In this document: positions 1 through 45,060 of the stretch, one piece after another | How the letters are laid out: every line of letters starts with the position of its first letter | Position numbering within the stretch: position 1 is the first letter of the stretch | Assembly (NCBI GenBank): GCA_030591685.1 | Contig: JAUVAX010000017.1 | Span: 1 to 45,060 of the forward strand | Length of the DNA stretch: 45,060 nt | DNA from: Pseudobdellovibrionaceae bacterium | GTDB taxonomy: Bacteria > Bdellovibrionota > Bdellovibrionia > Bdellovibrionales > UBA1609 | Reading direction: 5' to 3' | Translations under genes and position numbers: made by a program | The notes under the pieces: model-generated | Database searches by the model: none | Seen by the model: only the letters and a program-made list of their open reading frames with translations | Told to the model about the DNA's origin: nothing

Positions 1-2
1 AT

Positions 3-161
3 TATCTTGATATTTCAGAGCAGGCCTATAGGTTTAATTTTTATGAAATAAAAAAAAGCGATGTAAAGAGGTTTCACGGGTTAAATGAACGGGTTAAAGT
101 CGCAGACTATTTAAGTATGATACAGTTTTATATAAAGTTGTTTTCTATAAAAAAAATATAA
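3..161 (+). CDS. 3' end of an unidentified gene (partial)
   Basis: An open frame enters from the left edge and ends at TAA 159-161, giving about 52 codons. The translation looks protein-like (mixed charged and aromatic residues, for example AYRFNFYEIKKSD), with no low-complexity or stop-rich character. It converges on the next gene, whose stop codon lies 54 bp away. No domain can be recognised from so short a piece. In AT-rich DNA an open frame of this length can occur by chance, so this is only a probable gene end. Confidence 0.4.
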   Translation, partial: YLDISEQAYRFNFYEIKKSDVKRFHGLNERVKVADYLSMIQFYIKLFSIKKI

Positions 162-214
162 AACAATAATCGTGCTGCTGATTTACTCTAAACCTATAAG
201 TAGATTTTGTGCGG

Positions 215-2377
215 TCATTTCAAAATAAAAAGCGGGTTACCGTAATATATTTTTTTTATTTTTGGAGGGATCGTTATTTTTTTAATATAAATGTTGTCGT
301 CGTCATTTAATGGTCTTGGGCTGTGATTATAAACCCATTCGGGTGGGATTATTTTGTAGATGTACTCATCGTTTTTTATTTTTGATCTAATGACTCGATC
401 ACCTGAGGTGCCAACCCATCGAGGTAAGCCCCAGGGTAAATCTACTCTGGGGATAGAGATAAGGGCTTCTGAAAACTCCATCTCTGATCGAGTCCAAGTT
501 TTTGTCTGAAGGACCTTGTTAAAAGCCTGCTGATACTTTGTGGGTAAAAAATCTATGCCATGTGTAATGCTCATATCGACAAAAGAACGTTTATTTAATG
601 AAACCACCGGTATGTTATAGTTATCTAATAGGCCGTCATTTAAAAGTGATTCGGCACAGGGCCCGAGTACAAAAATTAATTTAATATTAAATTTATTGTT
701 TGAGTTTTTGATGAGTTTCTCCCAGACAGCACGCCTCCAGGGTTGAGTCAGGTATATCAGCGAGTCCATTTTGTCCTGGCTTAGCCCTAGAGTGTCAAAG
801 GGGAGTGTTCTAAGGATCGTGTAGTTAGTCCCTGCTTTTATGCTATATAAAAGGCTTTGTAGCCGTTGACCCTCAAAACCAGTGAGGGCTCGACCTGAAA
901 AGGTATCATCGTGGGATTGTTGGTCGGCCAGTATTAACACTTCAGTTTGATGGGGGCGCCCACGATAAAAAGATTTTGACCCATTAGAGCGAGCTGAAGT
1001 ATTAACTAAGAGCAAAGATGTTTCACTGTGGGGTTTAAATACATCCCTATCAGGGGAGGGGACATCATGACGAGCTCCTGTGAACACTTCGGCCCAATAG
1101 GCTCCAGGGCCTCGATCAAACTTTAAGAAGCCAATTTTTGAAGGCTCCCAAGGGACATTTTTAAATATATGATCTGAAGCATCGGCAAAGGGTGTTGGTT
1201 TTTCAAAATAGGATTTGTACATATCTTTAGTTGAAAACTTAAAAGAACCATTTTGTTTTGAACCAAAACTAATAAAAAGTCGACCGCTATTTTTTGAACG
1301 AGGAGTGAAGCTCTCTTGAGTGGTGAGTGTCTCTGGCCCGCTGGCCAGTTGAGTTACCCCAAAACTATAATCTTTGAGAGGTATTGGACTTTTAGTTAAC
1401 CTAAAGGGGTGGCCTAAGACAAAATCAGATTTATTTTTCAGAGTCATGGACCAAGTGCTGTCGTAAGTATGCCACTTTTTTAATAATGAAATTGTGCGCT
1501 TGATTTTTAACTCATAATCTACGACCCCTGGTGAGTGAGCCGGCCATGATAAAAAATGAATAACCTTAAGCTTCTCTGAGAAAGGGTTTATGAAAACACC
1601 CTTGTCGCCTCTAAAACTACAATCGTTAAGGTTCACGCCATATTGATAAGGCGTAATAAGTGATATTTTATTTTTTTTAGCAAACTGTTGAGCAGATAGT
1701 TTTGACACAGCACTTGGGCACTTTAGCCCCTTAGATGTGAGGTATGTTGCAAGGCTATCAGAAGCCGAACGACCAATAGTGATAATGAGTTCAAGCGAAC
1801 CCTTGTTGGACTGAGCAATGTGGTCTACTAGCTTATGTCTCCATTTAACAAGTGGGCTTAGAGGGTTTTGGGCCAGCTGATACATCTTATGATCAACAAA
1901 ATTAACACTGACTGATTTAGCCCCCAGTTGAATGGTTACTGGCTTTGAGTAGGGCTCCGTGAGGGGGTATGAAAATGCGTTAATGAGTAAATAGTTGGAT
2001 TCATACCCCAGGTAATTAATTAAACTTTGCGCATATCCCCCAAGGCTCGAGCTAAAGGCACGGTGAGTGACTTGGGAGCTACGATTAGGGGCTGGCCCTA
2101 TGATTAATACTTTAACCTGATTTTGGCCCAACTGACCACGATAAAAAGTGGGGCCGTACTCCCAACTAAAGGACTCTCGGCCCATAGTAGCCATGGAGAG
2201 GGCTCTGTAGTTCGGCGAGGTCGAGAAAATCCGAGCATACTCAGCGCCTACAGTAGTTCGAGGATCCGGTCCGATGTCATGATCAGATAAAAGGCCCCTT
2301 TGATCACCGTAAACTAAAAGTGAGGTGGCTACTACTGATAGTAAAGTAAAAATAAATTTAGTCGTGCAATTAAGCAT
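215..2377 (-). CDS. Secreted protein with two uracil-DNA-glycosylase-like halves
   Basis: A protein of about 720 residues. The start is placed at ATG 2377 because GGAGAG lies just upstream; an in-frame ATG at 2395 has no such site. Residues 1-24 form a signal peptide (LNCTTKFIFTLLSVVATSLLVYG). Two regions follow the motif order of the uracil-DNA glycosylase superfamily. The first has VLIIGPAP (about 90-97), a G/F-rich loop with YAQSLINYLG (115-124), YLLINAF, ITIGRSASDSL (about 200) and WPAHSPG (His about 281). The second has VLILADQ (480), GRALTGFEGQRLQSLL (495-510) and FVLGPCAESLL (about 570). Known members act on DNA in the cytosol, so an exported tandem copy probably does something else or acts on extracellular or prey DNA (inference). 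The fold call rests on motif spacing read by eye. The gene stands alone and converges on the partial gene at the left edge. Confidence 0.72.
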   Translation of the reverse strand: MLNCTTKFIFTLLSVVATSLLVYGDQRGLLSDHDIGPDPRTTVGAEYARIFSTSPNYRALSMATMGRESFSWEYGPTFYRGQLGQNQVKVLIIGPAPNRSSQVTHRAFSSSLGGYAQSLINYLGYESNYLLINAFSYPLTEPYSKPVTIQLGAKSVSVNFVDHKMYQLAQNPLSPLVKWRHKLVDHIAQSNKGSLELIITIGRSASDSLATYLTSKGLKCPSAVSKLSAQQFAKKNKISLITPYQYGVNLNDCSFRGDKGVFINPFSEKLKVIHFLSWPAHSPGVVDYELKIKRTISLLKKWHTYDSTWSMTLKNKSDFVLGHPFRLTKSPIPLKDYSFGVTQLASGPETLTTQESFTPRSKNSGRLFISFGSKQNGSFKFSTKDMYKSYFEKPTPFADASDHIFKNVPWEPSKIGFLKFDRGPGAYWAEVFTGARHDVPSPDRDVFKPHSETSLLLVNTSARSNGSKSFYRGRPHQTEVLILADQQSHDDTFSGRALTGFEGQRLQSLLYSIKAGTNYTILRTLPFDTLGLSQDKMDSLIYLTQPWRRAVWEKLIKNSNNKFNIKLIFVLGPCAESLLNDGLLDNYNIPVVSLNKRSFVDMSITHGIDFLPTKYQQAFNKVLQTKTWTRSEMEFSEALISIPRVDLPWGLPRWVGTSGDRVIRSKIKNDEYIYKIIPPEWVYNHSPRPLNDDDNIYIKKITIPPKIKKIYYGNPLFILK

Positions 2378-2426
2378 AAACTCTCCGTAAATCACTCTAC
2401 TGAACTTAAAATAGAGGAGTGCCCTT

Positions 2427-2453
2427 TTGCAACTCTTCTCGTCATAATTGCAA
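2427..2453. promoter_or_regulatory. Paired TTGCAA palindromes upstream of the secreted UDG-like gene
   Basis: TTGCAA is its own reverse complement and occurs at 2427-2432 and 2448-2453, 21 bp apart, about two helical turns. The left copy extends to TTGCAACTC, with GTC five bases later. The same arrangement (TTGCAACTC, five bases, GTC) recurs at 3496-3512, about 40 bp before the start codon at 3552. A shared regulator site is possible but not established. Confidence 0.2.
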
Positions 2454-2548
2454 AATTTTCGGACAGGTTTATGCTTTTGCTGGGTTAAGAGATGGTTAGG
2501 CTTAATGCCAGGTATGAGTGATTATTAGTTTTTGCCTCTTAAAAAGTG

Positions 2549-2713
2549 TTAAAAACCAACAATCATAGGCCCATCTGCACCATAAGGGTCATAGTTTGAT
2601 TCTATTGGTGGTGGAGCCAAAATCACCCAAGTATTTGAGTCATTACAGGGTAATAAAGAAACACTATTTATCGTAATCAGAGTTGAGATTAAGACCTTTT
2701 TCGTAGTGTTTAT
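2549..2713 (-). CDS. Possible small lipoprotein, no standard start codon
   Basis: A 54-codon frame on the minus strand overlaps the last 50 bases of the glycosyltransferase gene in another frame and ends at TAA 2549-2551. The translation begins TTKKVLISTLI, continues through a hydrophobic stretch to SLLPC, then a short mature part with APPPIESNYDPYGADGP. This is the layout of a lipoprotein signal peptide with an L-x-x-C lipobox (Cys about residue 23). The frame has no ATG, GTG or TTG at its head: it follows a TGA directly with ATA, and a CTG lies 11 codons in. It could be a true small protein with a rare start or a relic. The amino-acid pattern, not the start, is the support. Confidence 0.35.
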   Translation of the reverse strand: MNTTKKVLISTLITINSVSLLPCNDSNTWVILAPPPIESNYDPYGADGPMIVGF

Positions 2714-3368
2714 TCATTTTAACGTGCGAGCGAGAGAAGTAAAAAAGCCACTTTAAGTACTGATTTTTAAGAGCTTGTTTAAAAAAACCATTTTTCTCAA
2801 AGCGTATGGCTGATGTGGTCGAATAAGCGGGGAGTATTAGGGGGGGGGAGAGCTTTCGTAACTTTAAACTCAACTCGGTGTCCTCAAAAATATCTACTTC
2901 AGGCATAAGTGGGCCATAAGTGATCAATTTCTTATTTAAAAATATACAGTGATCCAGGTAAACAATGCCCCTAAGTTTAGCTCGAATCTCATTTGAGTAC
3001 CAGGATGTAAATTTATATAAAAAATGGGCGTGATCAAATTTATGTGTAAACCCGCCCCACACCATCTGATCTTTAAGCATTAAAAGCTGACTAATAGCAT
3101 GAGTATCAAGAAGGCTTCTTGGGTGGTGAAGCAGTACTAGGTTATGAGAGGCCTCTAAAAACCCGGCATTGAGGCTGGCCGCTCGGGCGTGGGATTTAAT
3201 ATTTAAAATTTTACAATTAAAAGACTCCGCAATTTTAAGTGTGGCATCAGTACTGCCCCTGTCGGCCACAATAAGCTCTATATCAGTAGAAGGGCTCAAG
3301 CGCTCTAGTGTGATTTTAAGAGTCCCTGAAGACTCTTCATTAAAGGTGGGTATAACTACAGAAATCAT
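2664..3368 (-). CDS. Family 2 glycosyltransferase, degenerate DxD motif
   Basis: A protein of 234 residues beginning MISVVIPTFNEE, the typical GT2 nucleotide-sugar-binding start, followed by ELIVADRGSTDAT (31-43). The middle and C-terminal parts resemble the short TIGR04283-type glycosyltransferases: an FDHAHFLY-type segment, a conserved Arg after the WYSNEI segment, YLDHCIF, then FEDTELSLKLR. In that family the metal-binding segment is usually of the HADT type. Here it reads HHPRSLLD (81-88), so the acidic residue is missing. The enzyme may be inactive, metal-independent or of altered specificity. There is no signal peptide or clear membrane segment. No strong ribosome-binding site precedes the ATG. 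Substrate unknown. Confidence 0.8.
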   Translation of the reverse strand: MISVVIPTFNEESSGTLKITLERLSPSTDIELIVADRGSTDATLKIAESFNCKILNIKSHARAASLNAGFLEASHNLVLLHHPRSLLDTHAISQLLMLKDQMVWGGFTHKFDHAHFLYKFTSWYSNEIRAKLRGIVYLDHCIFLNKKLITYGPLMPEVDIFEDTELSLKLRKLSPPLILPAYSTTSAIRFEKNGFFKQALKNQYLKWLFYFSRSHVKMNKHYEKGLNLNSDYDK

Positions 3369-3551
3369 AAAGCGATTCTATGTGAAACGCTCTGGAACAT
3401 CAACATTTTTAGCCCAGTGATCTCAAGAATTAACTAAGTATCTAAGAATACATATGAATCGGTAATTAAGCTTAAATTGCTAGAAATATTTTAATTTGCA
3501 ACTCCTTTAGTCGATTAGACTTTAATCAAAGCTTAATTAAGGTGAAATAAT

Positions 3552-5300
3552 ATGAGAAATAAGTGGTTTCAATTTATGGGTGTATTGCTCGTTGGTGTAA
3601 TCGTCGTTGCTTACTCGGTTATTATAGGTGTTGGTGATTCGGATACAGCTATACAAAGTAAAGTGCTCACCAGTACTGAGAACAATCAAATAGCTGAAAA
3701 CCAAGCCGAAATGAAGCAGCTTAAAAGCCTTATAGAGGAGGCCTTAGTTTGGAGAGTCATGGCACGCTCCTCTTATGAAGAAATCAAACCCTTTCTTAAT
3801 GGAAACACCAGTATCCCTCAGGAGGTACAAAATGCCATTGTTAAGGAGTCTTTGGGGTATTTGAAATTACGTAAAAAAATTATGTCATTAGCAGTAAAAT
3901 ACAAAAAATACTTAACAGGCTATAGACTTAAGCTGTCTTTAAATAAGAAATCAGGAATTGTCTCAGAGTCTGTTAAAGAACTTGACCATGGTAATTACAA
4001 TGGGAAAGGGCGAAACAGAAAACATAAAGACACTCTAGTTATTAACCCGCTCGATGAGAAGGGCCAACAGTACATAAGAAGTTTAAAAATTTCATTGTCA
4101 GCAGCATTGGTCTTATATGATAACTTTTTAGTGGGAGTGTTTCCCTATGCTGATAATAAAATTGTACGAAAAAAAATTAACCAAGACAATCTGGAGCTTA
4201 AGGGGGCGCTTGGTGATATTGAGGACAGCTACTATGCTTGGGGACCAAGACTTCTTGTGGAGGACGCCATTGGACTCTTTGAAGAAGAACAAAAATTCTT
4301 AAAAACAAAGCTAGGCCAAACTCTTGTGATGAGTGAGGATGCCAGGTATTTAAATACTCTTATTAGTTCGAGTTTATCTTATGAGGAGCTGAGAGATATA
4401 AGTATTATTAAGGTCTGGTGGAGTCGATTTGTAAAACGACACGATCAAAGAATGGACGTCTATAGAGGGGTAAAAATAGAGTCTACAAACGCTATTAGTA
4501 AGCTTTTTGGTAACTCTATGGGTATTTTTGAGTCCAGAAAAGGGTTTCTCTATAGCAATGAGGAACTTTCTGCAAATATACAAGCCCAACTCAAACCTCT
4601 TGATATACTTTTAGAGAAGACACCTTTTAGGCTTACAGATTCATTTATACCAGGTCACTGGGGCCATGTCGCCATATGGGTGGGGAGTGAAGAGGAGCTT
4701 AAGGCCATTAAGAAAAATGGAGTTTCGGCTTGGGACGCTTTAGGTGCCAACTTTGGCAATAAAGGCCCTGAGATGCAAGAGAGCATAGCCACCAATCACC
4801 GTATTGTAGAGGCCCTCAGACCAGGAGTTATGATTAATACATTAAATCATTTTTTAAACATTGATGACTTAGGTGTTATGAGAAGAAGTGCCAGCAATAA
4901 CCTGACTGATGCGCAAAAATTTGACTACCTTATGCTTGCTTTTAAGCAAGTCGGTAAAGAGTACGATTTTAATTTTGATGTAAACACAGATGACAAAATA
5001 GTTTGCTCTGAACTTATTTATAAAGTTTACCCTCATGATGCTTGGCCAACAACAGAGTCCATAAACCGCTGGACGATTTCTCCGGACAACGTTGTTGAAC
5101 TTGCTGTGGAGCGCGAGGGAGAGGGTTATCAGTACGACATACCTCTGCTCTACTCAGCAGGGTTAGAAATATCCGGTGATTCAGAGCATAAAAGAGAGAA
5201 AATGAAGCGGTTGCTACTGTATAGCTATGAAGATCAGGTCGCAATATTAACAAAAAAAACCAAACCTATAAAAACAGCGGTGATCAATGAACATAAGTAA
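3552..5300 (+). CDS. Membrane-anchored YiiX/C92-like permuted papain-fold protein
   Basis: A protein of 582 residues. One N-terminal membrane segment (about 8-27) is followed by a long helical region (40-350), then a domain resembling the YiiX/YebB permuted NlpC/P60 papain-fold family. That family places the catalytic His before the Cys: here GHWGHVAIWVG (His 369 and 372), RIVEAL (Glu 420) and KIVCSELIYKVY (Cys 485). Relatives hydrolyse amide or ester bonds, in some cases lipid or peptidoglycan linked. The ATG has a good site (AAGGTGA). The gene leads a three-gene unit: it overlaps the following lipoprotein gene by 14 bp, and that one overlaps the phospholipase D-like gene by 11 bp. The protein is anchored at the inner membrane, probably facing the periplasm (inference). 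The helical half is unrecognised. Confidence 0.78.
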   Translation: MRNKWFQFMGVLLVGVIVVAYSVIIGVGDSDTAIQSKVLTSTENNQIAENQAEMKQLKSLIEEALVWRVMARSSYEEIKPFLNGNTSIPQEVQNAIVKESLGYLKLRKKIMSLAVKYKKYLTGYRLKLSLNKKSGIVSESVKELDHGNYNGKGRNRKHKDTLVINPLDEKGQQYIRSLKISLSAALVLYDNFLVGVFPYADNKIVRKKINQDNLELKGALGDIEDSYYAWGPRLLVEDAIGLFEEEQKFLKTKLGQTLVMSEDARYLNTLISSSLSYEELRDISIIKVWWSRFVKRHDQRMDVYRGVKIESTNAISKLFGNSMGIFESRKGFLYSNEELSANIQAQLKPLDILLEKTPFRLTDSFIPGHWGHVAIWVGSEEELKAIKKNGVSAWDALGANFGNKGPEMQESIATNHRIVEALRPGVMINTLNHFLNIDDLGVMRRSASNNLTDAQKFDYLMLAFKQVGKEYDFNFDVNTDDKIVCSELIYKVYPHDAWPTTESINRWTISPDNVVELAVEREGEGYQYDIPLLYSAGLEISGDSEHKREKMKRLLLYSYEDQVAILTKKTKPIKTAVINEHK

Positions 5301-6456
5301 ATATTTAGCTGCGGCGAGTTTTATATTATTAATAGTTTCTTGTCAGTCATCTGAAAAGCCTTACCAAACGACAAGGGGACCTAGCTCTGAGGGTGAACTG
5401 CCTATTAAGTTTTCTCAAGCTCAAATAAGTATGATGAAGGATATGTTTTTAGCAGATCAAGTGCCAGGCACCCAAAAATTAAAAGTCACTACTGAGTTTC
5501 GCTCGGACTATAAAAATAAGGATTTTATTAAAAGAGCTAAAAACGCTATAAAACGCTCTATGATGAAGACCTTTCAAGCGGAAAACCCAAGTCGTGATGA
5601 GGATAATGATAAAAATAAAGACGATTTTTCAAGCCGCTTAAAGGAAAACCTAATAAAGGCACTAATGTCAGAATTTGTATTTAATTTAAAATTTTACAAG
5701 CTCATAAATGGTAATATATCGTTTAGCGTATTTTTGCTCCCAGAGCCAGTGGACAGTGATAATTTATTTAACGAGTACAATAATAATAACTTTGTAGATT
5801 TAAATCACTTTTCTGATTTCTCTGACATTGGTAAAGAGGCAGGGGGAATTATAAATGCCCTAAATTTAAAGTACTCTGAGCCGGGTGAGTATGTTGATGG
5901 TTATAAATATTTAGGGGGTGCTATTTTTTTGAATGTTAATTTTGTAGACCTTGGCGTTCTTAAAAAAGAAATTTTAAATGGTGAAATTGTTTACAGAAAG
6001 TACTACCGAGCCAGTGACGAGAGGTACCCTGTTAATTATGTGGCTTTGAAAACTAAACTCAAAGACGCTGCCTTTACGGGGGTGAAAACGGTAACAGTAG
6101 ACATCACTAAAGAGTTTAACCTTGCAGAGACCACGCCTAAATTAAAAGACATGCAGATCCATTTTGGTGGGCTTATGTATCATGGCAAAAGAGATTATAG
6201 CTCTAAGCTGCAAATATATGACTCTAATAATCGCGCGGTTATTGATATAAACGCACTTAATTATAACTTTGAAAGCAAGGTGTTTGATTTGGCCCGGTCA
6301 AGAACAAGGGAGACCGTAAAGTCTACAGGGGGAGGTCGAGGCTCTGGAAAGCCAATTCGGAGAAATCGTACGCCAAAATTATCAGATTTATTAAAAAATA
6401 ATAAAGACAAATTTATAGAGGCTTTACATTTAAAGAGGTTTTGGAATGAAATATAG
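5287..6456 (+). CDS. Lipoprotein of unknown function
   Basis: A protein of 389 residues. The first 20 form a lipoprotein signal peptide ending in the lipobox IVSC, so the mature N-terminal Cys is residue 19. The body is rich in Asn, Asp and Lys and shows no domain I recognise. An acidic Asp/Asn/Lys-rich stretch lies near residues 100-120, and a Gly/Arg-rich stretch precedes the C-terminus. The gene starts inside the end of the upstream YiiX-like gene and runs 11 bp into the downstream phospholipase D-like gene, so translation of the three is probably coupled. This context suggests an envelope partner of the two enzymes. Confidence 0.8.
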   Translation: MNISKYLAAASFILLIVSCQSSEKPYQTTRGPSSEGELPIKFSQAQISMMKDMFLADQVPGTQKLKVTTEFRSDYKNKDFIKRAKNAIKRSMMKTFQAENPSRDEDNDKNKDDFSSRLKENLIKALMSEFVFNLKFYKLINGNISFSVFLLPEPVDSDNLFNEYNNNNFVDLNHFSDFSDIGKEAGGIINALNLKYSEPGEYVDGYKYLGGAIFLNVNFVDLGVLKKEILNGEIVYRKYYRASDERYPVNYVALKTKLKDAAFTGVKTVTVDITKEFNLAETTPKLKDMQIHFGGLMYHGKRDYSSKLQIYDSNNRAVIDINALNYNFESKVFDLARSRTRETVKSTGGGRGSGKPIRRNRTPKLSDLLKNNKDKFIEALHLKRFWNEI

Positions 6457-8572
6457 CGCACTGTTAGTTATTTTTGTGACTCTGCCACTTTTTGCAAAAT
6501 TTGATGTTCAAGATCGAATTTTAGCTCAAGAAGTGTTGTATGATAATTATGAGGCTGTATTTGGTGACTCTAAGTATGCGCGGATCGACGAGTTTAAGAA
6601 ACATGTGAGGTCTTTAAAGCGCTCCAAAAAAAAATCAGTGAGTAAGTACTTAATGGCATTACAAGATAAGGTGCCCGTTAAATTTTTAATGCCTATGGTT
6701 TACTGGAAGGTTATAGATCCGAACAATGAAAAGCTAAGGCAGGTTTTTAAACTTTTTATGAGTTACCGGTTGAATGTATTAAGAGATGTCATCGATGACC
6801 CTCTTGAAACCAAAGACAAAAAAGTGAGGGCGTTGGCACTGCTTAGAACAATTTTAAACTCTCAAGTAGTAACAAGTAATAATATTTCGACTCAATCAAA
6901 GGGCCCTATAAAACGAGCCTCCTCAAGGCTTGCAAACGCTCAAGGCCGCTCATCTTTTATTAATGGGGTCTTGTCTGAACCATTGATAAGCACCCCCATT
7001 TCACATGTTGAAACTAAATCATTAAGCTGGTTAGGGTATATACCTGGTAACAAGGTAGAGCATATTAGCAAAAATGACGTGAGTGTGATGCGTATAGAGT
7101 GGATAAATGAAAACGTCATATTTAATAATTTAAATAGGGGTATTGAATGGGATAAGCCCCATTTTAAAATGCCCGAGAGTGTGAGCGCAATAGGCAACCC
7201 TGTGTTTAAAGACCCTGTGTTTGCTCGTATTAGGGATATGGTCCGCGACGCTAAAGAGTCAATTTTTATAGATATATTTTTGTTCGGCGGCACAATGGGT
7301 GCCACCCTATCAAAGTACATTGTTGAGAAAACAATTAGTGAAAATAAGAAAAACAATAAATTTAAAACACTAATACTTCACGATTTTGCCACTAATTATA
7401 ATATGAAGCCCGAGATGATGCCTATATTTAATTATTTGCGAGATGAAATTAAGGGAAATGAGTACTTAAAGTCATGCCAGTGCTTGATACTTTTACAGGC
7501 AAATATTCAGAGGCACACTCCGGGAGTACCTTTTGGACTATCAAACCTTGTACCTAAAACTAAAGAAGCTTTTGAAATGATTGAGCAAAAAAATACTTAT
7601 TATGAGTCTAAAATTGACCACTCAAAAGTTATTGTTGTGGATGCAAAATCAGACAGGCCGAAGGCTTACTTTGGCTCAAAAAATTGGTCTGACCATAGTG
7701 GGGCCTATTATTATGATGATGTTATGTATGTAGAGGGGCCTGGGGCTGCTCTTGTACAGTCCTCTTACTACTACGATGTAGAGGCGGCTTTAACAACAGA
7801 TGCTTTTGAAAAAAGCAGGTTTTTCTTTAGAAGTCAGGGGTTCTCAAATGACCACTACTTGGCAAGAAGTTCAGAAATTTTAGACTTCATGAAGATTAAG
7901 AGGAAATACTACCCTGCTGTTGGCAATCAAGTGGTGAGATTTGCAGAATCAAATGTGGATGGCACGGTAAAGAATGTACGTAATATGATAATAAATATGA
8001 TTGAAAAAGCAGAGAGTTATATTTATATGGAGCAGTTATTTATTTACGATAAGTATATAAATGACGCCCTTATAAAGAAAAGGAAAACTCACCCTAAAGT
8101 AGAGATACGTATTCTCGCCGACCATAATGGAAATTTTGAAATGAATGGGTTTCCGAACACCATGTTTATAGCTGAGTTGCAAGCTGTAGAGGTTAACGTT
8201 CGTGCATGGAGAACAGAGCACAGCGAGGCAACCTTTCCTGACGGCACCAAAAGAATGTATCACCAGGAGAACCATAGAAAGATCTCATCAGTGGATGGAA
8301 AGATAATGATGGTGGGGTCCTCAAACATGAACCCCGACACCTTTCAGGGAAGCTTTAGAGAGTTTGGTGCCCAGGTTTATGACACTGTTGAAATTGAAAA
8401 ATTTGAATCACGATTTAAATCAGCCTGGAGTGACAGTGATAAGACTGAGAAGTTTGTAGTGAAAAATATGAAGGTCAAAGGCCATGAGTTTTCTAAAGAG
8501 TTAACAGAGCTGTTTAATAGCTTTATTCGCCAGCTTGTTAGAATTAAAGATGATCTGGAAAAACGCCATTAG
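6446..8572 (+). CDS. Secreted phospholipase D-like protein with two HKD motifs
   Basis: A protein of 708 residues with a signal peptide (KYSALLVIFVTLPLFA). It carries two HxKxxxxD motifs: HSKVIVVD (His about 392) followed by YFGSKNWSDHSG, and HRKISSVD (His about 610) followed by MVGSSNMNPDTFQ. Paired HKD motifs are the active site of the phospholipase D superfamily, which includes phospholipases, cardiolipin synthases and nucleases. Export, and the pairing with an envelope papain-fold enzyme, favour a phosphodiesterase acting on lipids or nucleic acids outside the cytosol. The substrate cannot be read from sequence. The first 200 residues are helical and unrecognised. The frame stops at TAG but stays open for 33 more codons after it. 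Confidence 0.86.
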   Translation: MKYSALLVIFVTLPLFAKFDVQDRILAQEVLYDNYEAVFGDSKYARIDEFKKHVRSLKRSKKKSVSKYLMALQDKVPVKFLMPMVYWKVIDPNNEKLRQVFKLFMSYRLNVLRDVIDDPLETKDKKVRALALLRTILNSQVVTSNNISTQSKGPIKRASSRLANAQGRSSFINGVLSEPLISTPISHVETKSLSWLGYIPGNKVEHISKNDVSVMRIEWINENVIFNNLNRGIEWDKPHFKMPESVSAIGNPVFKDPVFARIRDMVRDAKESIFIDIFLFGGTMGATLSKYIVEKTISENKKNNKFKTLILHDFATNYNMKPEMMPIFNYLRDEIKGNEYLKSCQCLILLQANIQRHTPGVPFGLSNLVPKTKEAFEMIEQKNTYYESKIDHSKVIVVDAKSDRPKAYFGSKNWSDHSGAYYYDDVMYVEGPGAALVQSSYYYDVEAALTTDAFEKSRFFFRSQGFSNDHYLARSSEILDFMKIKRKYYPAVGNQVVRFAESNVDGTVKNVRNMIINMIEKAESYIYMEQLFIYDKYINDALIKKRKTHPKVEIRILADHNGNFEMNGFPNTMFIAELQAVEVNVRAWRTEHSEATFPDGTKRMYHQENHRKISSVDGKIMMVGSSNMNPDTFQGSFREFGAQVYDTVEIEKFESRFKSAWSDSDKTEKFVVKNMKVKGHEFSKELTELFNSFIRQLVRIKDDLEKRH

Positions 8573-8874
8573 TCGGTTGCCGCACACCAAATGCCGGCAA
8601 AGTACAGAGTACTTATTGAAAAACCTAAGGTACTATCTGAGGCCAAATCAGCACCAACTGGTCTCATTTAGAGACATAAAAATAATTATTTCACTTCATG
8701 AGTTATCGGTGAATAAGAGCAGAGTAAATGATTACACTTTTTTAAAGTAAACTGTCTATTTTTAAACTGACAGGTGTCAATGAGGTGATCACTTTAAGGG
8801 CTCAGCTCGAACAGACAAAGGCCTCACTTGGCACCCCTTTCGCAACATAAGTAGGTATAACAGGGGGTTATGTT
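8573..8874. other. Intergenic region after the PLD-like gene
   Basis: About 300 bp. The PLD-like reading frame continues past its TAG for 33 codons to TAG 8670-8672, including an ATG at 8592 that would give a 26-residue peptide (MPAKYRVLIEKPKV...). A perfect hairpin (AAGTAC, 3-base loop, GTACTT) sits at 8600-8614 without a T-run. I see no convincing terminator, or promoter for the next gene. Confidence 0.4.
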
Positions 8875-9513
8875 GTGGACCATAAAGATGATGATAATGT
8901 GATTCAGTTTCCGAAAATAAAAAAGCGTAAAAATCAGACTTCTGGAAAGGTTGTTTACGCCTTGGAGCAAAATAAAGTGATGATTTCGGGCTCGTTAATA
9001 TCAATTTTGATAGTCATGTCATTTTTTAGCAATAGTTTTTATAAACAGAACCCTGAGAAACAACATAGAAGCTTAGCCTCAACGAGTGAAACAAACAGGG
9101 ATACTCAGTGGGAGCACAAGTTAGCAAAAAAACTATCTTTAGTTAAAATGAGAGAACTTGCGAGTATGGGCAAACCGCCGAGTCACCTAGATGTATTAAA
9201 GTACGAGGAACTTCAAGGTAAATATATTGTTCGTATAGGCAGAGAGGACAATAAAATTAAAGAAATTATATTTGCCAACTCAATTTCAATTAGTGAAAGG
9301 CCAAAGATGCTTAAAGACCGAGTGGGATTTATTCAAAACCACAAGGTGCTCTTCCCTGAATATGATGAGGTTGTTCCTGTTAAAATTCATGATGACCGAT
9401 CTGGAGAGACATACCAGCTACAAAGGAACAGTAAGAACATCGCCACTGTGGACTTTAGGCTAGATAAGTATGGACATCTATTGCAAATGAACGTCCAGAA
9501 GAGCACTTACTAG
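8875..9513 (+). CDS. Small single-pass membrane protein, unknown
   Basis: A protein of 212 residues from a GTG start preceded by a G-run (AGGGGG) about 8 bases upstream. The ATG at 8870 is in another frame. Residues 1-35 are charged and include VIQFPKIKKRK. One membrane segment follows (about 41-57, ISGSLISILIVMSFFSN). The remaining roughly 150 residues look like a soluble domain with beta-strand character (KYIVRIGREDNKIKEIIFAN); I do not recognise it. Positive-inside charge predicts the soluble domain lies in the periplasm. It is the first gene of a unit with the RDD and rhomboid genes, 45 bp ahead of the RDD gene, so it may be a partner or substrate of the rhomboid protease (inference). Confidence 0.75.
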   Translation: MDHKDDDNVIQFPKIKKRKNQTSGKVVYALEQNKVMISGSLISILIVMSFFSNSFYKQNPEKQHRSLASTSETNRDTQWEHKLAKKLSLVKMRELASMGKPPSHLDVLKYEELQGKYIVRIGREDNKIKEIIFANSISISERPKMLKDRVGFIQNHKVLFPEYDEVVPVKIHDDRSGETYQLQRNSKNIATVDFRLDKYGHLLQMNVQKSTY

Positions 9514-9558
9514 TGCGAAGAGTTTTATAAATGACCGGCTTTTATCCGATATATACTC

Positions 9559-11445
9559 ATGGTATTAGACGATTATTTATTAGCACAGAAATCTAATAAA
9601 TCTAAAATTAATGAGCGCCCCACCAATGGCAATTATATCTTTGCAGATGTGCTTGATAGAATGGCGGCCTTTATAGTGGATTTGTTTTTAATATTTATCC
9701 CTATCATGAAGCTCATCTCTGCGCCATTTAATACAAGTATTTATGATTTAAAATATTTAGGGCAATTGGACCAATTAGATATCCATCGGCTTTGGATTGT
9801 TGGACTCTATGTTTTATGCTATCTGCTTTATCAATCATTTTTCTTGTCAAAGTATGGTGCCACACCAGGAAAGAAAATTTTCAAAATAAAAGTTATTGTT
9901 CTTTTTACCCGCGAAACGCCAGGGGTGTTTAGCTCTATCATTCGCACAGTCTTTATTTTATTTGAGGTGATGATGTTTCCGGTCACTTTATTTATGTTTT
10001 TAACCCATAAAGACCGAAGGATGCTGCATGACCGGGTTGTGGACACAATCACGGTTTCTACAAAGGCTAATTTAGTAAAATCCCACCCTGTTGAGATTTC
10101 ATATGTGAAGGCCATGTACACTTCCTTTTTATTGATGTATTTTATGTTAGCTATTGCACCTGTTTTTATGGGTGGTAGTTTTGAGAGTGTAGCTAAAAAT
10201 AAAACCCCTGATAAGTGTTATAAGCTAGAAAGTTATAATACGCAGGAGTTTTCAAAATATGTGTCAACATTTTTAGCCGGTAAACAAAGTCTTGATTGCT
10301 TTGATGCTAATGCGAGCTTGGCACTAGATATAAAGGAAACAAGGGAGCAAGGCTACGTAGCTAAATTTTTATCAATAAAAAAAGCTAATGGAAGTTTTAA
10401 GCTCCTAAAGAGCTATAAAGACAGGATTTGTAATACAAGCAGCATTGCGTGTAAGGTTGCAGATCATATGCTGTACGGTAAAAGATCAAAAGTAAAGGTA
10501 GAGAAACTATACACTCAAATTCATAGGGCTAGTAAGTCGCCGTTTAATGTTTGGTTACTAGGTAAAATGTTAAAAGAGAACAATTATAAAATGGTGAGTA
10601 GATTCTCTAAAAGAGCTGCCATAGATAGCTCAATTAAGGATTTTTATGGTGCCGCTAAAGTGAAGCTGCTTTGGGCGTTTAAGGACCGGTCAAAATCAAC
10701 TCGATTGGCCAATAAACTTTTTAAAGGAACGTCGTCAGTGGTAACAACAGAGTTAGCTCAGTGGATGTGCTATAAAAAATTAAATGTGTCATGCGCATTA
10801 GCGGAGGCCCCCTCTTGTGAGAAATTTTTGAAAGGGTTTTTGTCTAACCCTTCGACACCCATGAGTGAGCTTACATATATAAAGACGGCTGAGTGTAATG
10901 CACAAGGGGAAGAGCTAGGGCAGGTGTATAGCGACACCTCTAAATTAGTTGAGAACGTTAACTCGAAAATACTATTATATGCATTAAATGCCTTTGATAA
11001 TGGGGAGTTTGAAAAGAGCTTTGGACATTTAAAGACGCTCTTAACATCAGAGACATCTGATGATAATTATAAGAAAGAGGCGGCGTTAAGAATGATTAAC
11101 ATGAGCCTTAACCAAGAGCAGTGGTCAGAGGTTTATGCTTGGTGGCTTTCGGCCCATCATAGCCTTGAGTGGGAGCAGGTGGGCGTGGCACTGCTAGCGA
11201 AGAATAACAAGTTTGGCACCTTTGATGTGGCCGCTAAGATTTCTGTAAGTCTTGAGGGGTACCTCAATCAAACGCCAGGCGTGTTACAACAAATGATCAT
11301 TGCCCACTATTATGCCGGCAATAAACTAAAGGCTGGGCAAATCTATAAAGGTTTTAAAAAGAGTGCCCCGCTCAGGGGTACAGCTAGTGTTGAGAAGCTA
11401 TTTAAAGAGGCCGAAGATCAATTAAAAAAAGGTGGACATAAATGA
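9559..11445 (+). CDS. RDD-domain membrane protein with long helical C-terminus
   Basis: A protein of 628 residues. Residues 30-180 match the RDD family: FADVLDRMAAFIVDLFLIF (Arg and Asp of the first helix), then YGATPGKKIFKIKV and HKDRRMLHDRVVDT. These span about three membrane segments, with a fourth near 195-211. RDD proteins are small membrane proteins, some of them implicated in ion transport. The C-terminal 400 residues are soluble, Cys-bearing in their first part (KCYKLE, SLDCFDA, RICNTSSIACK) and built of repeated helices that look TPR-like. The whole resembles an RDD membrane anchor carrying a large helical-repeat domain. The stop overlaps the rhomboid start by 4 bp (ATGA), so the two are co-translated. 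No clear ribosome-binding site precedes the ATG. Confidence 0.82.
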   Translation: MVLDDYLLAQKSNKSKINERPTNGNYIFADVLDRMAAFIVDLFLIFIPIMKLISAPFNTSIYDLKYLGQLDQLDIHRLWIVGLYVLCYLLYQSFFLSKYGATPGKKIFKIKVIVLFTRETPGVFSSIIRTVFILFEVMMFPVTLFMFLTHKDRRMLHDRVVDTITVSTKANLVKSHPVEISYVKAMYTSFLLMYFMLAIAPVFMGGSFESVAKNKTPDKCYKLESYNTQEFSKYVSTFLAGKQSLDCFDANASLALDIKETREQGYVAKFLSIKKANGSFKLLKSYKDRICNTSSIACKVADHMLYGKRSKVKVEKLYTQIHRASKSPFNVWLLGKMLKENNYKMVSRFSKRAAIDSSIKDFYGAAKVKLLWAFKDRSKSTRLANKLFKGTSSVVTTELAQWMCYKKLNVSCALAEAPSCEKFLKGFLSNPSTPMSELTYIKTAECNAQGEELGQVYSDTSKLVENVNSKILLYALNAFDNGEFEKSFGHLKTLLTSETSDDNYKKEAALRMINMSLNQEQWSEVYAWWLSAHHSLEWEQVGVALLAKNNKFGTFDVAAKISVSLEGYLNQTPGVLQQMIIAHYYAGNKLKAGQIYKGFKKSAPLRGTASVEKLFKEAEDQLKKGGHK

Positions 11446-12425
11446 ACGTTCCTTTTTTAATCCCTTTTTTGAAAGGTTTTATGCGGTTTTCAAAGGCTCC
11501 GATCACTTGGTGTATTGTTTATTTGAATATTGTTGTCTATATCATGACGGGAACAAATACATCTACGGTAACAGAAGGCTGGAGTGACCTTGTTAAAGAT
11601 AAGCAAGTACTCAAAGTACAAGGTCGCCTTTATATGGATTTTATAAATAACCACCCGGAACAGTACGAGGGTGTCGTAAAACAATTTGCTCAAAGGGCTA
11701 GAGACGGCGAGGTGCATTTAATTAAACAGCTCGCTTCATTTTCGTTTACAGATAAACTATTTATATCAGTAGCTACAAAGGGGCTTGTGGCCAGCGATGC
11801 AGTGGCTTACGGGTGGTGGCAGAAGCAATTTTTAGAGCAAAAAAATAAGTTCTCTGAGCTCCCTCGTAATGTTTTGTCGGTAAAAGGTGTTGGACCCAAT
11901 TTAATATCTTGGGTGACGTATCAGTTTGTACATGCCGACATTATCCACTTACTGATTAATATGATTTTTGTATTAATTTTTGGAGCTTACTTGGAGCGCT
12001 TTCTTGGGAGCTTTAGGTTTTTAATGGTGTACTTGTTCTCTGGATTTATTGCAGCAGGGGTGTTTTTAACGTTTAATGACATAACATTAGCCCCTTTAAT
12101 GGGAGCCAGTGGGTCGTTAAGTGGTGTTATGGCCTTTTTATGTATTATACTTTGGAAGAGGCCAATAAAGTTTTTTTACATTTTAATGATCCCTATAAGG
12201 CGGTACATGGGGGTTGTAAAGTTACCAGCGTGGGTGGCTTTTGCATTGTTAATCATTAATGACTTGTCCGGTTTTTTATCTAAACCTCAGATGTTTGTTG
12301 AGGTGGCCTATAGTGCTCACTTAGGGGGAGCGTTTATAGGGACAGTTTTAGCTGTATTATATATTGCGGTTAAAAGAGCTGAGCGTTCTAGAGTATTGGT
12401 GGCTCAAAAAATTCACAAGCTCTGA
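11442..12425 (+). CDS. Rhomboid-family intramembrane serine protease
   Basis: A protein of 327 residues. The rhomboid core runs from about residue 155 to 320: HADIIHLLINM (His 169, Asn 173 of the oxyanion hole), LMGASGSLSGVMAF with the GxSG nucleophile (Ser 223), and YSAHLGGAFIG with the partner His 293. Rhomboids cut membrane-anchored substrates inside the bilayer. Before the core is a first membrane segment (20-37) and an inserted soluble loop of about 110 residues (41-150), larger than in the simplest bacterial rhomboids. The gene is translationally coupled to the RDD gene upstream. The single-pass protein at 8875-9513 is an obvious candidate substrate by neighbourhood. It converges on putA with only 20 bp between. 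Confidence 0.93.
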   Translation: MNVPFLIPFLKGFMRFSKAPITWCIVYLNIVVYIMTGTNTSTVTEGWSDLVKDKQVLKVQGRLYMDFINNHPEQYEGVVKQFAQRARDGEVHLIKQLASFSFTDKLFISVATKGLVASDAVAYGWWQKQFLEQKNKFSELPRNVLSVKGVGPNLISWVTYQFVHADIIHLLINMIFVLIFGAYLERFLGSFRFLMVYLFSGFIAAGVFLTFNDITLAPLMGASGSLSGVMAFLCIILWKRPIKFFYILMIPIRRYMGVVKLPAWVAFALLIINDLSGFLSKPQMFVEVAYSAHLGGAFIGTVLAVLYIAVKRAERSRVLVAQKIHKL

Positions 12426-12445
12426 GAGTCGTAAAAAAATAAAAA

Positions 12446-15400
12446 TTAACTTTCGTCTAATGGAGCGAATCCACGTCTCATAGTGTTTTCGGTAATTACT
12501 TTTGGATTTACAAACTGTAAAAGGTAGTCAGGCCCTCCGGCCTTAGAGCCAACCCCTGACATTTTATACCCCCCAAAGGGGTGTCTATCGACAACAGCTC
12601 CTGTAATGGACCTATTTATGTATAGGTTGCCGACTTCGAGCTGCTGCTTGACGAGCTCAATGTTACCTGGGCTTCTAGAGAATATGCCGCCAGTTAAGGC
12701 GTACTCGGTAGAGTTTGAGACTTTGATGGCCTCATTAATATCTGTGACCTTGATAATAGCCAGTACGGGGCCAAAAATTTCACTTTGTGCGAGCTCACTA
12801 TATGGGTCTACATCTGTAAATATAGTGGGGGGGATAAAGTAGCCTTGCTCTGGTGCTGATCCCTGAAAGGCAAGGGTGGATAATTGCTTTGATTTTTCGA
12901 TGATAGCTTGTATTCGTGTAAAAGAGACTTCATCCACTACAGCGCCGACAAAAGAGTGGGGGTGCTCTGAGGGGAGTACCTTTAGGCTTTTAGCGGCTTC
13001 AATAATTCGTTCAACAAAATTATCATAAGCCTCTTTAAGTACAATCACTCGGCTGCAGGCAGAGCACTTTTGCCCCTGAAAGGCAAAGGCTGAGTAAAGT
13101 ACTTGAGAGACGGCTTCGTCTAAGTCAGCATCGTTATCAATAATTGTGGCGTTTTTACCGCCCATTTCAATAATGCATTTTTTTATATTTTGTTGCCCCG
13201 GTAATATTGTACCGGCTTTTTTGATGATCTCTAGACCAACATTTTTAGAGCCTGTAAAGGCGATAATATCAATTTCTTTTTTACTGGTTAAGTAAGCACC
13301 GATTTCGTTGCCAATTCCGGGTAAAAAGTTGACGACACCATTTGGTACTCCAGCCTGAATTAAACGTTTCATAAGTTCATAGGCGATAAGAGTGCTTTGC
13401 TCGGCGGGCTTCATGATGACAGTGTTTCCGGTGACGAGGCTAGCGACAGTCATTCCCGTAAGAATAGCGAGTGGAAAGTTCCATGGGGCAACGACTAAAC
13501 TGACCCCCTTGGCTTGATATTGGTAAAAGCTATTTTCGCCCATGACATGGCCCGTTTTTTGGGGGGCCGCAAGCTTGTGCATTTGAAAGGCATAGTAGCG
13601 GCAAAAGTCGATGGCCTCTGTCACATCACCATCAGCTTCGCTCCATGCCTTGCCTGACTCTAAGGTCATTAGAGCCGCTAATTCAAAACGATCTTTTTTT
13701 AATATATCAGCGAGTTTATTTATTACTTCGCAGCGTTTTTCAGGGGGCGTTTGGGACCAAGAAGTTTTGTTATCTATGGCTGATGCTAAGGCCTCATCGG
13801 CCTCTTTTGTGCTCCCAATATAAAATTCACCCAGTGATTTTTTATCACAGGGGTTGATGCTTTTAAGTGTGCGATCTGTTTTGACGGCCTGTCCATTTAT
13901 GATAAGGGGGCAGGGGTCTGAAGTTTTTGTTTTTACTTGAGCCAGAGCTTTGGCGTACTGGTGGCGATGGGCCGGAAGTGTAAAGTCTAATAGGGGCTCA
14001 TTTTCAAAACCAGGGTGGGGCACGTAATCACCTTGAGATGTAATGAGGTTCGTATTTGGGTTTTTTAAAAGTAGATCTACATTTACATTGTCGGCAAATT
14101 TAGATTTTAAAAAAGATTGGTTTGACGTGTTTTCGAGTAATCGTCGAACCAGGTAGGCCATGCCGGGGATGAGTTGACCAACAGTGGCGTATTCGCGGAC
14201 TCGGTAGCCCATGTTGAGGAGAGCTAGTTTTATGGGTTCAGCCATCCCGTAGAGCATTTGTATTTCAAGTGCATTTTTAGGTAAGCCGAGCTTTTCAGCC
14301 ATACAAATACTGGCGGCAATGCTTCGTACATTGTGCGAGCCTACGGCCAGCTTTATTTTGGGGTAGTTTTTTAAAATCAGCTCTGCGCATCGCTCATAAT
14401 TGGCGTCGGACTCTTGTTTTATGGTGTATACAGGGTTAGGCCAGCCGTGTTGGTTTGATAAAATACTCTCATAGTCCCAGTAAGCCCCTTTTACAAGCCT
14501 TACAGTGATAGGGAGGGCCCGGTCTTTAGTGAAACTTAAGAGATCATTTATGTCTGAATAACTGTCGCGCAGATAGGCCTGTATGACAATGCCCCAGTGG
14601 GGGTAGTCTTTGTACCTGTCATCACTGAGTATTTTTTTAAACACATCAAGAGTTAGGTTTTTGTGATGAAAGCTCTCCATATCAATGTTGATAAAAGTAT
14701 TTGTTTTTATAGCTAAATCTAAAATGGGGCTGAGCCGTTTTATGAGCTCTTGGATGGACGTATCCCAAGCTGTTTCTTTAATTTGAGAGTAGAGAGAGGT
14801 TAGTTTTATCGACACGTTAACAGCAGGTAAGTCACCCATGCTGTCGGTGTCTATTAGTGGGTTTTGGGACCAAGATTTTGACTGAGTGTGCAGGGCTTGA
14901 ATGAGTTCAAGGTATCTTTTTTGATAATCAAGAGCCTCTTTTTGGGATAAAGTGGCTTCACCTAGTAAGTCTACGGTGAACCCAAGAGAGTTTTTACGGT
15001 TTTGAGAGAGAGTTTTTATGGCCTCTTCAGGGGTGGAGCCTGTGATAAACATTTTGGCCATTTGCTCGATATTTTTTTTAATAGCTTTTGCTAACAATCC
15101 TGGGGCCAGTGAGCCTATGCCAAGCCCGGCAGAGAAGAAAGAGGTGAAGTCTGTGTTTTTTTCGCCCTTAAGGTCGCTGAAGTACTCCTTAAGGTGCTTG
15201 GAGACCTCTTGGCTTGTGTTTAGCGTTGGCAGTACATCAACAAACCGAAACATCTGGACTTTGAAGGCTTCGTTTTTCATGCTCCAGTCCATAATGCGTG
15301 AGTACCAGTAGTCTTTGCTAAAAAAAGTTTTTGCCTTAACTGACTCAGACTTAGTGAAAATCTCTTTGCCGAGATCTAAAATAACTTGGTCGAGCTCATG

Positions 15401-15496
15401 GTCGATAATAGAGGTTGAATGGCTCATTGGCCCCCCATGGATATTTGGTTGAACAGCTGTTGAGTTTTGAAAATTAGAGGTATCAATTTTTTGCAT
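12446..15496 (-). CDS. putA: Bifunctional proline dehydrogenase / P5C dehydrogenase
   Basis: A protein of 1016 residues that oxidises proline to glutamate in two steps. The N-terminal half is the FAD-dependent proline dehydrogenase barrel: RLVKGAYWDYE, VGSHNVRSI, EIQMLYGMAEPIK and REYATVGQLIPGM, ending with the substrate-binding Arg pair in YLVRRLLENTSN. The C-terminal half is an aldehyde dehydrogenase: WNFPLAILTGM, FTGSKNVGLEII, the general base in IIEMGGKN (Glu 777) and the nucleophile in GQKCSAC (Cys 811). Their 34-residue spacing is normal. The length fits the short PutA type without the DNA-binding domain of the E. coli protein, so it should not repress its own gene. The start ATG has GGAG upstream. 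Transcribed alone. Confidence 0.97.
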   Translation of the reverse strand: MQKIDTSNFQNSTAVQPNIHGGPMSHSTSIIDHELDQVILDLGKEIFTKSESVKAKTFFSKDYWYSRIMDWSMKNEAFKVQMFRFVDVLPTLNTSQEVSKHLKEYFSDLKGEKNTDFTSFFSAGLGIGSLAPGLLAKAIKKNIEQMAKMFITGSTPEEAIKTLSQNRKNSLGFTVDLLGEATLSQKEALDYQKRYLELIQALHTQSKSWSQNPLIDTDSMGDLPAVNVSIKLTSLYSQIKETAWDTSIQELIKRLSPILDLAIKTNTFINIDMESFHHKNLTLDVFKKILSDDRYKDYPHWGIVIQAYLRDSYSDINDLLSFTKDRALPITVRLVKGAYWDYESILSNQHGWPNPVYTIKQESDANYERCAELILKNYPKIKLAVGSHNVRSIAASICMAEKLGLPKNALEIQMLYGMAEPIKLALLNMGYRVREYATVGQLIPGMAYLVRRLLENTSNQSFLKSKFADNVNVDLLLKNPNTNLITSQGDYVPHPGFENEPLLDFTLPAHRHQYAKALAQVKTKTSDPCPLIINGQAVKTDRTLKSINPCDKKSLGEFYIGSTKEADEALASAIDNKTSWSQTPPEKRCEVINKLADILKKDRFELAALMTLESGKAWSEADGDVTEAIDFCRYYAFQMHKLAAPQKTGHVMGENSFYQYQAKGVSLVVAPWNFPLAILTGMTVASLVTGNTVIMKPAEQSTLIAYELMKRLIQAGVPNGVVNFLPGIGNEIGAYLTSKKEIDIIAFTGSKNVGLEIIKKAGTILPGQQNIKKCIIEMGGKNATIIDNDADLDEAVSQVLYSAFAFQGQKCSACSRVIVLKEAYDNFVERIIEAAKSLKVLPSEHPHSFVGAVVDEVSFTRIQAIIEKSKQLSTLAFQGSAPEQGYFIPPTIFTDVDPYSELAQSEIFGPVLAIIKVTDINEAIKVSNSTEYALTGGIFSRSPGNIELVKQQLEVGNLYINRSITGAVVDRHPFGGYKMSGVGSKAGGPDYLLQFVNPKVITENTMRRGFAPLDES

Positions 15497-15901
15497 GAAG
15501 TCTCCAAAGTAGGGAGTGTAAGCCTTGTATTATCTAATGGTGCTAATGGGCCTAAAAATCAAGAACATTTCATGAAAAAAAGACTAAATTATGGTGCTTA
15601 CATAGGTTTTTGTGGGGCCGTTAGTTAAAATTTGGGCTTAAAAAAAAAGCACTTTTTAATAACCATTTCGAGCAAAAAGTCCCATGAGCTGAGAGTGGAG
15701 GGGCTAAAACACATTACTTGCTATGGCTTAAAGGTGTTGATGTTTAAAGTATATAGGATTAGCGTATACAGATAGGGTCATTTTTTTAAAAAACTTAAGC
15801 TTTTAGTTAAGGGTTTATTAAGTTTTTGCGAATTAAAAATGAAGCGTTGCGTTTTTTAAGAGGTTATATAATGTGCCTTTTTTTACACTTGGAGGAGCCC
15901 C
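15497..15901. promoter_or_regulatory. Divergent intergenic region with TATAAT box before the response regulator
   Basis: About 400 bp between putA (minus) and the response regulator (plus). A perfect TATAAT stands at 15867-15872 and a strong Shine-Dalgarno GGAGGA at 15891-15896, ten and five bases ahead of their expected positions for transcription and the ATG at 15902. No good -35 lies 16-18 bp upstream of TATAAT (TTGCGT is only 14 bp away), so an activator may be needed. Nothing else in the stretch looks coding. Confidence 0.45.
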
Positions 15902-16579
15902 ATGCCTAAGGTTTTAGTTGTTGATGATGAGTTAGAGGTTCGAGACTTTTTGGTATCAACTCTCACTAGTGAAAGCTTTGAAGTTTTGGGCATTGAAAAT
16001 GGAAGTACTCTTCTTGATGTTTTAAAGAATTTTAATCCTGACATTATTTTAATGGACTACAAAATGCCTGGGCCTAATGGTGTTGAGCTTGTTAAGCAAG
16101 TCAGGGGTTATTCAGAGTATAAGGCGCTGCCGATTATAATGGTCACAGGTGTTGATGGCGAAGATGAGAAAGTTCAAGCCCTCGAGGTGGGTGCTGATGA
16201 TTATGTTGTAAAGCCATTTTTACCTAAAGTGTTAGGAGCTCGTATCAGAGCCGTATTGAGGAGATCAGTAGATTCTCAAGGAGCTCCGGATAAGCTTGAG
16301 GTGGCCGGCTTGGTGATTGATTTAAAGTCTCACAAGGTGTTTTTAGATAGCGCAGAAATTCATTTAACGCTAACTGAGTTTAAAATACTAACAGAGCTTT
16401 TGAAGCAAAAAAGCGAGGTGCTCTCAAGGGACAAGTTAAGACAATCCGCCTTGGGTAATTTAAATGTCACAGACCGAACCATTGATGTGCACATGGCCTC
16501 GTTGAGAAAAAAACTAGCTCACCTCGGAGACTCCATTGAAACGGTCAGGGGTGTTGGTTATAGGTTCGAAGCCAAGTAG
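15902..16579 (+). CDS. OmpR/PhoB-type response regulator (orphan)
   Basis: A protein of 225 residues. The receiver domain (1-118) has the acidic pair DD (8-9), phosphoacceptor Asp 52 in IILMDYKMPG, Thr 82 in VTGVDG and Lys 104 in YVVKPF. The C-terminal winged helix (about 130-224) has the OmpR-family pattern LTLTEFKILTELL, DRTIDVHMASLRKKL and ETVRGVGYRF. It is therefore a DNA-binding transcription factor activated by phosphorylation. No histidine kinase gene is adjacent, so its partner lies elsewhere. It carries a strong Shine-Dalgarno. Its position beside putA does not by itself show that it controls proline use. Confidence 0.95.
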   Translation: MPKVLVVDDELEVRDFLVSTLTSESFEVLGIENGSTLLDVLKNFNPDIILMDYKMPGPNGVELVKQVRGYSEYKALPIIMVTGVDGEDEKVQALEVGADDYVVKPFLPKVLGARIRAVLRRSVDSQGAPDKLEVAGLVIDLKSHKVFLDSAEIHLTLTEFKILTELLKQKSEVLSRDKLRQSALGNLNVTDRTIDVHMASLRKKLAHLGDSIETVRGVGYRFEAK

Positions 16580-16776
16580 TGCAAAAATAACCACACCTAT
16601 AATAAATACTTATATTTGGTAGTTAAAGCATCACTGTGTTGGTTTTGAGGTGTCATATTGCACCGGCGTGAAAACAATTTCTTATGACTTAAAGCTCTTA
16701 AAATGTATTTAAAGTCACTTGGCTGTCAATATGGCTCCAAAAAGTTGGCCTTCTTTTTGCTCTATACTAGGTTTAA

Positions 16777-16920
16777 GAGGCGCACAAAAAGCCGCCCTTT
16801 AAACTCAGGCTCCCCACCACAGTCGTGGTACTCTTAGAGCCTACAAGCCCCGCCCCACCGCCCCACCTGACCACTGGGGGAGCTAAAAAGCTCCCACCCA
16901 GCCCCGCCTCCCTTTTTTTT
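16777..16920 (+). ncRNA. Candidate structured, C-rich small RNA
   Basis: This 144-base stretch is far richer in G+C than its surroundings and looks like a self-contained RNA gene. A TATACT -10-like box (16763-16768) sits about 8 bases before the proposed 5' end. GAGGCG (16777-16782) can pair with CGCCTC (16905-16910) to close the molecule, and T8 (16913-16920) follows. Inside are AGGCTC/GAGCCT (16807-16812 with 16837-16842) enclosing CCAC/GTGG, and a strong hairpin CTGGGGGAGC with GCTCC-CA-CCCAG (16874-16901). The stretch between them is unpaired and C-rich (CCCCGCCCCACCGCCCC), as in small RNAs that bind ribosome-binding sites. It does not match 4.5S, tmRNA, RNase P or c-di-GMP riboswitch motifs. 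No coding frame fits it. No -35 is evident. Confidence 0.5.
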
Positions 16921-17175
16921 GAGTGACGGAGCCTTTTCTTTCTTTAGCAATTCCTTTTCTCCTAATATTCTCTCGCGCCATGTTAAACTCATTGGGATAA
17001 GTTGTGATATTAAAAAAGAGCCTAAATGGTTAATTCAATGAAGCTTTTGACAAGGAAATCCAGAGAATTATTCATATTGGAGTACCTCAACTGCGCCCAT
17101 GGTCAACCAAGACCAGTTGAACAAAATACTTTAATGCTGTAGTTCACCAGTAATTAAAGGTTCAAGGGGGGAAAT
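16921..17175 (+). promoter_or_regulatory. Leader region of the S33 peptidase gene
   Basis: A perfect -35 box TTGACA lies at 17047-17052, but the matching -10 is weak (TATTCA at 17069-17074). A bulged hairpin follows at 17087-17120: TCAAC...GTTGA outside, TGGTC...GACCA inside, with a 6-base loop. It could be an operator or a leader structure. A Shine-Dalgarno (AAGGGGGGA) precedes the ATG at 17176. Confidence 0.35.
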
Positions 17176-18522
17176 ATGAGTCGTGTGTTTCAGTATATCA
17201 TTGGCGTTGCTTTTTTTGCTCAAACACTTGTTGGAGGTTTAGACTCAGCAAAAGCTGACTATAAACTACTTTGGTTGCCAACAGATAAAGAGTGCCCAAG
17301 TCAAGAAACTCAAACCGAAAAATATATCAACGCACCTCTTTTTCATGACCTCTCAAGTGTAGCTGATATTTCTAGAATCCCAGGGCTTAATACACATGAT
17401 GAGCTGAGAACTTCAGATGTTTATAAGGATAAAGAGCTTCGGGTTTTTTATGAATTGATGGGACCTTTTGATCCTGAAAAAGAAACCATATTTTTTGTCC
17501 CAGGCGGTCCGGGGCAGGACCATACATTTATCCATACTCTCAAGGAAAAACTTTTTAAAAGATTTGATCCAGATTTTTTAAAAACATTCAATGTATTAGC
17601 AATGGATCACAGAGGTGTAGGCTGTTCGAAACCCAAGTTCCCGGGAAATGAGCCTTCCCAGAGCCTATATATACGATATGCGGCGTCTGATATGGACTTA
17701 ATCAGAAAAAAGTTACTGGGACACGAAGGTAAAATTCACGTCTGGGGTGGCTCATACGGTACAATGCTCTCTCAAACTTACGCTCTTCTGTACCCAAACT
17801 CCATAAAGAGCTTAATGTTGTGGGGAGCATTTAGTTCTTACAAGGATTTCTCACGTGCTAAGCAAAAGTATGAACCCTTTGTGGTGAGCAGCATCCCCAA
17901 GGTATATGAACTTTACCCCTCAATAAAAGATCAGCACCCAGAGCTAGCTCGATTATTTATCCAGTGGACAGCAGGACCCTTCTACGGTTACGAAGGACGA
18001 GCAAAAGTGATTCCTGTCATGATTGAAAAAATTAATTCATTGATTGCAGATAGTAAGATTGATGAAGCGAGGGAGCTTTTGTCCTCACCGCAAGGGGTTA
18101 TGCCCTGGATGATGAGGTCCGTAGCCTGTGGTGAAATTTTTGATTATCAAAGTCACTACGATGGTGAGTTTGAGGTTTTTGGAAATGTGTTTTCATACTG
18201 TGACGAGTACAAAGATATTAGAGAGCTTTTTAACTATTCAGACTTAATCAAACAAATCAACGTACCTACATTTCTTTTCAGCAATTTTTTTGATCACGTC
18301 ACACCATATGAGAGTATGATAAAAATGGCTCAACAAATTCCTGATAACTACTTTTACCTTGATAAGGATTCAGGGCATGGTGTAGATAAGCCCGAGTGTT
18401 TTACAGAACTCATCAGTGGTTTTTTTAAAGGTCTCAATAAAAATGCATTAGATGACATTGCCTATTCAAAAGCCTGTTTAGATCCACCAAAGACCCAACC
18501 AGACGCCGAAGATGATAAATAA
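17176..18522 (+). CDS. Secreted S33-family (prolyl/tripeptidyl aminopeptidase-like) alpha/beta hydrolase
   Basis: A protein of 448 residues with a signal peptide (about 1-27, ending SAKA). The alpha/beta-hydrolase signatures of peptidase family S33 are in order: FFVPGGPGQDHTF (oxyanion loop of the HGGPG type), AMDHRGVGCS, the nucleophile elbow WGGSYGTM (Ser about 193), FSNFFDHVTPYESM (catalytic Asp) and DKDSGHGVD (catalytic His). Relatives release N-terminal residues or tripeptides from peptides, and the exported ones serve nutrition. The middle lid region is rich in aromatic residues. It is transcribed alone after a hairpin-bearing leader. Exact specificity cannot be told from sequence; a secreted esterase of the same fold is the alternative. 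Confidence 0.9.
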   Translation: MSRVFQYIIGVAFFAQTLVGGLDSAKADYKLLWLPTDKECPSQETQTEKYINAPLFHDLSSVADISRIPGLNTHDELRTSDVYKDKELRVFYELMGPFDPEKETIFFVPGGPGQDHTFIHTLKEKLFKRFDPDFLKTFNVLAMDHRGVGCSKPKFPGNEPSQSLYIRYAASDMDLIRKKLLGHEGKIHVWGGSYGTMLSQTYALLYPNSIKSLMLWGAFSSYKDFSRAKQKYEPFVVSSIPKVYELYPSIKDQHPELARLFIQWTAGPFYGYEGRAKVIPVMIEKINSLIADSKIDEARELLSSPQGVMPWMMRSVACGEIFDYQSHYDGEFEVFGNVFSYCDEYKDIRELFNYSDLIKQINVPTFLFSNFFDHVTPYESMIKMAQQIPDNYFYLDKDSGHGVDKPECFTELISGFFKGLNKNALDDIAYSKACLDPPKTQPDAEDDK

Positions 18523-18557
18523 AACCCCAAGGTGCCTAAGAAAATCTAGGAATTTTG

Positions 18558-18716
18558 TAAGGTCGCTCATTAGCGACCCTACCACTACGGCCAAAGATTT
18601 TATTAAAGCTCTGCCCGAACTGGGCATGAGAGACCCTCATAAAGCTTGGTGAGAGCGTTCGGAAAGGGTGGGGATGGGTCCGGGGGGCGGACTCCGTCAC
18701 TTTGTGTCTTGAAATT
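18558..18716 (-). other. Hairpin-rich stretch downstream of tRNA-Cys
   Basis: Reading leftward from the tRNA, several small perfect hairpins occur: GTCCG/CGGAC (18678-18692), ATGAG/CTCAT (18626-18640), GCCC/GGGC (18613-18625) and GGTCGCT/AGCGACC (18561-18578). The second and third sit side by side inside an AAGCT/AGCTT stem (18606-18647), which makes a three-way junction. The last hairpin may end the tRNA transcript, but no clean T-run follows. No coding frame here looks real. Confidence 0.35.
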
Positions 18717-18790
18717 TGGAGGCGACTGCCGGAGTCGAACCGGCCTAAATGGATTTGCAGTCCACTGCCTAACCGCTTGGCTAAGTCGCC
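18717..18790 (-). tRNA. tRNA-Cys (GCA anticodon)
   Basis: On the minus strand the 74 bases fold as a cloverleaf. The acceptor stem is GGCGACT/AGTCGCC. The D-arm region reads TTAGCCAAGCGGTTAGGC, with the A/GG D-loop features. The anticodon stem is TGGA/TCCA with loop CTGCAAA, so the anticodon is GCA. The T-arm GCCGGTTCGACTCCGGC includes the TTCGA loop. The discriminator is T, as is typical for tRNA-Cys, and CCA is encoded at 18717-18719. Confidence 0.97.
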
Positions 18791-19408
18791 CCTAGTTAAG
18801 AGGTAAATAACGGACAAACTCAAAGAAAAAATAAGTGAGTTCTTTAAGATGCGCCCAACAATATCGCCAAAAACAGGGCAATGATCAAGGGTAAATGTTG
18901 AGAATTTGATGTGTGAGGGTTGGGCTGGGCTATAAGAGCTTGAGTTTTCGAGCTGCTTTGCACCAGGGAGAGGGCTTGAGGAGAGCCTATACGAGGGCGT
19001 TTAACGAGTGACCAGGGAGTATTTTTTTAGATGCGACGTGCCGTTGCCGTAGAGTGACCTAAGTTAGGACAAATATAAATTTAAAGGGGCTTGTGAGCAG
19101 TGGACCTGAAGCTGAGCTTAAATACACCTAGAAGGCGCACCTGTTTTGACTGAAGTAAGCCGGTAACTATTAATTAATACTGGGTATTTTTAAAATAGAG
19201 AGCTTTCAATGAATAGCTTGTCGTGAGGGCCGGGCCCGCTCAAGGTTGTCTTAAAATGTGTAAGGGTGAGAATAATTTGAAAGAATTTAAGCAGATGTCT
19301 GAAAATATAAGTGATAACACTGATTTAACTAAAAATTTAAAGTGAAAAGGGTTACAATACTTACTGATTGTGGTGTAATTAATGCGGAATAATATACTAG
19401 GAGAACCA
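18791..19408. other. Intergenic region before the first TetR gene
   Basis: About 600 bp with no convincing gene. It would hold the tRNA-Cys promoter (minus, just right of 18790) and the TetR promoter (plus). The 9-mer ACCAGGGAG occurs twice (about 18963 and 19011), the second just before a T7 run near 19021. A small hairpin (AGCTTG/CGAGCT) lies near 18940. These are weak hints of an untranslated transcript and no more. Confidence 0.3.
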
Positions 19409-20083
19409 ATGAGTAGTATTACTGATGCCGGTGAAATTAGAGAGCCTCTTAAAGACCATCTTGTATTTGAAAAAAAGAAGCCCTCAAAAGAAAAAATATT
19501 TGTTGAGTCGGCTAAACTTTTTGCAATCAAGGGGTACTACGGGACGAGTGTTCGAGACATCGCAAAGGCTGCCGGAGTGAATGTGGCGCTCATTAACTAT
19601 CACTTTAAGTCCAAAGAAAATTTATTTATTGAAGTGGCCGGGCATGGCCTTAAAGTTGTTGATGGGGCCATTGCGCAAAGTGCAGGCCTACCAGTGCAAA
19701 AAATTATTGATCGAGTGTATCAGCTCTCTACAGATTTAAATACAACTGGATATTATGTAGCTGTTATATTTAGTATGTTCACAGGTGGCTTTGACCGTAA
19801 AGAGGCTTTTTTAGATTTAATAACTAAAAAAAGAACTCATTTTGAGCAAGTGTTATCGGATGCCATTATAAAAGATTATGACCTACCTGGCTGGACCGAA
19901 GAGGTTTCAAAAGTAGCATGGCAGATTGTTGTGTTTACGACAGCTAACTCCTGTATGCGTTTTGGTACGGGCACAGCTAAAGACACTGGCTATGTGGGCG
20001 AGTTGTTCCCTGATGCTGAAGAAACAACATTAGCTTTAATACAAGATATGGTGACAAGAGTTTGCAGCTCATTAAAAAAATAA
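19409..20083 (+). CDS. TetR-family transcriptional regulator
   Basis: A protein of 224 residues. The start at ATG 19409 is preferred because AGGAG ends five bases before it; the in-frame ATG at 19382 has no such site. The N-terminal helix-turn-helix is typical: KIFVESAKLFAIKGYYGTSVRDIAKAAGV, then ALINYHFKSKENLF, where the recognition helix has the usual YHFKSKE pattern. The C-terminal helical domain binds an unknown ligand. The M23-type gene lies 19 bp downstream on the same strand and may be co-transcribed. Target unknown; autoregulation is usual for the family. Confidence 0.9.
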   Translation: MSSITDAGEIREPLKDHLVFEKKKPSKEKIFVESAKLFAIKGYYGTSVRDIAKAAGVNVALINYHFKSKENLFIEVAGHGLKVVDGAIAQSAGLPVQKIIDRVYQLSTDLNTTGYYVAVIFSMFTGGFDRKEAFLDLITKKRTHFEQVLSDAIIKDYDLPGWTEEVSKVAWQIVVFTTANSCMRFGTGTAKDTGYVGELFPDAEETTLALIQDMVTRVCSSLKK

Positions 20084-20102
20084 CAACCCAATTATTGCTA
20101 AA

Positions 20103-20684
20103 ATGAATACAAGTGAATATACATTTTCTCCCGTAATCCATTTGCCAAGCACTTACCCTGTGTTTGATTTTTCGAACCCTGAGAGTTTAAATTTAACAAC
20201 AACTCATAAGTACGGAGTAGGGCGCTATTTAGAGCCGCGCCCTGGGGTCTACAGCGCTTTGCAGTTTGAGGGCCGAAGTATTCATATGGGCGTAGATATT
20301 CAGGCTCCTTCAGGGACTCCTGTGCATAGTTTTTATGAGGGTACTGTTTGGGGTACTGCGTACAACGGAGAGCCTCAGGACTATGGTTACACCCTTATTA
20401 TTGAGTACTTAATAGAGGGTCAAAAACTATGGGCTCTTTATGGTCACCTAAATAAGGCGAGCATTGAGGACAAAAAAAAGAACCAACAAATAAAAAGCGG
20501 GCAAGTGGTAGCATGGCTAGGTGAAGAGTCTGAAAACGGAGGTTGGCCCCCACACTTACATTTTCAGTTAAGTCTCGTAGAGCCTAAAAAAGTAGATATG
20601 CCCGGAGTGGTAAGTGAAAGTGAACTTGAAAAATCAAAACTCACTTACCCTGACCCTCGGTTGGTGTTAGGTCCTATATATTAA
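20103..20684 (+). CDS. M23-family peptidase-like protein without signal peptide
   Basis: A protein of 193 residues. A LytM/M23 domain (about 55-165) has the zinc motif HMGVDIQAPSGTPV (His 61, Asp 65), YGHL (His 115) and PHLHFQ (His 151, His 153), so the metal ligands and catalytic His are all present. M23 enzymes cut peptidoglycan cross-bridges and are normally exported. This one starts NTSEYTFSPVIHLP and has no signal peptide or membrane segment, so either it acts in the cytosol on another substrate or it leaves by another route. It follows the TetR gene closely, and its stop overlaps the stop of the converging DUF3299 gene by 4 bp. No clear ribosome-binding site. Confidence 0.88.
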   Translation: MNTSEYTFSPVIHLPSTYPVFDFSNPESLNLTTTHKYGVGRYLEPRPGVYSALQFEGRSIHMGVDIQAPSGTPVHSFYEGTVWGTAYNGEPQDYGYTLIIEYLIEGQKLWALYGHLNKASIEDKKKNQQIKSGQVVAWLGEESENGGWPPHLHFQLSLVEPKKVDMPGVVSESELEKSKLTYPDPRLVLGPIY

Positions 20685-21154
20685 GGCTGCTTGTAGGGCA
20701 GTACTTGTTCAGCAATAATTTTAAACTGACTTTCGCCCAAACGATGCCGAGAACTTTGAATAAAAAATTGACCTATGACCCAGCTGGGGTTTGAGAGAGT
20801 TGTAAAATCAACCCCCTTTTTAAGTTGAACATAGATGCTTAAGTTGGCCGAGGGCGGCGGTGAATGAATAAACGCTTGAGAGTTAGGGGTGAGTAAAAAC
20901 CCCGCAATAACCTTTTCATTGTTATTTAGTGGCACAATAAACCCAGGGACTTTGACTAACTTTTTATTAAATACTTTTAAGCTCTTAAGGGTTTTTTTGT
21001 TAGTTTTGTCAAAGGGCGCGAGTAACTCCCAACTGAGCTCTAATGGAGTATTTTTTGTTTGGACCTGGTCTTGCCACAAACCAAAATATCGAGCACTGAT
21101 GGCGAGAGTTAAAATACAGGTGAGCCCGATAAAAAAAGCAATTTTATTTTTCAT
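20681..21154 (-). CDS. DUF3299-type exported protein
   Basis: A protein of 157 residues with one N-terminal hydrophobic segment (5-22) serving as anchor or signal. The body follows the DUF3299 pattern: LSWELLAPF, then VKVPGFIVPLNN, AGFLLTPNSQAFIHSPPPSAN (the family motif has a Cys-Ile-His-x-Pro-Pro-Pro core; here Cys is replaced by Phe), SYVIGQF-type WVIGQFFI and a C-terminal FKIIAEQVLPY. Members are periplasmic and of unknown function, often near lipoprotein export (Lol/ABC-type) genes. The missing Cys is a small oddity. It converges with the M23 gene. Confidence 0.72.
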   Translation of the reverse strand: MKNKIAFFIGLTCILTLAISARYFGLWQDQVQTKNTPLELSWELLAPFDKTNKKTLKSLKVFNKKLVKVPGFIVPLNNNEKVIAGFLLTPNSQAFIHSPPPSANLSIYVQLKKGVDFTTLSNPSWVIGQFFIQSSRHRLGESQFKIIAEQVLPYKQP

Positions 21155-21216
21155 ACACCTTGTTGTACCAGAAACTCTTTAAAGAGGGTATTTTTTATTT
21201 CAAGAGAATTTAATTA

Positions 21217-21630
21217 TTAAATACTCATATTAGGGCAGAGGGCTTTTAAGGTCTCTAGGGCGTGCCTGACAGGCCGAGATGTTTTTTTATAACTTGTTTT
21301 TGGGGGGAAGCCGAATACAAATAAAATCCCATCTCTATGTGCGCTACATATGCGAGTACTCACTTTTACTGTCTTAATGCTCGCAAAGGCCTCTTTAAGT
21401 GAGAGGTAGTATTTGTACTTTTCTCGTGTAGATTTAGTTTTTAATTTAAAGATATATTCTTTTAATTTCTCGACTTCTTTTACTTTTAGAGCCACTGTTT
21501 TTTTATTTTTTATACGGGTTTTGTATTTTTGTAAGGTCGCCTCCACAGTTTTAAGGCTAGTTTCTTTTGCAAAACTAATTAGGCTAAAAGAAAGTATTAT
21601 TAATAAGGTTAGTTTTCGAACCCGTGACAT
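21217..21630 (-). CDS. Small secreted protein, unknown
   Basis: A protein of 137 residues with a signal peptide (about 1-22, ending SFA). The mature part is very basic and helical (Lys-rich, about 25-80). It ends with a segment bearing two Cys (RICSAHRDG and ALCPNM) that could form a disulfide. I do not recognise a family. Its start lies 22 bp inside the end of the lipoprotein gene at 21609-23339, so the two are translationally coupled and probably work together at the envelope. Confidence 0.7.
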   Translation of the reverse strand: MSRVRKLTLLIILSFSLISFAKETSLKTVEATLQKYKTRIKNKKTVALKVKEVEKLKEYIFKLKTKSTREKYKYYLSLKEAFASIKTVKVSTRICSAHRDGILFVFGFPPKTSYKKTSRPVRHALETLKALCPNMSI

Positions 21631-23339
21631 CTAAGTCCTCCCTCTCCATTTTTAGCTTTGCCATAGCCCTCCATGTCAAAGCCACCACCTTCAATTAAAA
21701 GTAATTTATCATGTGCCATCATGGAGTAACTCTTCTCACTCGAAGTTACTATTGTCCCCCTCCAAAAACGACCGGCGGCTTTTGACGAGTATTCAAAATC
21801 TTTTTTTGAGACCTTTCCAGGAATGTACTTACCGTTTTTTAAAGCGCCCTCCGACTTTAAGAAACTACAGAGTTCATTTATCGTTTTCCCTGGTCCTCTG
21901 TGGTAAGCAAGCATGGTGAGTTTAGCTTTTAAACCTCGTTTTATTTCTTCAGGTAGGGCTTTTAAATTACACTTCTTATATCCGCCAGTCACCGTTCCCC
22001 TAAGGTGGTTATCCATATAGTATTCAAAAGTTTTATAACCCATAAATCCTAAAAACAAAGACCTTTCAGGGTTGTGTTTTGGGTCAATGAGCGCGCACTT
22101 GTTTTTAACGTTGGCATATTTCTTTAAATCCTCTTTATTTTTAATATGTTTATTGTACTTTTGCCCACATTTTTTTCCTTTAGTGAGCACTTGGGCTACA
22201 TTATTATAAATATCACCCAACTCGCCCGCAGGATTTTTATTTTTATCAAGGTATGTTGCCAGCTGAGCAATTCCAGCACTGGCTCCAAACTTACCCTCTC
22301 TGTTGTACCTGTTAATATGAAACTGTGATTCATAGTTTAAATTAACAAAAATGTTTTCAGCGACGACTTCTAAACATTGAGAGAGCTCGTTAAAAGTATT
22401 TACAATTCTATTATGATAATCATTGTTAACACATGGTGGTTGGTCGTTGGGGACTCCTTTGCAAGTACTATAATTGCCACCAGCAGGGTTAAACTGAGAT
22501 CGTTTAATACATTCAGATATCTGTTGAGGTGAAAGATTGCCAGGCCCTTTAGCATCATTGTTAAAGGGAGTGTTTTCATATTCTTTTATTACAAATTTGT
22601 TTTTGCACGTATTATCGGTCAGTACAGGGGTAAGGGGGGGAGGTTTTGGATCCTCTTCGCAGACGCCATCACAAATTTCTCCCTCAGTAACATCAACACC
22701 AACAATTACAGCATGAGGGGGCACTTTGCCAGTTGTGACGGGGGAAGGGTATTGGCTCTGATCCCCGCCACCGCCCGGAGGAGGATTGACTATTATAGGG
22801 TCTGGTGGAGGATTGACTATTATAGGGTCTGGAGGAGGATTGACTATTATAGGGTCTGGTGGAGGATTGACTATTATAGGGTCTGGATCAGAACCCCCTC
22901 CGCCTCCGGGACGCTTTTTTCTTGGTCTAAAAAGATTAAAGGTACTTCTTAAAAAAGATGAGGATATGTTGGATATTTGCATGCTTTTGTAGGGGTTTGT
23001 AAATGGCGTAAACCCACACGAATTTTGATAAGTTAAGCTCAGATTAACATTCACAAGTGTGGGGCTTGGAACATTATTTACCCGAGGGTTTATGGGGTAA
23101 GGGCAGTACGCCCCATTTGGTGTGTTCGTGCCCGGAAAGTTCATATAACGTGGCTGATTCATCTGAGGGTAAAAGTACGAGGCGGGCTGTCTATCGGTCT
23201 TGGCAACTTGTAAAACATACGATACGTCATTAGCGTTGTTGCTTGAATTTTCGCCGCTATGTTGAACACTTGCGTGATCACTACACGCCATAAAGCTAAA
23301 AGCTATTAAACTACATAAAAGTACCAGAGGCTTTCTCAT
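21609..23339 (-). CDS. Lipoprotein with proline repeats and lytic-transglycosylase-like domain
   Basis: A protein of 576 residues. The lipobox FMAC places the lipidated Cys at 19. A Tyr/Pro/Asn-rich region (40-130) leads to a Gly-rich hinge and four copies of a PDPIIVNPP repeat (about 150-190), which would form a stiff linker. The C-terminal half has lysozyme-like SLT features: NLNYESQFHIN (candidate catalytic Glu 337), GASAGIAQLATYL, and LAYHRGPGKTINEL in place of the usual AYNAGPG motif. SLT enzymes cut the glycan strand of peptidoglycan. The many Cys residues in the domain suggest disulfides. The downstream small secreted gene overlaps it by 22 bp. The SLT call is by motif order; activity is inferred. 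Confidence 0.78.
   Translation of the reverse strand: MRKPLVLLCSLIAFSFMACSDHASVQHSGENSSNNANDVSYVLQVAKTDRQPASYFYPQMNQPRYMNFPGTNTPNGAYCPYPINPRVNNVPSPTLVNVNLSLTYQNSCGFTPFTNPYKSMQISNISSSFLRSTFNLFRPRKKRPGGGGGSDPDPIIVNPPPDPIIVNPPPDPIIVNPPPDPIIVNPPPGGGGDQSQYPSPVTTGKVPPHAVIVGVDVTEGEICDGVCEEDPKPPPLTPVLTDNTCKNKFVIKEYENTPFNNDAKGPGNLSPQQISECIKRSQFNPAGGNYSTCKGVPNDQPPCVNNDYHNRIVNTFNELSQCLEVVAENIFVNLNYESQFHINRYNREGKFGASAGIAQLATYLDKNKNPAGELGDIYNNVAQVLTKGKKCGQKYNKHIKNKEDLKKYANVKNKCALIDPKHNPERSLFLGFMGYKTFEYYMDNHLRGTVTGGYKKCNLKALPEEIKRGLKAKLTMLAYHRGPGKTINELCSFLKSEGALKNGKYIPGKVSKKDFEYSSKAAGRFWRGTIVTSSEKSYSMMAHDKLLLIEGGGFDMEGYGKAKNGEGGLRCHGFEN
22780..22887 (-). repeat. Four tandem 27-bp repeats encoding PDPIIVNPP
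   Basis: Units 22780-22806, 22807-22833, 22834-22860 and 22861-22887 are near-identical, differing only at the last base (T or A). They are in frame and encode the proline linker of the SLT-like lipoprotein. Near-perfect identity at silent positions points to recent copy-number change by slippage or recombination. Confidence 0.95.
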
Positions 23340-23586
23340 GGAGACTTTATCGGTACAACAGAGTGGTGAAATTATTTTATTTTAATGGGCAGGTCCTTTT
23401 TTAGAGAGATTTTAAACCTTTAATGCCTCATTTTGAGATACTTTGATTAAGAAAGGCCAAAGGCTTTCGTTTTTACCAGTAAAAGTAGTTTTAACTTTTA
23501 TAGGTCGGTTCATATTGGCCGCTGTTTGGTGCTAAAGCCCTGAGAGTTAAAAAACAGCCCTTAGACTAACGTGGACTCGTGGCTCA

Positions 23587-24087
23587 CTAAATATCCGGAA
23601 AGCAACTCTCCACCTGAGCGCTTGAGGCCTGAAAGGCAATGGCTCCAAGCTCCTTTAAGTACAGCTCAAACACTTGCTCTTTAGAGTACTTAGGGTAAAG
23701 CTCCTCAAGGTGTGCGAGTAGCTCAGATTCAGCCTTTTTTATAATTTTACCAAAATAGGAGTCTTTGTTTTTTTCTAAGTAATAGAGCACAAAAATATAA
23801 GGCATATGTACAAGGTCTGATAAAATCTTTTTTAACCTTTCATGCAGGCCCATTTTACTATTGGGGTCTGAGTTAAAAAAAATACCCACCATGTACCGGT
23901 AGGAGTGCTCCAAAATATCATCTTTATCTTTACCAAAATAATAGTAAATTAATGAGCGTGTGATACCTGAAAACCGTGAAAGGTCACTGACTGTCCATTT
24001 AAGGTGCCCACGGTTGACCTCAAGTCGCAACACAGCATTACATACTGAAAAGTAAACTTCGTCTTTGTTTTTGGTTCGTTTGCTCAT
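23587..24087 (-). CDS. TetR-family regulator, divergent from the GH3 operon
   Basis: A protein of 166 residues, short for TetR. The DNA-binding part is WTVSDLSRFSGITRSLIYYYFGKDKDDIL (about 31-59), with the standard YYYFG..KDD recognition-helix ending. The C-terminal part is helical and ends shortly after SSAQVESCFPDI. The gene starts 163 bp from the GH3-type gene on the opposite strand, with a perfect inverted repeat between them. The simplest reading is a local repressor of that operon and of itself (inference). The ATG is preceded by AAAAGGGATTAA. Confidence 0.85.
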   Translation of the reverse strand: MSKRTKNKDEVYFSVCNAVLRLEVNRGHLKWTVSDLSRFSGITRSLIYYYFGKDKDDILEHSYRYMVGIFFNSDPNSKMGLHERLKKILSDLVHMPYIFVLYYLEKNKDSYFGKIIKKAESELLAHLEELYPKYSKEQVFELYLKELGAIAFQASSAQVESCFPDI

Positions 24088-24131
24088 TTAATCCCTTTTA
24101 AACACATATTTGAACAGTAACCCTTACATTC

Positions 24132-24157
24132 TGTCAAAAACAAATATACTTTTGACA
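24132..24157. promoter_or_regulatory. Perfect inverted repeat between divergent TetR and GH3 genes
   Basis: TGTCAAAA (24132-24139) and TTTTGACA (24150-24157) are exact reverse complements separated by 10 bases. Each arm also supplies a TTGACA -35 box pointing away from the centre: plus strand at 24152-24157, minus strand at 24132-24137. A repressor bound here would block both promoters. The -10 boxes downstream of each are weak. Whether the symmetry is an operator, or merely two back-to-back -35 boxes, cannot be told from sequence. Confidence 0.55.
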
Positions 24158-24249
24158 AGTTCTCAACGAGGGTGTCAACGATCTGCAATGACTTGGCCAT
24201 TAGGCTCACGTACAACAAAGTATATCAATTTTTAAATGGGGGGGAACAC

Positions 24250-25776
24250 ATGTTAGAACAAGTCACTCGACATATCGGAGAGAGGTATTTAGCCAAAGTT
24301 TTTTCAGATGGTCAACTTGACCAATCAGCCACTCAACGGGCTCAAGAAAAAAACTTTCAATATTTAAAAAGAAAACTTAAAGGTACTAAAATCTATGAGG
24401 ATTTAAAGTTAAACTTAATTTTTTCGTACAATGAGTTTGTAAAACATGTGCCAGTAAAAGATTACACTTTTTATAAGCCCTACGTTGACGAAGTTTTAGA
24501 GGGCAAACCAAATATTCTATTTAAAGATAAAATCGAGTACATCGGACTTACATCAGGTACAAGCGGTCAAAACAGTAAAAAAATACCCTATAACGAAAAA
24601 ATGATCTCGTGCTTTTTAAGTGCCCAAAGGCGAGTGGCCAGTGTTATTAACGTCAACGAAGTAGATGTGGACATAATTTCAGCTGACAGGTTAGCCTTTG
24701 GCTCTTCGCCTGTATGTTATGAAGAGAACAGCTTAAAGCATGGCTACATTTCAGGGATTTTAAGCAGTCGCGCCCCAAGGTTATTAAAAAAGCATTGCTA
24801 CCCCTCTGAAGAGACACTCAATATACCTGATTGGGACTCTAAAATTAACGAGGTCATGAAGGAAACTCTAGATAAGGACATTCAGGTTGTCAGCGGCATA
24901 CCGACTTATATTATTAGTGTGTTCGAGGCTATCCTAGAAAAAACAGGTGCCCGTCAAATTTGTGAGATCTGGCCTAACATGAAGGTGTTTATTTATGCAG
25001 CAACACCTATTAAGCAATATGAATCTAGAATTAATGAGCTCGTTGGTCGTCAATTAAGTTACTATGGGTTGTACGCGTCGACAGAGGCCCCAATTGGTAT
25101 TCCATCATCAAAGTTTAAAAATGGGGCTCAATCTTATACCCTTAATCCTGATTTATTATACACCTTTGCCCCTGTAGATGACGACAAAGAAAACCTGGGT
25201 GTTCAAGACCTTAAAACTGACAACACTTATTATGTGAACATTGGTTGCCATAATGGTTTTGTACACTATGCGATGAAGGACATAATAAAAATTCAACAGA
25301 CCGAAGGGCAAATTTTATTTGATATTATTGGACGAAAAAATACAGGCATTAATGTGGCTGCTGAAAAGGTGTCTGATGAAAACCTGTTAAACACAGTATT
25401 TCAAACAAAAAAAGATACAAATACAGATATAAGGCATTTCTTTGTAGCTCCAAATACTTCGGGTACAAAAGCTAATTATCAATGGAGCTTATTTGTGCCA
25501 AATCCCAGTGACAAATTGGCCGAGCAGCTATCAAAGGCCTTAGACTTAGCCCTTTGCAATATTAACTTAGATTATAAAGACTGCCGTGATGACGGAGTGA
25601 TAGACGCAGCCACTGTTGTTTTGCACAAGCCTGAGGTGTTGAACCCTTACTTTGAGGCCAACAGGTCTAAAGGGCAATTTAAACCCAAGACTTCTTTTTT
25701 GTCAGAAGAGGAGTTCAATAGTTTTTGGGCTTTAAATTTTGAGGCCAAAAGGCCTCATGGGGAGCTGCTACAATGA
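24250..25776 (+). CDS. GH3-type acyl-acid amido synthetase
   Basis: A protein of 508 residues from ATG 24250, which has a G-rich Shine-Dalgarno (GGGGGGGAA). An upstream in-frame GTG at 24172 would add 26 unlikely residues. The GH3 adenylating signatures are present: GLTSGTSGQNSKKIPY (ATP loop, about 100-114), QLSYYGLYASTEAPIG (about 265-282) and FDIIGRKNTGINVAAEKVSD (about 356-376). GH3 enzymes activate a carboxylic acid with ATP and join it to an amino acid as an amide. They are best known from plant hormone conjugation, but bacterial members exist. It overlaps the LysE-type gene by 4 bp and heads a three-gene operon. Substrates unknown. Confidence 0.88.
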   Translation: MLEQVTRHIGERYLAKVFSDGQLDQSATQRAQEKNFQYLKRKLKGTKIYEDLKLNLIFSYNEFVKHVPVKDYTFYKPYVDEVLEGKPNILFKDKIEYIGLTSGTSGQNSKKIPYNEKMISCFLSAQRRVASVINVNEVDVDIISADRLAFGSSPVCYEENSLKHGYISGILSSRAPRLLKKHCYPSEETLNIPDWDSKINEVMKETLDKDIQVVSGIPTYIISVFEAILEKTGARQICEIWPNMKVFIYAATPIKQYESRINELVGRQLSYYGLYASTEAPIGIPSSKFKNGAQSYTLNPDLLYTFAPVDDDKENLGVQDLKTDNTYYVNIGCHNGFVHYAMKDIIKIQQTEGQILFDIIGRKNTGINVAAEKVSDENLLNTVFQTKKDTNTDIRHFFVAPNTSGTKANYQWSLFVPNPSDKLAEQLSKALDLALCNINLDYKDCRDDGVIDAATVVLHKPEVLNPYFEANRSKGQFKPKTSFLSEEEFNSFWALNFEAKRPHGELLQ

Positions 25777-26372
25777 ACCCTATAAACTTATTTTTTCTGG
25801 GTGTATTGGCCACTTTACCCATGGGACCTGCGGGTTTTAATGTGGCTTCAAGTTGTGTCAAAAAGCAGGAGTTCCCTAAAAGAGCGTTCACAGGATTTTT
25901 AGTTGCCGAAATGGTTTATTTAATGCTGGCCTTTATGCTTAAAGACCTGTTTTTAGCTGAGATTGTTTTTTGGAAACTTGTGACTTCAATAATTGCAGGA
26001 TTATTCATTACTCTGTTTGGGGTTTACATAATTCAAAAAAAGAAAAGAAAAGACTCAGAGCTGCCTACGCCGGCATCCGGGTTTAAAAAAAGCTTTTTAA
26101 TCACTCTTAGTAACCCAAGTATTTTAATTTTGCATTTAACAATTATTTTACAGGTGCAACATCTTCAGGCTATGAGCCAGGTCACATTAGTGGGTAGTTT
26201 TTTATTAGGTGGCGTTTGTGCATTGCTGTTTATCATTGCCGTGCTGTTGTATCAAAAAAAGTTTTTTTTCGAATACGGGGCACGTATTGAAAAAATATGT
26301 GGGTGGCTCTTGTTTTTTATGGGGTCAGGTTTGTTAATTATTCAAATACAAAAAGTCATTGCAGGGGTATAA
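25773..26372 (+). CDS. LysE-type amino-acid/metabolite exporter
   Basis: A protein of 199 residues with about six membrane segments. The start NPINLFFLGVLATLPMGPAGFN is the LysE/RhtB N-terminal motif, in which a G-P-x-x-P element usually follows the first helix. A charged cytosolic loop (KKKRKDSE) separates the halves, and SNPSILILHLTIIL follows. Family members export amino acids or similar small molecules. It is co-translated with the GH3-type synthetase (ATGA overlap), and the next gene starts 2 bp after its stop. In this setting the likely cargo is the amide made by the synthetase (inference). Confidence 0.88.
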   Translation: MNPINLFFLGVLATLPMGPAGFNVASSCVKKQEFPKRAFTGFLVAEMVYLMLAFMLKDLFLAEIVFWKLVTSIIAGLFITLFGVYIIQKKKRKDSELPTPASGFKKSFLITLSNPSILILHLTIILQVQHLQAMSQVTLVGSFLLGGVCALLFIIAVLLYQKKFFFEYGARIEKICGWLLFFMGSGLLIIQIQKVIAGV

Positions 26373-26374
26373 AA

Positions 26375-28423
26375 ATGAAAAAGTTAGTTTTAATTATGGT
26401 TTGTTTAAGTGCGCAGTTTAGTTTTGCAAACATTGAAAATAATAACTGTCAATTGACCCGATCAAAAGATGGCCAAAAGCTTTATAAGTGTTCAATGCTT
26501 GGTGGGGCTAAGGATATAAATATACTTCACGTTAAAGGAGATATTGTTAAGACCGCCTATTACCACGGGTTATTTTTGTCTAGTGAAATTGACAGAGCTT
26601 TATTTAAGGGCGTTTTTGATAAAAAATCACGAGCGGTAAAATCCCTTAACAAAAAACAGCGCAAGCAGTTTGAAAGTCTTAATAGTTGTTTATTAGCTCA
26701 TTATAAAAAAAACACTTCTAGCCAGTTTATTAAAATGAATAAAAACCTAGTTCGAGGCATGAGAGATGCCGGCAACACAACCATTAGTGAAAAGAACTTT
26801 ATAGAGGCTAATTATTTAGTTGAAACTTCAATTTACTTTGATGCTTTAGAAAAAAAAATGACAAAAAGCCCCGCCAAAGCTAAGGCCGAGTTATTGGCTC
26901 GCTGTGGGCCTCGGTTTGTTGTTAAAGGTATATTTGGGATATTGAAAAAGATTTCAAAGCCCTTTAAAGAGTTAAAAATGGGCTGCACAGGTGTTGCCGC
27001 TTCGGCCCCAATGACAAGTGATGGGGGGTTAGTTTTAGGCCGTAATTTTGACACTGGCCTTTTAGGTTACTTTGAAAAAGAGCACCTTATACTCATCCAT
27101 GATTTACCTAATAAAACAAGAGTGGTTGGCTTTGCAAGTGCCGGGCTTCATTACGCCGCAGGAGTGAGTGGTTTTAACTCTCATGGTTTAGTCGCCTCAC
27201 TGCATGAGCTACAAACAGAAGCGGTAACAACGGGCGCTCGAACGGTCTGCAAACGTGGTGGGTGTAGGAATGGATCAAAAAGGATTAAAACAGAGGTGAC
27301 CCCCTATTTACTACACCGGGTACTTATGGAGGCTAAAACTTTAGACCAAGCCATTAGCCTTATTAAAAGCACAAGGGGCCTGGGTGCATGGACTATTTTA
27401 ATAGCAGATAGTAAGACCAATGAAATTGCCTCTATTGAAATTTCAGGTAAAAAAGTAGCTGTAGCCAGACGGGTTAGAAACTCTCATATGGCTCAAAGTA
27501 ATCATTTTTTTAGTAAAGTAGGTAAAAAGCATGGTTATGAATATAGTTTAAATAAAACCCTTGAGACCCGTGGGCGGTTAAATCATGTAAAAAGTAATTT
27601 GCAAGCTTCAGAGGGGCGAGTGGATTACCAATGGGTGATTGATATGCTTTCAGGGCACACTGATGATTATGTAGGCCCAAGGTCGTTTGGTCGCACAACG
27701 ACAAAGGTATATACAGCGGTGACGCATGTTATGGTCCCTCAGCGTAATGAGGCCTGGATGAGTTTAGGGGAGTCCTACCCCACCACCTCATCTACATTTT
27801 TTGGAATAAGGTTTAACACCGACAAAGAAGTACCCTTTGAGTTGATTGGCACAACAAAAGCTGCAAAATTTGAGGGGCGAGACAACTGGTACCGATCCCT
27901 AAAGTACTACGTGAGAGCTTATATTAACCAACAGTCGGCGAATATAAATCCCTCTTTAAATATGTCTGTAATTGAAAATCTAAACTTAGCTATTCAGTGG
28001 TCTTTAAAAGATAATATTGTCGAAATGCCTTATTACTTTATGCGAGCGCGCATGCGGGCTCAAATGTCGGCTTTAAGCCATTTTGAGAAAAACGATACAT
28101 TAGCTCGGCAGCAGTTATTAAGTGCTCAAAGTGACTGGTTATTTTTGTTAAAAAGCCTACAGCAGGGTCGTGTACAGCTGCACCCTTATCAAGAGTCTTT
28201 AGTGCACCTTTGGCTTTACCGTACAAGTGAACTGTTAACACAATTAGGAGCTACAGGGGTGAGCCCAGGGCCCCATTATAAAGCGGCTACAGAGGGTTTT
28301 AAAGCTTTAAAAATGGATCATAAAAAGCATTTTTACTTTAATGAACTTATAAGGACCCTGCGTCGCCCTTATACTTTTAACCAAGCTAAGAATGATGAGA
28401 TTCATTTTGGTACTGTCGAATAA
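26375..28423 (+). CDS. Exported C45-type Ntn hydrolase / acyltransferase-like protein
   Basis: A protein of 682 residues from ATG 26375, which has AGGGG upstream; an earlier in-frame ATG at 26297 lies inside the exporter gene. A signal peptide ends at FSFA (18). After a helical pro-region comes KMGCTGVAASAP (Cys 204), GGLVLGRNFD, VSGFNSHGLVASLHE, LLHRVLMEAKTLDQAISLI and WTILIADSKTNEIASIE. These follow the acyl-CoA:6-aminopenicillanate acyltransferase (C45) family, whose members mature by self-cleavage before the Cys and make or break amide bonds. The C-terminal 200 residues are helical and unusual for the family. With the GH3-type enzyme and exporter it may hydrolyse or re-acylate the exported amide outside the cytosol. 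Confidence 0.85.
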   Translation: MKKLVLIMVCLSAQFSFANIENNNCQLTRSKDGQKLYKCSMLGGAKDINILHVKGDIVKTAYYHGLFLSSEIDRALFKGVFDKKSRAVKSLNKKQRKQFESLNSCLLAHYKKNTSSQFIKMNKNLVRGMRDAGNTTISEKNFIEANYLVETSIYFDALEKKMTKSPAKAKAELLARCGPRFVVKGIFGILKKISKPFKELKMGCTGVAASAPMTSDGGLVLGRNFDTGLLGYFEKEHLILIHDLPNKTRVVGFASAGLHYAAGVSGFNSHGLVASLHELQTEAVTTGARTVCKRGGCRNGSKRIKTEVTPYLLHRVLMEAKTLDQAISLIKSTRGLGAWTILIADSKTNEIASIEISGKKVAVARRVRNSHMAQSNHFFSKVGKKHGYEYSLNKTLETRGRLNHVKSNLQASEGRVDYQWVIDMLSGHTDDYVGPRSFGRTTTKVYTAVTHVMVPQRNEAWMSLGESYPTTSSTFFGIRFNTDKEVPFELIGTTKAAKFEGRDNWYRSLKYYVRAYINQQSANINPSLNMSVIENLNLAIQWSLKDNIVEMPYYFMRARMRAQMSALSHFEKNDTLARQQLLSAQSDWLFLLKSLQQGRVQLHPYQESLVHLWLYRTSELLTQLGATGVSPGPHYKAATEGFKALKMDHKKHFYFNELIRTLRRPYTFNQAKNDEIHFGTVE

Positions 28424-28457
28424 CTTGCAAAATTGATAAGAGTTGATTAACAATGAG

Positions 28458-28486
28458 CCCCTGATTTTACTTTTAGGGGTTTTTTT
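28458..28486 (+). terminator. Probable intrinsic terminator after the GH3 operon, overlapping the tilS start
   Basis: CCCCT (28458-28462) pairs with AGGGG (28475-28479) across a 12-base loop, followed by seven T (28480-28486). The stem is short, so strength is moderate. The right arm AGGGG also sits five bases before a TTG at 28485 in the tilS frame and could be its ribosome-binding site. Confidence 0.5.
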
Positions 28487-29486
28487 GTTTGTCCAGTTAG
28501 AGCATGAGGTTTTAAAGGCTTTAAAAGCGCATCGCGCTATGGGGCCGAACATTTACCTGGCCGTGTCTGGAGGGGTAGACTCTATGGCCCTACTCGAGGT
28601 GTTGAGTCGCATAAAAAAAGCCTTGAAGTTAAACATCATAGTTTTACATGTTCATCATGGTCCGACGAGGTCAGAGGCTCTAAAGGTGTTTCGTAATAGA
28701 TGCTTTCGCTTGGTAAGGGCCGCTTGTAAGGAGCGAAATTTAGAGTTTTTATCCAATGTCAGTGAGGTGAGTACTATTAAAAGTACAGCCAAATTTACGA
28801 TTAAACCCTCTACGGGACTTAAAAGTGAGGCTGATTGGCGCGGGTTTCGACGGCAGCTTTTTTCAACCTGGGTGCCAAAGGGTGGGGTTATTGCCACTGC
28901 CCATCATGCCGATGATCTACTGGAAACAAGGCTGATTCATATGATCAGAGGGGCTGGGGAGCTCGGGGTTTCATCATTAAAATTTAAGAGTAATAATTAT
29001 ATTCGTCCGCTTTTAGTTTATAGCAAGTCAGATCTTAAAAACTATTGTAAGAAAAGAGGGGTGGGTTTTTTAAACGACCCCACAAATAGCAGCACTGACC
29101 CTTTGCGAAACTGGATTCGAAATAGCTGGCTTAAGGACTTAGAAAAAAAGCGTAAAGGTGGTGTGAAAACCCTTTCTGGCTCAATAGAGAGGCTCTTGCA
29201 GCAAGCCAGAGGTGGGGGGCTAGACCCTTCTGAGCTCATTAACGAGGAGGGTATTGATTTGAGAGCACTTCGAACCTTAAGCCTAGCCGAAAAAAAGCAA
29301 GTCCTAGCAAAGTACATGAACGACCTTAAGCTTAATAACTACACAACCTCACACATTACAGAGGTCTTAAAGCGCCTTGACAGTCCAGAGAAAAAACACA
29401 ACTTTAGACTGCTTAAGTGTACATGGACAGCAGATGCGCGGCGTATAAAAGCTATTCTAAACTCCGGGACTAAGGGTACAAAGTGA
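28485..29486 (+). CDS. tilS: tRNA(Ile)-lysidine synthetase
   Basis: About 333 residues. TilS modifies C34 of the CAU-anticodon tRNA-Ile to lysidine using ATP. Seen: the PP-loop IYLAVSGGVDSMALLEVL, LHVHHGP, ATAHHADDLLETRLIHMIRG and FLNDPTNSSTDPLRNWIRNSWL, all classic TilS motifs. No ATG fits the frame upstream of the PP-loop. TTG 28485 has AGGGG at the right distance and gives the usual N-terminal length. TTG 28443 would add 14 mostly hydrophobic residues that lie inside the terminator hairpin. The protein lacks the long C-terminal extension of the E. coli enzyme. It stands 84 bp before ftsH, a common arrangement. Confidence 0.93.
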   Translation: MFVQLEHEVLKALKAHRAMGPNIYLAVSGGVDSMALLEVLSRIKKALKLNIIVLHVHHGPTRSEALKVFRNRCFRLVRAACKERNLEFLSNVSEVSTIKSTAKFTIKPSTGLKSEADWRGFRRQLFSTWVPKGGVIATAHHADDLLETRLIHMIRGAGELGVSSLKFKSNNYIRPLLVYSKSDLKNYCKKRGVGFLNDPTNSSTDPLRNWIRNSWLKDLEKKRKGGVKTLSGSIERLLQQARGGGLDPSELINEEGIDLRALRTLSLAEKKQVLAKYMNDLKLNNYTTSHITEVLKRLDSPEKKHNFRLLKCTWTADARRIKAILNSGTKGTK

Positions 29487-29493
29487 CTACATG

Positions 29494-29523
29494 TTGGAAG
29501 TGTATGTGCTTAGCTGTTATTCT
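29494..29523 (+). promoter_or_regulatory. Candidate promoter for ftsH
   Basis: TTGGAA (29494-29499) and TATTCT (29518-29523) are separated by 18 bp, within the range for the main sigma factor. Each matches the consensus only partly. It would give a transcript start about 40 bp before the ftsH ATG. Confidence 0.3.
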
Positions 29524-29570
29524 ATAACCAGTACATTTTAAAATACTTTGTCGCTAAGGAGACATAAAAT

Positions 29571-31538
29571 ATGCGTCAATCTCAAAAAACACTCGCCTTG
29601 TGGGCACTGCTCATCGTTGTAGTTCTTGTGTTATTTCAATTAAATGATGAGCGTGGTAAAAAAGTTATTAAGGATATGAATTATCCCACTTTTGTAACGG
29701 CAGTTGAAAAGGGCCATATTAACACCGTCACCTTTAACCGTGAAAACGGTAGAATTAAAGGAGAGGTTAAACCTGAGTTTGAAACCCAGTACAACGGTTC
29801 ATCATTTGATATTGTTGGCAACACTGATGCTGAGGGTTTTAAAATTGTGCGCGAAAAGGGTTTGATCCCAAAGTACGAGTCCTCTGAAGGGTCCATGTTA
29901 ACGAACTTTTTAATCAGTTGGTTGCCCATGATTTTAATCTTTGGGATGTTTATATTTTTTATGAAGCAACTGCAAGCTGGCGGTGGTAAAGCCATGAGCT
30001 TTGGTAAAAGCCGAGCTAAAATGCTAACAGAAAACAAACTTAAAGTGACCTTTAAAGATGTCGCCGGGGTAGAAGAGGCAAAAGAAGAGCTCGAAGAAAT
30101 AGTGCAGTTTTTGAAGGATCCTAAAAAGTTCACCCGCCTTGGGGGTCGTATACCTAAAGGGGTTTTGCTTGTGGGTTCTCCAGGGACGGGTAAGACACTT
30201 CTAGCAAGAGCTATTGCAGGAGAGGCCGGAGTCCCATTTTTTACAATAGCAGGGTCTGATTTTGTTGAGATGTTTGTAGGTGTGGGTGCGAGTCGAGTTC
30301 GAGATTTATTTGAACAAGGCAAAAAAAATGCACCTTGTATAATTTTTATCGATGAAATAGACGCTGTGGGTAGGCATCGTGGTGCCGGCATGGGCGGCGG
30401 TCATGATGAGAGAGAGCAAACGCTAAACCAACTCCTTGTTGAAATGGACGGATTTGAAGGGTCTGATGGGGTGATTTTAATTGCCGCCACAAACAGGCCT
30501 GACGTTTTGGACCCAGCCCTTTTAAGGCCGGGTCGTTTTGATCGAAGAGTAGTTGTGCCCAAACCTGACATACTTGGCCGTGAGCTTATTTTAAAGGTCC
30601 ATTCAAAAAAAGTCCCCCTATCAGATGGGGTTGATTTAAATATTATTGCTAAGGGAACCCCTGGTTTTTCAGGTGCTGATCTTGAAAACTTAGTGAATGA
30701 GTCGGCTCTTTATGCCGCTCGAAAAAATAAACATCAAGTAGACATGAATGATTTTGAGATAGCTAAGGATAAAATACTAATGGGTGGAGAGCGACGCTCT
30801 ATGGTCATTAGTGAAGAGGACCGCCGTGTAACGGCTTTTCATGAGGCCGGTCACACCATCGTCGGTCAGTCGTTAAAGGGGCTCGACCCCATACATAAGG
30901 TGACCATTGTCCCCAGGGGTATGGCTTTAGGTGTAACTCAAACACTCCCTGAAAAAGAAATGTTAAATATGTCAAAAACAAAAGCGACAAGTATGATTGC
31001 TTTTTTATTTGGTGGCCGCGCGGCCGAGGAAGTGGCCTTAAATGATGTAACTACAGGGGCTAGTAACGATATAGAGCGGGCGACAGAGCTGGCTCGCTCC
31101 ATGGTGTGCGAATGGGGCATGAGTGATAAAATAGGACCCATATCATTAGAAAAAAAGGAAGGCCCCGTGTTTTTAGGGATGCAGTCTAATGAGCGTCGTG
31201 ATTACTCTGATGAAAAGGCCAAAGAAATTGATTTAGAAGTAGATCGCCTTATAGGGGATGCTTATAAGAGTGCTAAAAAGATCCTTAAAGATAAACGCCC
31301 CATACTTGATGAAATGGCTAAAGCATTATTAGAGCTTGAAACCATCACAGGCAAAGATGTTCAAATGTTGATGGATGGCGACAAGGTAGAGGCTCTCATA
31401 GAAAAGCGAGCCACGGCAAAAGCTAAACTCGAAGAAGAAAACGAACGCGCCCGTGTTGAATCTGAAAAAAAGGAAGCTCAAGAAGAAAAAAAGAAGGGTA
31501 GTGACCCTGTAGGCAACACAGACCCTGTAACAGCATAA
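29571..31538 (+). CDS. ftsH: ATP-dependent zinc metalloprotease FtsH
   Basis: A protein of 655 residues that degrades membrane and misfolded proteins as a hexamer at the inner membrane. Two membrane segments (about 8-25 and 109-131) flank a periplasmic loop. The AAA domain has [16 protein letters not shown] (Walker A, about 200), [13 protein letters not shown] (Walker B) and [20 protein letters not shown] (second region of homology with arginine finger). The protease domain has HEAGH (His 424) and a zinc-binding Asp in GASNDIERA. The C-terminus is a charged Glu/Lys-rich tail. AAGGAG precedes the ATG. The cdaA coding frame follows directly in the same frame after a single TAA. Confidence 0.99.
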
Positions 31539-31559
31539 AAAGCAACCAAGGATGGCATC

Positions 31560-32363
31560 ATAGACCACTTTATTGAGAGCATAAAAATAACTGTAGGGCA
31601 GTTTCAAGTTCAAGATGTTGCAGATATTTTTTTGGTGTGGTTTGTTGTTTATAGAGTCCTTATTTTATCTAAAAGGTCTGGAGCTGTTCAAATACTTTCA
31701 GGGATTGGTTTTCTCGCCATTGCCTATTTACTCAGTATATGGCTTGAGTTGGTCACGTTTAACTGGCTTTTAGAAAAGTTTTTTTCAAATCTATTTTTAA
31801 TCACAGTTATTTTGTTTCAAGGAGAGATCAGAAGAGCGTTGGCACAAATTGGCAGTAACCCCTTTTTGTCAGGGGTCACCTTGGGCGAAGAAGCTCATAT
31901 TATTGATGAGCTCGCAAAGGGGGTTATGCAACTGGCTCAAAAGGGTTGTGGGGCACTTATTGTTATAGAGCGTGAAATTGATTTAGAGTATTTTATTGAA
32001 ATGGGTACAGAGATGGATGCCACTTTAAAATCAGAAACTCTTTACTCTATATTTCAACCTCATAGCCCCATACACGACGGGGCTGTCATCATCCGTGGGG
32101 GCCGTATATATGCTGCTGGGTGCTTTTTGCCTCTGAGCAAAAACCCGTTATTAGATAAAAACTTAGGGACTCGCCACCGAGCGGCCGTTGGTTTAACAGA
32201 AGAAACGGATGCCTATGTTTTTGTAGTCAGTGAAGAGAGCAACAATGTAGGCATAGTACACAGTGGTCAGTTAGAGCCTGATTTGGACCATGCACAAATT
32301 AGACAGGCAATAAGTGATATTTTTAAAATTAAAATTAGAAGCTCAGATCGGAGCTTTGCATGA
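31560..32363 (+). CDS. cdaA: Diadenylate cyclase CdaA (c-di-AMP synthase), start codon unclear
   Basis: Makes c-di-AMP from two ATP at the membrane. Three N-terminal membrane segments precede the DAC domain, which has DGAVIIRGGRIYAAGC (Asp 173) and GTRHRAAVGL (Arg 205, His 206, Arg 207), both catalytic. The first standard start in frame is TTG 31632, but that cuts into the first membrane helix. The frame is open and family-like upstream (VQDVADIFLVWFVVYRV). Upstream there are only ATC 31557, ATA 31560 and ATT 31572, with AAGGA at 31548-31552 well placed for ATC or ATA. An unusual start codon, readthrough from ftsH (same frame, one TAA), or a base error near 31555 are the options. It overlaps the YbbR gene by 4 bp. 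Confidence 0.93.
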   Translation: MDHFIESIKITVGQFQVQDVADIFLVWFVVYRVLILSKRSGAVQILSGIGFLAIAYLLSIWLELVTFNWLLEKFFSNLFLITVILFQGEIRRALAQIGSNPFLSGVTLGEEAHIIDELAKGVMQLAQKGCGALIVIEREIDLEYFIEMGTEMDATLKSETLYSIFQPHSPIHDGAVIIRGGRIYAAGCFLPLSKNPLLDKNLGTRHRAAVGLTEETDAYVFVVSEESNNVGIVHSGQLEPDLDHAQIRQAISDIFKIKIRSSDRSFA

Positions 32364-32767
32364 CTTTAAAACAGCGATTTAATAAATACGTACTGCATAA
32401 TGGGAGCTATAAACTCGTAGCTCTTTTTGTGAGCTTAGTGCTCTGGGTAACGCTGCTTGGTCGTGCTGATTTGGTATTAAGTCATAAAATGGAACTAAAA
32501 TTTTCAATGATCCCATCAAGAGCCATCACCAATAGAGTTTATAAAAATGTTCAGGTTAAAATTTCAGGCCCAAGATCAGGCCTAAAGAGGTTCACAGAAA
32601 ATGAAAGATTAATTTTTCTTAATTTAGAAAAACTACCATTAGGTAAAAGTAGAGTCCTTATTAACAAAGAGTCTTTAAATTTACCAGTCGGTGTTAAAGT
32701 GATTTCTATTAAGCCTCCAAGCATTAAAATTATTATTGAGGAAATAAAAAATAAGCGTAAAAATTAA
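32360..32767 (+). CDS. YbbR-domain protein (CdaR-like), CdaA partner
   Basis: A protein of 135 residues. One membrane segment (about 17-34, YKLVALFVSLVLWVTLLG) precedes a single YbbR-type beta domain (40-130) with VQVKISGPRSGLKRFTENERLIFLNLEKL and VKVISIKPPSIKIIIEE. Firmicute CdaR has four such domains; one domain is common in Gram-negative relatives. CdaR regulates CdaA, and the cdaA-ybbR-glmM order is the conserved trio linking c-di-AMP to cell-wall precursor synthesis. The start overlaps the cdaA stop (ATGA), and glmM begins just after its stop. Confidence 0.88.
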   Translation: MTLKQRFNKYVLHNGSYKLVALFVSLVLWVTLLGRADLVLSHKMELKFSMIPSRAITNRVYKNVQVKISGPRSGLKRFTENERLIFLNLEKLPLGKSRVLINKESLNLPVGVKVISIKPPSIKIIIEEIKNKRKN

Positions 32768-32781
32768 GGATGGTTAAAAAA

Positions 32782-34194
32782 GTGACAAAGAAAAAAACTA
32801 TGAATTCAAGCAATAGAGAAACAAGCAATATACCAAAGCTTTTTGGTACAGATGGCATACGGTGCACTTCAAATACATACCCTATGACACCTGATTTGGT
32901 CTTAAAAGTGGGACAAGCCATGGGACATTTGTTGCAAAAGCAACCCAGTCGTAGGGGGAGTGATAAAAGAACTGTTTTAATTGGCAAAGACACACGTATT
33001 TCAGGTTATATGTTAGAGCAAGCTCTCTCGGCAGGTTTAAACTCTATGGGTGTTCGGGTGATTTTGGTGGGCCCCTTGCCCACACCAGGCATTGGTTACC
33101 TGGCACGAAATATGCGCGCGGATGCTGGGGTTGTTATCTCGGCCTCGCACAATGCTTTTTATGATAATGGGATAAAAATATTTGGTTCTGATGGTTTTAA
33201 GGCCCCCGCTGAGTGGGAGAGGGAGATTGAGCGACTTGTTGCTATTGAGGATCTATCAAAACTACTAGCCCCATCAGAAAAAATAGGCCGCACACGTCGT
33301 ATTGAAGACGCCGCTGGCAGGTACATTGTGTATGCTAAAAGCTCATTGCCTTACAATTTATCTCTTGATGGTTTGCGCATAGTTTTAGATTGCGCCAATG
33401 GAGCTTCATATAAAGTGGCCCCGGCTATTTTTGAAGAGCTGGGTGCAGAGGTGATTGTTTTAGGTGATACCCCAAATGGTTACAATATTAATGACAAGGT
33501 GGGGGCACTGTACCCTCAACAAACCTGTGATGCTGTTATAAAATTTAGAGCGGACCTTGGCATTAGTTTAGATGGCGATGCCGACAGAGTTATAATGATT
33601 GATGAAAAAGGGGATGTTGTAAACGGAGATCATATACTGGCAATATGTGCTCTTCACTTGGCCAGTCAAAATAGACTGCCTAAAAAAACAATTGTCGCTA
33701 CTGAGATGAGTAATTTTGGCTTAGATAAAATTATGAAACAAAACGGTATAAAGGTTGTGCGTACAGATGTTGGTGATAAGTACGTTGTTGAAGAAATGCG
33801 AAAATCTGGTTTTGTGCTTGGTGGGGAGCAGTCGGGGCATATTATATTTTTAGATCACTCCACAACAGGTGACGGTTGCGTGGCCGCATTGAACGTTCTT
33901 GGTGTTATGGTGGGAGAGGGTAAAAAACTCTCAGAATTAAGAAGTGTCTTTGAGGACTCACCACAGGTGTTAATTAATACCCATATCACTCATAAGTTAC
34001 CACTTGAAGAAATTGAGGGTTATACTGAATTAATCGAAAAAGTACGTAAGCAGCTTCAGTCCAATGGGCGAATATTTGTTCGGTACTCCGGTACAGAGCC
34101 TTTAGTCAGAGTTCTTGTTGAGGGGCCTGACAAGCGGTTAATTACAGGCATGGCTGAGGACGTGTCTAATTTTTTACAACGAGCACTGTCTTAA
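32782..34194 (+). CDS. glmM: Phosphoglucosamine mutase
   Basis: About 470 residues. Converts glucosamine-6-phosphate to glucosamine-1-phosphate for UDP-GlcNAc and the cell wall. Seen: KLFGTDGIRC, the phosphoserine loop VVISASHNAFYDNGIKIFG (the second Ser is phosphorylated; the usual Pro after HN is Ala), the metal loop LDGDADRVIMID, VGDKYVVEEM, GGEQSGHIIF and the phosphate-binding RYSGTEPLVRVLVEG. GTG 32782 is chosen because AAGGATGG lies 8 bases upstream; ATG 32770 is in frame but touches that site, and ATG 32800 is also possible. It is part of the cdaA-ybbR-glmM unit. Confidence 0.97.
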   Translation: MTKKKTMNSSNRETSNIPKLFGTDGIRCTSNTYPMTPDLVLKVGQAMGHLLQKQPSRRGSDKRTVLIGKDTRISGYMLEQALSAGLNSMGVRVILVGPLPTPGIGYLARNMRADAGVVISASHNAFYDNGIKIFGSDGFKAPAEWEREIERLVAIEDLSKLLAPSEKIGRTRRIEDAAGRYIVYAKSSLPYNLSLDGLRIVLDCANGASYKVAPAIFEELGAEVIVLGDTPNGYNINDKVGALYPQQTCDAVIKFRADLGISLDGDADRVIMIDEKGDVVNGDHILAICALHLASQNRLPKKTIVATEMSNFGLDKIMKQNGIKVVRTDVGDKYVVEEMRKSGFVLGGEQSGHIIFLDHSTTGDGCVAALNVLGVMVGEGKKLSELRSVFEDSPQVLINTHITHKLPLEEIEGYTELIEKVRKQLQSNGRIFVRYSGTEPLVRVLVEGPDKRLITGMAEDVSNFLQRALS

Positions 34195-34209
34195 CACATT
34201 TGAGGACCT

Positions 34210-35718
34210 ATGAGATTAGCAACTATTGAGCAATGTAAAAAAATAGAGCATCTGTCTACTCTTGAATACGATTTAAGCGACGAAATATTAATGGAGTCTG
34301 CAGGGGCCATTGCGGCTCGTGAAATTGAGCAATCATTCTTCCCAGAAATAAAAAGAGGTCAGGTGGCTATTGTCTGTGGCCCTGGTAATAATGGTGGTGA
34401 TGGGCTTGTTTTAGCCAGGCATTTACATTCAGCAGGGCATAGAAATTTAATTTTATTTATTCTAACTCAAGAAGGCTCTTCCTCTGAACTATTTAAAAAA
34501 CAACTCAATCGTGTTCGTTTGCAGGGCTTAAAAGTAATTAATATTATTGAAGAGCCAGAAAAGAAAAATAAGATTTTAGATTGTTCTTTAGTTGTAGACG
34601 CCATCTTTGGAATTGGCTTAGCTCGTGAAATAACGGGTGAGCATTTAAAGACAATAGATATTATTAACTCAGTTAAAGTGCCTGTGTTGAGCTTAGATAC
34701 GCCATCAGGCTTAAATTGTGATAGTGGCACTGTTTCGGGTGCTATTATAAATGCACATATGACGTTGTCTTTTGGACTAGCTAAGCCAGGTTTTTTTGTG
34801 GCTGAGGGGCCACAATATGTTGGAAAACTGAGGATTTTACCTATTGGGTTTCCTTATGAAATCCTAAGGAGTGCGGCGACGACTCATTTTGTGTTCACAG
34901 AAAAACTAGCAAGGCGTTATTTACCCAAAAGGCCCCAGACGAGCAATAAATCTGATCACGGCCATGTGCTTGTTATGGCGGGCAGTGAGGGGATGTGGGG
35001 GGCAGGGGTGCTTTGTGCCTCTAGCGCATACCGCGTTGGGGCTGGGTATGTGACTTGGGCGAGTTTTAAAAAACCTGAAGTATTAGAGGAGGCACCTGAA
35101 ATTTTAACAACCGACTTGTCATCTGAGAAAATATGGAGTTTAAAAAAAGTTTCAGCCGTAGCTATTGGGCCAGGCCTTGGGGTCACAAAGCAAACCGCTG
35201 AGGTGATTGAGCGACTTAAAAAAACGGACTGGCCGGTGGTGCTAGATGCGGATGCCATTACTGCCTGTGTAGAGTTTGATTTACTCCCCCTTCCAAGTCA
35301 TTGGGTTATTACTCCTCATACAGGTGAACTCTCTAAAATAATAAAAAAAGAAGTTCGATTTATTGAGAAAAACCGCTTTGAGTCAGCTTTAGAGGCCTCA
35401 ACGTATACAGGTTGCCACGTGCTACTTAAGGGATTTAGAAGTGTTTTAGCTTACGGCCATAGAACTATGGTTATTAATTCAGGAAACAGTGCTTTATCAA
35501 AAGCAGGTACTGGGGATGTCCTAACTGGCATGATCAGTGGGTTTTTAGCACAAGGTGTAGACCCAGTGCAGGCAACAGGTACAGCGGCTTATATTCATGG
35601 TCGCATGGCTGATGAGTGGGTTAGGTCTGGGCACGACCGCAGAAGCCTCATGGCTTCTGATTTACGAAACCATTTGCCACAGCTTATGAATCGTTTAGAA
35701 ACAGGGGCTCTTGTTTAG
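34210..35718 (+). CDS. nnr: Bifunctional NAD(P)HX epimerase / ADP-dependent NAD(P)HX dehydratase
   Basis: A protein of 502 residues that repairs hydrated NADH and NADPH. The N-terminal epimerase (YjeF_N, about 1-215) has CGPGNNGGDGLVLARHL, VVDAIFGIGLAR and LDTPSGLNCDSG. The C-terminal dehydratase (about 230-495) has VMAGSEGMWGAGVLCASSA, IGPGLGVTKQT, LDADAIT, ITPHTGEL and SKAGTGDVLTGMISGFLAQG with its ATP/ADP-binding GTGD. This fused form is the usual bacterial one. It lies 15 bp after glmM and 12 bp before tsaE, so it is in the same operon; nnr-tsaE adjacency is common. Confidence 0.96.
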   Translation: MRLATIEQCKKIEHLSTLEYDLSDEILMESAGAIAAREIEQSFFPEIKRGQVAIVCGPGNNGGDGLVLARHLHSAGHRNLILFILTQEGSSSELFKKQLNRVRLQGLKVINIIEEPEKKNKILDCSLVVDAIFGIGLAREITGEHLKTIDIINSVKVPVLSLDTPSGLNCDSGTVSGAIINAHMTLSFGLAKPGFFVAEGPQYVGKLRILPIGFPYEILRSAATTHFVFTEKLARRYLPKRPQTSNKSDHGHVLVMAGSEGMWGAGVLCASSAYRVGAGYVTWASFKKPEVLEEAPEILTTDLSSEKIWSLKKVSAVAIGPGLGVTKQTAEVIERLKKTDWPVVLDADAITACVEFDLLPLPSHWVITPHTGELSKIIKKEVRFIEKNRFESALEASTYTGCHVLLKGFRSVLAYGHRTMVINSGNSALSKAGTGDVLTGMISGFLAQGVDPVQATGTAAYIHGRMADEWVRSGHDRRSLMASDLRNHLPQLMNRLETGALV

Positions 35719-35730
35719 TCAGGTTTAAAA

Positions 35731-36153
35731 ATGAAATCAATTACGGTAAATAATCTAGATGAGTTTAAATCATTTGTTTTAAACCTTAAAAAGAACTTAT
35801 CAAGTAAACAACTTATTTTACTAAACGGACCTTTGGGATCTGGTAAGACACAGTTTGTAAAGTGTTTAGTTGATGGTGCTGATGATGTTACATCGCCGAC
35901 TTTTTCTATACATAATAAATATCAATTAAAAAATATAACTATTGATCATTTTGATTTATATCGACTAGAGGGCGATGAAGATTTAGATTCAACAGGTTTT
36001 TGGGATATTTTTAATCAAAGCTCAGGGCTTGTAATTGTTGAGTGGGCTGATCGTTTGCCTCAAGAGGTTTACCCTTTAAATTGGCCTCAAATGTTAATAA
36101 CCATAGGTCTTGTTGAGGGAGAGGCCGATCAAAGAATTATTACTGTTGAGTAG
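35731..36153 (+). CDS. tsaE: tRNA threonylcarbamoyladenosine biosynthesis ATPase TsaE
   Basis: A protein of 140 residues. TsaE is the ATPase of the TsaB-TsaD-TsaE complex that completes t6A37 in ANN-decoding tRNAs. Seen: the P-loop NGPLGSGKTQFVK (33-43), VTSPTFSIHNKY, IDHFDLYRLEGDEDLDSTGF and LVIVEWADRLP, which are the family's conserved blocks in order. The length is normal. It is the last gene of the tilS-to-tsaE run and is followed by a likely terminator. Confidence 0.95.
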   Translation: MKSITVNNLDEFKSFVLNLKKNLSSKQLILLNGPLGSGKTQFVKCLVDGADDVTSPTFSIHNKYQLKNITIDHFDLYRLEGDEDLDSTGFWDIFNQSSGLVIVEWADRLPQEVYPLNWPQMLITIGLVEGEADQRIITVE

Positions 36154-36159
36154 TTTTTT

Positions 36160-36180
36160 AAAAGTTTGAGGACTTTTTTT
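36160..36180 (+). terminator. Candidate terminator after tsaE
   Basis: AAAAGT (36160-36165) pairs with ACTTTT (36172-36177) across TTGAGG, and the T-run continues to 36180. The stem is AT-rich and short, but the position, just after tsaE and before a converging gene, is right. Confidence 0.45.
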
Positions 36181-36198
36181 ACTAGAGTCAGTTTTTAG

Positions 36199-38163
36199 TT
36201 AGGCGGATTTAACGTATTCGTCAGTTAAAGATTCGACAAACATTTTAACTGTGCTGGTCGCAAAATTTAGAGTTTCAGAGGTGTTTTTATCCGAACTACT
36301 TGTGCATAAAAGGCAGCCCCAAAGATTACCGTTACGAACTATAGGTACGGCAGTGACTTGTACTGGTGGTCCGGCCATAGGGAGGAAGTTGCCAAAAAAC
36401 TGGTTATGTGTATCGCATTCATTAATGGGGCCATGGTAGGGCATGCTAGACCTGGCAACGACTCTAAATAAACTAGGGCTATTTAAAGGTACGGAGAGTG
36501 AGGTAGGGTCTTTAACCGTCCAAGTATTATCTCTTTTCCAAATATTAAATTTATTTTGATCATAAGTTAAAAACATAACACTTTGAAAGTGATGTTGTAG
36601 CTCTTTGAAGTACCAAGCTAAGGTTTCATCAAGTGTTGTGGCATCGCTTAGCTTTGCAGGGGGTATGACTGCAACCTCTTGGGTGGGTGCGGAGCTGGTT
36701 TGGTTTGGCGATAAGAGCTTAGACACCTCAACAGATGGAATCGTTATAGGCGCTTCACTGGTAGCCTGTTCAGCTACGGGTTCACTAACTCCAGAAACAG
36801 GCTCTTGAGTCTCTTGTGAACTAAGGGGGGCGTTACTTGGCGTCGAGCTTTGAGGTTTTAGTGAGACTTTCTCTGGATGATTATGTTTAACATTAGTATC
36901 CACTAGATCAACACTGAGTCCGGCGGGCGCTACATCTACTGGGTCTGCAACTTTAATCTCATCTTCTGTCGACTCAGGGGCCTCACCACTAATTAACTTA
37001 TCGATAAGGGCTTGTTGGATTTCCTCTGGGGTGGGTGGTTTTTCGATTTTCATATCGAGCCCTTTGGGGACCTCTCCGCTTGTTTCGGCGCGTCCTTCGG
37101 CATATTTTTGGGACTCATCGGTCTTAATTTCCTCTTTCATAATGGCAAAAGGGTCATTTGTGTTAACCCCTTTTTTAAGGCCATCAAAATTTAACCCATC
37201 AGGAGTTTGAACATAGTCATCAGAGGTTGTCGCATTAAAATCAATGGGCTCAAAAATGAGGGTTTTAGTTGAGGGTGTTCCTGGAGTGTTCTCTTCTGTG
37301 GTGCTCGATTCTTGAATGGGCTTGTCGGAGTGGTTTTCTGCTTGAGTGGCCTTACTCTCTAAGGGCGCTGATGAATCAGAGGTAGTATTTAAGTTTTTAA
37401 GACCATTGAGTGACGAGGAGTCAATGGCTTGAGTCACCGTAATCGACATAGAGTCATCGGTCACTTCAGTGGCTTGCTCTGTAGTGCTAATAGTGCTTTC
37501 GAGCACCTCTGTTGCTTGTTCTATATCGGGTACTAAATTATTAAGTACTTGAGTGGCTTGCTCTGTATCGGGTACTAAATTATTAAGTACTTGAGTGGCC
37601 TGCTCTGTATCGGGAATTAAATTATTAAGGACCTGAGTGGCCTGCTCCGTAACGGGTACTGGGTCAGAAATATTTAACGAGTCATTTTGTAAATCATTTT
37701 GAGAGCTAAGAACTGGAGGTTGATTTACAATGGGCTCACTTATTGGCCCTGAGGCCTCAGGTGTATGAGACCTTAGTGCTTCCCAAGTGGATTTTATAAG
37801 TTCCGGTTTGGCAAAAACATACTTTACTTCAAAGGGGTAATTGTGGGTTTGTATGGGCTCAGTACAGGCTATAAAAACAACGTTCTCCCAAATAGATAGT
37901 GGGAGTACGGAGTCGTTGAACTCAACCTTTTGAGCGAGCTGTTTATAAGTATTTTGAATTTGAGGGGTATGAAAAAATGAGTCATTTACTTCAGCAATGC
38001 CATAGTACTCTTTAGCCCATTTAAAATAACCCTCTGAAGGTACATAGCCTTGCAGTAAACACCAGTAAATCAGAGGGGTTTCAGAGGGAGTCTCATTTTT
38101 CCACTGCTGTACTTGTTGATCTGAAATATTAAGGGCTTGAGCCCAGGGTATGCTGTTACTCAT
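36199..38163 (-). CDS. Repeat-rich cytosolic protein with GAF-like C-terminus
   Basis: A protein of 654 residues without signal peptide. Residues 1-130 form a globular part (NSIPWAQALNISDQQVQQW, YWCLLQGYVPSEGYFKWAKEYYG) I do not recognise. Residues 140-500 are low-complexity, rich in Ser, Thr, Pro, Glu and Gln. They include about five TEQAT(Q/E)V motifs, of which three consecutive 14-residue units are near-identical. The last 140 residues look GAF-like: LDETLAWYFKELQHHFQSVMFLTYD, then VQVTAVPIVRNGNLWGCLLCTSS and a final helix. A disordered linker joining two sensory or adaptor domains is the simplest picture. The Thr-rich repeats could be phosphorylation or FHA-docking sites, which is speculative. 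It converges on tsaE. Confidence 0.7.
   Translation of the reverse strand: MSNSIPWAQALNISDQQVQQWKNETPSETPLIYWCLLQGYVPSEGYFKWAKEYYGIAEVNDSFFHTPQIQNTYKQLAQKVEFNDSVLPLSIWENVVFIACTEPIQTHNYPFEVKYVFAKPELIKSTWEALRSHTPEASGPISEPIVNQPPVLSSQNDLQNDSLNISDPVPVTEQATQVLNNLIPDTEQATQVLNNLVPDTEQATQVLNNLVPDIEQATEVLESTISTTEQATEVTDDSMSITVTQAIDSSSLNGLKNLNTTSDSSAPLESKATQAENHSDKPIQESSTTEENTPGTPSTKTLIFEPIDFNATTSDDYVQTPDGLNFDGLKKGVNTNDPFAIMKEEIKTDESQKYAEGRAETSGEVPKGLDMKIEKPPTPEEIQQALIDKLISGEAPESTEDEIKVADPVDVAPAGLSVDLVDTNVKHNHPEKVSLKPQSSTPSNAPLSSQETQEPVSGVSEPVAEQATSEAPITIPSVEVSKLLSPNQTSSAPTQEVAVIPPAKLSDATTLDETLAWYFKELQHHFQSVMFLTYDQNKFNIWKRDNTWTVKDPTSLSVPLNSPSLFRVVARSSMPYHGPINECDTHNQFFGNFLPMAGPPVQVTAVPIVRNGNLWGCLLCTSSSDKNTSETLNFATSTVKMFVESLTDEYVKSA
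37531..37656 (-). repeat. Three 42-bp tandem repeats encoding a TEQAT motif
   Basis: Units 37531-37572, 37573-37614 and 37615-37656 each encode 14 residues of the form PDTEQATQVLNNLV. The first two differ by a single base and the third is more diverged. A partly matching unit lies to the right of 37656 in the reading direction, and decayed TEQATEV units lie below 37531. All are in frame in the gene at 36199-38163. Confidence 0.9.
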
Positions 38164-38517
38164 ATTGATAATTTCGGTTATTTTTATATTGATCTTTAAT
38201 AATCCCCCTATGTAAGGGATAGCTTAATAAATAAAATTAAGAGTGTCATAATTTGAGACGAACAAAAAGGGGCGCAGGAGTAATGACCTAAATGTGTGAG
38301 GGCTGGTGTTCTGGTTTTTTTTAGTCGGGCTAGTGAGAGCTCCACCGTTGAGCTAGTAGCTAGCTTGTAAAAAGGTGTCACTCGTTGGATTACGGGGCTT
38401 ATACATGGCTTTGAGAACATTCCGTAACTGGCTGTAATTACTGATGTTATTTTCAATCTAAAGCGGGCCTGAATGAGGTAAGTTTTTTGAGTATTCAAGG
38501 GCCCATTTTGGTGTTAT
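38164..38517. other. Intergenic region before the cysteine desulfurase gene
   Basis: About 350 bp between divergent genes. A T8 run lies near 38320 and the AGCTC/GAGCT arms near 38340-38355 can form a small hairpin, followed by the repeated TAGCTAGC sequence. I find no clear promoter or coding frame; the 96-codon minus frame at 38208-38498 has no protein-like features. Confidence 0.3.
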
Positions 38518-39726
38518 GTGTCAGTACTTATGTCCAAAGAGAGTTTTTGTTTAAAATCAGCCGGTCTTGTTTACCTCGATCATAATGCGACCACACCTCT
38601 TGCTACGAGTGTTTATACTCAGATCAGTGACTGGTCACGTGAGTGGGGCAACTCAAGCTCTATACATCAATTAGGCCGTGGCCCTAAGGCTTTAATTCGT
38701 AATGCGCGTACTAATCTTGCTAGCTTTATTGGCGCAAGCCCCCTGGAGATCGTTTTTACAAGCAGCGGGAGTGAAGCCAATAACTTAGCCATTAAAGGAG
38801 TGTATGAGAATTTATTAAAAAATAAATCTTTAAGCTCACGGAACCAATTTATTTTAAGCTCTGTTGAGCACCCGAGTGTTCAAAAGGCAATGGAGTTTTT
38901 AAAATCAAAAGGGGCGCAAGTTGATATAGTCAATGTGCTGCCTACAGGTGAGTTAGACATAGAGCACTTTGAAAGCCTATTGAGTGATAACACAGCTCTT
39001 GTTTCAATTATGTTTGCCAATAACGAGACGGGTGTTGTCTTTCCGGTAAAAAAACTCTGTAAAAAAACCCATGAGGTGGGTGCTTTGTTTCACTGCGATG
39101 CTGTGCAGGGTTTAGGTAAGTTGCCGTTAAACGTTAAACACTTGGGTGTAGATTATGCGAGCTTTTCTGGGCATAAGTTTTACGCCTTAAAGGGCTGTGG
39201 GGTTTTATATATTAAAACAGGGTGTGAAGTTCAAAGTCTAATTAGTGGTGGGGGTCAAGAACGCTCTCGTCGTGCCGGGACTGAAAACACTCTGGCCATA
39301 GCGGCCCTTGGGCACATGGCTTTAAAGTACAACTGTGTTTTAGAGCAAGCGGAGCGTTTAACTGTATTAAGGGACCATTTACAAACTGAAATTAGTAAAG
39401 AGATAGGGTCTATTGAAATTATATCTTTTAGAACAAAGCGCATCCCTAACACAATAAGCATGATGATTTTAGGTGTGAATGCTCAAAGTGTAATTATGAA
39501 TTTAGACATGCAAGGGTTTTTAGTGAGCACCGGCTCTGCGTGTAGCTCTGGTAGCTCAGAGCCTAGTCCTGTGCTACTAGCCATGGGGTTCACAACAGAA
39601 CAAGCCCTCTCTACAATACGTGTAAGTATTGGCTGGGGGACAACTAAAGAAGAGTTAGAGATGTTTGTAATGACTTTAAAGAACGTGGTGACTCGCCTTA
39701 GAGCCCTCAATACGGAGTCAAAATGA
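38518..39726 (+). CDS. Cysteine desulfurase (NifS/IscS family)
   Basis: A protein of 402 residues. A PLP enzyme that takes sulfur from cysteine and passes it on as persulfide. Seen: [51 protein letters not shown], the PLP lysine in [10 protein letters not shown] (Lys 220), [16 protein letters not shown], and the persulfide Cys in [10 protein letters not shown] (Cys 342). The GTG at 38518 and the ATG at 38530 are both possible starts; neither has a strong ribosome-binding site. It overlaps mnmA by 4 bp, so its main job is probably to feed sulfur to MnmA for tRNA 2-thiouridine, as in the yrvO-mnmA pairs of other bacteria. General Fe-S supply is the alternative. Confidence 0.95.
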
Positions 39727-40811
39727 AGCCCAGTAAAAAAAGAGTACTAATGGCCATGAGTGGGGGCGTTGATAGTTCTGCCGCCGCCGCATTATTAGTT
39801 GAGCAAGGCTATGATGTGATTGGTGTAATTATGCAGGTTTGGGATTACACAAAAAATACTTGTGAAATAGACGCTGGCAATGGCAGTTGTTGTTCAAGTA
39901 TTGATGTAGATGATGCAAGGGCTGTTGCCGATGTCCTAGGGATCCCTTTTTATGTAATTAATTGTGAAGCCGAATTTAAAGCCGCTGTAATTGATGACTT
40001 TGTAGACTCTTATCTTGAGGGGCGAACGCCCATACCTTGTGTAAACTGTAATACGTTTTTAAAGTTTGACCATTTATATAAAAAAATGAAAGAGCTCAAT
40101 TGTGACTACTTAGCTACAGGCCATTATGCACGCATTGAAACCAGCGCCACAGGTAAGCCAGCAATTGTTACAAGTACAGATGATTGGAAAGATCAAACCT
40201 ATTTTTTATTTACCCTAAAGCCAGAGATTATCCCAAAGCTAATGTTCCCTGTTGGAACCTGGAAAAAGCCACAGCTACGTGAATATGCTAAAGCTAAAAA
40301 TTTACCCGTGTTTAATAAAAAAGACTCTACAGGTATTTGTTTTGTCGGTAAAAATGATTACGCAGATTTTGTAGAGCAGCAAGTGAGTGAACATAAATTA
40401 AAGCCAGGTCTTTTAAAATTATATCCCGAGGGAGAGGTCTTAGGGGAGCACGCAGGTATTCATAAATTCACAAGGGGCCAACGAAAGGGCCTAGGGGTGT
40501 CTTATAAAACCCCACTATATGTAATAAAAGTAGAAGCCGAATCAGGGGATGTTTGGCTCGGTGATGAAAAATATCTTTATAGTAATAAGGCTTGGATTAA
40601 TAATATGAGCCTACTTGATGAGCTTATTGATGGAGAGACTTTAAGAGTAAAGGTACGGTTTGCACATTACGGAGCCGAGGCTCAAGTAAAAGAAACAAAA
40701 AATGACAGCATATTGATTGAATTTTCAGAGCCTCAAAGAGCTATAACTCCAGGTCAAGCCGCCGTCATGTATAGAGGGCAGCAATTATTAGGTGGCGGAT
40801 GGATCATTTAA
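39723..40811 (+). CDS. mnmA: tRNA-specific 2-thiouridylase MnmA
   Basis: A protein of 362 residues. Thiolates U34 of the Lys, Glu and Gln tRNAs. Seen: the PP-loop [42 protein letters not shown], the first catalytic Cys in PIPCVNCN (Cys 106), [11 protein letters not shown], the second catalytic Cys in DSTGICFVG (Cys 206), and [11 protein letters not shown]. The C-terminal beta-barrel end is present. The length is normal. It is co-translated with the desulfurase upstream, and the mtaB start lies 13 bp inside its 3' end. Confidence 0.98.
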
Positions 40812-42151
40812 ACTCTAAGTTCAAAGTCTCTACTTTTGGATGTAAAGTAAACTCTTACGATGCCGGGTTAATACAAAAGCAAATGCAAAGTGGTGGTTTA
40901 AAGTATGATGCCAATAGCCCAGACATACACATTGTAAATACCTGTGCTGTCACAGCCGAAGCCACAAAAGAGGCTATAAGAGCGATACGTAGAATAAAAA
41001 AAAATAATCCTCACTCAACAGTGGTGGTCACGGGTTGTTCGGCCCAGGTGGATACAGATAAATTTAGTGACCTAAAGGACGCTGATTTAGTCATTGCGAA
41101 CTCTCATAAAGGAGAGATCTCGGAGCTCATTCATCGACACCTCAAAGGTGAGCTCAAAGAAAGAATTTTTAAGTCCAATATTTTTAAAAAAGAAGATCTC
41201 GGTGCTGGCGGGGGGATAGAGGTCTCACACACAAGAAGCTTTTTAAAAATTCAAGATGGTTGTAATAGTTTTTGTACCTACTGTGTAATACCCTTTGCGC
41301 GCGGTAAAAGCCGTAGTATCCCCATTGATGAACTTGTTAAAAAAATAAATGATCTTTATTGTGATGGGGTAAGAGAGGTTGTTCTGACGGGTGTTCATAT
41401 AGGGGACTACCGTGATGAAACGTTTAAATTAAATAAGCAGGGTGTTATTGAGGACCTTATTGAGCAAGTCTTAATTCACAGTAAAATGCCTCGAATAAGG
41501 CTAACAAGTTTTGAGCCTGTAGAGATAACCCATCGACTTTTAGAGCTTTATAAGGACCCCCGTTTGTGCCCACACTTTCATATGAGTATTCAGTCAGCCC
41601 ATACAAGGGTATTACAAGACATGAAACGTAATTATACGGCAAAAGATGTGGAGTGGAGCCTTAATATTATTCAGAAGCAGGTTCCAAATGCTTTTGTAGG
41701 TATGGATGTTATTGTGGGTTTCCCTGGAGAGACTGAAGATGATTTTTTAGAAACTTACAAGCGCCTAGAGTCTTTACCATGGGCCCGTATACATGTCTTT
41801 CCCTACAGTGAGCGCCCCAATACATTTGCCGCACGTTTAAGTAACAAGTGGCCACGGTCTTTAATTATGGACAGAGCAAAAACCTTGAGAGGCCTAAGCT
41901 CAGTACGATTCGCTCAAGAGGCTCTCAAACAAGTGGGTTTAGTAAAAGAGGCTTTGGTGATAGGGTCTAAAAATTCTGAGTACACACAGTGCCTCTCTAC
42001 AGATTACTGGAATATCAGCATCCCATTGAATAGTGAACCACTCACCCCTGGGCAACTTATTCAGGTTAAAATTGAAGGGTATGAGCATTTGAGTGACTCT
42101 CGTATGGACGGCTTATTAACGGGCCGTTTACAGCAATTTATTTCGTATTAA
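40799..42151 (+). CDS. mtaB: tRNA N6-threonylcarbamoyladenosine methylthiotransferase MtaB
   Basis: A protein of 450 residues. Radical-SAM enzyme that converts t6A37 to ms2t6A37. The N-terminal UPF0004 domain has [30 protein letters not shown] and [11 protein letters not shown], giving the three auxiliary-cluster cysteines. The radical-SAM motif is [21 protein letters not shown] (Cys 155, 159, 162), followed by [17 protein letters not shown] and the GKSRS ending favour MtaB over MiaB or RimO. A C-terminal TRAM-like segment is present. It depends on the t6A made with TsaE, whose gene is in the same window. The 3' end overlaps a converging gene by 14 bp. Confidence 0.94.
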
Positions 42152-42515
42152 TAATGATATAGCTTGATTGAATAACTTGTCGATGGGCGACCCTGGCTGT
42201 TACGGTGTAGGCCCCTTGGCTTTTTATCGTGACATTAGTTAATTTCAAACAATGTCCGTTGCCGGGGTAGTACTGACCATTTTTAGTCCAACTATATATG
42301 ACGTTGTCACCAGAAACTTCAGTGCAATGCTGTTTAGGTAAAAGGCTCTCGCCAGTATTTATTGTTAGAGAGTTAGAAAGTGGGCTCACCACCGACAGGC
42401 TGATTTTTTGAGAATTAATGTGAGCGGTATCACTAGCAAAAGCACTTGATGCCATTATATTAACAAGCACAAGCCTGTTTAGAATAGAAAAATTGACCTT
42501 TAGTAAAGTACCCAT
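42138..42515 (-). CDS. Small secreted Ig-like protein
   Basis: A protein of 125 residues from ATG 42515, chosen for its GGAGG six bases upstream; an in-frame ATG at 42593 lacks this. A signal peptide runs to about 25 (ending SSAFA). The mature part resembles one immunoglobulin-like domain: LPKQHCTEVSG, VIYSWTKNGQYYPGNGHCLKLTNVTIKSQGAYTVTARVA. This has the core Trp, the L-x-L-x-x-V strand and the G-x-Y motif. The two Cys are placed differently from the classic pair but could still bond. Such domains usually serve binding or adhesion. It is transcribed alone, antisense to the end of mtaB. Confidence 0.72.
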   Translation of the reverse strand: MGTLLKVNFSILNRLVLVNIMASSAFASDTAHINSQKISLSVVSPLSNSLTINTGESLLPKQHCTEVSGDNVIYSWTKNGQYYPGNGHCLKLTNVTIKSQGAYTVTARVAHRQVIQSSYIIINTK

Positions 42516-42676
42516 ATAATCCTCCGCCCCGTGATTACTGTCATTCGACCTTTTAATGCTATTTAGTATTGCAAAAAAAGGGCCGAATTTCACAGGACAG
42601 TGGGGCGTATAAGTCTATGAAATTACAGGAAAAATTAAAATTTATTTATTCAATCGATTGATTCATCTGACTAAAT

Positions 42677-42717
42677 AGTTCTGATGTGACTAGAATACTG
42701 TACTTTAGATCAGAACT
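42677..42717. repeat. 9-bp perfect inverted repeat upstream of the Ig-like gene
   Basis: AGTTCTGAT (42677-42685) and ATCAGAACT (42709-42717) are exact reverse complements with 23 bases between. It could be a split operator or a long-loop hairpin. A second hairpin (AGTGAG, 8-base loop, CTCACT) lies at 42788-42807. Both sit in the roughly 630-bp gap 42516-43143, which contains no convincing coding frame. Confidence 0.45.
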
Positions 42718-43000
42718 TCGCCAGATGTGATTTTTATGACAGGCACTTACTGATGCAGAGCAATTTTTGAGAAAATGGAGCATCTATAGTGAGCATGGGG
42801 TCTCACTCAGTATCTGCGCTGAAATGGTTTTAACTTTTTTGTTATAAATCCAGTGACCTTTACTATACAACTTTTTATCGATTAAGGACTTGCGTAGCTT
42901 CTCTTGAACGGCAAGTGGTCTCTTTACAATTAATATAAAATGAACGACGCTTTGATTAAGTGGAGCCTTTTGTTAGATAAAAAAGATGCAAAGTGATCGG

Positions 43001-43036
43001 AAGTCGTGAGGCTTAGCCCCGCGACTTGTTTTTTTT
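43001..43036 (+). terminator. Strong intrinsic terminator with no gene directly upstream
   Basis: AAGTCGTG (43001-43008) pairs with CGCGACTT (43020-43027), one G-U, and GGC/GCC can extend the stem inward. T8 follows at 43029-43036. The nearest upstream plus-strand gene, mtaB, ends 850 bp away. It therefore ends either a long mtaB 3' extension antisense to the Ig-like gene or an untranslated RNA starting in the gap. Confidence 0.8.
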
Positions 43037-43039
43037 ACA

Positions 43040-43067
43040 TTGAAGATTTTATTTATGGTTATATAAG
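43040..43067 (+). promoter_or_regulatory. Sigma-70-like promoter for the secreted protein gene
   Basis: TTGAAG (43040-43045) and TATAAG (43062-43067) are 16 bp apart. It starts immediately after the terminator at 43001-43036 and would begin transcription near 43074. A perfect 12-bp palindrome, GACATTAATGTC (43101-43112), follows in the leader and may be an operator. Confidence 0.5.
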
Positions 43068-43143
43068 TGCCCCTTGGGTACATTACGGCTCACAATAAAT
43101 GACATTAATGTCTTCACGTGCAAAGCTAAAGGGGAAACATAAG

Positions 43144-43770
43144 ATGAAATATTTTTTGACAGTGTTAAGTTTAAATTTGTTTTTTTTAAACCTTGTTGGT
43201 GCCGAGGCCGCTCCTATGGTTACCGTTTCCTATGATAATGAGTATACCTACAAGCTAGAGGGTAAGGATATCTTTAGGTTTTCAAAAGTTATTATCACTG
43301 GGCATATTGAGGGTGTTTTAGCTGAGGGAGAGAGTGAGAATCAATCAACCATAAAGCAATTAGACTCGTTAACCCTTAAGGTCGATAGTGTTAACAGGAT
43401 TATACAGTTACATACTAACCCTCATGTCGTCAGACTTGTTGATAAAGAGTGGCTTATAGATACACTTGTCCCAGCAACTATTGTAAAAAAAGATGGTGAG
43501 TTAAAGAGTATCCAAATTGCAAGTCAGGATTATAGTTTTGCTTATGCAGAGTCTTTAATTATCAGAGAAATTAATATAGCTAAAGGTTTAGGAGCCACAG
43601 GCCCAGGTCAAATTTTTGTGAGCCTTACGCCAGGAAGCCTAAATTGCAAGGGGGCAAATAAATTACTAACTTGCACTCAGTCGTTTTTTACGATCATTAA
43701 AAGCTTAAGTTCAATGGACACTACTGGTGGTAATGGTGAGCCTTTAAGTAGTAAAAGAGGCCCTTTCTAA
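43144..43770 (+). CDS. Secreted protein of unknown function
   Basis: A protein of 208 residues from ATG 43144; the in-frame ATG at 43099 overlaps the leader palindrome and lacks a ribosome-binding site, whereas AAAGGGGAAA precedes 43144. A signal peptide runs to about 23 (ending GAEA). The mature part is beta-rich (VTVSYDNEYTYKLEG, FSKVIITGHIEGVLAEGES, LTLKVDSVNRIIQLH), with two Cys near the end (LNCKGANKLLTCTQ) likely to form a disulfide. I do not recognise a family. It is transcribed alone from its own promoter, and its stop overlaps that of the converging orn gene by 4 bp. Confidence 0.8.
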   Translation: MKYFLTVLSLNLFFLNLVGAEAAPMVTVSYDNEYTYKLEGKDIFRFSKVIITGHIEGVLAEGESENQSTIKQLDSLTLKVDSVNRIIQLHTNPHVVRLVDKEWLIDTLVPATIVKKDGELKSIQIASQDYSFAYAESLIIREINIAKGLGATGPGQIFVSLTPGSLNCKGANKLLTCTQSFFTIIKSLSSMDTTGGNGEPLSSKRGPF

Positions 43771-44309
43771 ATTTTATCATCAATGTGTTTCAGGTAAAAT
43801 TTAAGCTCTTCGATACTTTCAAATATATCATCCACGGCGCGGTGAGTGTCTTTTTTCTGGTGTTTAACGCCGTGGAGGTTTTCAAAGATGATCTTCCATG
43901 AGGTCACGTCCAGCATACGGTAGTTGAGCTTTTCATCTAATTTAGGCCAATATTTATGAATAAACTTACGGTCCTGGCCAATGGAGTTGCCAGAGAGTAC
44001 GACGCACTTATCTACAAAATGTTCGCTGACAAAGCTACATAATTGAGTTTCAACAAGCTGGGGGGTTTTACCTGACGGTATACTGGCTGTGAGGCCTGAG
44101 TTGCCGTGGTGTTCGGTATTCCAGGTATCCATGTTGTCTATAAACTCTTGGGGCTGTTTGACTACCGAGTGGTAGGTGGGGCTGATAATATTTAGCTTTA
44201 TATCAGTAGCGAGTGCTGCCACTTCAATGATGACTTCTTTTTCAACATCTAAGCCGGTCATTTCTAAGTCGATCCATAGGAGCTTAACTTCTTGTTTCTC
44301 ATTACTCAC
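43767..44309 (-). CDS. orn: Oligoribonuclease
   Basis: A protein of 180 residues. A DEDDh 3'-5' exonuclease that degrades short RNAs and pGpG, the linear product of c-di-GMP breakdown. Seen: LLWIDLEMTGLD (Asp 14, Glu 16), WNTEHHGNSGL, LSGNSIGQDRKFIHKY, YRMLDVTSWK and HRAVDDIFESIEELKFY, with the catalytic His and last Asp. The length is normal. It follows the Smr gene after 18 bp on the same strand, so the two may be co-transcribed. Confidence 0.97.
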   Translation of the reverse strand: MSNEKQEVKLLWIDLEMTGLDVEKEVIIEVAALATDIKLNIISPTYHSVVKQPQEFIDNMDTWNTEHHGNSGLTASIPSGKTPQLVETQLCSFVSEHFVDKCVVLSGNSIGQDRKFIHKYWPKLDEKLNYRMLDVTSWKIIFENLHGVKHQKKDTHRAVDDIFESIEELKFYLKHIDDKI

Positions 44310-44327
44310 TCTAAGAGTCCTTTCATT

Positions 44328-44606
44328 TTAGAGGGGTACGACAATGACGCCCTCATTATTTTTGCCGTTTTTTTGTTTTTCGTAGTGCCAGCTGTAGCCA
44401 GCTTGCTTGAGGTATTCTAAGACTTTGGCTTTAACAACTCCTGTGCCTTTGCCAGGCATAATCCTTAAAGTGGGGGTGTTTTGCTGGACATGTTTGTAGA
44501 TGAACTTTTCTACAGCATTGTAGGAGTCATCAGCTTGCATTCCGTGTAGATCCAGAGTGGGAAGGGGTGTGTTTTTTTTGAGACCCTTGTTTTTACGAGA
44601 TTTCAT
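44328..44606 (-). CDS. Stand-alone Smr-domain protein
   Basis: A protein of 92 residues consisting of little more than an Smr domain: TLDLHGMQADDSYNAVEKFI (the DLHG motif) and LRIMPGKGTGVVKAKVLEYL (the GKGTG motif). Smr domains, as in MutS2, bind or cut nucleic acids, and recent work links several to ribosome rescue and mRNA cleavage. The short N-terminal tail is very basic (KSRKNKGLKKN). It lies just upstream of orn on the same strand. Confidence 0.9.
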   Translation of the reverse strand: MKSRKNKGLKKNTPLPTLDLHGMQADDSYNAVEKFIYKHVQQNTPTLRIMPGKGTGVVKAKVLEYLKQAGYSWHYEKQKNGKNNEGVIVVPL

Positions 44607-44680
44607 GTTTATTTAAGCCCTTGTCTGAATTAAGTATATTTAGTATTTTTGTAGTCATACTTTAACTTTAGGGGTCACGA

Positions 44681-45060
44681 GTGTCAAATTCTGTGAAGGT
44701 CTCAAGTGTTGAGGGTAACTCACAACGGCTTGATGGGGGGGCTATGTTTGGTAATGCCCCCAGGGTTGTGTGGGAGAGGTGGACTCCGCCTGATAGTATG
44801 GGGCGCATCCCACTAGCTTGCAGGTCTATGTTAGTGCAAATAGGAGATGTAAATATATTGTGTGAGGCCGGGGTGGGTGCTTTTTTTGAGCCCAAGCTAG
44901 CGGCTCGATTTGGAGTTCAGGACTCTAATAAACACTGTTTACTTGAAAATTTAAGTCAACGGGGGCTCAAAGCGAGTGATATCGATTTTGTTATACTTTC
45001 TCATCTTCATTTTGATCATGTGGGGGGGATACTGCCCACATACAAACAGATTCAAAACGG
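44681..45060 (+). CDS. Metallo-beta-lactamase-fold hydrolase (5' part)
   Basis: The frame begins at GTG 44681 with AGGGG six bases upstream and is open to the window end (126 codons). The translation has LVQIGDVNILCEAGVGAFF, then VILSHLHFDHVGGILPTY, the HxHxDH metal-binding motif of the metallo-beta-lactamase fold. Such proteins are hydrolases with very varied substrates, and the missing C-terminal part is needed to narrow this. It is divergent from the Smr-orn pair. Confidence 0.9.
   Translation, partial: MSNSVKVSSVEGNSQRLDGGAMFGNAPRVVWERWTPPDSMGRIPLACRSMLVQIGDVNILCEAGVGAFFEPKLAARFGVQDSNKHCLLENLSQRGLKASDIDFVILSHLHFDHVGGILPTYKQIQN

What the first reader, a model, noticed from the sequence alone, without database searches (positions are those of the whole stretch)
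215..2377. Exported protein with a duplicated uracil-DNA-glycosylase-like fold
Two regions about 390 residues apart each show the order IIGPAP-like or ILADQ loop, G-x-x-L helix start, core N/R strand, and (I/F)(T/V)(I/L)G-x-x-A-x-x-L, which is the UDG superfamily layout. A signal peptide precedes them. DNA-repair glycosylases are cytosolic, so an exported tandem version would be a new setting: action on foreign or prey DNA, or a repurposed fold. The first half keeps a late H (WPAHSPG), as UDGs do.
Basis: partly seen in the sequence, partly recalled or inferred. Interest (0 to 1): 0.72.

Follow-up and report, generated by a model that had tools for sequence, protein, structure and literature searches.

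The report
Exported tandem DNA-glycosylase-like protein of predators
A protein sent out of the cytoplasm by relatives of predatory bacteria is built from two copies of a DNA-base-removing enzyme fold normally kept inside the cell for DNA repair, and it tends to occur together with other exported enzymes that act on DNA bases, which hints at an unrecognised outside-the-cytoplasm way of taking DNA bases apart.

Summary
The gene (CDS 2377-215, minus strand, 720 aa) has a signal peptide and two UDG-fold domains about 390 residues apart. Evidence: Pfam UDG above cut-off; half-against-half profile comparison E 8.5e-24; AlphaFold model closest to BdiUNG (Blr0248, 5GN2; Z 19.6). The family (71 genome-collection loci) is a tandem of BdiUNG-type modules. 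Domain 1 keeps the glycosylase motifs GQ[E/D] and HP in 50 of 51 aligned members; the window copy is the exception. Domain 2 lacks the HP motif but is the better kept half of the window protein (28 of 28 conserved columns, against 17 of 26 in domain 1). By my own criterion 58 of 59 exported-group members have a signal peptide; one monophyletic clade, spread over several phyla, is cytosolic. A guanine-deaminase-like amidohydrolase lies near 23 of 70 genes, in the same compartment in 21 of 22 testable cases. An exported gp30.3/NADAR-like N-glycosidase occurs in all 15 of 58 relatives that carry the gene and in 3 of the other 43. The window's genome also has an ordinary cytosolic Ung, so repair is an unlikely role. 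Best reading: part of an extracytoplasmic nucleobase N-glycoside-cleaving module; substrate untested.

The parts
215..2377 (-). CDS of the exported tandem UDG-fold protein, 720 aa (ATG at 2377, stop codon 215-217; a GTG at 2395 would add 6 residues)
   Evidence: Pfam UDG above cut-off; family alignment
2306..2377 (-). signal-peptide-like N-terminus, residues 1-24 (cleavage site not predicted; no dedicated program was available)
   Evidence: hydropathy 2.64; same feature in 58 of 59 exported-group homologues, 0 of 11 cytosolic ones
1445..2257 (-). UDG-fold domain 1, residues 41-311
   Evidence: VIA-align Z 13.4 to family-4 UDG 4zby over 41-307; Z 19.6 to BdiUNG 5gn2 over 29-463
2075..2098 (-). 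motif-A position of domain 1, residues 94-101, GPAPNRSS; 50 of 51 aligned members have GQ[E/D] here
1523..1558 (-). motif-B position of domain 1, residues 274-285 (HFLSWPAHSPGV); relatives have HP[G/T/S]
   Evidence: H 51 of 51, P 50 of 51 in the alignment; the placement of H274 against WPAHSPG is alignment-dependent
278..1120 (-). UDG-fold domain 2 with its conserved tail, residues 420-700
   Evidence: equivalent region of L075 (332-584) matches BdiUNG at Z 23.6; profile of the cytosolic second halves finds 5gn2 at E 7.2e-7
866..928 (-). second loop and helix start, ADQQSHDDTFSGRALTGFEGQ, residues 484-504; D485, A497, G500, G503, Q504 invariant in 51 of 51
395..454 (-). module tail IPRVDLPWGLPRWVGTSGDR, residues 642-661; a similar tail ends the first half of the family, and it resembles BdiUNG 224-243

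Best explanation
The gene encodes an exported tandem of two BdiUNG-type (Blr0248-type) UDG modules that arose by duplication of a whole module (UDG fold plus IPxxDLPxG..WxGxSG tail). Shown: the fold, the duplication, family-wide conservation, the export signal, and association with other exported nucleobase- or nucleic-acid-type enzymes. Inferred: in the family, domain 1 hydrolyses the N-glycosidic bond of a nucleobase in single-stranded or fragmented DNA (or a nucleotide) outside the cytoplasm. Domain 2, which has no HP motif, acts as a fused partner subunit for binding. Its usual companions would finish the job: a gp30.3/NADAR-like exported N-glycosidase, a guanine-deaminase-like exported amidohydrolase in part of the family, and perhaps an exported ExeM/NucH-like nuclease. 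Together they would be an extracytoplasmic nucleobase N-glycoside-cleaving module, probably used on prey or environmental nucleic acid. In the window copy the domain-1 active site is eroded, so this member is probably a binding or regulatory version, or has a changed specificity carried by domain 2.
For: Fold and family: Pfam UDG; 42 of 51 aligned members hit UDG, the only other family listed being one weak hit in one member; BdiUNG is the top structure by profile (E 2e-27) and by fold. Tandem: E 8.5e-24 half against half; both halves of the cytosolic members hit 5gn2 separately (E 1.6e-25, 7.2e-7). Catalytic motifs GQ[E/D] and HP in 50 of 51; GQ-D, NTF and GQ are shared with BdiUNG in the alignment. 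Export: 58 of 59 against 0 of 11. Partner amidohydrolase: in 23 of 70 loci; directly downstream in 10 of 11 cytosolic loci; compartment matches in 21 of 22 testable loci; best family matches are guanine deaminase, TRZ/ATZ hydrolase and 8-oxoguanine deaminase, all below cut-off; HxH, HxxEG, H and D kept in 22 of 22 aligned. NADAR-like: 15 of 15 carriers against 3 of 43 non-carriers among 58 genomes, and 7 of 7 against 1 of 29 within the window's own family; in a second set 13 of 15 exported-type and 0 of 11 cytosolic-type genomes (one of the 15, L051, is G039 of the first set); in the flanks of 7 of 70 loci. The own genome has a normal cytosolic Ung with GQDPYH and HPSPLS.
Against: No activity is known for any member. 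The window copy lacks the catalytic motif residues and sits on a very long branch (2.11). The amidohydrolase family was not found in the window's genome and is near only 2 of 35 long-clade genes. In the cytosolic clade it is fused to an S41 peptidase, which a base-salvage role does not explain. Locus L060 breaks the compartment match. The ExeM-like nuclease is common with or without the gene (14 of 15 against 28 of 43), so its link is weak. The NADAR and deaminase-subfamily assignments are below curated cut-offs; only Amidohydro_1 itself is above.
Confidence: 0.45

Rival explanations
1. Repurposed fold: the tandem works on a nucleoside-like small molecule or base-ADP-ribose adduct (as YbiA/NADAR enzymes do on riboflavin intermediates), or only binds, and DNA is not the substrate.
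For: Constant companion is a NADAR/gp30.3-like N-glycosidase; NADARs act on guanine-ADP-ribose and riboflavin intermediates (PMC11543638, PMC11125620, passages); the amidohydrolase resembles deaminases of free bases; the S41 fusion points away from plain DNA breakdown.
Against: Domain 1 keeps the motif set of a DNA glycosylase family.
Confidence: 0.25
2. Inter-bacterial conflict part: an effector or counter-measure that damages or repairs base-modified DNA of prey, competitor or phage, like Brig1 moved outside.
For: Two of the cytosolic loci scanned lie near caspase, patatin and AAA_16/NB-ARC-like genes; Brig1 is a UDG-superfamily antiphage glycosylase (PMC11078745, passages); one passage of PMC7159879 notes rare DNA-glycosylase effectors in conflict systems.
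Against: No PADLOC match for the window protein or two relatives; no match of the relative L075 in 50,697 phage or 72,556 plasmid records; found mostly in Bdellovibrionota genomes with an N-terminal signal and no second Pfam domain.
Confidence: 0.15
3. The window copy itself is a dead or dying gene and says little about the family.
For: 9 of 26 conserved domain-1 columns broken, the most of 51 members; branch length 2.11.
Against: Intact 720-codon frame; 28 of 28 conserved domain-2 columns kept; signal peptide kept; the NADAR-like partner is kept and complete.
Confidence: 0.3
4. An ordinary cytosolic repair enzyme whose start was called too early.
For: UDG superfamily membership.
Against: Hydrophobic N-termini or lipoboxes in 58 of 59 exported-group members; a separate normal Ung in the same genome.
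Confidence: 0.03

Closest known systems
BdiUNG / Blr0248 of Bradyrhizobium diazoefficiens (PDB 5gn2, 5gn3, 5gnw, 5grk)
   Same: Closest by profile (E 2e-27) and fold (Z 19.6-23.6); same motif-A region GQ-D, NTF strand and GQ loop; tail residues 224-243 match the module tail.
   Different: 272 residues and one module; the family here is a fused tandem, exported in Bdellovibrionota, with G or A instead of P after GQ[E/D] and an HP motif. The published description (new UDG class, broad substrates, ssDNA preference, dimer, unusual motif B) is recalled; the 2017 paper was not held, and only a review passage on broad specificity was seen (PMC8307549).
Family-4 UDG and UdgX
   Same: Same fold (Z about 10-13); weak UdgX and family-4 profile matches of two cytosolic members (E about 2e-4 to 3e-4).
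   Different: No GE[A/G/Q]PG motif A (motifs from PMC10359453, passages); far below NCBIfam cut-offs.
Brig1 antiphage DNA glycosylase
   Same: UDG superfamily, action outside ordinary repair (PMC11078745, passages).
   Different: Defence gene acting on phage DNA inside the cell; no sequence comparison with Brig1 was made here; no PADLOC match.
gp30.3-type NADAR enzymes (the companion, not the finding)
   Same: The companion matches Phage_30_3 and NADAR in 7 of 7 members scanned, below cut-off, with conserved E, K and a late DH as in phage NADARs (residues).
   Different: The companion carries a signal peptide; 'signal peptide' does not occur in the two NADAR papers searched.
Secreted nucleases of Bdellovibrio bacteriovorus (Bd0934, Bd3507)
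   Same: Exported enzymes thought to break down prey DNA (PMC7925074, PMC12546842, passages).
   Different: They cut the backbone; a UDG-type enzyme would remove bases. 'Glycosylase' does not occur in either main text.

Membership tests
UDG superfamily (fold) | Pfam UDG profile above cut-off | tested here: met
   25.2 against 24.3 bits, domain 1 only; 42 of 51 members at E <= 0.01
UDG superfamily (fold) | UDG alpha/beta fold in both halves | tested here: met
   Window domain 1 Z about 9-20; domain 2 shown directly on homologue L075, Z 23.6, and by profile homology for the window
BdiUNG-type UDG | closest sequence and structure relative is Blr0248 | tested here: met
BdiUNG-type UDG | motif A GQD with catalytic acid, domain 1, family level | tested here: met
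   GQ[E/D] in 50 of 51, but followed by G or A, not P
BdiUNG-type UDG | motif A in the window copy | tested here: not met
   GPAPNRSS
BdiUNG-type UDG | motif B region | tested here: inconclusive
   HP in 50 of 51 members; the BdiUNG residues between 160 and 187 could not be seen
BdiUNG-type UDG | uracil (or xanthine, 5-hydroxymethyluracil) excision activity | not testable with these tools
   needs an assay
Family 1 Ung | GQDPY and HPSPLS | tested here: not met
   the genome's real Ung (L116) has both
Family 4 UDG / UdgX | GE[A/G/Q]PG motif A and curated profile cut-off | tested here: not met
Brig1 defence glycosylases | known defence-family model | tested here: inconclusive
   no PADLOC hit for the window protein, L075 or L045, but PADLOC-DB 2.0.0 (2023) predates the 2024 Brig1 paper; no direct comparison made
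Exported (Sec) proteins | N-terminal signal peptide | tested here: met
   home-made hydropathy and charge criterion only; no SignalP

The most novel reading that the evidence does not exclude
Bdellovibrionota carry an extracytoplasmic base-excision module: a tandem UDG-type glycosylase and a gp30.3/NADAR-type N-glycosidase, with a co-exported guanine-deaminase-like amidohydrolase in part of the lineage, which together strip, release and deaminate nucleobases of foreign (prey) nucleic acid outside the predator's cytoplasm. A bolder form: the amidohydrolase deaminates bases first and the glycosylase then excises them. The same glycosylase-amidohydrolase pair exists as a cytosolic, horizontally spread two-gene system in other phyla.
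Probability: 0.3. Interest if true: 0.85.

Novelty: new variant of a known kind. Interest (0 to 1): 0.66.

Why it matters
DNA glycosylases are known as cytosolic or nuclear repair (and lately antiphage) enzymes. A conserved family that sends a duplicated glycosylase module out of the cytoplasm, together with two other nucleobase-type enzyme families, would be a new place and probably a new purpose for the fold. It makes testable how predatory bacteria deal with bases, including modified ones, in prey DNA. It also gives named genes, for example in Bdellovibrio sp. qaytius (complete genome), for a deletion or biochemical test. The cytosolic glycosylase plus amidohydrolase/S41-peptidase operon in other phyla is a second uncharacterised system.

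Tried and rejected
Viral contigs with the window protein: no relative. NCBIfam and PHROGs with the window protein: none. Phage and plasmid records with L075: none. The amidohydrolase in the own genome: none (single-sequence queries). PADLOC with the UDG and amidohydrolase proteins: none; the NADAR-like L081 protein had one weak hit. Papers: Blr0248 with uracil-DNA glycosylase gave none; six phrases for a secreted, periplasmic, exported, extracellular or tandem (uracil-)DNA glycosylase gave none; among the 10 of 34 papers listed for NADAR, YbiA, Bdellovibrio and uracil-DNA glycosylase (any two), none held Bdellovibrio. Any statement that this is not in print rests on these searches and, in an open-access library only.

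Considered and dropped: normal repair enzyme (a separate Ung exists); chance pattern; the ExeM-like nuclease as a specific partner (too common); MutY-like and DEAD-helicase-like neighbours (seen in 4 and 6 loci, probably local synteny). I could not see residues 160-187 of Blr0248 to compare motif B.

Rows dropped: L115 of 71 loci was too short; the structure alignment A2 used the window and 50 of 70 relatives, A3 used 32 relatives without the window; two amidohydrolase fragments of 24 cluster members were left out of the alignment; L071's amidohydrolase start was not testable. The split into exported and cytosolic groups was first made by looking at the N-termini, so the 58/59 against 0/11 count is partly by construction; the independent support is that the 10 of 11 cytosolic members that were put in the tree form one clade (100/99). 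Co-occurrence p-values are not corrected for phylogeny; the within-family count is the better guide.

Full report
What is in the window. The minus-strand frame 2395-215 is intact. From the ATG at 2377 it encodes 720 residues that begin with a signal-peptide-like stretch. Pfam's UDG model matches domain 1 above its cut-off (25.2 against 24.3 bits, E 1.9e-5). The best sequence match among solved structures is Blr0248 (5gn2; E 6.1e-6). The upstream gene on the same strand is a glycosyltransferase-2-like gene; downstream the contig ends 214 bases after the stop, so the downstream neighbour cannot be seen.

Family. A search of 58 genomes (own and relatives) found the protein in 15, own included. 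A genome-collection scan with a 13-sequence alignment found 71 loci, mostly Bdellovibrionota, of which 70 gave usable frames. Across 51 aligned members the motif-A position is GQ[E/D] in 50 and the motif-B position HP in 50; the window is the exception in both. UDG is the only Pfam family with more than one member hit (42 of 51).

Duplication. N-half and C-half profiles of 15 sequences align at probability 99.6, E 8.5e-24, including a shared tail (IPxxDLPxG...GSSGDR) that also occurs in Blr0248. Profiles of the two halves of 10 cytosolic members each find Blr0248 (E 1.6e-25 and 7.2e-7).

Structure. The window model (pLDDT 80.5, pTM 0.86) and the L075 model (pLDDT 92.3, pTM 0.92) both have BdiUNG as best Foldseek hit (E 1.1e-10 and 7.1e-13). 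VIA-align gives the window Z 19.6 to BdiUNG and about 11-13.4 to family-4 UDG/UdgX within residues 40-312; L075 gives Z 23.6 for its second half against BdiUNG and 12.6 for its first half against a family-4 UDG. The window's own second domain was not listed separately; its fold is inferred from the homologue and the alignment.

Degeneration of this copy. Among columns conserved in at least 90% of the other 50 members, the window breaks 9 of 26 in domain 1, the most of any member, and 0 of 28 in domain 2. It has the longest end branch, 2.11. So domain 2 is better retained here than the domain that carries the recognised catalytic motifs.

Compartment. With one hydropathy-and-charge rule, 58 of 59 exported-group members have a signal-like N-terminus (the miss, L046, starts at a contig edge), against 0 of 11 cytosolic ones. 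Ten of these eleven are in the tree and form one clade (100/99), carried by records titled Gammaproteobacteria, Woeseiaceae, Acidobacteria, Acidimicrobiia, Saprospiraceae, Pseudozobellia, Campylobacterales and Phycisphaerales, which suggests horizontal spread; MAG contamination cannot be excluded for single cases, but the Pseudozobellia record is a named strain (DSM 19858).

Partners. (i) Amidohydrolase: the largest neighbour cluster, in 23 of 70 loci; the next cluster is in 7. It follows the cytosolic genes directly in 10 of 11 loci (the exception is L060; several gaps are 3-15 bases). Two of these proteins, L075 and L076, were scanned and are amidohydrolase-S41 peptidase fusions. In exported loci no S41 domain was found in the three scanned (L045, L048, L052), and the protein has a signal-like N-terminus in 12 of 12. 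Compartments agree in 21 of 22 testable loci; L060 disagrees and L071 could not be tested. (ii) NADAR-like: a protein with a signal-like N-terminus (read by eye) and sub-threshold Phage_30_3 and NADAR matches in 7 of 7, in the flanks of 7 of 70 loci. Among 58 genomes it is in all 15 carriers and 3 of 43 non-carriers; within the window's family, 7 of 7 against 1 of 29. In 26 genomes reached through other loci it is in 13 of 15 exported-type and 0 of 11 cytosolic-type (L051's genome repeats G039). The window's genome has it complete, with a signal-like N-terminus (L119). In L045 the NADAR-like, amidohydrolase and tandem UDG genes stand side by side. (iii) An exported ExeM/NucH-like nuclease is divergently adjacent in 6 of 70 loci and present in the window's genome (L118), but it is common among relatives anyway (42 of 58), so it is weak evidence.

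Not housekeeping repair. The window's genome has a separate 228-aa Ung with GQDPYH and HPSPLS and no signal-like start (L116).

Interpretation. The combination of UDG-type and NADAR-type N-glycosidases and a deaminase-like amidohydrolase, all exported, fits one theme: release and processing of nucleobases outside the cytoplasm. Predators of this phylum secrete DNases into prey (PMC7925074, PMC12546842; passages), and NADARs cleave base N-glycosides including guanine-ADP-ribose (PMC11125620, PMC11543638; passages). Broad substrate range of BdiUng-like enzymes is stated in a review passage (PMC8307549). That BdiUNG is a dimer with ssDNA preference is recalled, not seen. If so, the tandem would be a fused dimer with one catalytic and one non-catalytic module. 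What is shown stops at fold, motifs, export signals and gene association; substrate, direction and biological use are inferred. The S41 fusion of the cytosolic form and the loss of domain-1 motifs in the window copy remain unexplained.

Verdict. New variant of a known kind.

Noticed in passing
L064:7785-11390, L072:5058-8411, L075:7827-11123, L076:7800-11153 and others: Cytosolic tandem-UDG genes are followed by a ~1100-1200-aa amidohydrolase-S41 peptidase fusion (fusion scanned in L075 and L076; CPAF-like S41 match in L075), an uncharacterised two-gene system in several phyla.
   Followed up: partly
L067:3-2441, L067:12612-13781, L072:1697-2512, L062:9554-10777: Near the cytosolic pairs lie AAA_16/NB-ARC-like, patatin, caspase C14 and S8 peptidase genes, reminiscent of conflict-system islands.
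   Followed up: no
L059:5538-11104, also L061, L077, L079: Marine-type loci look like operons of exported proteins: tandem UDG, a ~185-aa protein and a ~290-aa lipoprotein (representatives without Pfam match), amidohydrolase (L077 lacks the small one).
   Followed up: partly
L119:1459-2085 (window's genome, contig C36): Exported gp30.3/NADAR-like protein; the two NADAR papers searched do not contain the term signal peptide.
   Followed up: partly
L060:5992-11516: Gammaproteobacterial locus where the UDG is cytosolic but the amidohydrolase has a signal peptide, with a reprolysin-like metallopeptidase gene between them.
   Followed up: no
L048:1070-2074, L052:742-1761, L088:4285-5238, L092:1024-1995: A MutY-like gene (named by eye from its sequence, not scanned) lies 0.8-5 kb upstream of the tandem UDG in four loci of both family branches.
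   Followed up: no
PDB 9qhs_A against model of L075 residues 54-232: The phiLo phage family-A DNA polymerase structure matches UDG-fold domain 1 at Z 8.6 over its residues 34-205, suggesting a UDG-like region in that polymerase.
   Followed up: no
window 3552-12425: A run of plus-strand genes next door: C92 permuted-papain peptidase, unknown protein with a lipobox-like start, PLD-like protein, small unknown, RDD protein, rhomboid.
   Followed up: no

Follow-up and report, generated by a model that had tools for sequence, protein, structure and literature searches.

A candidate TetR-controlled module for building, exporting and cleaving an acyl amide in Bdellovibrio and its relatives

What could a bacterium gain from an operon that seems to specify both the synthesis of an amide inside the cell and its cleavage outside? 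Making an amide just to cut it looks futile unless exporting one of the halves is the purpose. The question is raised by positions 23587-28423 of the window, the 45,060-nucleotide stretch of Pseudobdellovibrionaceae DNA analysed here, which comprise a divergent TetR gene and an operon reading GH3, LysE, C45. On sequence comparison, the locus appears to be a jointly switched module of the Bdellovibrio group and its relatives, in which an amide would be built inside, exported and cut outside.

Layout of the locus and conservation of the gene block

The preliminary description had reported three tightly coupled genes for a GH3-type synthetase, a LysE-type exporter and an exported C45-type enzyme, together with a divergent TetR gene. 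All are present.

23587..24087, minus strand: TetR-family regulator, 166 aa, with a TetR_N Pfam match below the cut-off; divergent from the operon
24250..25776, plus strand: GH3-type acyl acid amido synthetase, 508 aa, with Pfam GH3 N- and C-terminal matches
25773..26372, plus strand: LysE-type exporter, 199 aa, with a Pfam LysE match
26375..28423, plus strand: exported C45-type Ntn hydrolase, 682 aa, with AAT and C45_proenzyme matches and a signal peptide
28455..28482, plus strand: strong intrinsic terminator-like hairpin at the operon end (-20.2 kcal/mol, z -4.9)

GH3 and LysE share 4 bases at the GH3 stop, and the C45 start lies two bases past the LysE end. The ribosome-binding-like stretch GGGGGGAACAC precedes the GH3 ATG at 24250, so that a longer GTG reading frame from 24172 is unnecessary. 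The Pfam and NCBIfam matches of the window proteins have E-values of 7.8e-24 (GH3), 1.4e-6 (LysE), 1.1e-13 (AAT), 9.2e-29 (C45_proenzyme) and 2e-4 (TetR_N).

Conservation of the neighbourhood, named in the preliminary description as one check on its proposal, was found in a phylum search of 369 genomes with clade thresholds of at least 320 bits for GH3 and at least 460 bits for C45. All 27 genomes with the GH3 clade also carry the C45 clade, which occurs in 28 genomes altogether. The GH3-LysE-C45 genes are adjacent in most carriers, spread over five families (f1, f8, f12, f26 and f28), and the block is retained while its flanks change. Pairwise distances correlate for GH3 with C45 and for TetR with GH3 (r 0.98 in both cases) and the trees are largely congruent, values that shared ancestry alone also raises. 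A single reading frame in genome G336 (locus L160) fuses a LysE-like domain (95% probability, E 3.6e-8) to C45. As judged from these comparisons, the grouping of GH3, LysE and C45 is beyond chance. In most Bdellovibrio loci TetR has an MMPL/LolA-like gene as its neighbour; an MMPL gene was rejected as a module partner, since neither the window nor the module loci outside Bdellovibrio contain one.

Predicted operators of the TetR regulator

A control unit made up of the TetR protein and a perfect inverted repeat had also been proposed. The repeat exists, and control of the module by TetR is very likely from the conserved sites described below; the element itself reads instead as two predicted operators, the inner halves of which form the repeat.

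24111..24137: operator 1, TGAACA-N15-TGTCAA, 10 of 12 consensus letters; 27-bp match to the operator upstream of GH3 in other genomes
24132..24157: perfect inverted repeat TGTCAAAA-N10-TTTTGACA, the right half of operator 1 plus the left half of operator 2
24152..24178: operator 2, TTGACA-N15-TGTCAA, 12 of 12 consensus letters; 27-bp match to the operator upstream of GH3 in other genomes

The spacing from operator 1 to operator 2 is 41 bp. Since shuffling the 162-bp TetR-GH3 spacer yields a perfect 8+8 repeat in 6% of cases, the repeat alone is weak evidence, and it was rejected as the operator in favour of the two flanking TTGACA-N15-TGTCAA-type sites; two sites of that type arise in 0.02% of shuffles of the same spacer. 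Such sites are found at every GH3 locus of the module, usually in twos (the operator of family f26 is weak), and the two-operator arrangement, to which TetR is predicted to bind, recurs at 16 of 16 GH3 loci of the order. A conserved palindromic operator adjoins the TetR gene itself. The TetR_N match reaches 21.5 bits in the window protein and 24.8 bits in a Bdellovibrio ortholog (Pfam cut-off 24), and the window protein is 51-54% identical to the Bdellovibrio orthologs in the same position.

Where a gene has moved away from the block, as C45 has in three genomes and LysE in one, it has its own copy of the operator. In G056 the genes are split over three contigs, one with GH3 and TetR, one with LysE and one with C45, and each has an operator; the relocated C45 of G364 has one upstream, and in G360, where C45 is found on the side of TetR, an operator precedes it. 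Across the whole genomes of seven Bdellovibrio (G072, G048, G077, G078, G088, G089, G090), the only two sites are the module's own pair, and no site occurred in three genomes that lack the module genes. This shared footprint, including that at relocated genes, is the reason for considering the genes as one regulon. Additional single matches in G000 (C47, C88), G142, G144, G185, G186 and G364 (C182) came in about chance numbers beside genes with no visible link, and were set aside.

These observations bear on the possibility that the genes are mere neighbours from unrelated pathways, with LysE exporting amino acids, GH3 serving as a lipid ligase and C45 as a scavenging amidase. C45 homologs do stand without GH3 (G054, G305, G213, G344, G348 and alphaproteobacteria), and other GH3 subfamilies occur without C45 in G018 and G031. 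Yet the exact co-occurrence of the two clades, the LysE-C45 fusion and the operators that accompany LysE and C45 where these have moved strongly contradict such independence, and the lone C45 loci of the five numbered genomes have no operator; we regard it as barely credible. The same evidence, with the conserved neighbourhood, upholds the earlier proposal of one functional unit.

The enzymes and the exporter

The window protein is a member of the GH3 acyl acid amido synthetase family by sequence and model, and amide formation is the predicted activity. Its N- and C-terminal Pfam GH3 domains pass at 84.9 and 36.6 bits (cut-off 23.6 each), with the central domain just under the cut-off (23.0 against 23.6 bits). 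The three nucleotide motifs are TSGTSGQNSKK (101-111), YASTE (275-279) and GFVHYAMKD (336-344), matched by eye to PMC12493201; S102-G-T, T278-E279, G336 and D344 are invariant among 16 orthologs. The top 27 Foldseek matches of the predicted model (pLDDT 74) are all plant GH3 chains. The protein resembles plant enzymes (JAR1/GH3.11, GH3.12/PBS3, GH3.5) in fold (best match 4epl, E 2e-17) and in sequence (GH3.12, E 1e-13), unlike them in its 14-19% identity within the fold matches and in its bacterial operon with an exporter and an exported hydrolase.

The closest characterised relative is OlsH (Sinac_1599) of Singulisphaera acidiphila, a GH3-like lyso-ornithine lipid synthetase that uses ATP to turn a free fatty acid into N-acyl-ornithine; other bacterial GH3 roles are left open in that work (PMC12493201). 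The window protein has the family and the three motifs in common with OlsH, and the OlsH model NF052613 is its only NCBIfam match (aligned residues 22-468) and is matched by all 16 GH3 members of the order (best E 3e-54). Unlike OlsH, it scores far under the equivalog cut-off (149 against 620 bits), on which ground its identification as OlsH was rejected, and its gene partners are LysE, C45 and TetR instead of OlsI. It is unlikely, in our estimate, that the module serves to produce amino-lipids or N-acyl amino acids, with GH3 making a lyso-aminolipid that ends up in the outer membrane, at the surface or in the medium, and C45 trimming it or turning it over. OlsH as the first step of ornithine lipid synthesis speaks for such a role, as do GH3 paralogs of the phylum adjoining fatty-acid and lipid genes (KASIII-like in L011, desaturase plus thioesterase in L012, MMPL in L170), the MMPL/LolA-like gene beside TetR in Bdellovibrio, and an operator in G361 between acyltransferase-like and alpha/beta-hydrolase genes. 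Against it, besides the missed cut-off, no OlsI-like alpha/beta-hydrolase acyltransferase and no OlsBA or OlsF gene adjoins the module in the loci read, as judged by gene order; the invariable partner, an exported amide hydrolase, is no O-acyltransferase, and the acyltransferase of G361 is unconserved.

The C45 protein consists of a signal peptide, a helical alpha part (~25-198), a catalytic domain with Cys204 and a helical-repeat C-terminus (~503-672). It passes the NCBIfam C45_proenzyme model (100.8 bits, cut-off 85), and C204, R223, N224, D226 and N376 are invariant among 17 sequences; their roles, a Cys nucleophile with an Arg/Asp/Asn set, are assigned by analogy. The predicted model, of moderate confidence (pLDDT 76), shares its catalytic-domain fold with isopenicillin N acyltransferase (2x1d, the best match, E 5e-8), acid ceramidase, NAAA, bile salt hydrolase and penicillin V acylase. 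Isopenicillin N acyltransferase, acid ceramidase and NAAA all act on N-acyl bonds, in line with a role of C45 at such bonds. The Cys nucleophile after a pro-part and the conserved residue set are likewise in common with these cysteine Ntn hydrolases; the extra C-terminal domain and the operon linkage to its presumed substrate maker are differences. No PDB sequence match was found at E 0.1, and the resemblance to acid ceramidase and NAAA is one of fold only, so that C45 was not placed in their family.

Homology leaves C45 as hydrolase or transferase and does not say which. Were it a transferase, the GH3 amide would be a membrane-crossing carrier from which the acyl group is moved onto a periplasmic or surface acceptor. 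The acyl exchange by its top fold match and an NCBIfam family named acyltransferase/hydrolase are in line with this, but most of the other fold matches are hydrolases and the module has no conserved acceptor or acceptor-making gene; we deem it clearly unlikely.

LysE is the least conserved part of the module: its counterparts elsewhere are 19-28% identical to the window protein, with G10, G18-P19 and N114 conserved. The window protein passes Pfam LysE (28.4 bits, cut-off 25.6); among orthologs one falls just under it (24.6), the G364 protein has no match, and in G361 no LysE gene lies beside GH3. The usual cargo of LysE proteins being small and polar, a long-chain N-acyl amino acid would be out of the ordinary, and export of a short or aromatic acid would be easier to reconcile. 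As for recapture outside the cell, allowed for in the preliminary description, the LysE-C45 fusion speaks rather for cutting at the exit.

The fusion also bears on use of the genes in uptake, C45 cleaving N-acyl compounds that prey releases, GH3 conjugating surplus acids inside and LysE venting amino acids. Among the carriers are Bdellovibrio and Bacteriovoracaceae, groups in which predatory bacteria are well known, and C45 is exported. However, the fusion places cleavage at the exit of the exporter, the block lacks a conserved importer (its solute-binding-like neighbour gene is confined to Bdellovibrio), and one regulator appears to control the three genes, making this quite improbable.

Proposed course and significance

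The best explanation is suggested to be a TetR-controlled module that makes, exports and cleaves an acyl amide, with a probability of roughly 0.55. GH3 would activate a free carboxylic acid, most likely fatty by analogy with OlsH, using ATP inside the cell and couple it with an amino acid or a comparable amine; export of the amide would fall to the LysE-like protein; and C45, exported via its signal peptide and expected to cleave itself between Gly203 and Cys204, would cut the amide, or hand the acyl group to another acceptor, beyond the inner membrane. TetR would bind the two operators, repressing the operon and probably its own gene, until it binds a ligand that sets it free, the acid and the amide being the probable candidates. 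The exported amide may be an N-acyl amino acid, and perhaps a signal, a lipid or a siderophore, as the preliminary description had suggested. Gene content, the single operon, co-occurrence, the co-regulation footprint, the LysE-C45 fusion and the catalytic residues support this course; we infer the substrate, what is transported, which way the C45 reaction runs, and that TetR represses and responds to a ligand. If such a relay operates, it would provide a compact three-gene route for an acyl group or acid across the membrane.

As a tentative possibility, each step of which is conjecture, the amino acid could serve as a reusable handle that is attached to an unwanted or purposely secreted carboxylic acid, carried by an amino-acid exporter and cut off at the exit. 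GH3, LysE and C45 would then constitute an ATP-paid pump for an acid that lacks its own exporter, perhaps used on free fatty acids met in predation.

Regarding known systems, there is an analogy of logic with the prodrug maturation of pyoverdine (PvdQ) and colibactin (ClbP), where a nonribosomal or polyketide product is acylated inside, exported and deacylated in the periplasm; the module lacks the corresponding assembly genes. The N-acyl amino acid synthases of FeeM/NAS type are described as using acyl-ACP, and none is described with LysE and C45 (PMC4897644); their product class is presumably alike, the enzyme unrelated. Literature on GH3, LysE and N-acyl amino acids in Bdellovibrio, or on a GH3-LysE cluster, contained no description of the GH3-LysE-C45-TetR set, which appears undescribed in the literature searched, as the preliminary description had supposed.

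Bacterial GH3 enzymes are widespread, and OlsH is the sole characterised bacterial case that we found. In the present subfamily the synthetase is accompanied by an exporter of its own, by a secreted enzyme predicted to cut amides and by its own regulator, the predicted sites of which are readable. Because the module occurs in Bdellovibrio, which is culturable and genetically modifiable, product, cargo and purpose are directly testable by deletion and metabolomics.

Two scans gave minor observations. A promoter scan was uninformative, with 14 promoters found against 12.9 expected. A single-protein GH3 scan of the genome contigs returned no relative, while the C45 alignment scan did find relatives.

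The gene block and its conservation

The gene set proposed in the preliminary description, a divergent TetR gene facing GH3-LysE-C45, is present in the window, and the profile matches agree with it:

23587-24087, minus: TetR-family regulator, divergent from the operon; TetR_N match weak
24250-25776, plus: GH3-type acyl-amide synthetase; profile 7.8e-24
25773-26372, plus: LysE-like exporter; profile 1.4e-6; 4-base overlap with GH3
26375-28423, plus: C45-type Ntn hydrolase; two bases downstream of LysE; AAT 1.1e-13
28455-28482: terminator-like hairpin between the operon and tilS/ftsH; -20.2 kcal/mol, z -4.9

The GH3 start codon (ATG 24250) is preceded by a G-rich ribosome-binding stretch; C45 (ATG 26375) begins with a signal peptide and scores 100.8 bits against NCBIfam C45_proenzyme (cut-off 85).

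Strong GH3 matches and strong matches to C45 over its full length fall in the identical 16 of the order's 141 genomes, and the sole further C45 genome (G054) has no GH3. Across the phylum (369 genomes; at least 320 bits for the GH3 clade and at least 460 bits for the C45 clade), GH3 is found in 27 genomes and C45 in 28, including all 27 GH3 carriers; these counts take in related species and are not independent, the spread being five families: f1 (the window's), f8 (Bdellovibrio and one other genus), f12 (Bacteriovoracaceae), f26 and f28. The module is flanked by an Mlt-like gene and by tilS/ftsH in the window, by radical-SAM, MnmC-like, solute-binding and MMPL genes in most Bdellovibrio, and differently again elsewhere. 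Because the flanks vary, what is conserved is the gene block, not the surrounding region, and the conserved neighbourhood for which the preliminary description had suggested searching is found across five families. In the order, as in f28, the TetR gene is divergent, whilst it comes last in most f12 and is not adjacent in G183 and G186; G361 and G336 lack a separate LysE gene. Pairwise distances correlate at r 0.98 both for GH3 with C45 and for TetR with GH3, values that shared descent alone also raises, and the gene trees are largely congruent.

In G336, the C45 reading frame (811 aa) opens with a LysE-like membrane domain. This assignment comes from profile comparison (hhalign of the first 184 residues with the LysE alignment: 95% probability, E 3.6e-8), Pfam making no LysE call on the fusion. 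The fusion is direct evidence that LysE and C45 act together, and it places C45 at the exporter's exit.

C45 homologs of 24-27% identity without neighbouring GH3 occur at L118, L120, L121 and L122 (from Pelagibius, a Kiloniellaceae MAG and an entry filed under Oceanobacillus, perhaps wrongly). At most Bdellovibrio loci (L008:8865-11906 and orthologs), a convergent gene for an MMPL transporter with a fused LolA-like outer-membrane lipoprotein-sorting domain runs a few bases into the end of TetR; the gene is absent from the window locus.

Candidate operators and rearranged genomes

All GH3 loci of the order carry two TnnACA-N15-TGTCAA sites within the TetR-GH3 spacer, usually at a spacing of 42 bp (window 41, G077 53, and G097 73, where one site starts CTGACA). 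The perfect inverted repeat at 24132-24157, formerly taken as the control element, is present but consists of the right half of site 1 and the left half of site 2; the candidate control elements are these two sites, not the repeat as such. Shuffled sequences contained a perfect 8+8 repeat in 6% of cases and two operator-like sites in 0.02%. Further sites of the TnnACA-N15-TGTCAA form precede GH3 in f12, G361 and G364, and G336 has a weak one. In seven Bdellovibrio genomes (G072, G048, G077, G078, G088, G089, G090), the paired sites are the only genome-wide matches to TNGACA-N15-TGTCAA, and three genomes without module genes (G082, G084, G042) have none.

The strongest evidence for a regulon with shared candidate operators comes from rearranged genomes. 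G056 has the module split three ways: TetR and GH3 retain both sites, the LysE ortholog (52%) has pilin-like neighbours and a site 62 bp ahead of it, and C45 occupies a third contig, with a site immediately upstream. The relocated C45 of G364 likewise has an upstream site, and in G360, where C45 lies on the TetR side, the site found stands before C45. The C45-only loci (G054, G305, G213, G344, G348) carry no such site. A single TetR would govern GH3, LysE and C45. With the conserved block, the co-occurrence, the LysE-C45 fusion and the sites at relocated genes, the view of the three genes as one functional unit is upheld; that the module parts form one unit is close to certain (roughly 95%), and a mere neighbourhood of unrelated genes is nearly excluded.

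Similar sites also occur elsewhere. At L105:6274-6888 (G018, window's family), a TetR paralog (37%) stands alone with the same double operator, again at a spacing of 41 bp. Its divergent neighbour is a PhoX-family phosphatase gene (4207-5832, minus), and neither GH3 nor C45 is there. G361, the genome without LysE at its own GH3 locus, has a perfect operator copy (L188:3761-3787) between a secreted acyltransferase-like gene (PF01553), not conserved among other module carriers, and an alpha/beta-hydrolase gene.

Proposed route and its alternatives

Every module part is a member of a known family, and export followed by deacylation is established in acyl-prodrug systems. The literature search, with subscription journals mostly outside its coverage, returned no description of the gene set, nor of its regulator or operator, in line with the preliminary description, which knew of no described system with this exact set.

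Protein compartments, known family chemistry and the LysE-C45 fusion suggest an order of make, export and cleave: GH3 would make an amide inside the cell, LysE would export it, and C45 would cut or transfer it outside. Rival readings are the transfer of acyl groups across the membrane and a scavenging function on the prey side. Structural matches of the C45 model (pLDDT 76) are isopenicillin N acyltransferase (5e-8), the 66.3-kDa protein (8e-7), acid ceramidase (3e-6) and NAAA (1e-5), along with bile salt hydrolase and penicillin V acylase; acid ceramidase and NAAA share with it a helical part ahead of the nucleophile. All 17 sequences compared share C204, R223, N224, D226 and N376, whose putative roles are assigned by analogy. 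Of the module's proteins, LysE has diverged most, at 19-28% identity to the window protein.

The GH3 motif cores are invariant across 16 orthologs. The LysE partner and plant GH3, the top structure matches of the AlphaFold GH3 model (pLDDT 74), point to a smaller acid as substrate. OlsH, the sole NCBIfam match, and the lipid-related neighbours of GH3 paralogs point instead to a fatty acid, and an aminolipid pathway is a further rival to make-export-cleave. OlsH is a GH3-like N-acyl-ornithine synthetase that consumes free fatty acid and ATP (PMC12493201); the window protein scores far under its equivalog cut-off. Other GH3 subfamilies of the phylum adjoin fatty-acid or lipid genes: a KASIII-like fusion (L011:6799-10192), desaturase, thioesterase and acyltransferase (L012:3700-7328), and an MMPL transporter (L170:1496-5393).

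The window also holds a diadenylate cyclase (DAC/CdaA-like) gene downstream of ftsH (31632-32363) and, 4 kb upstream of the module, a second TetR-family gene (19382-20083; TetR_N 57 bits) near an alpha/beta-hydrolase gene (17176-18522).
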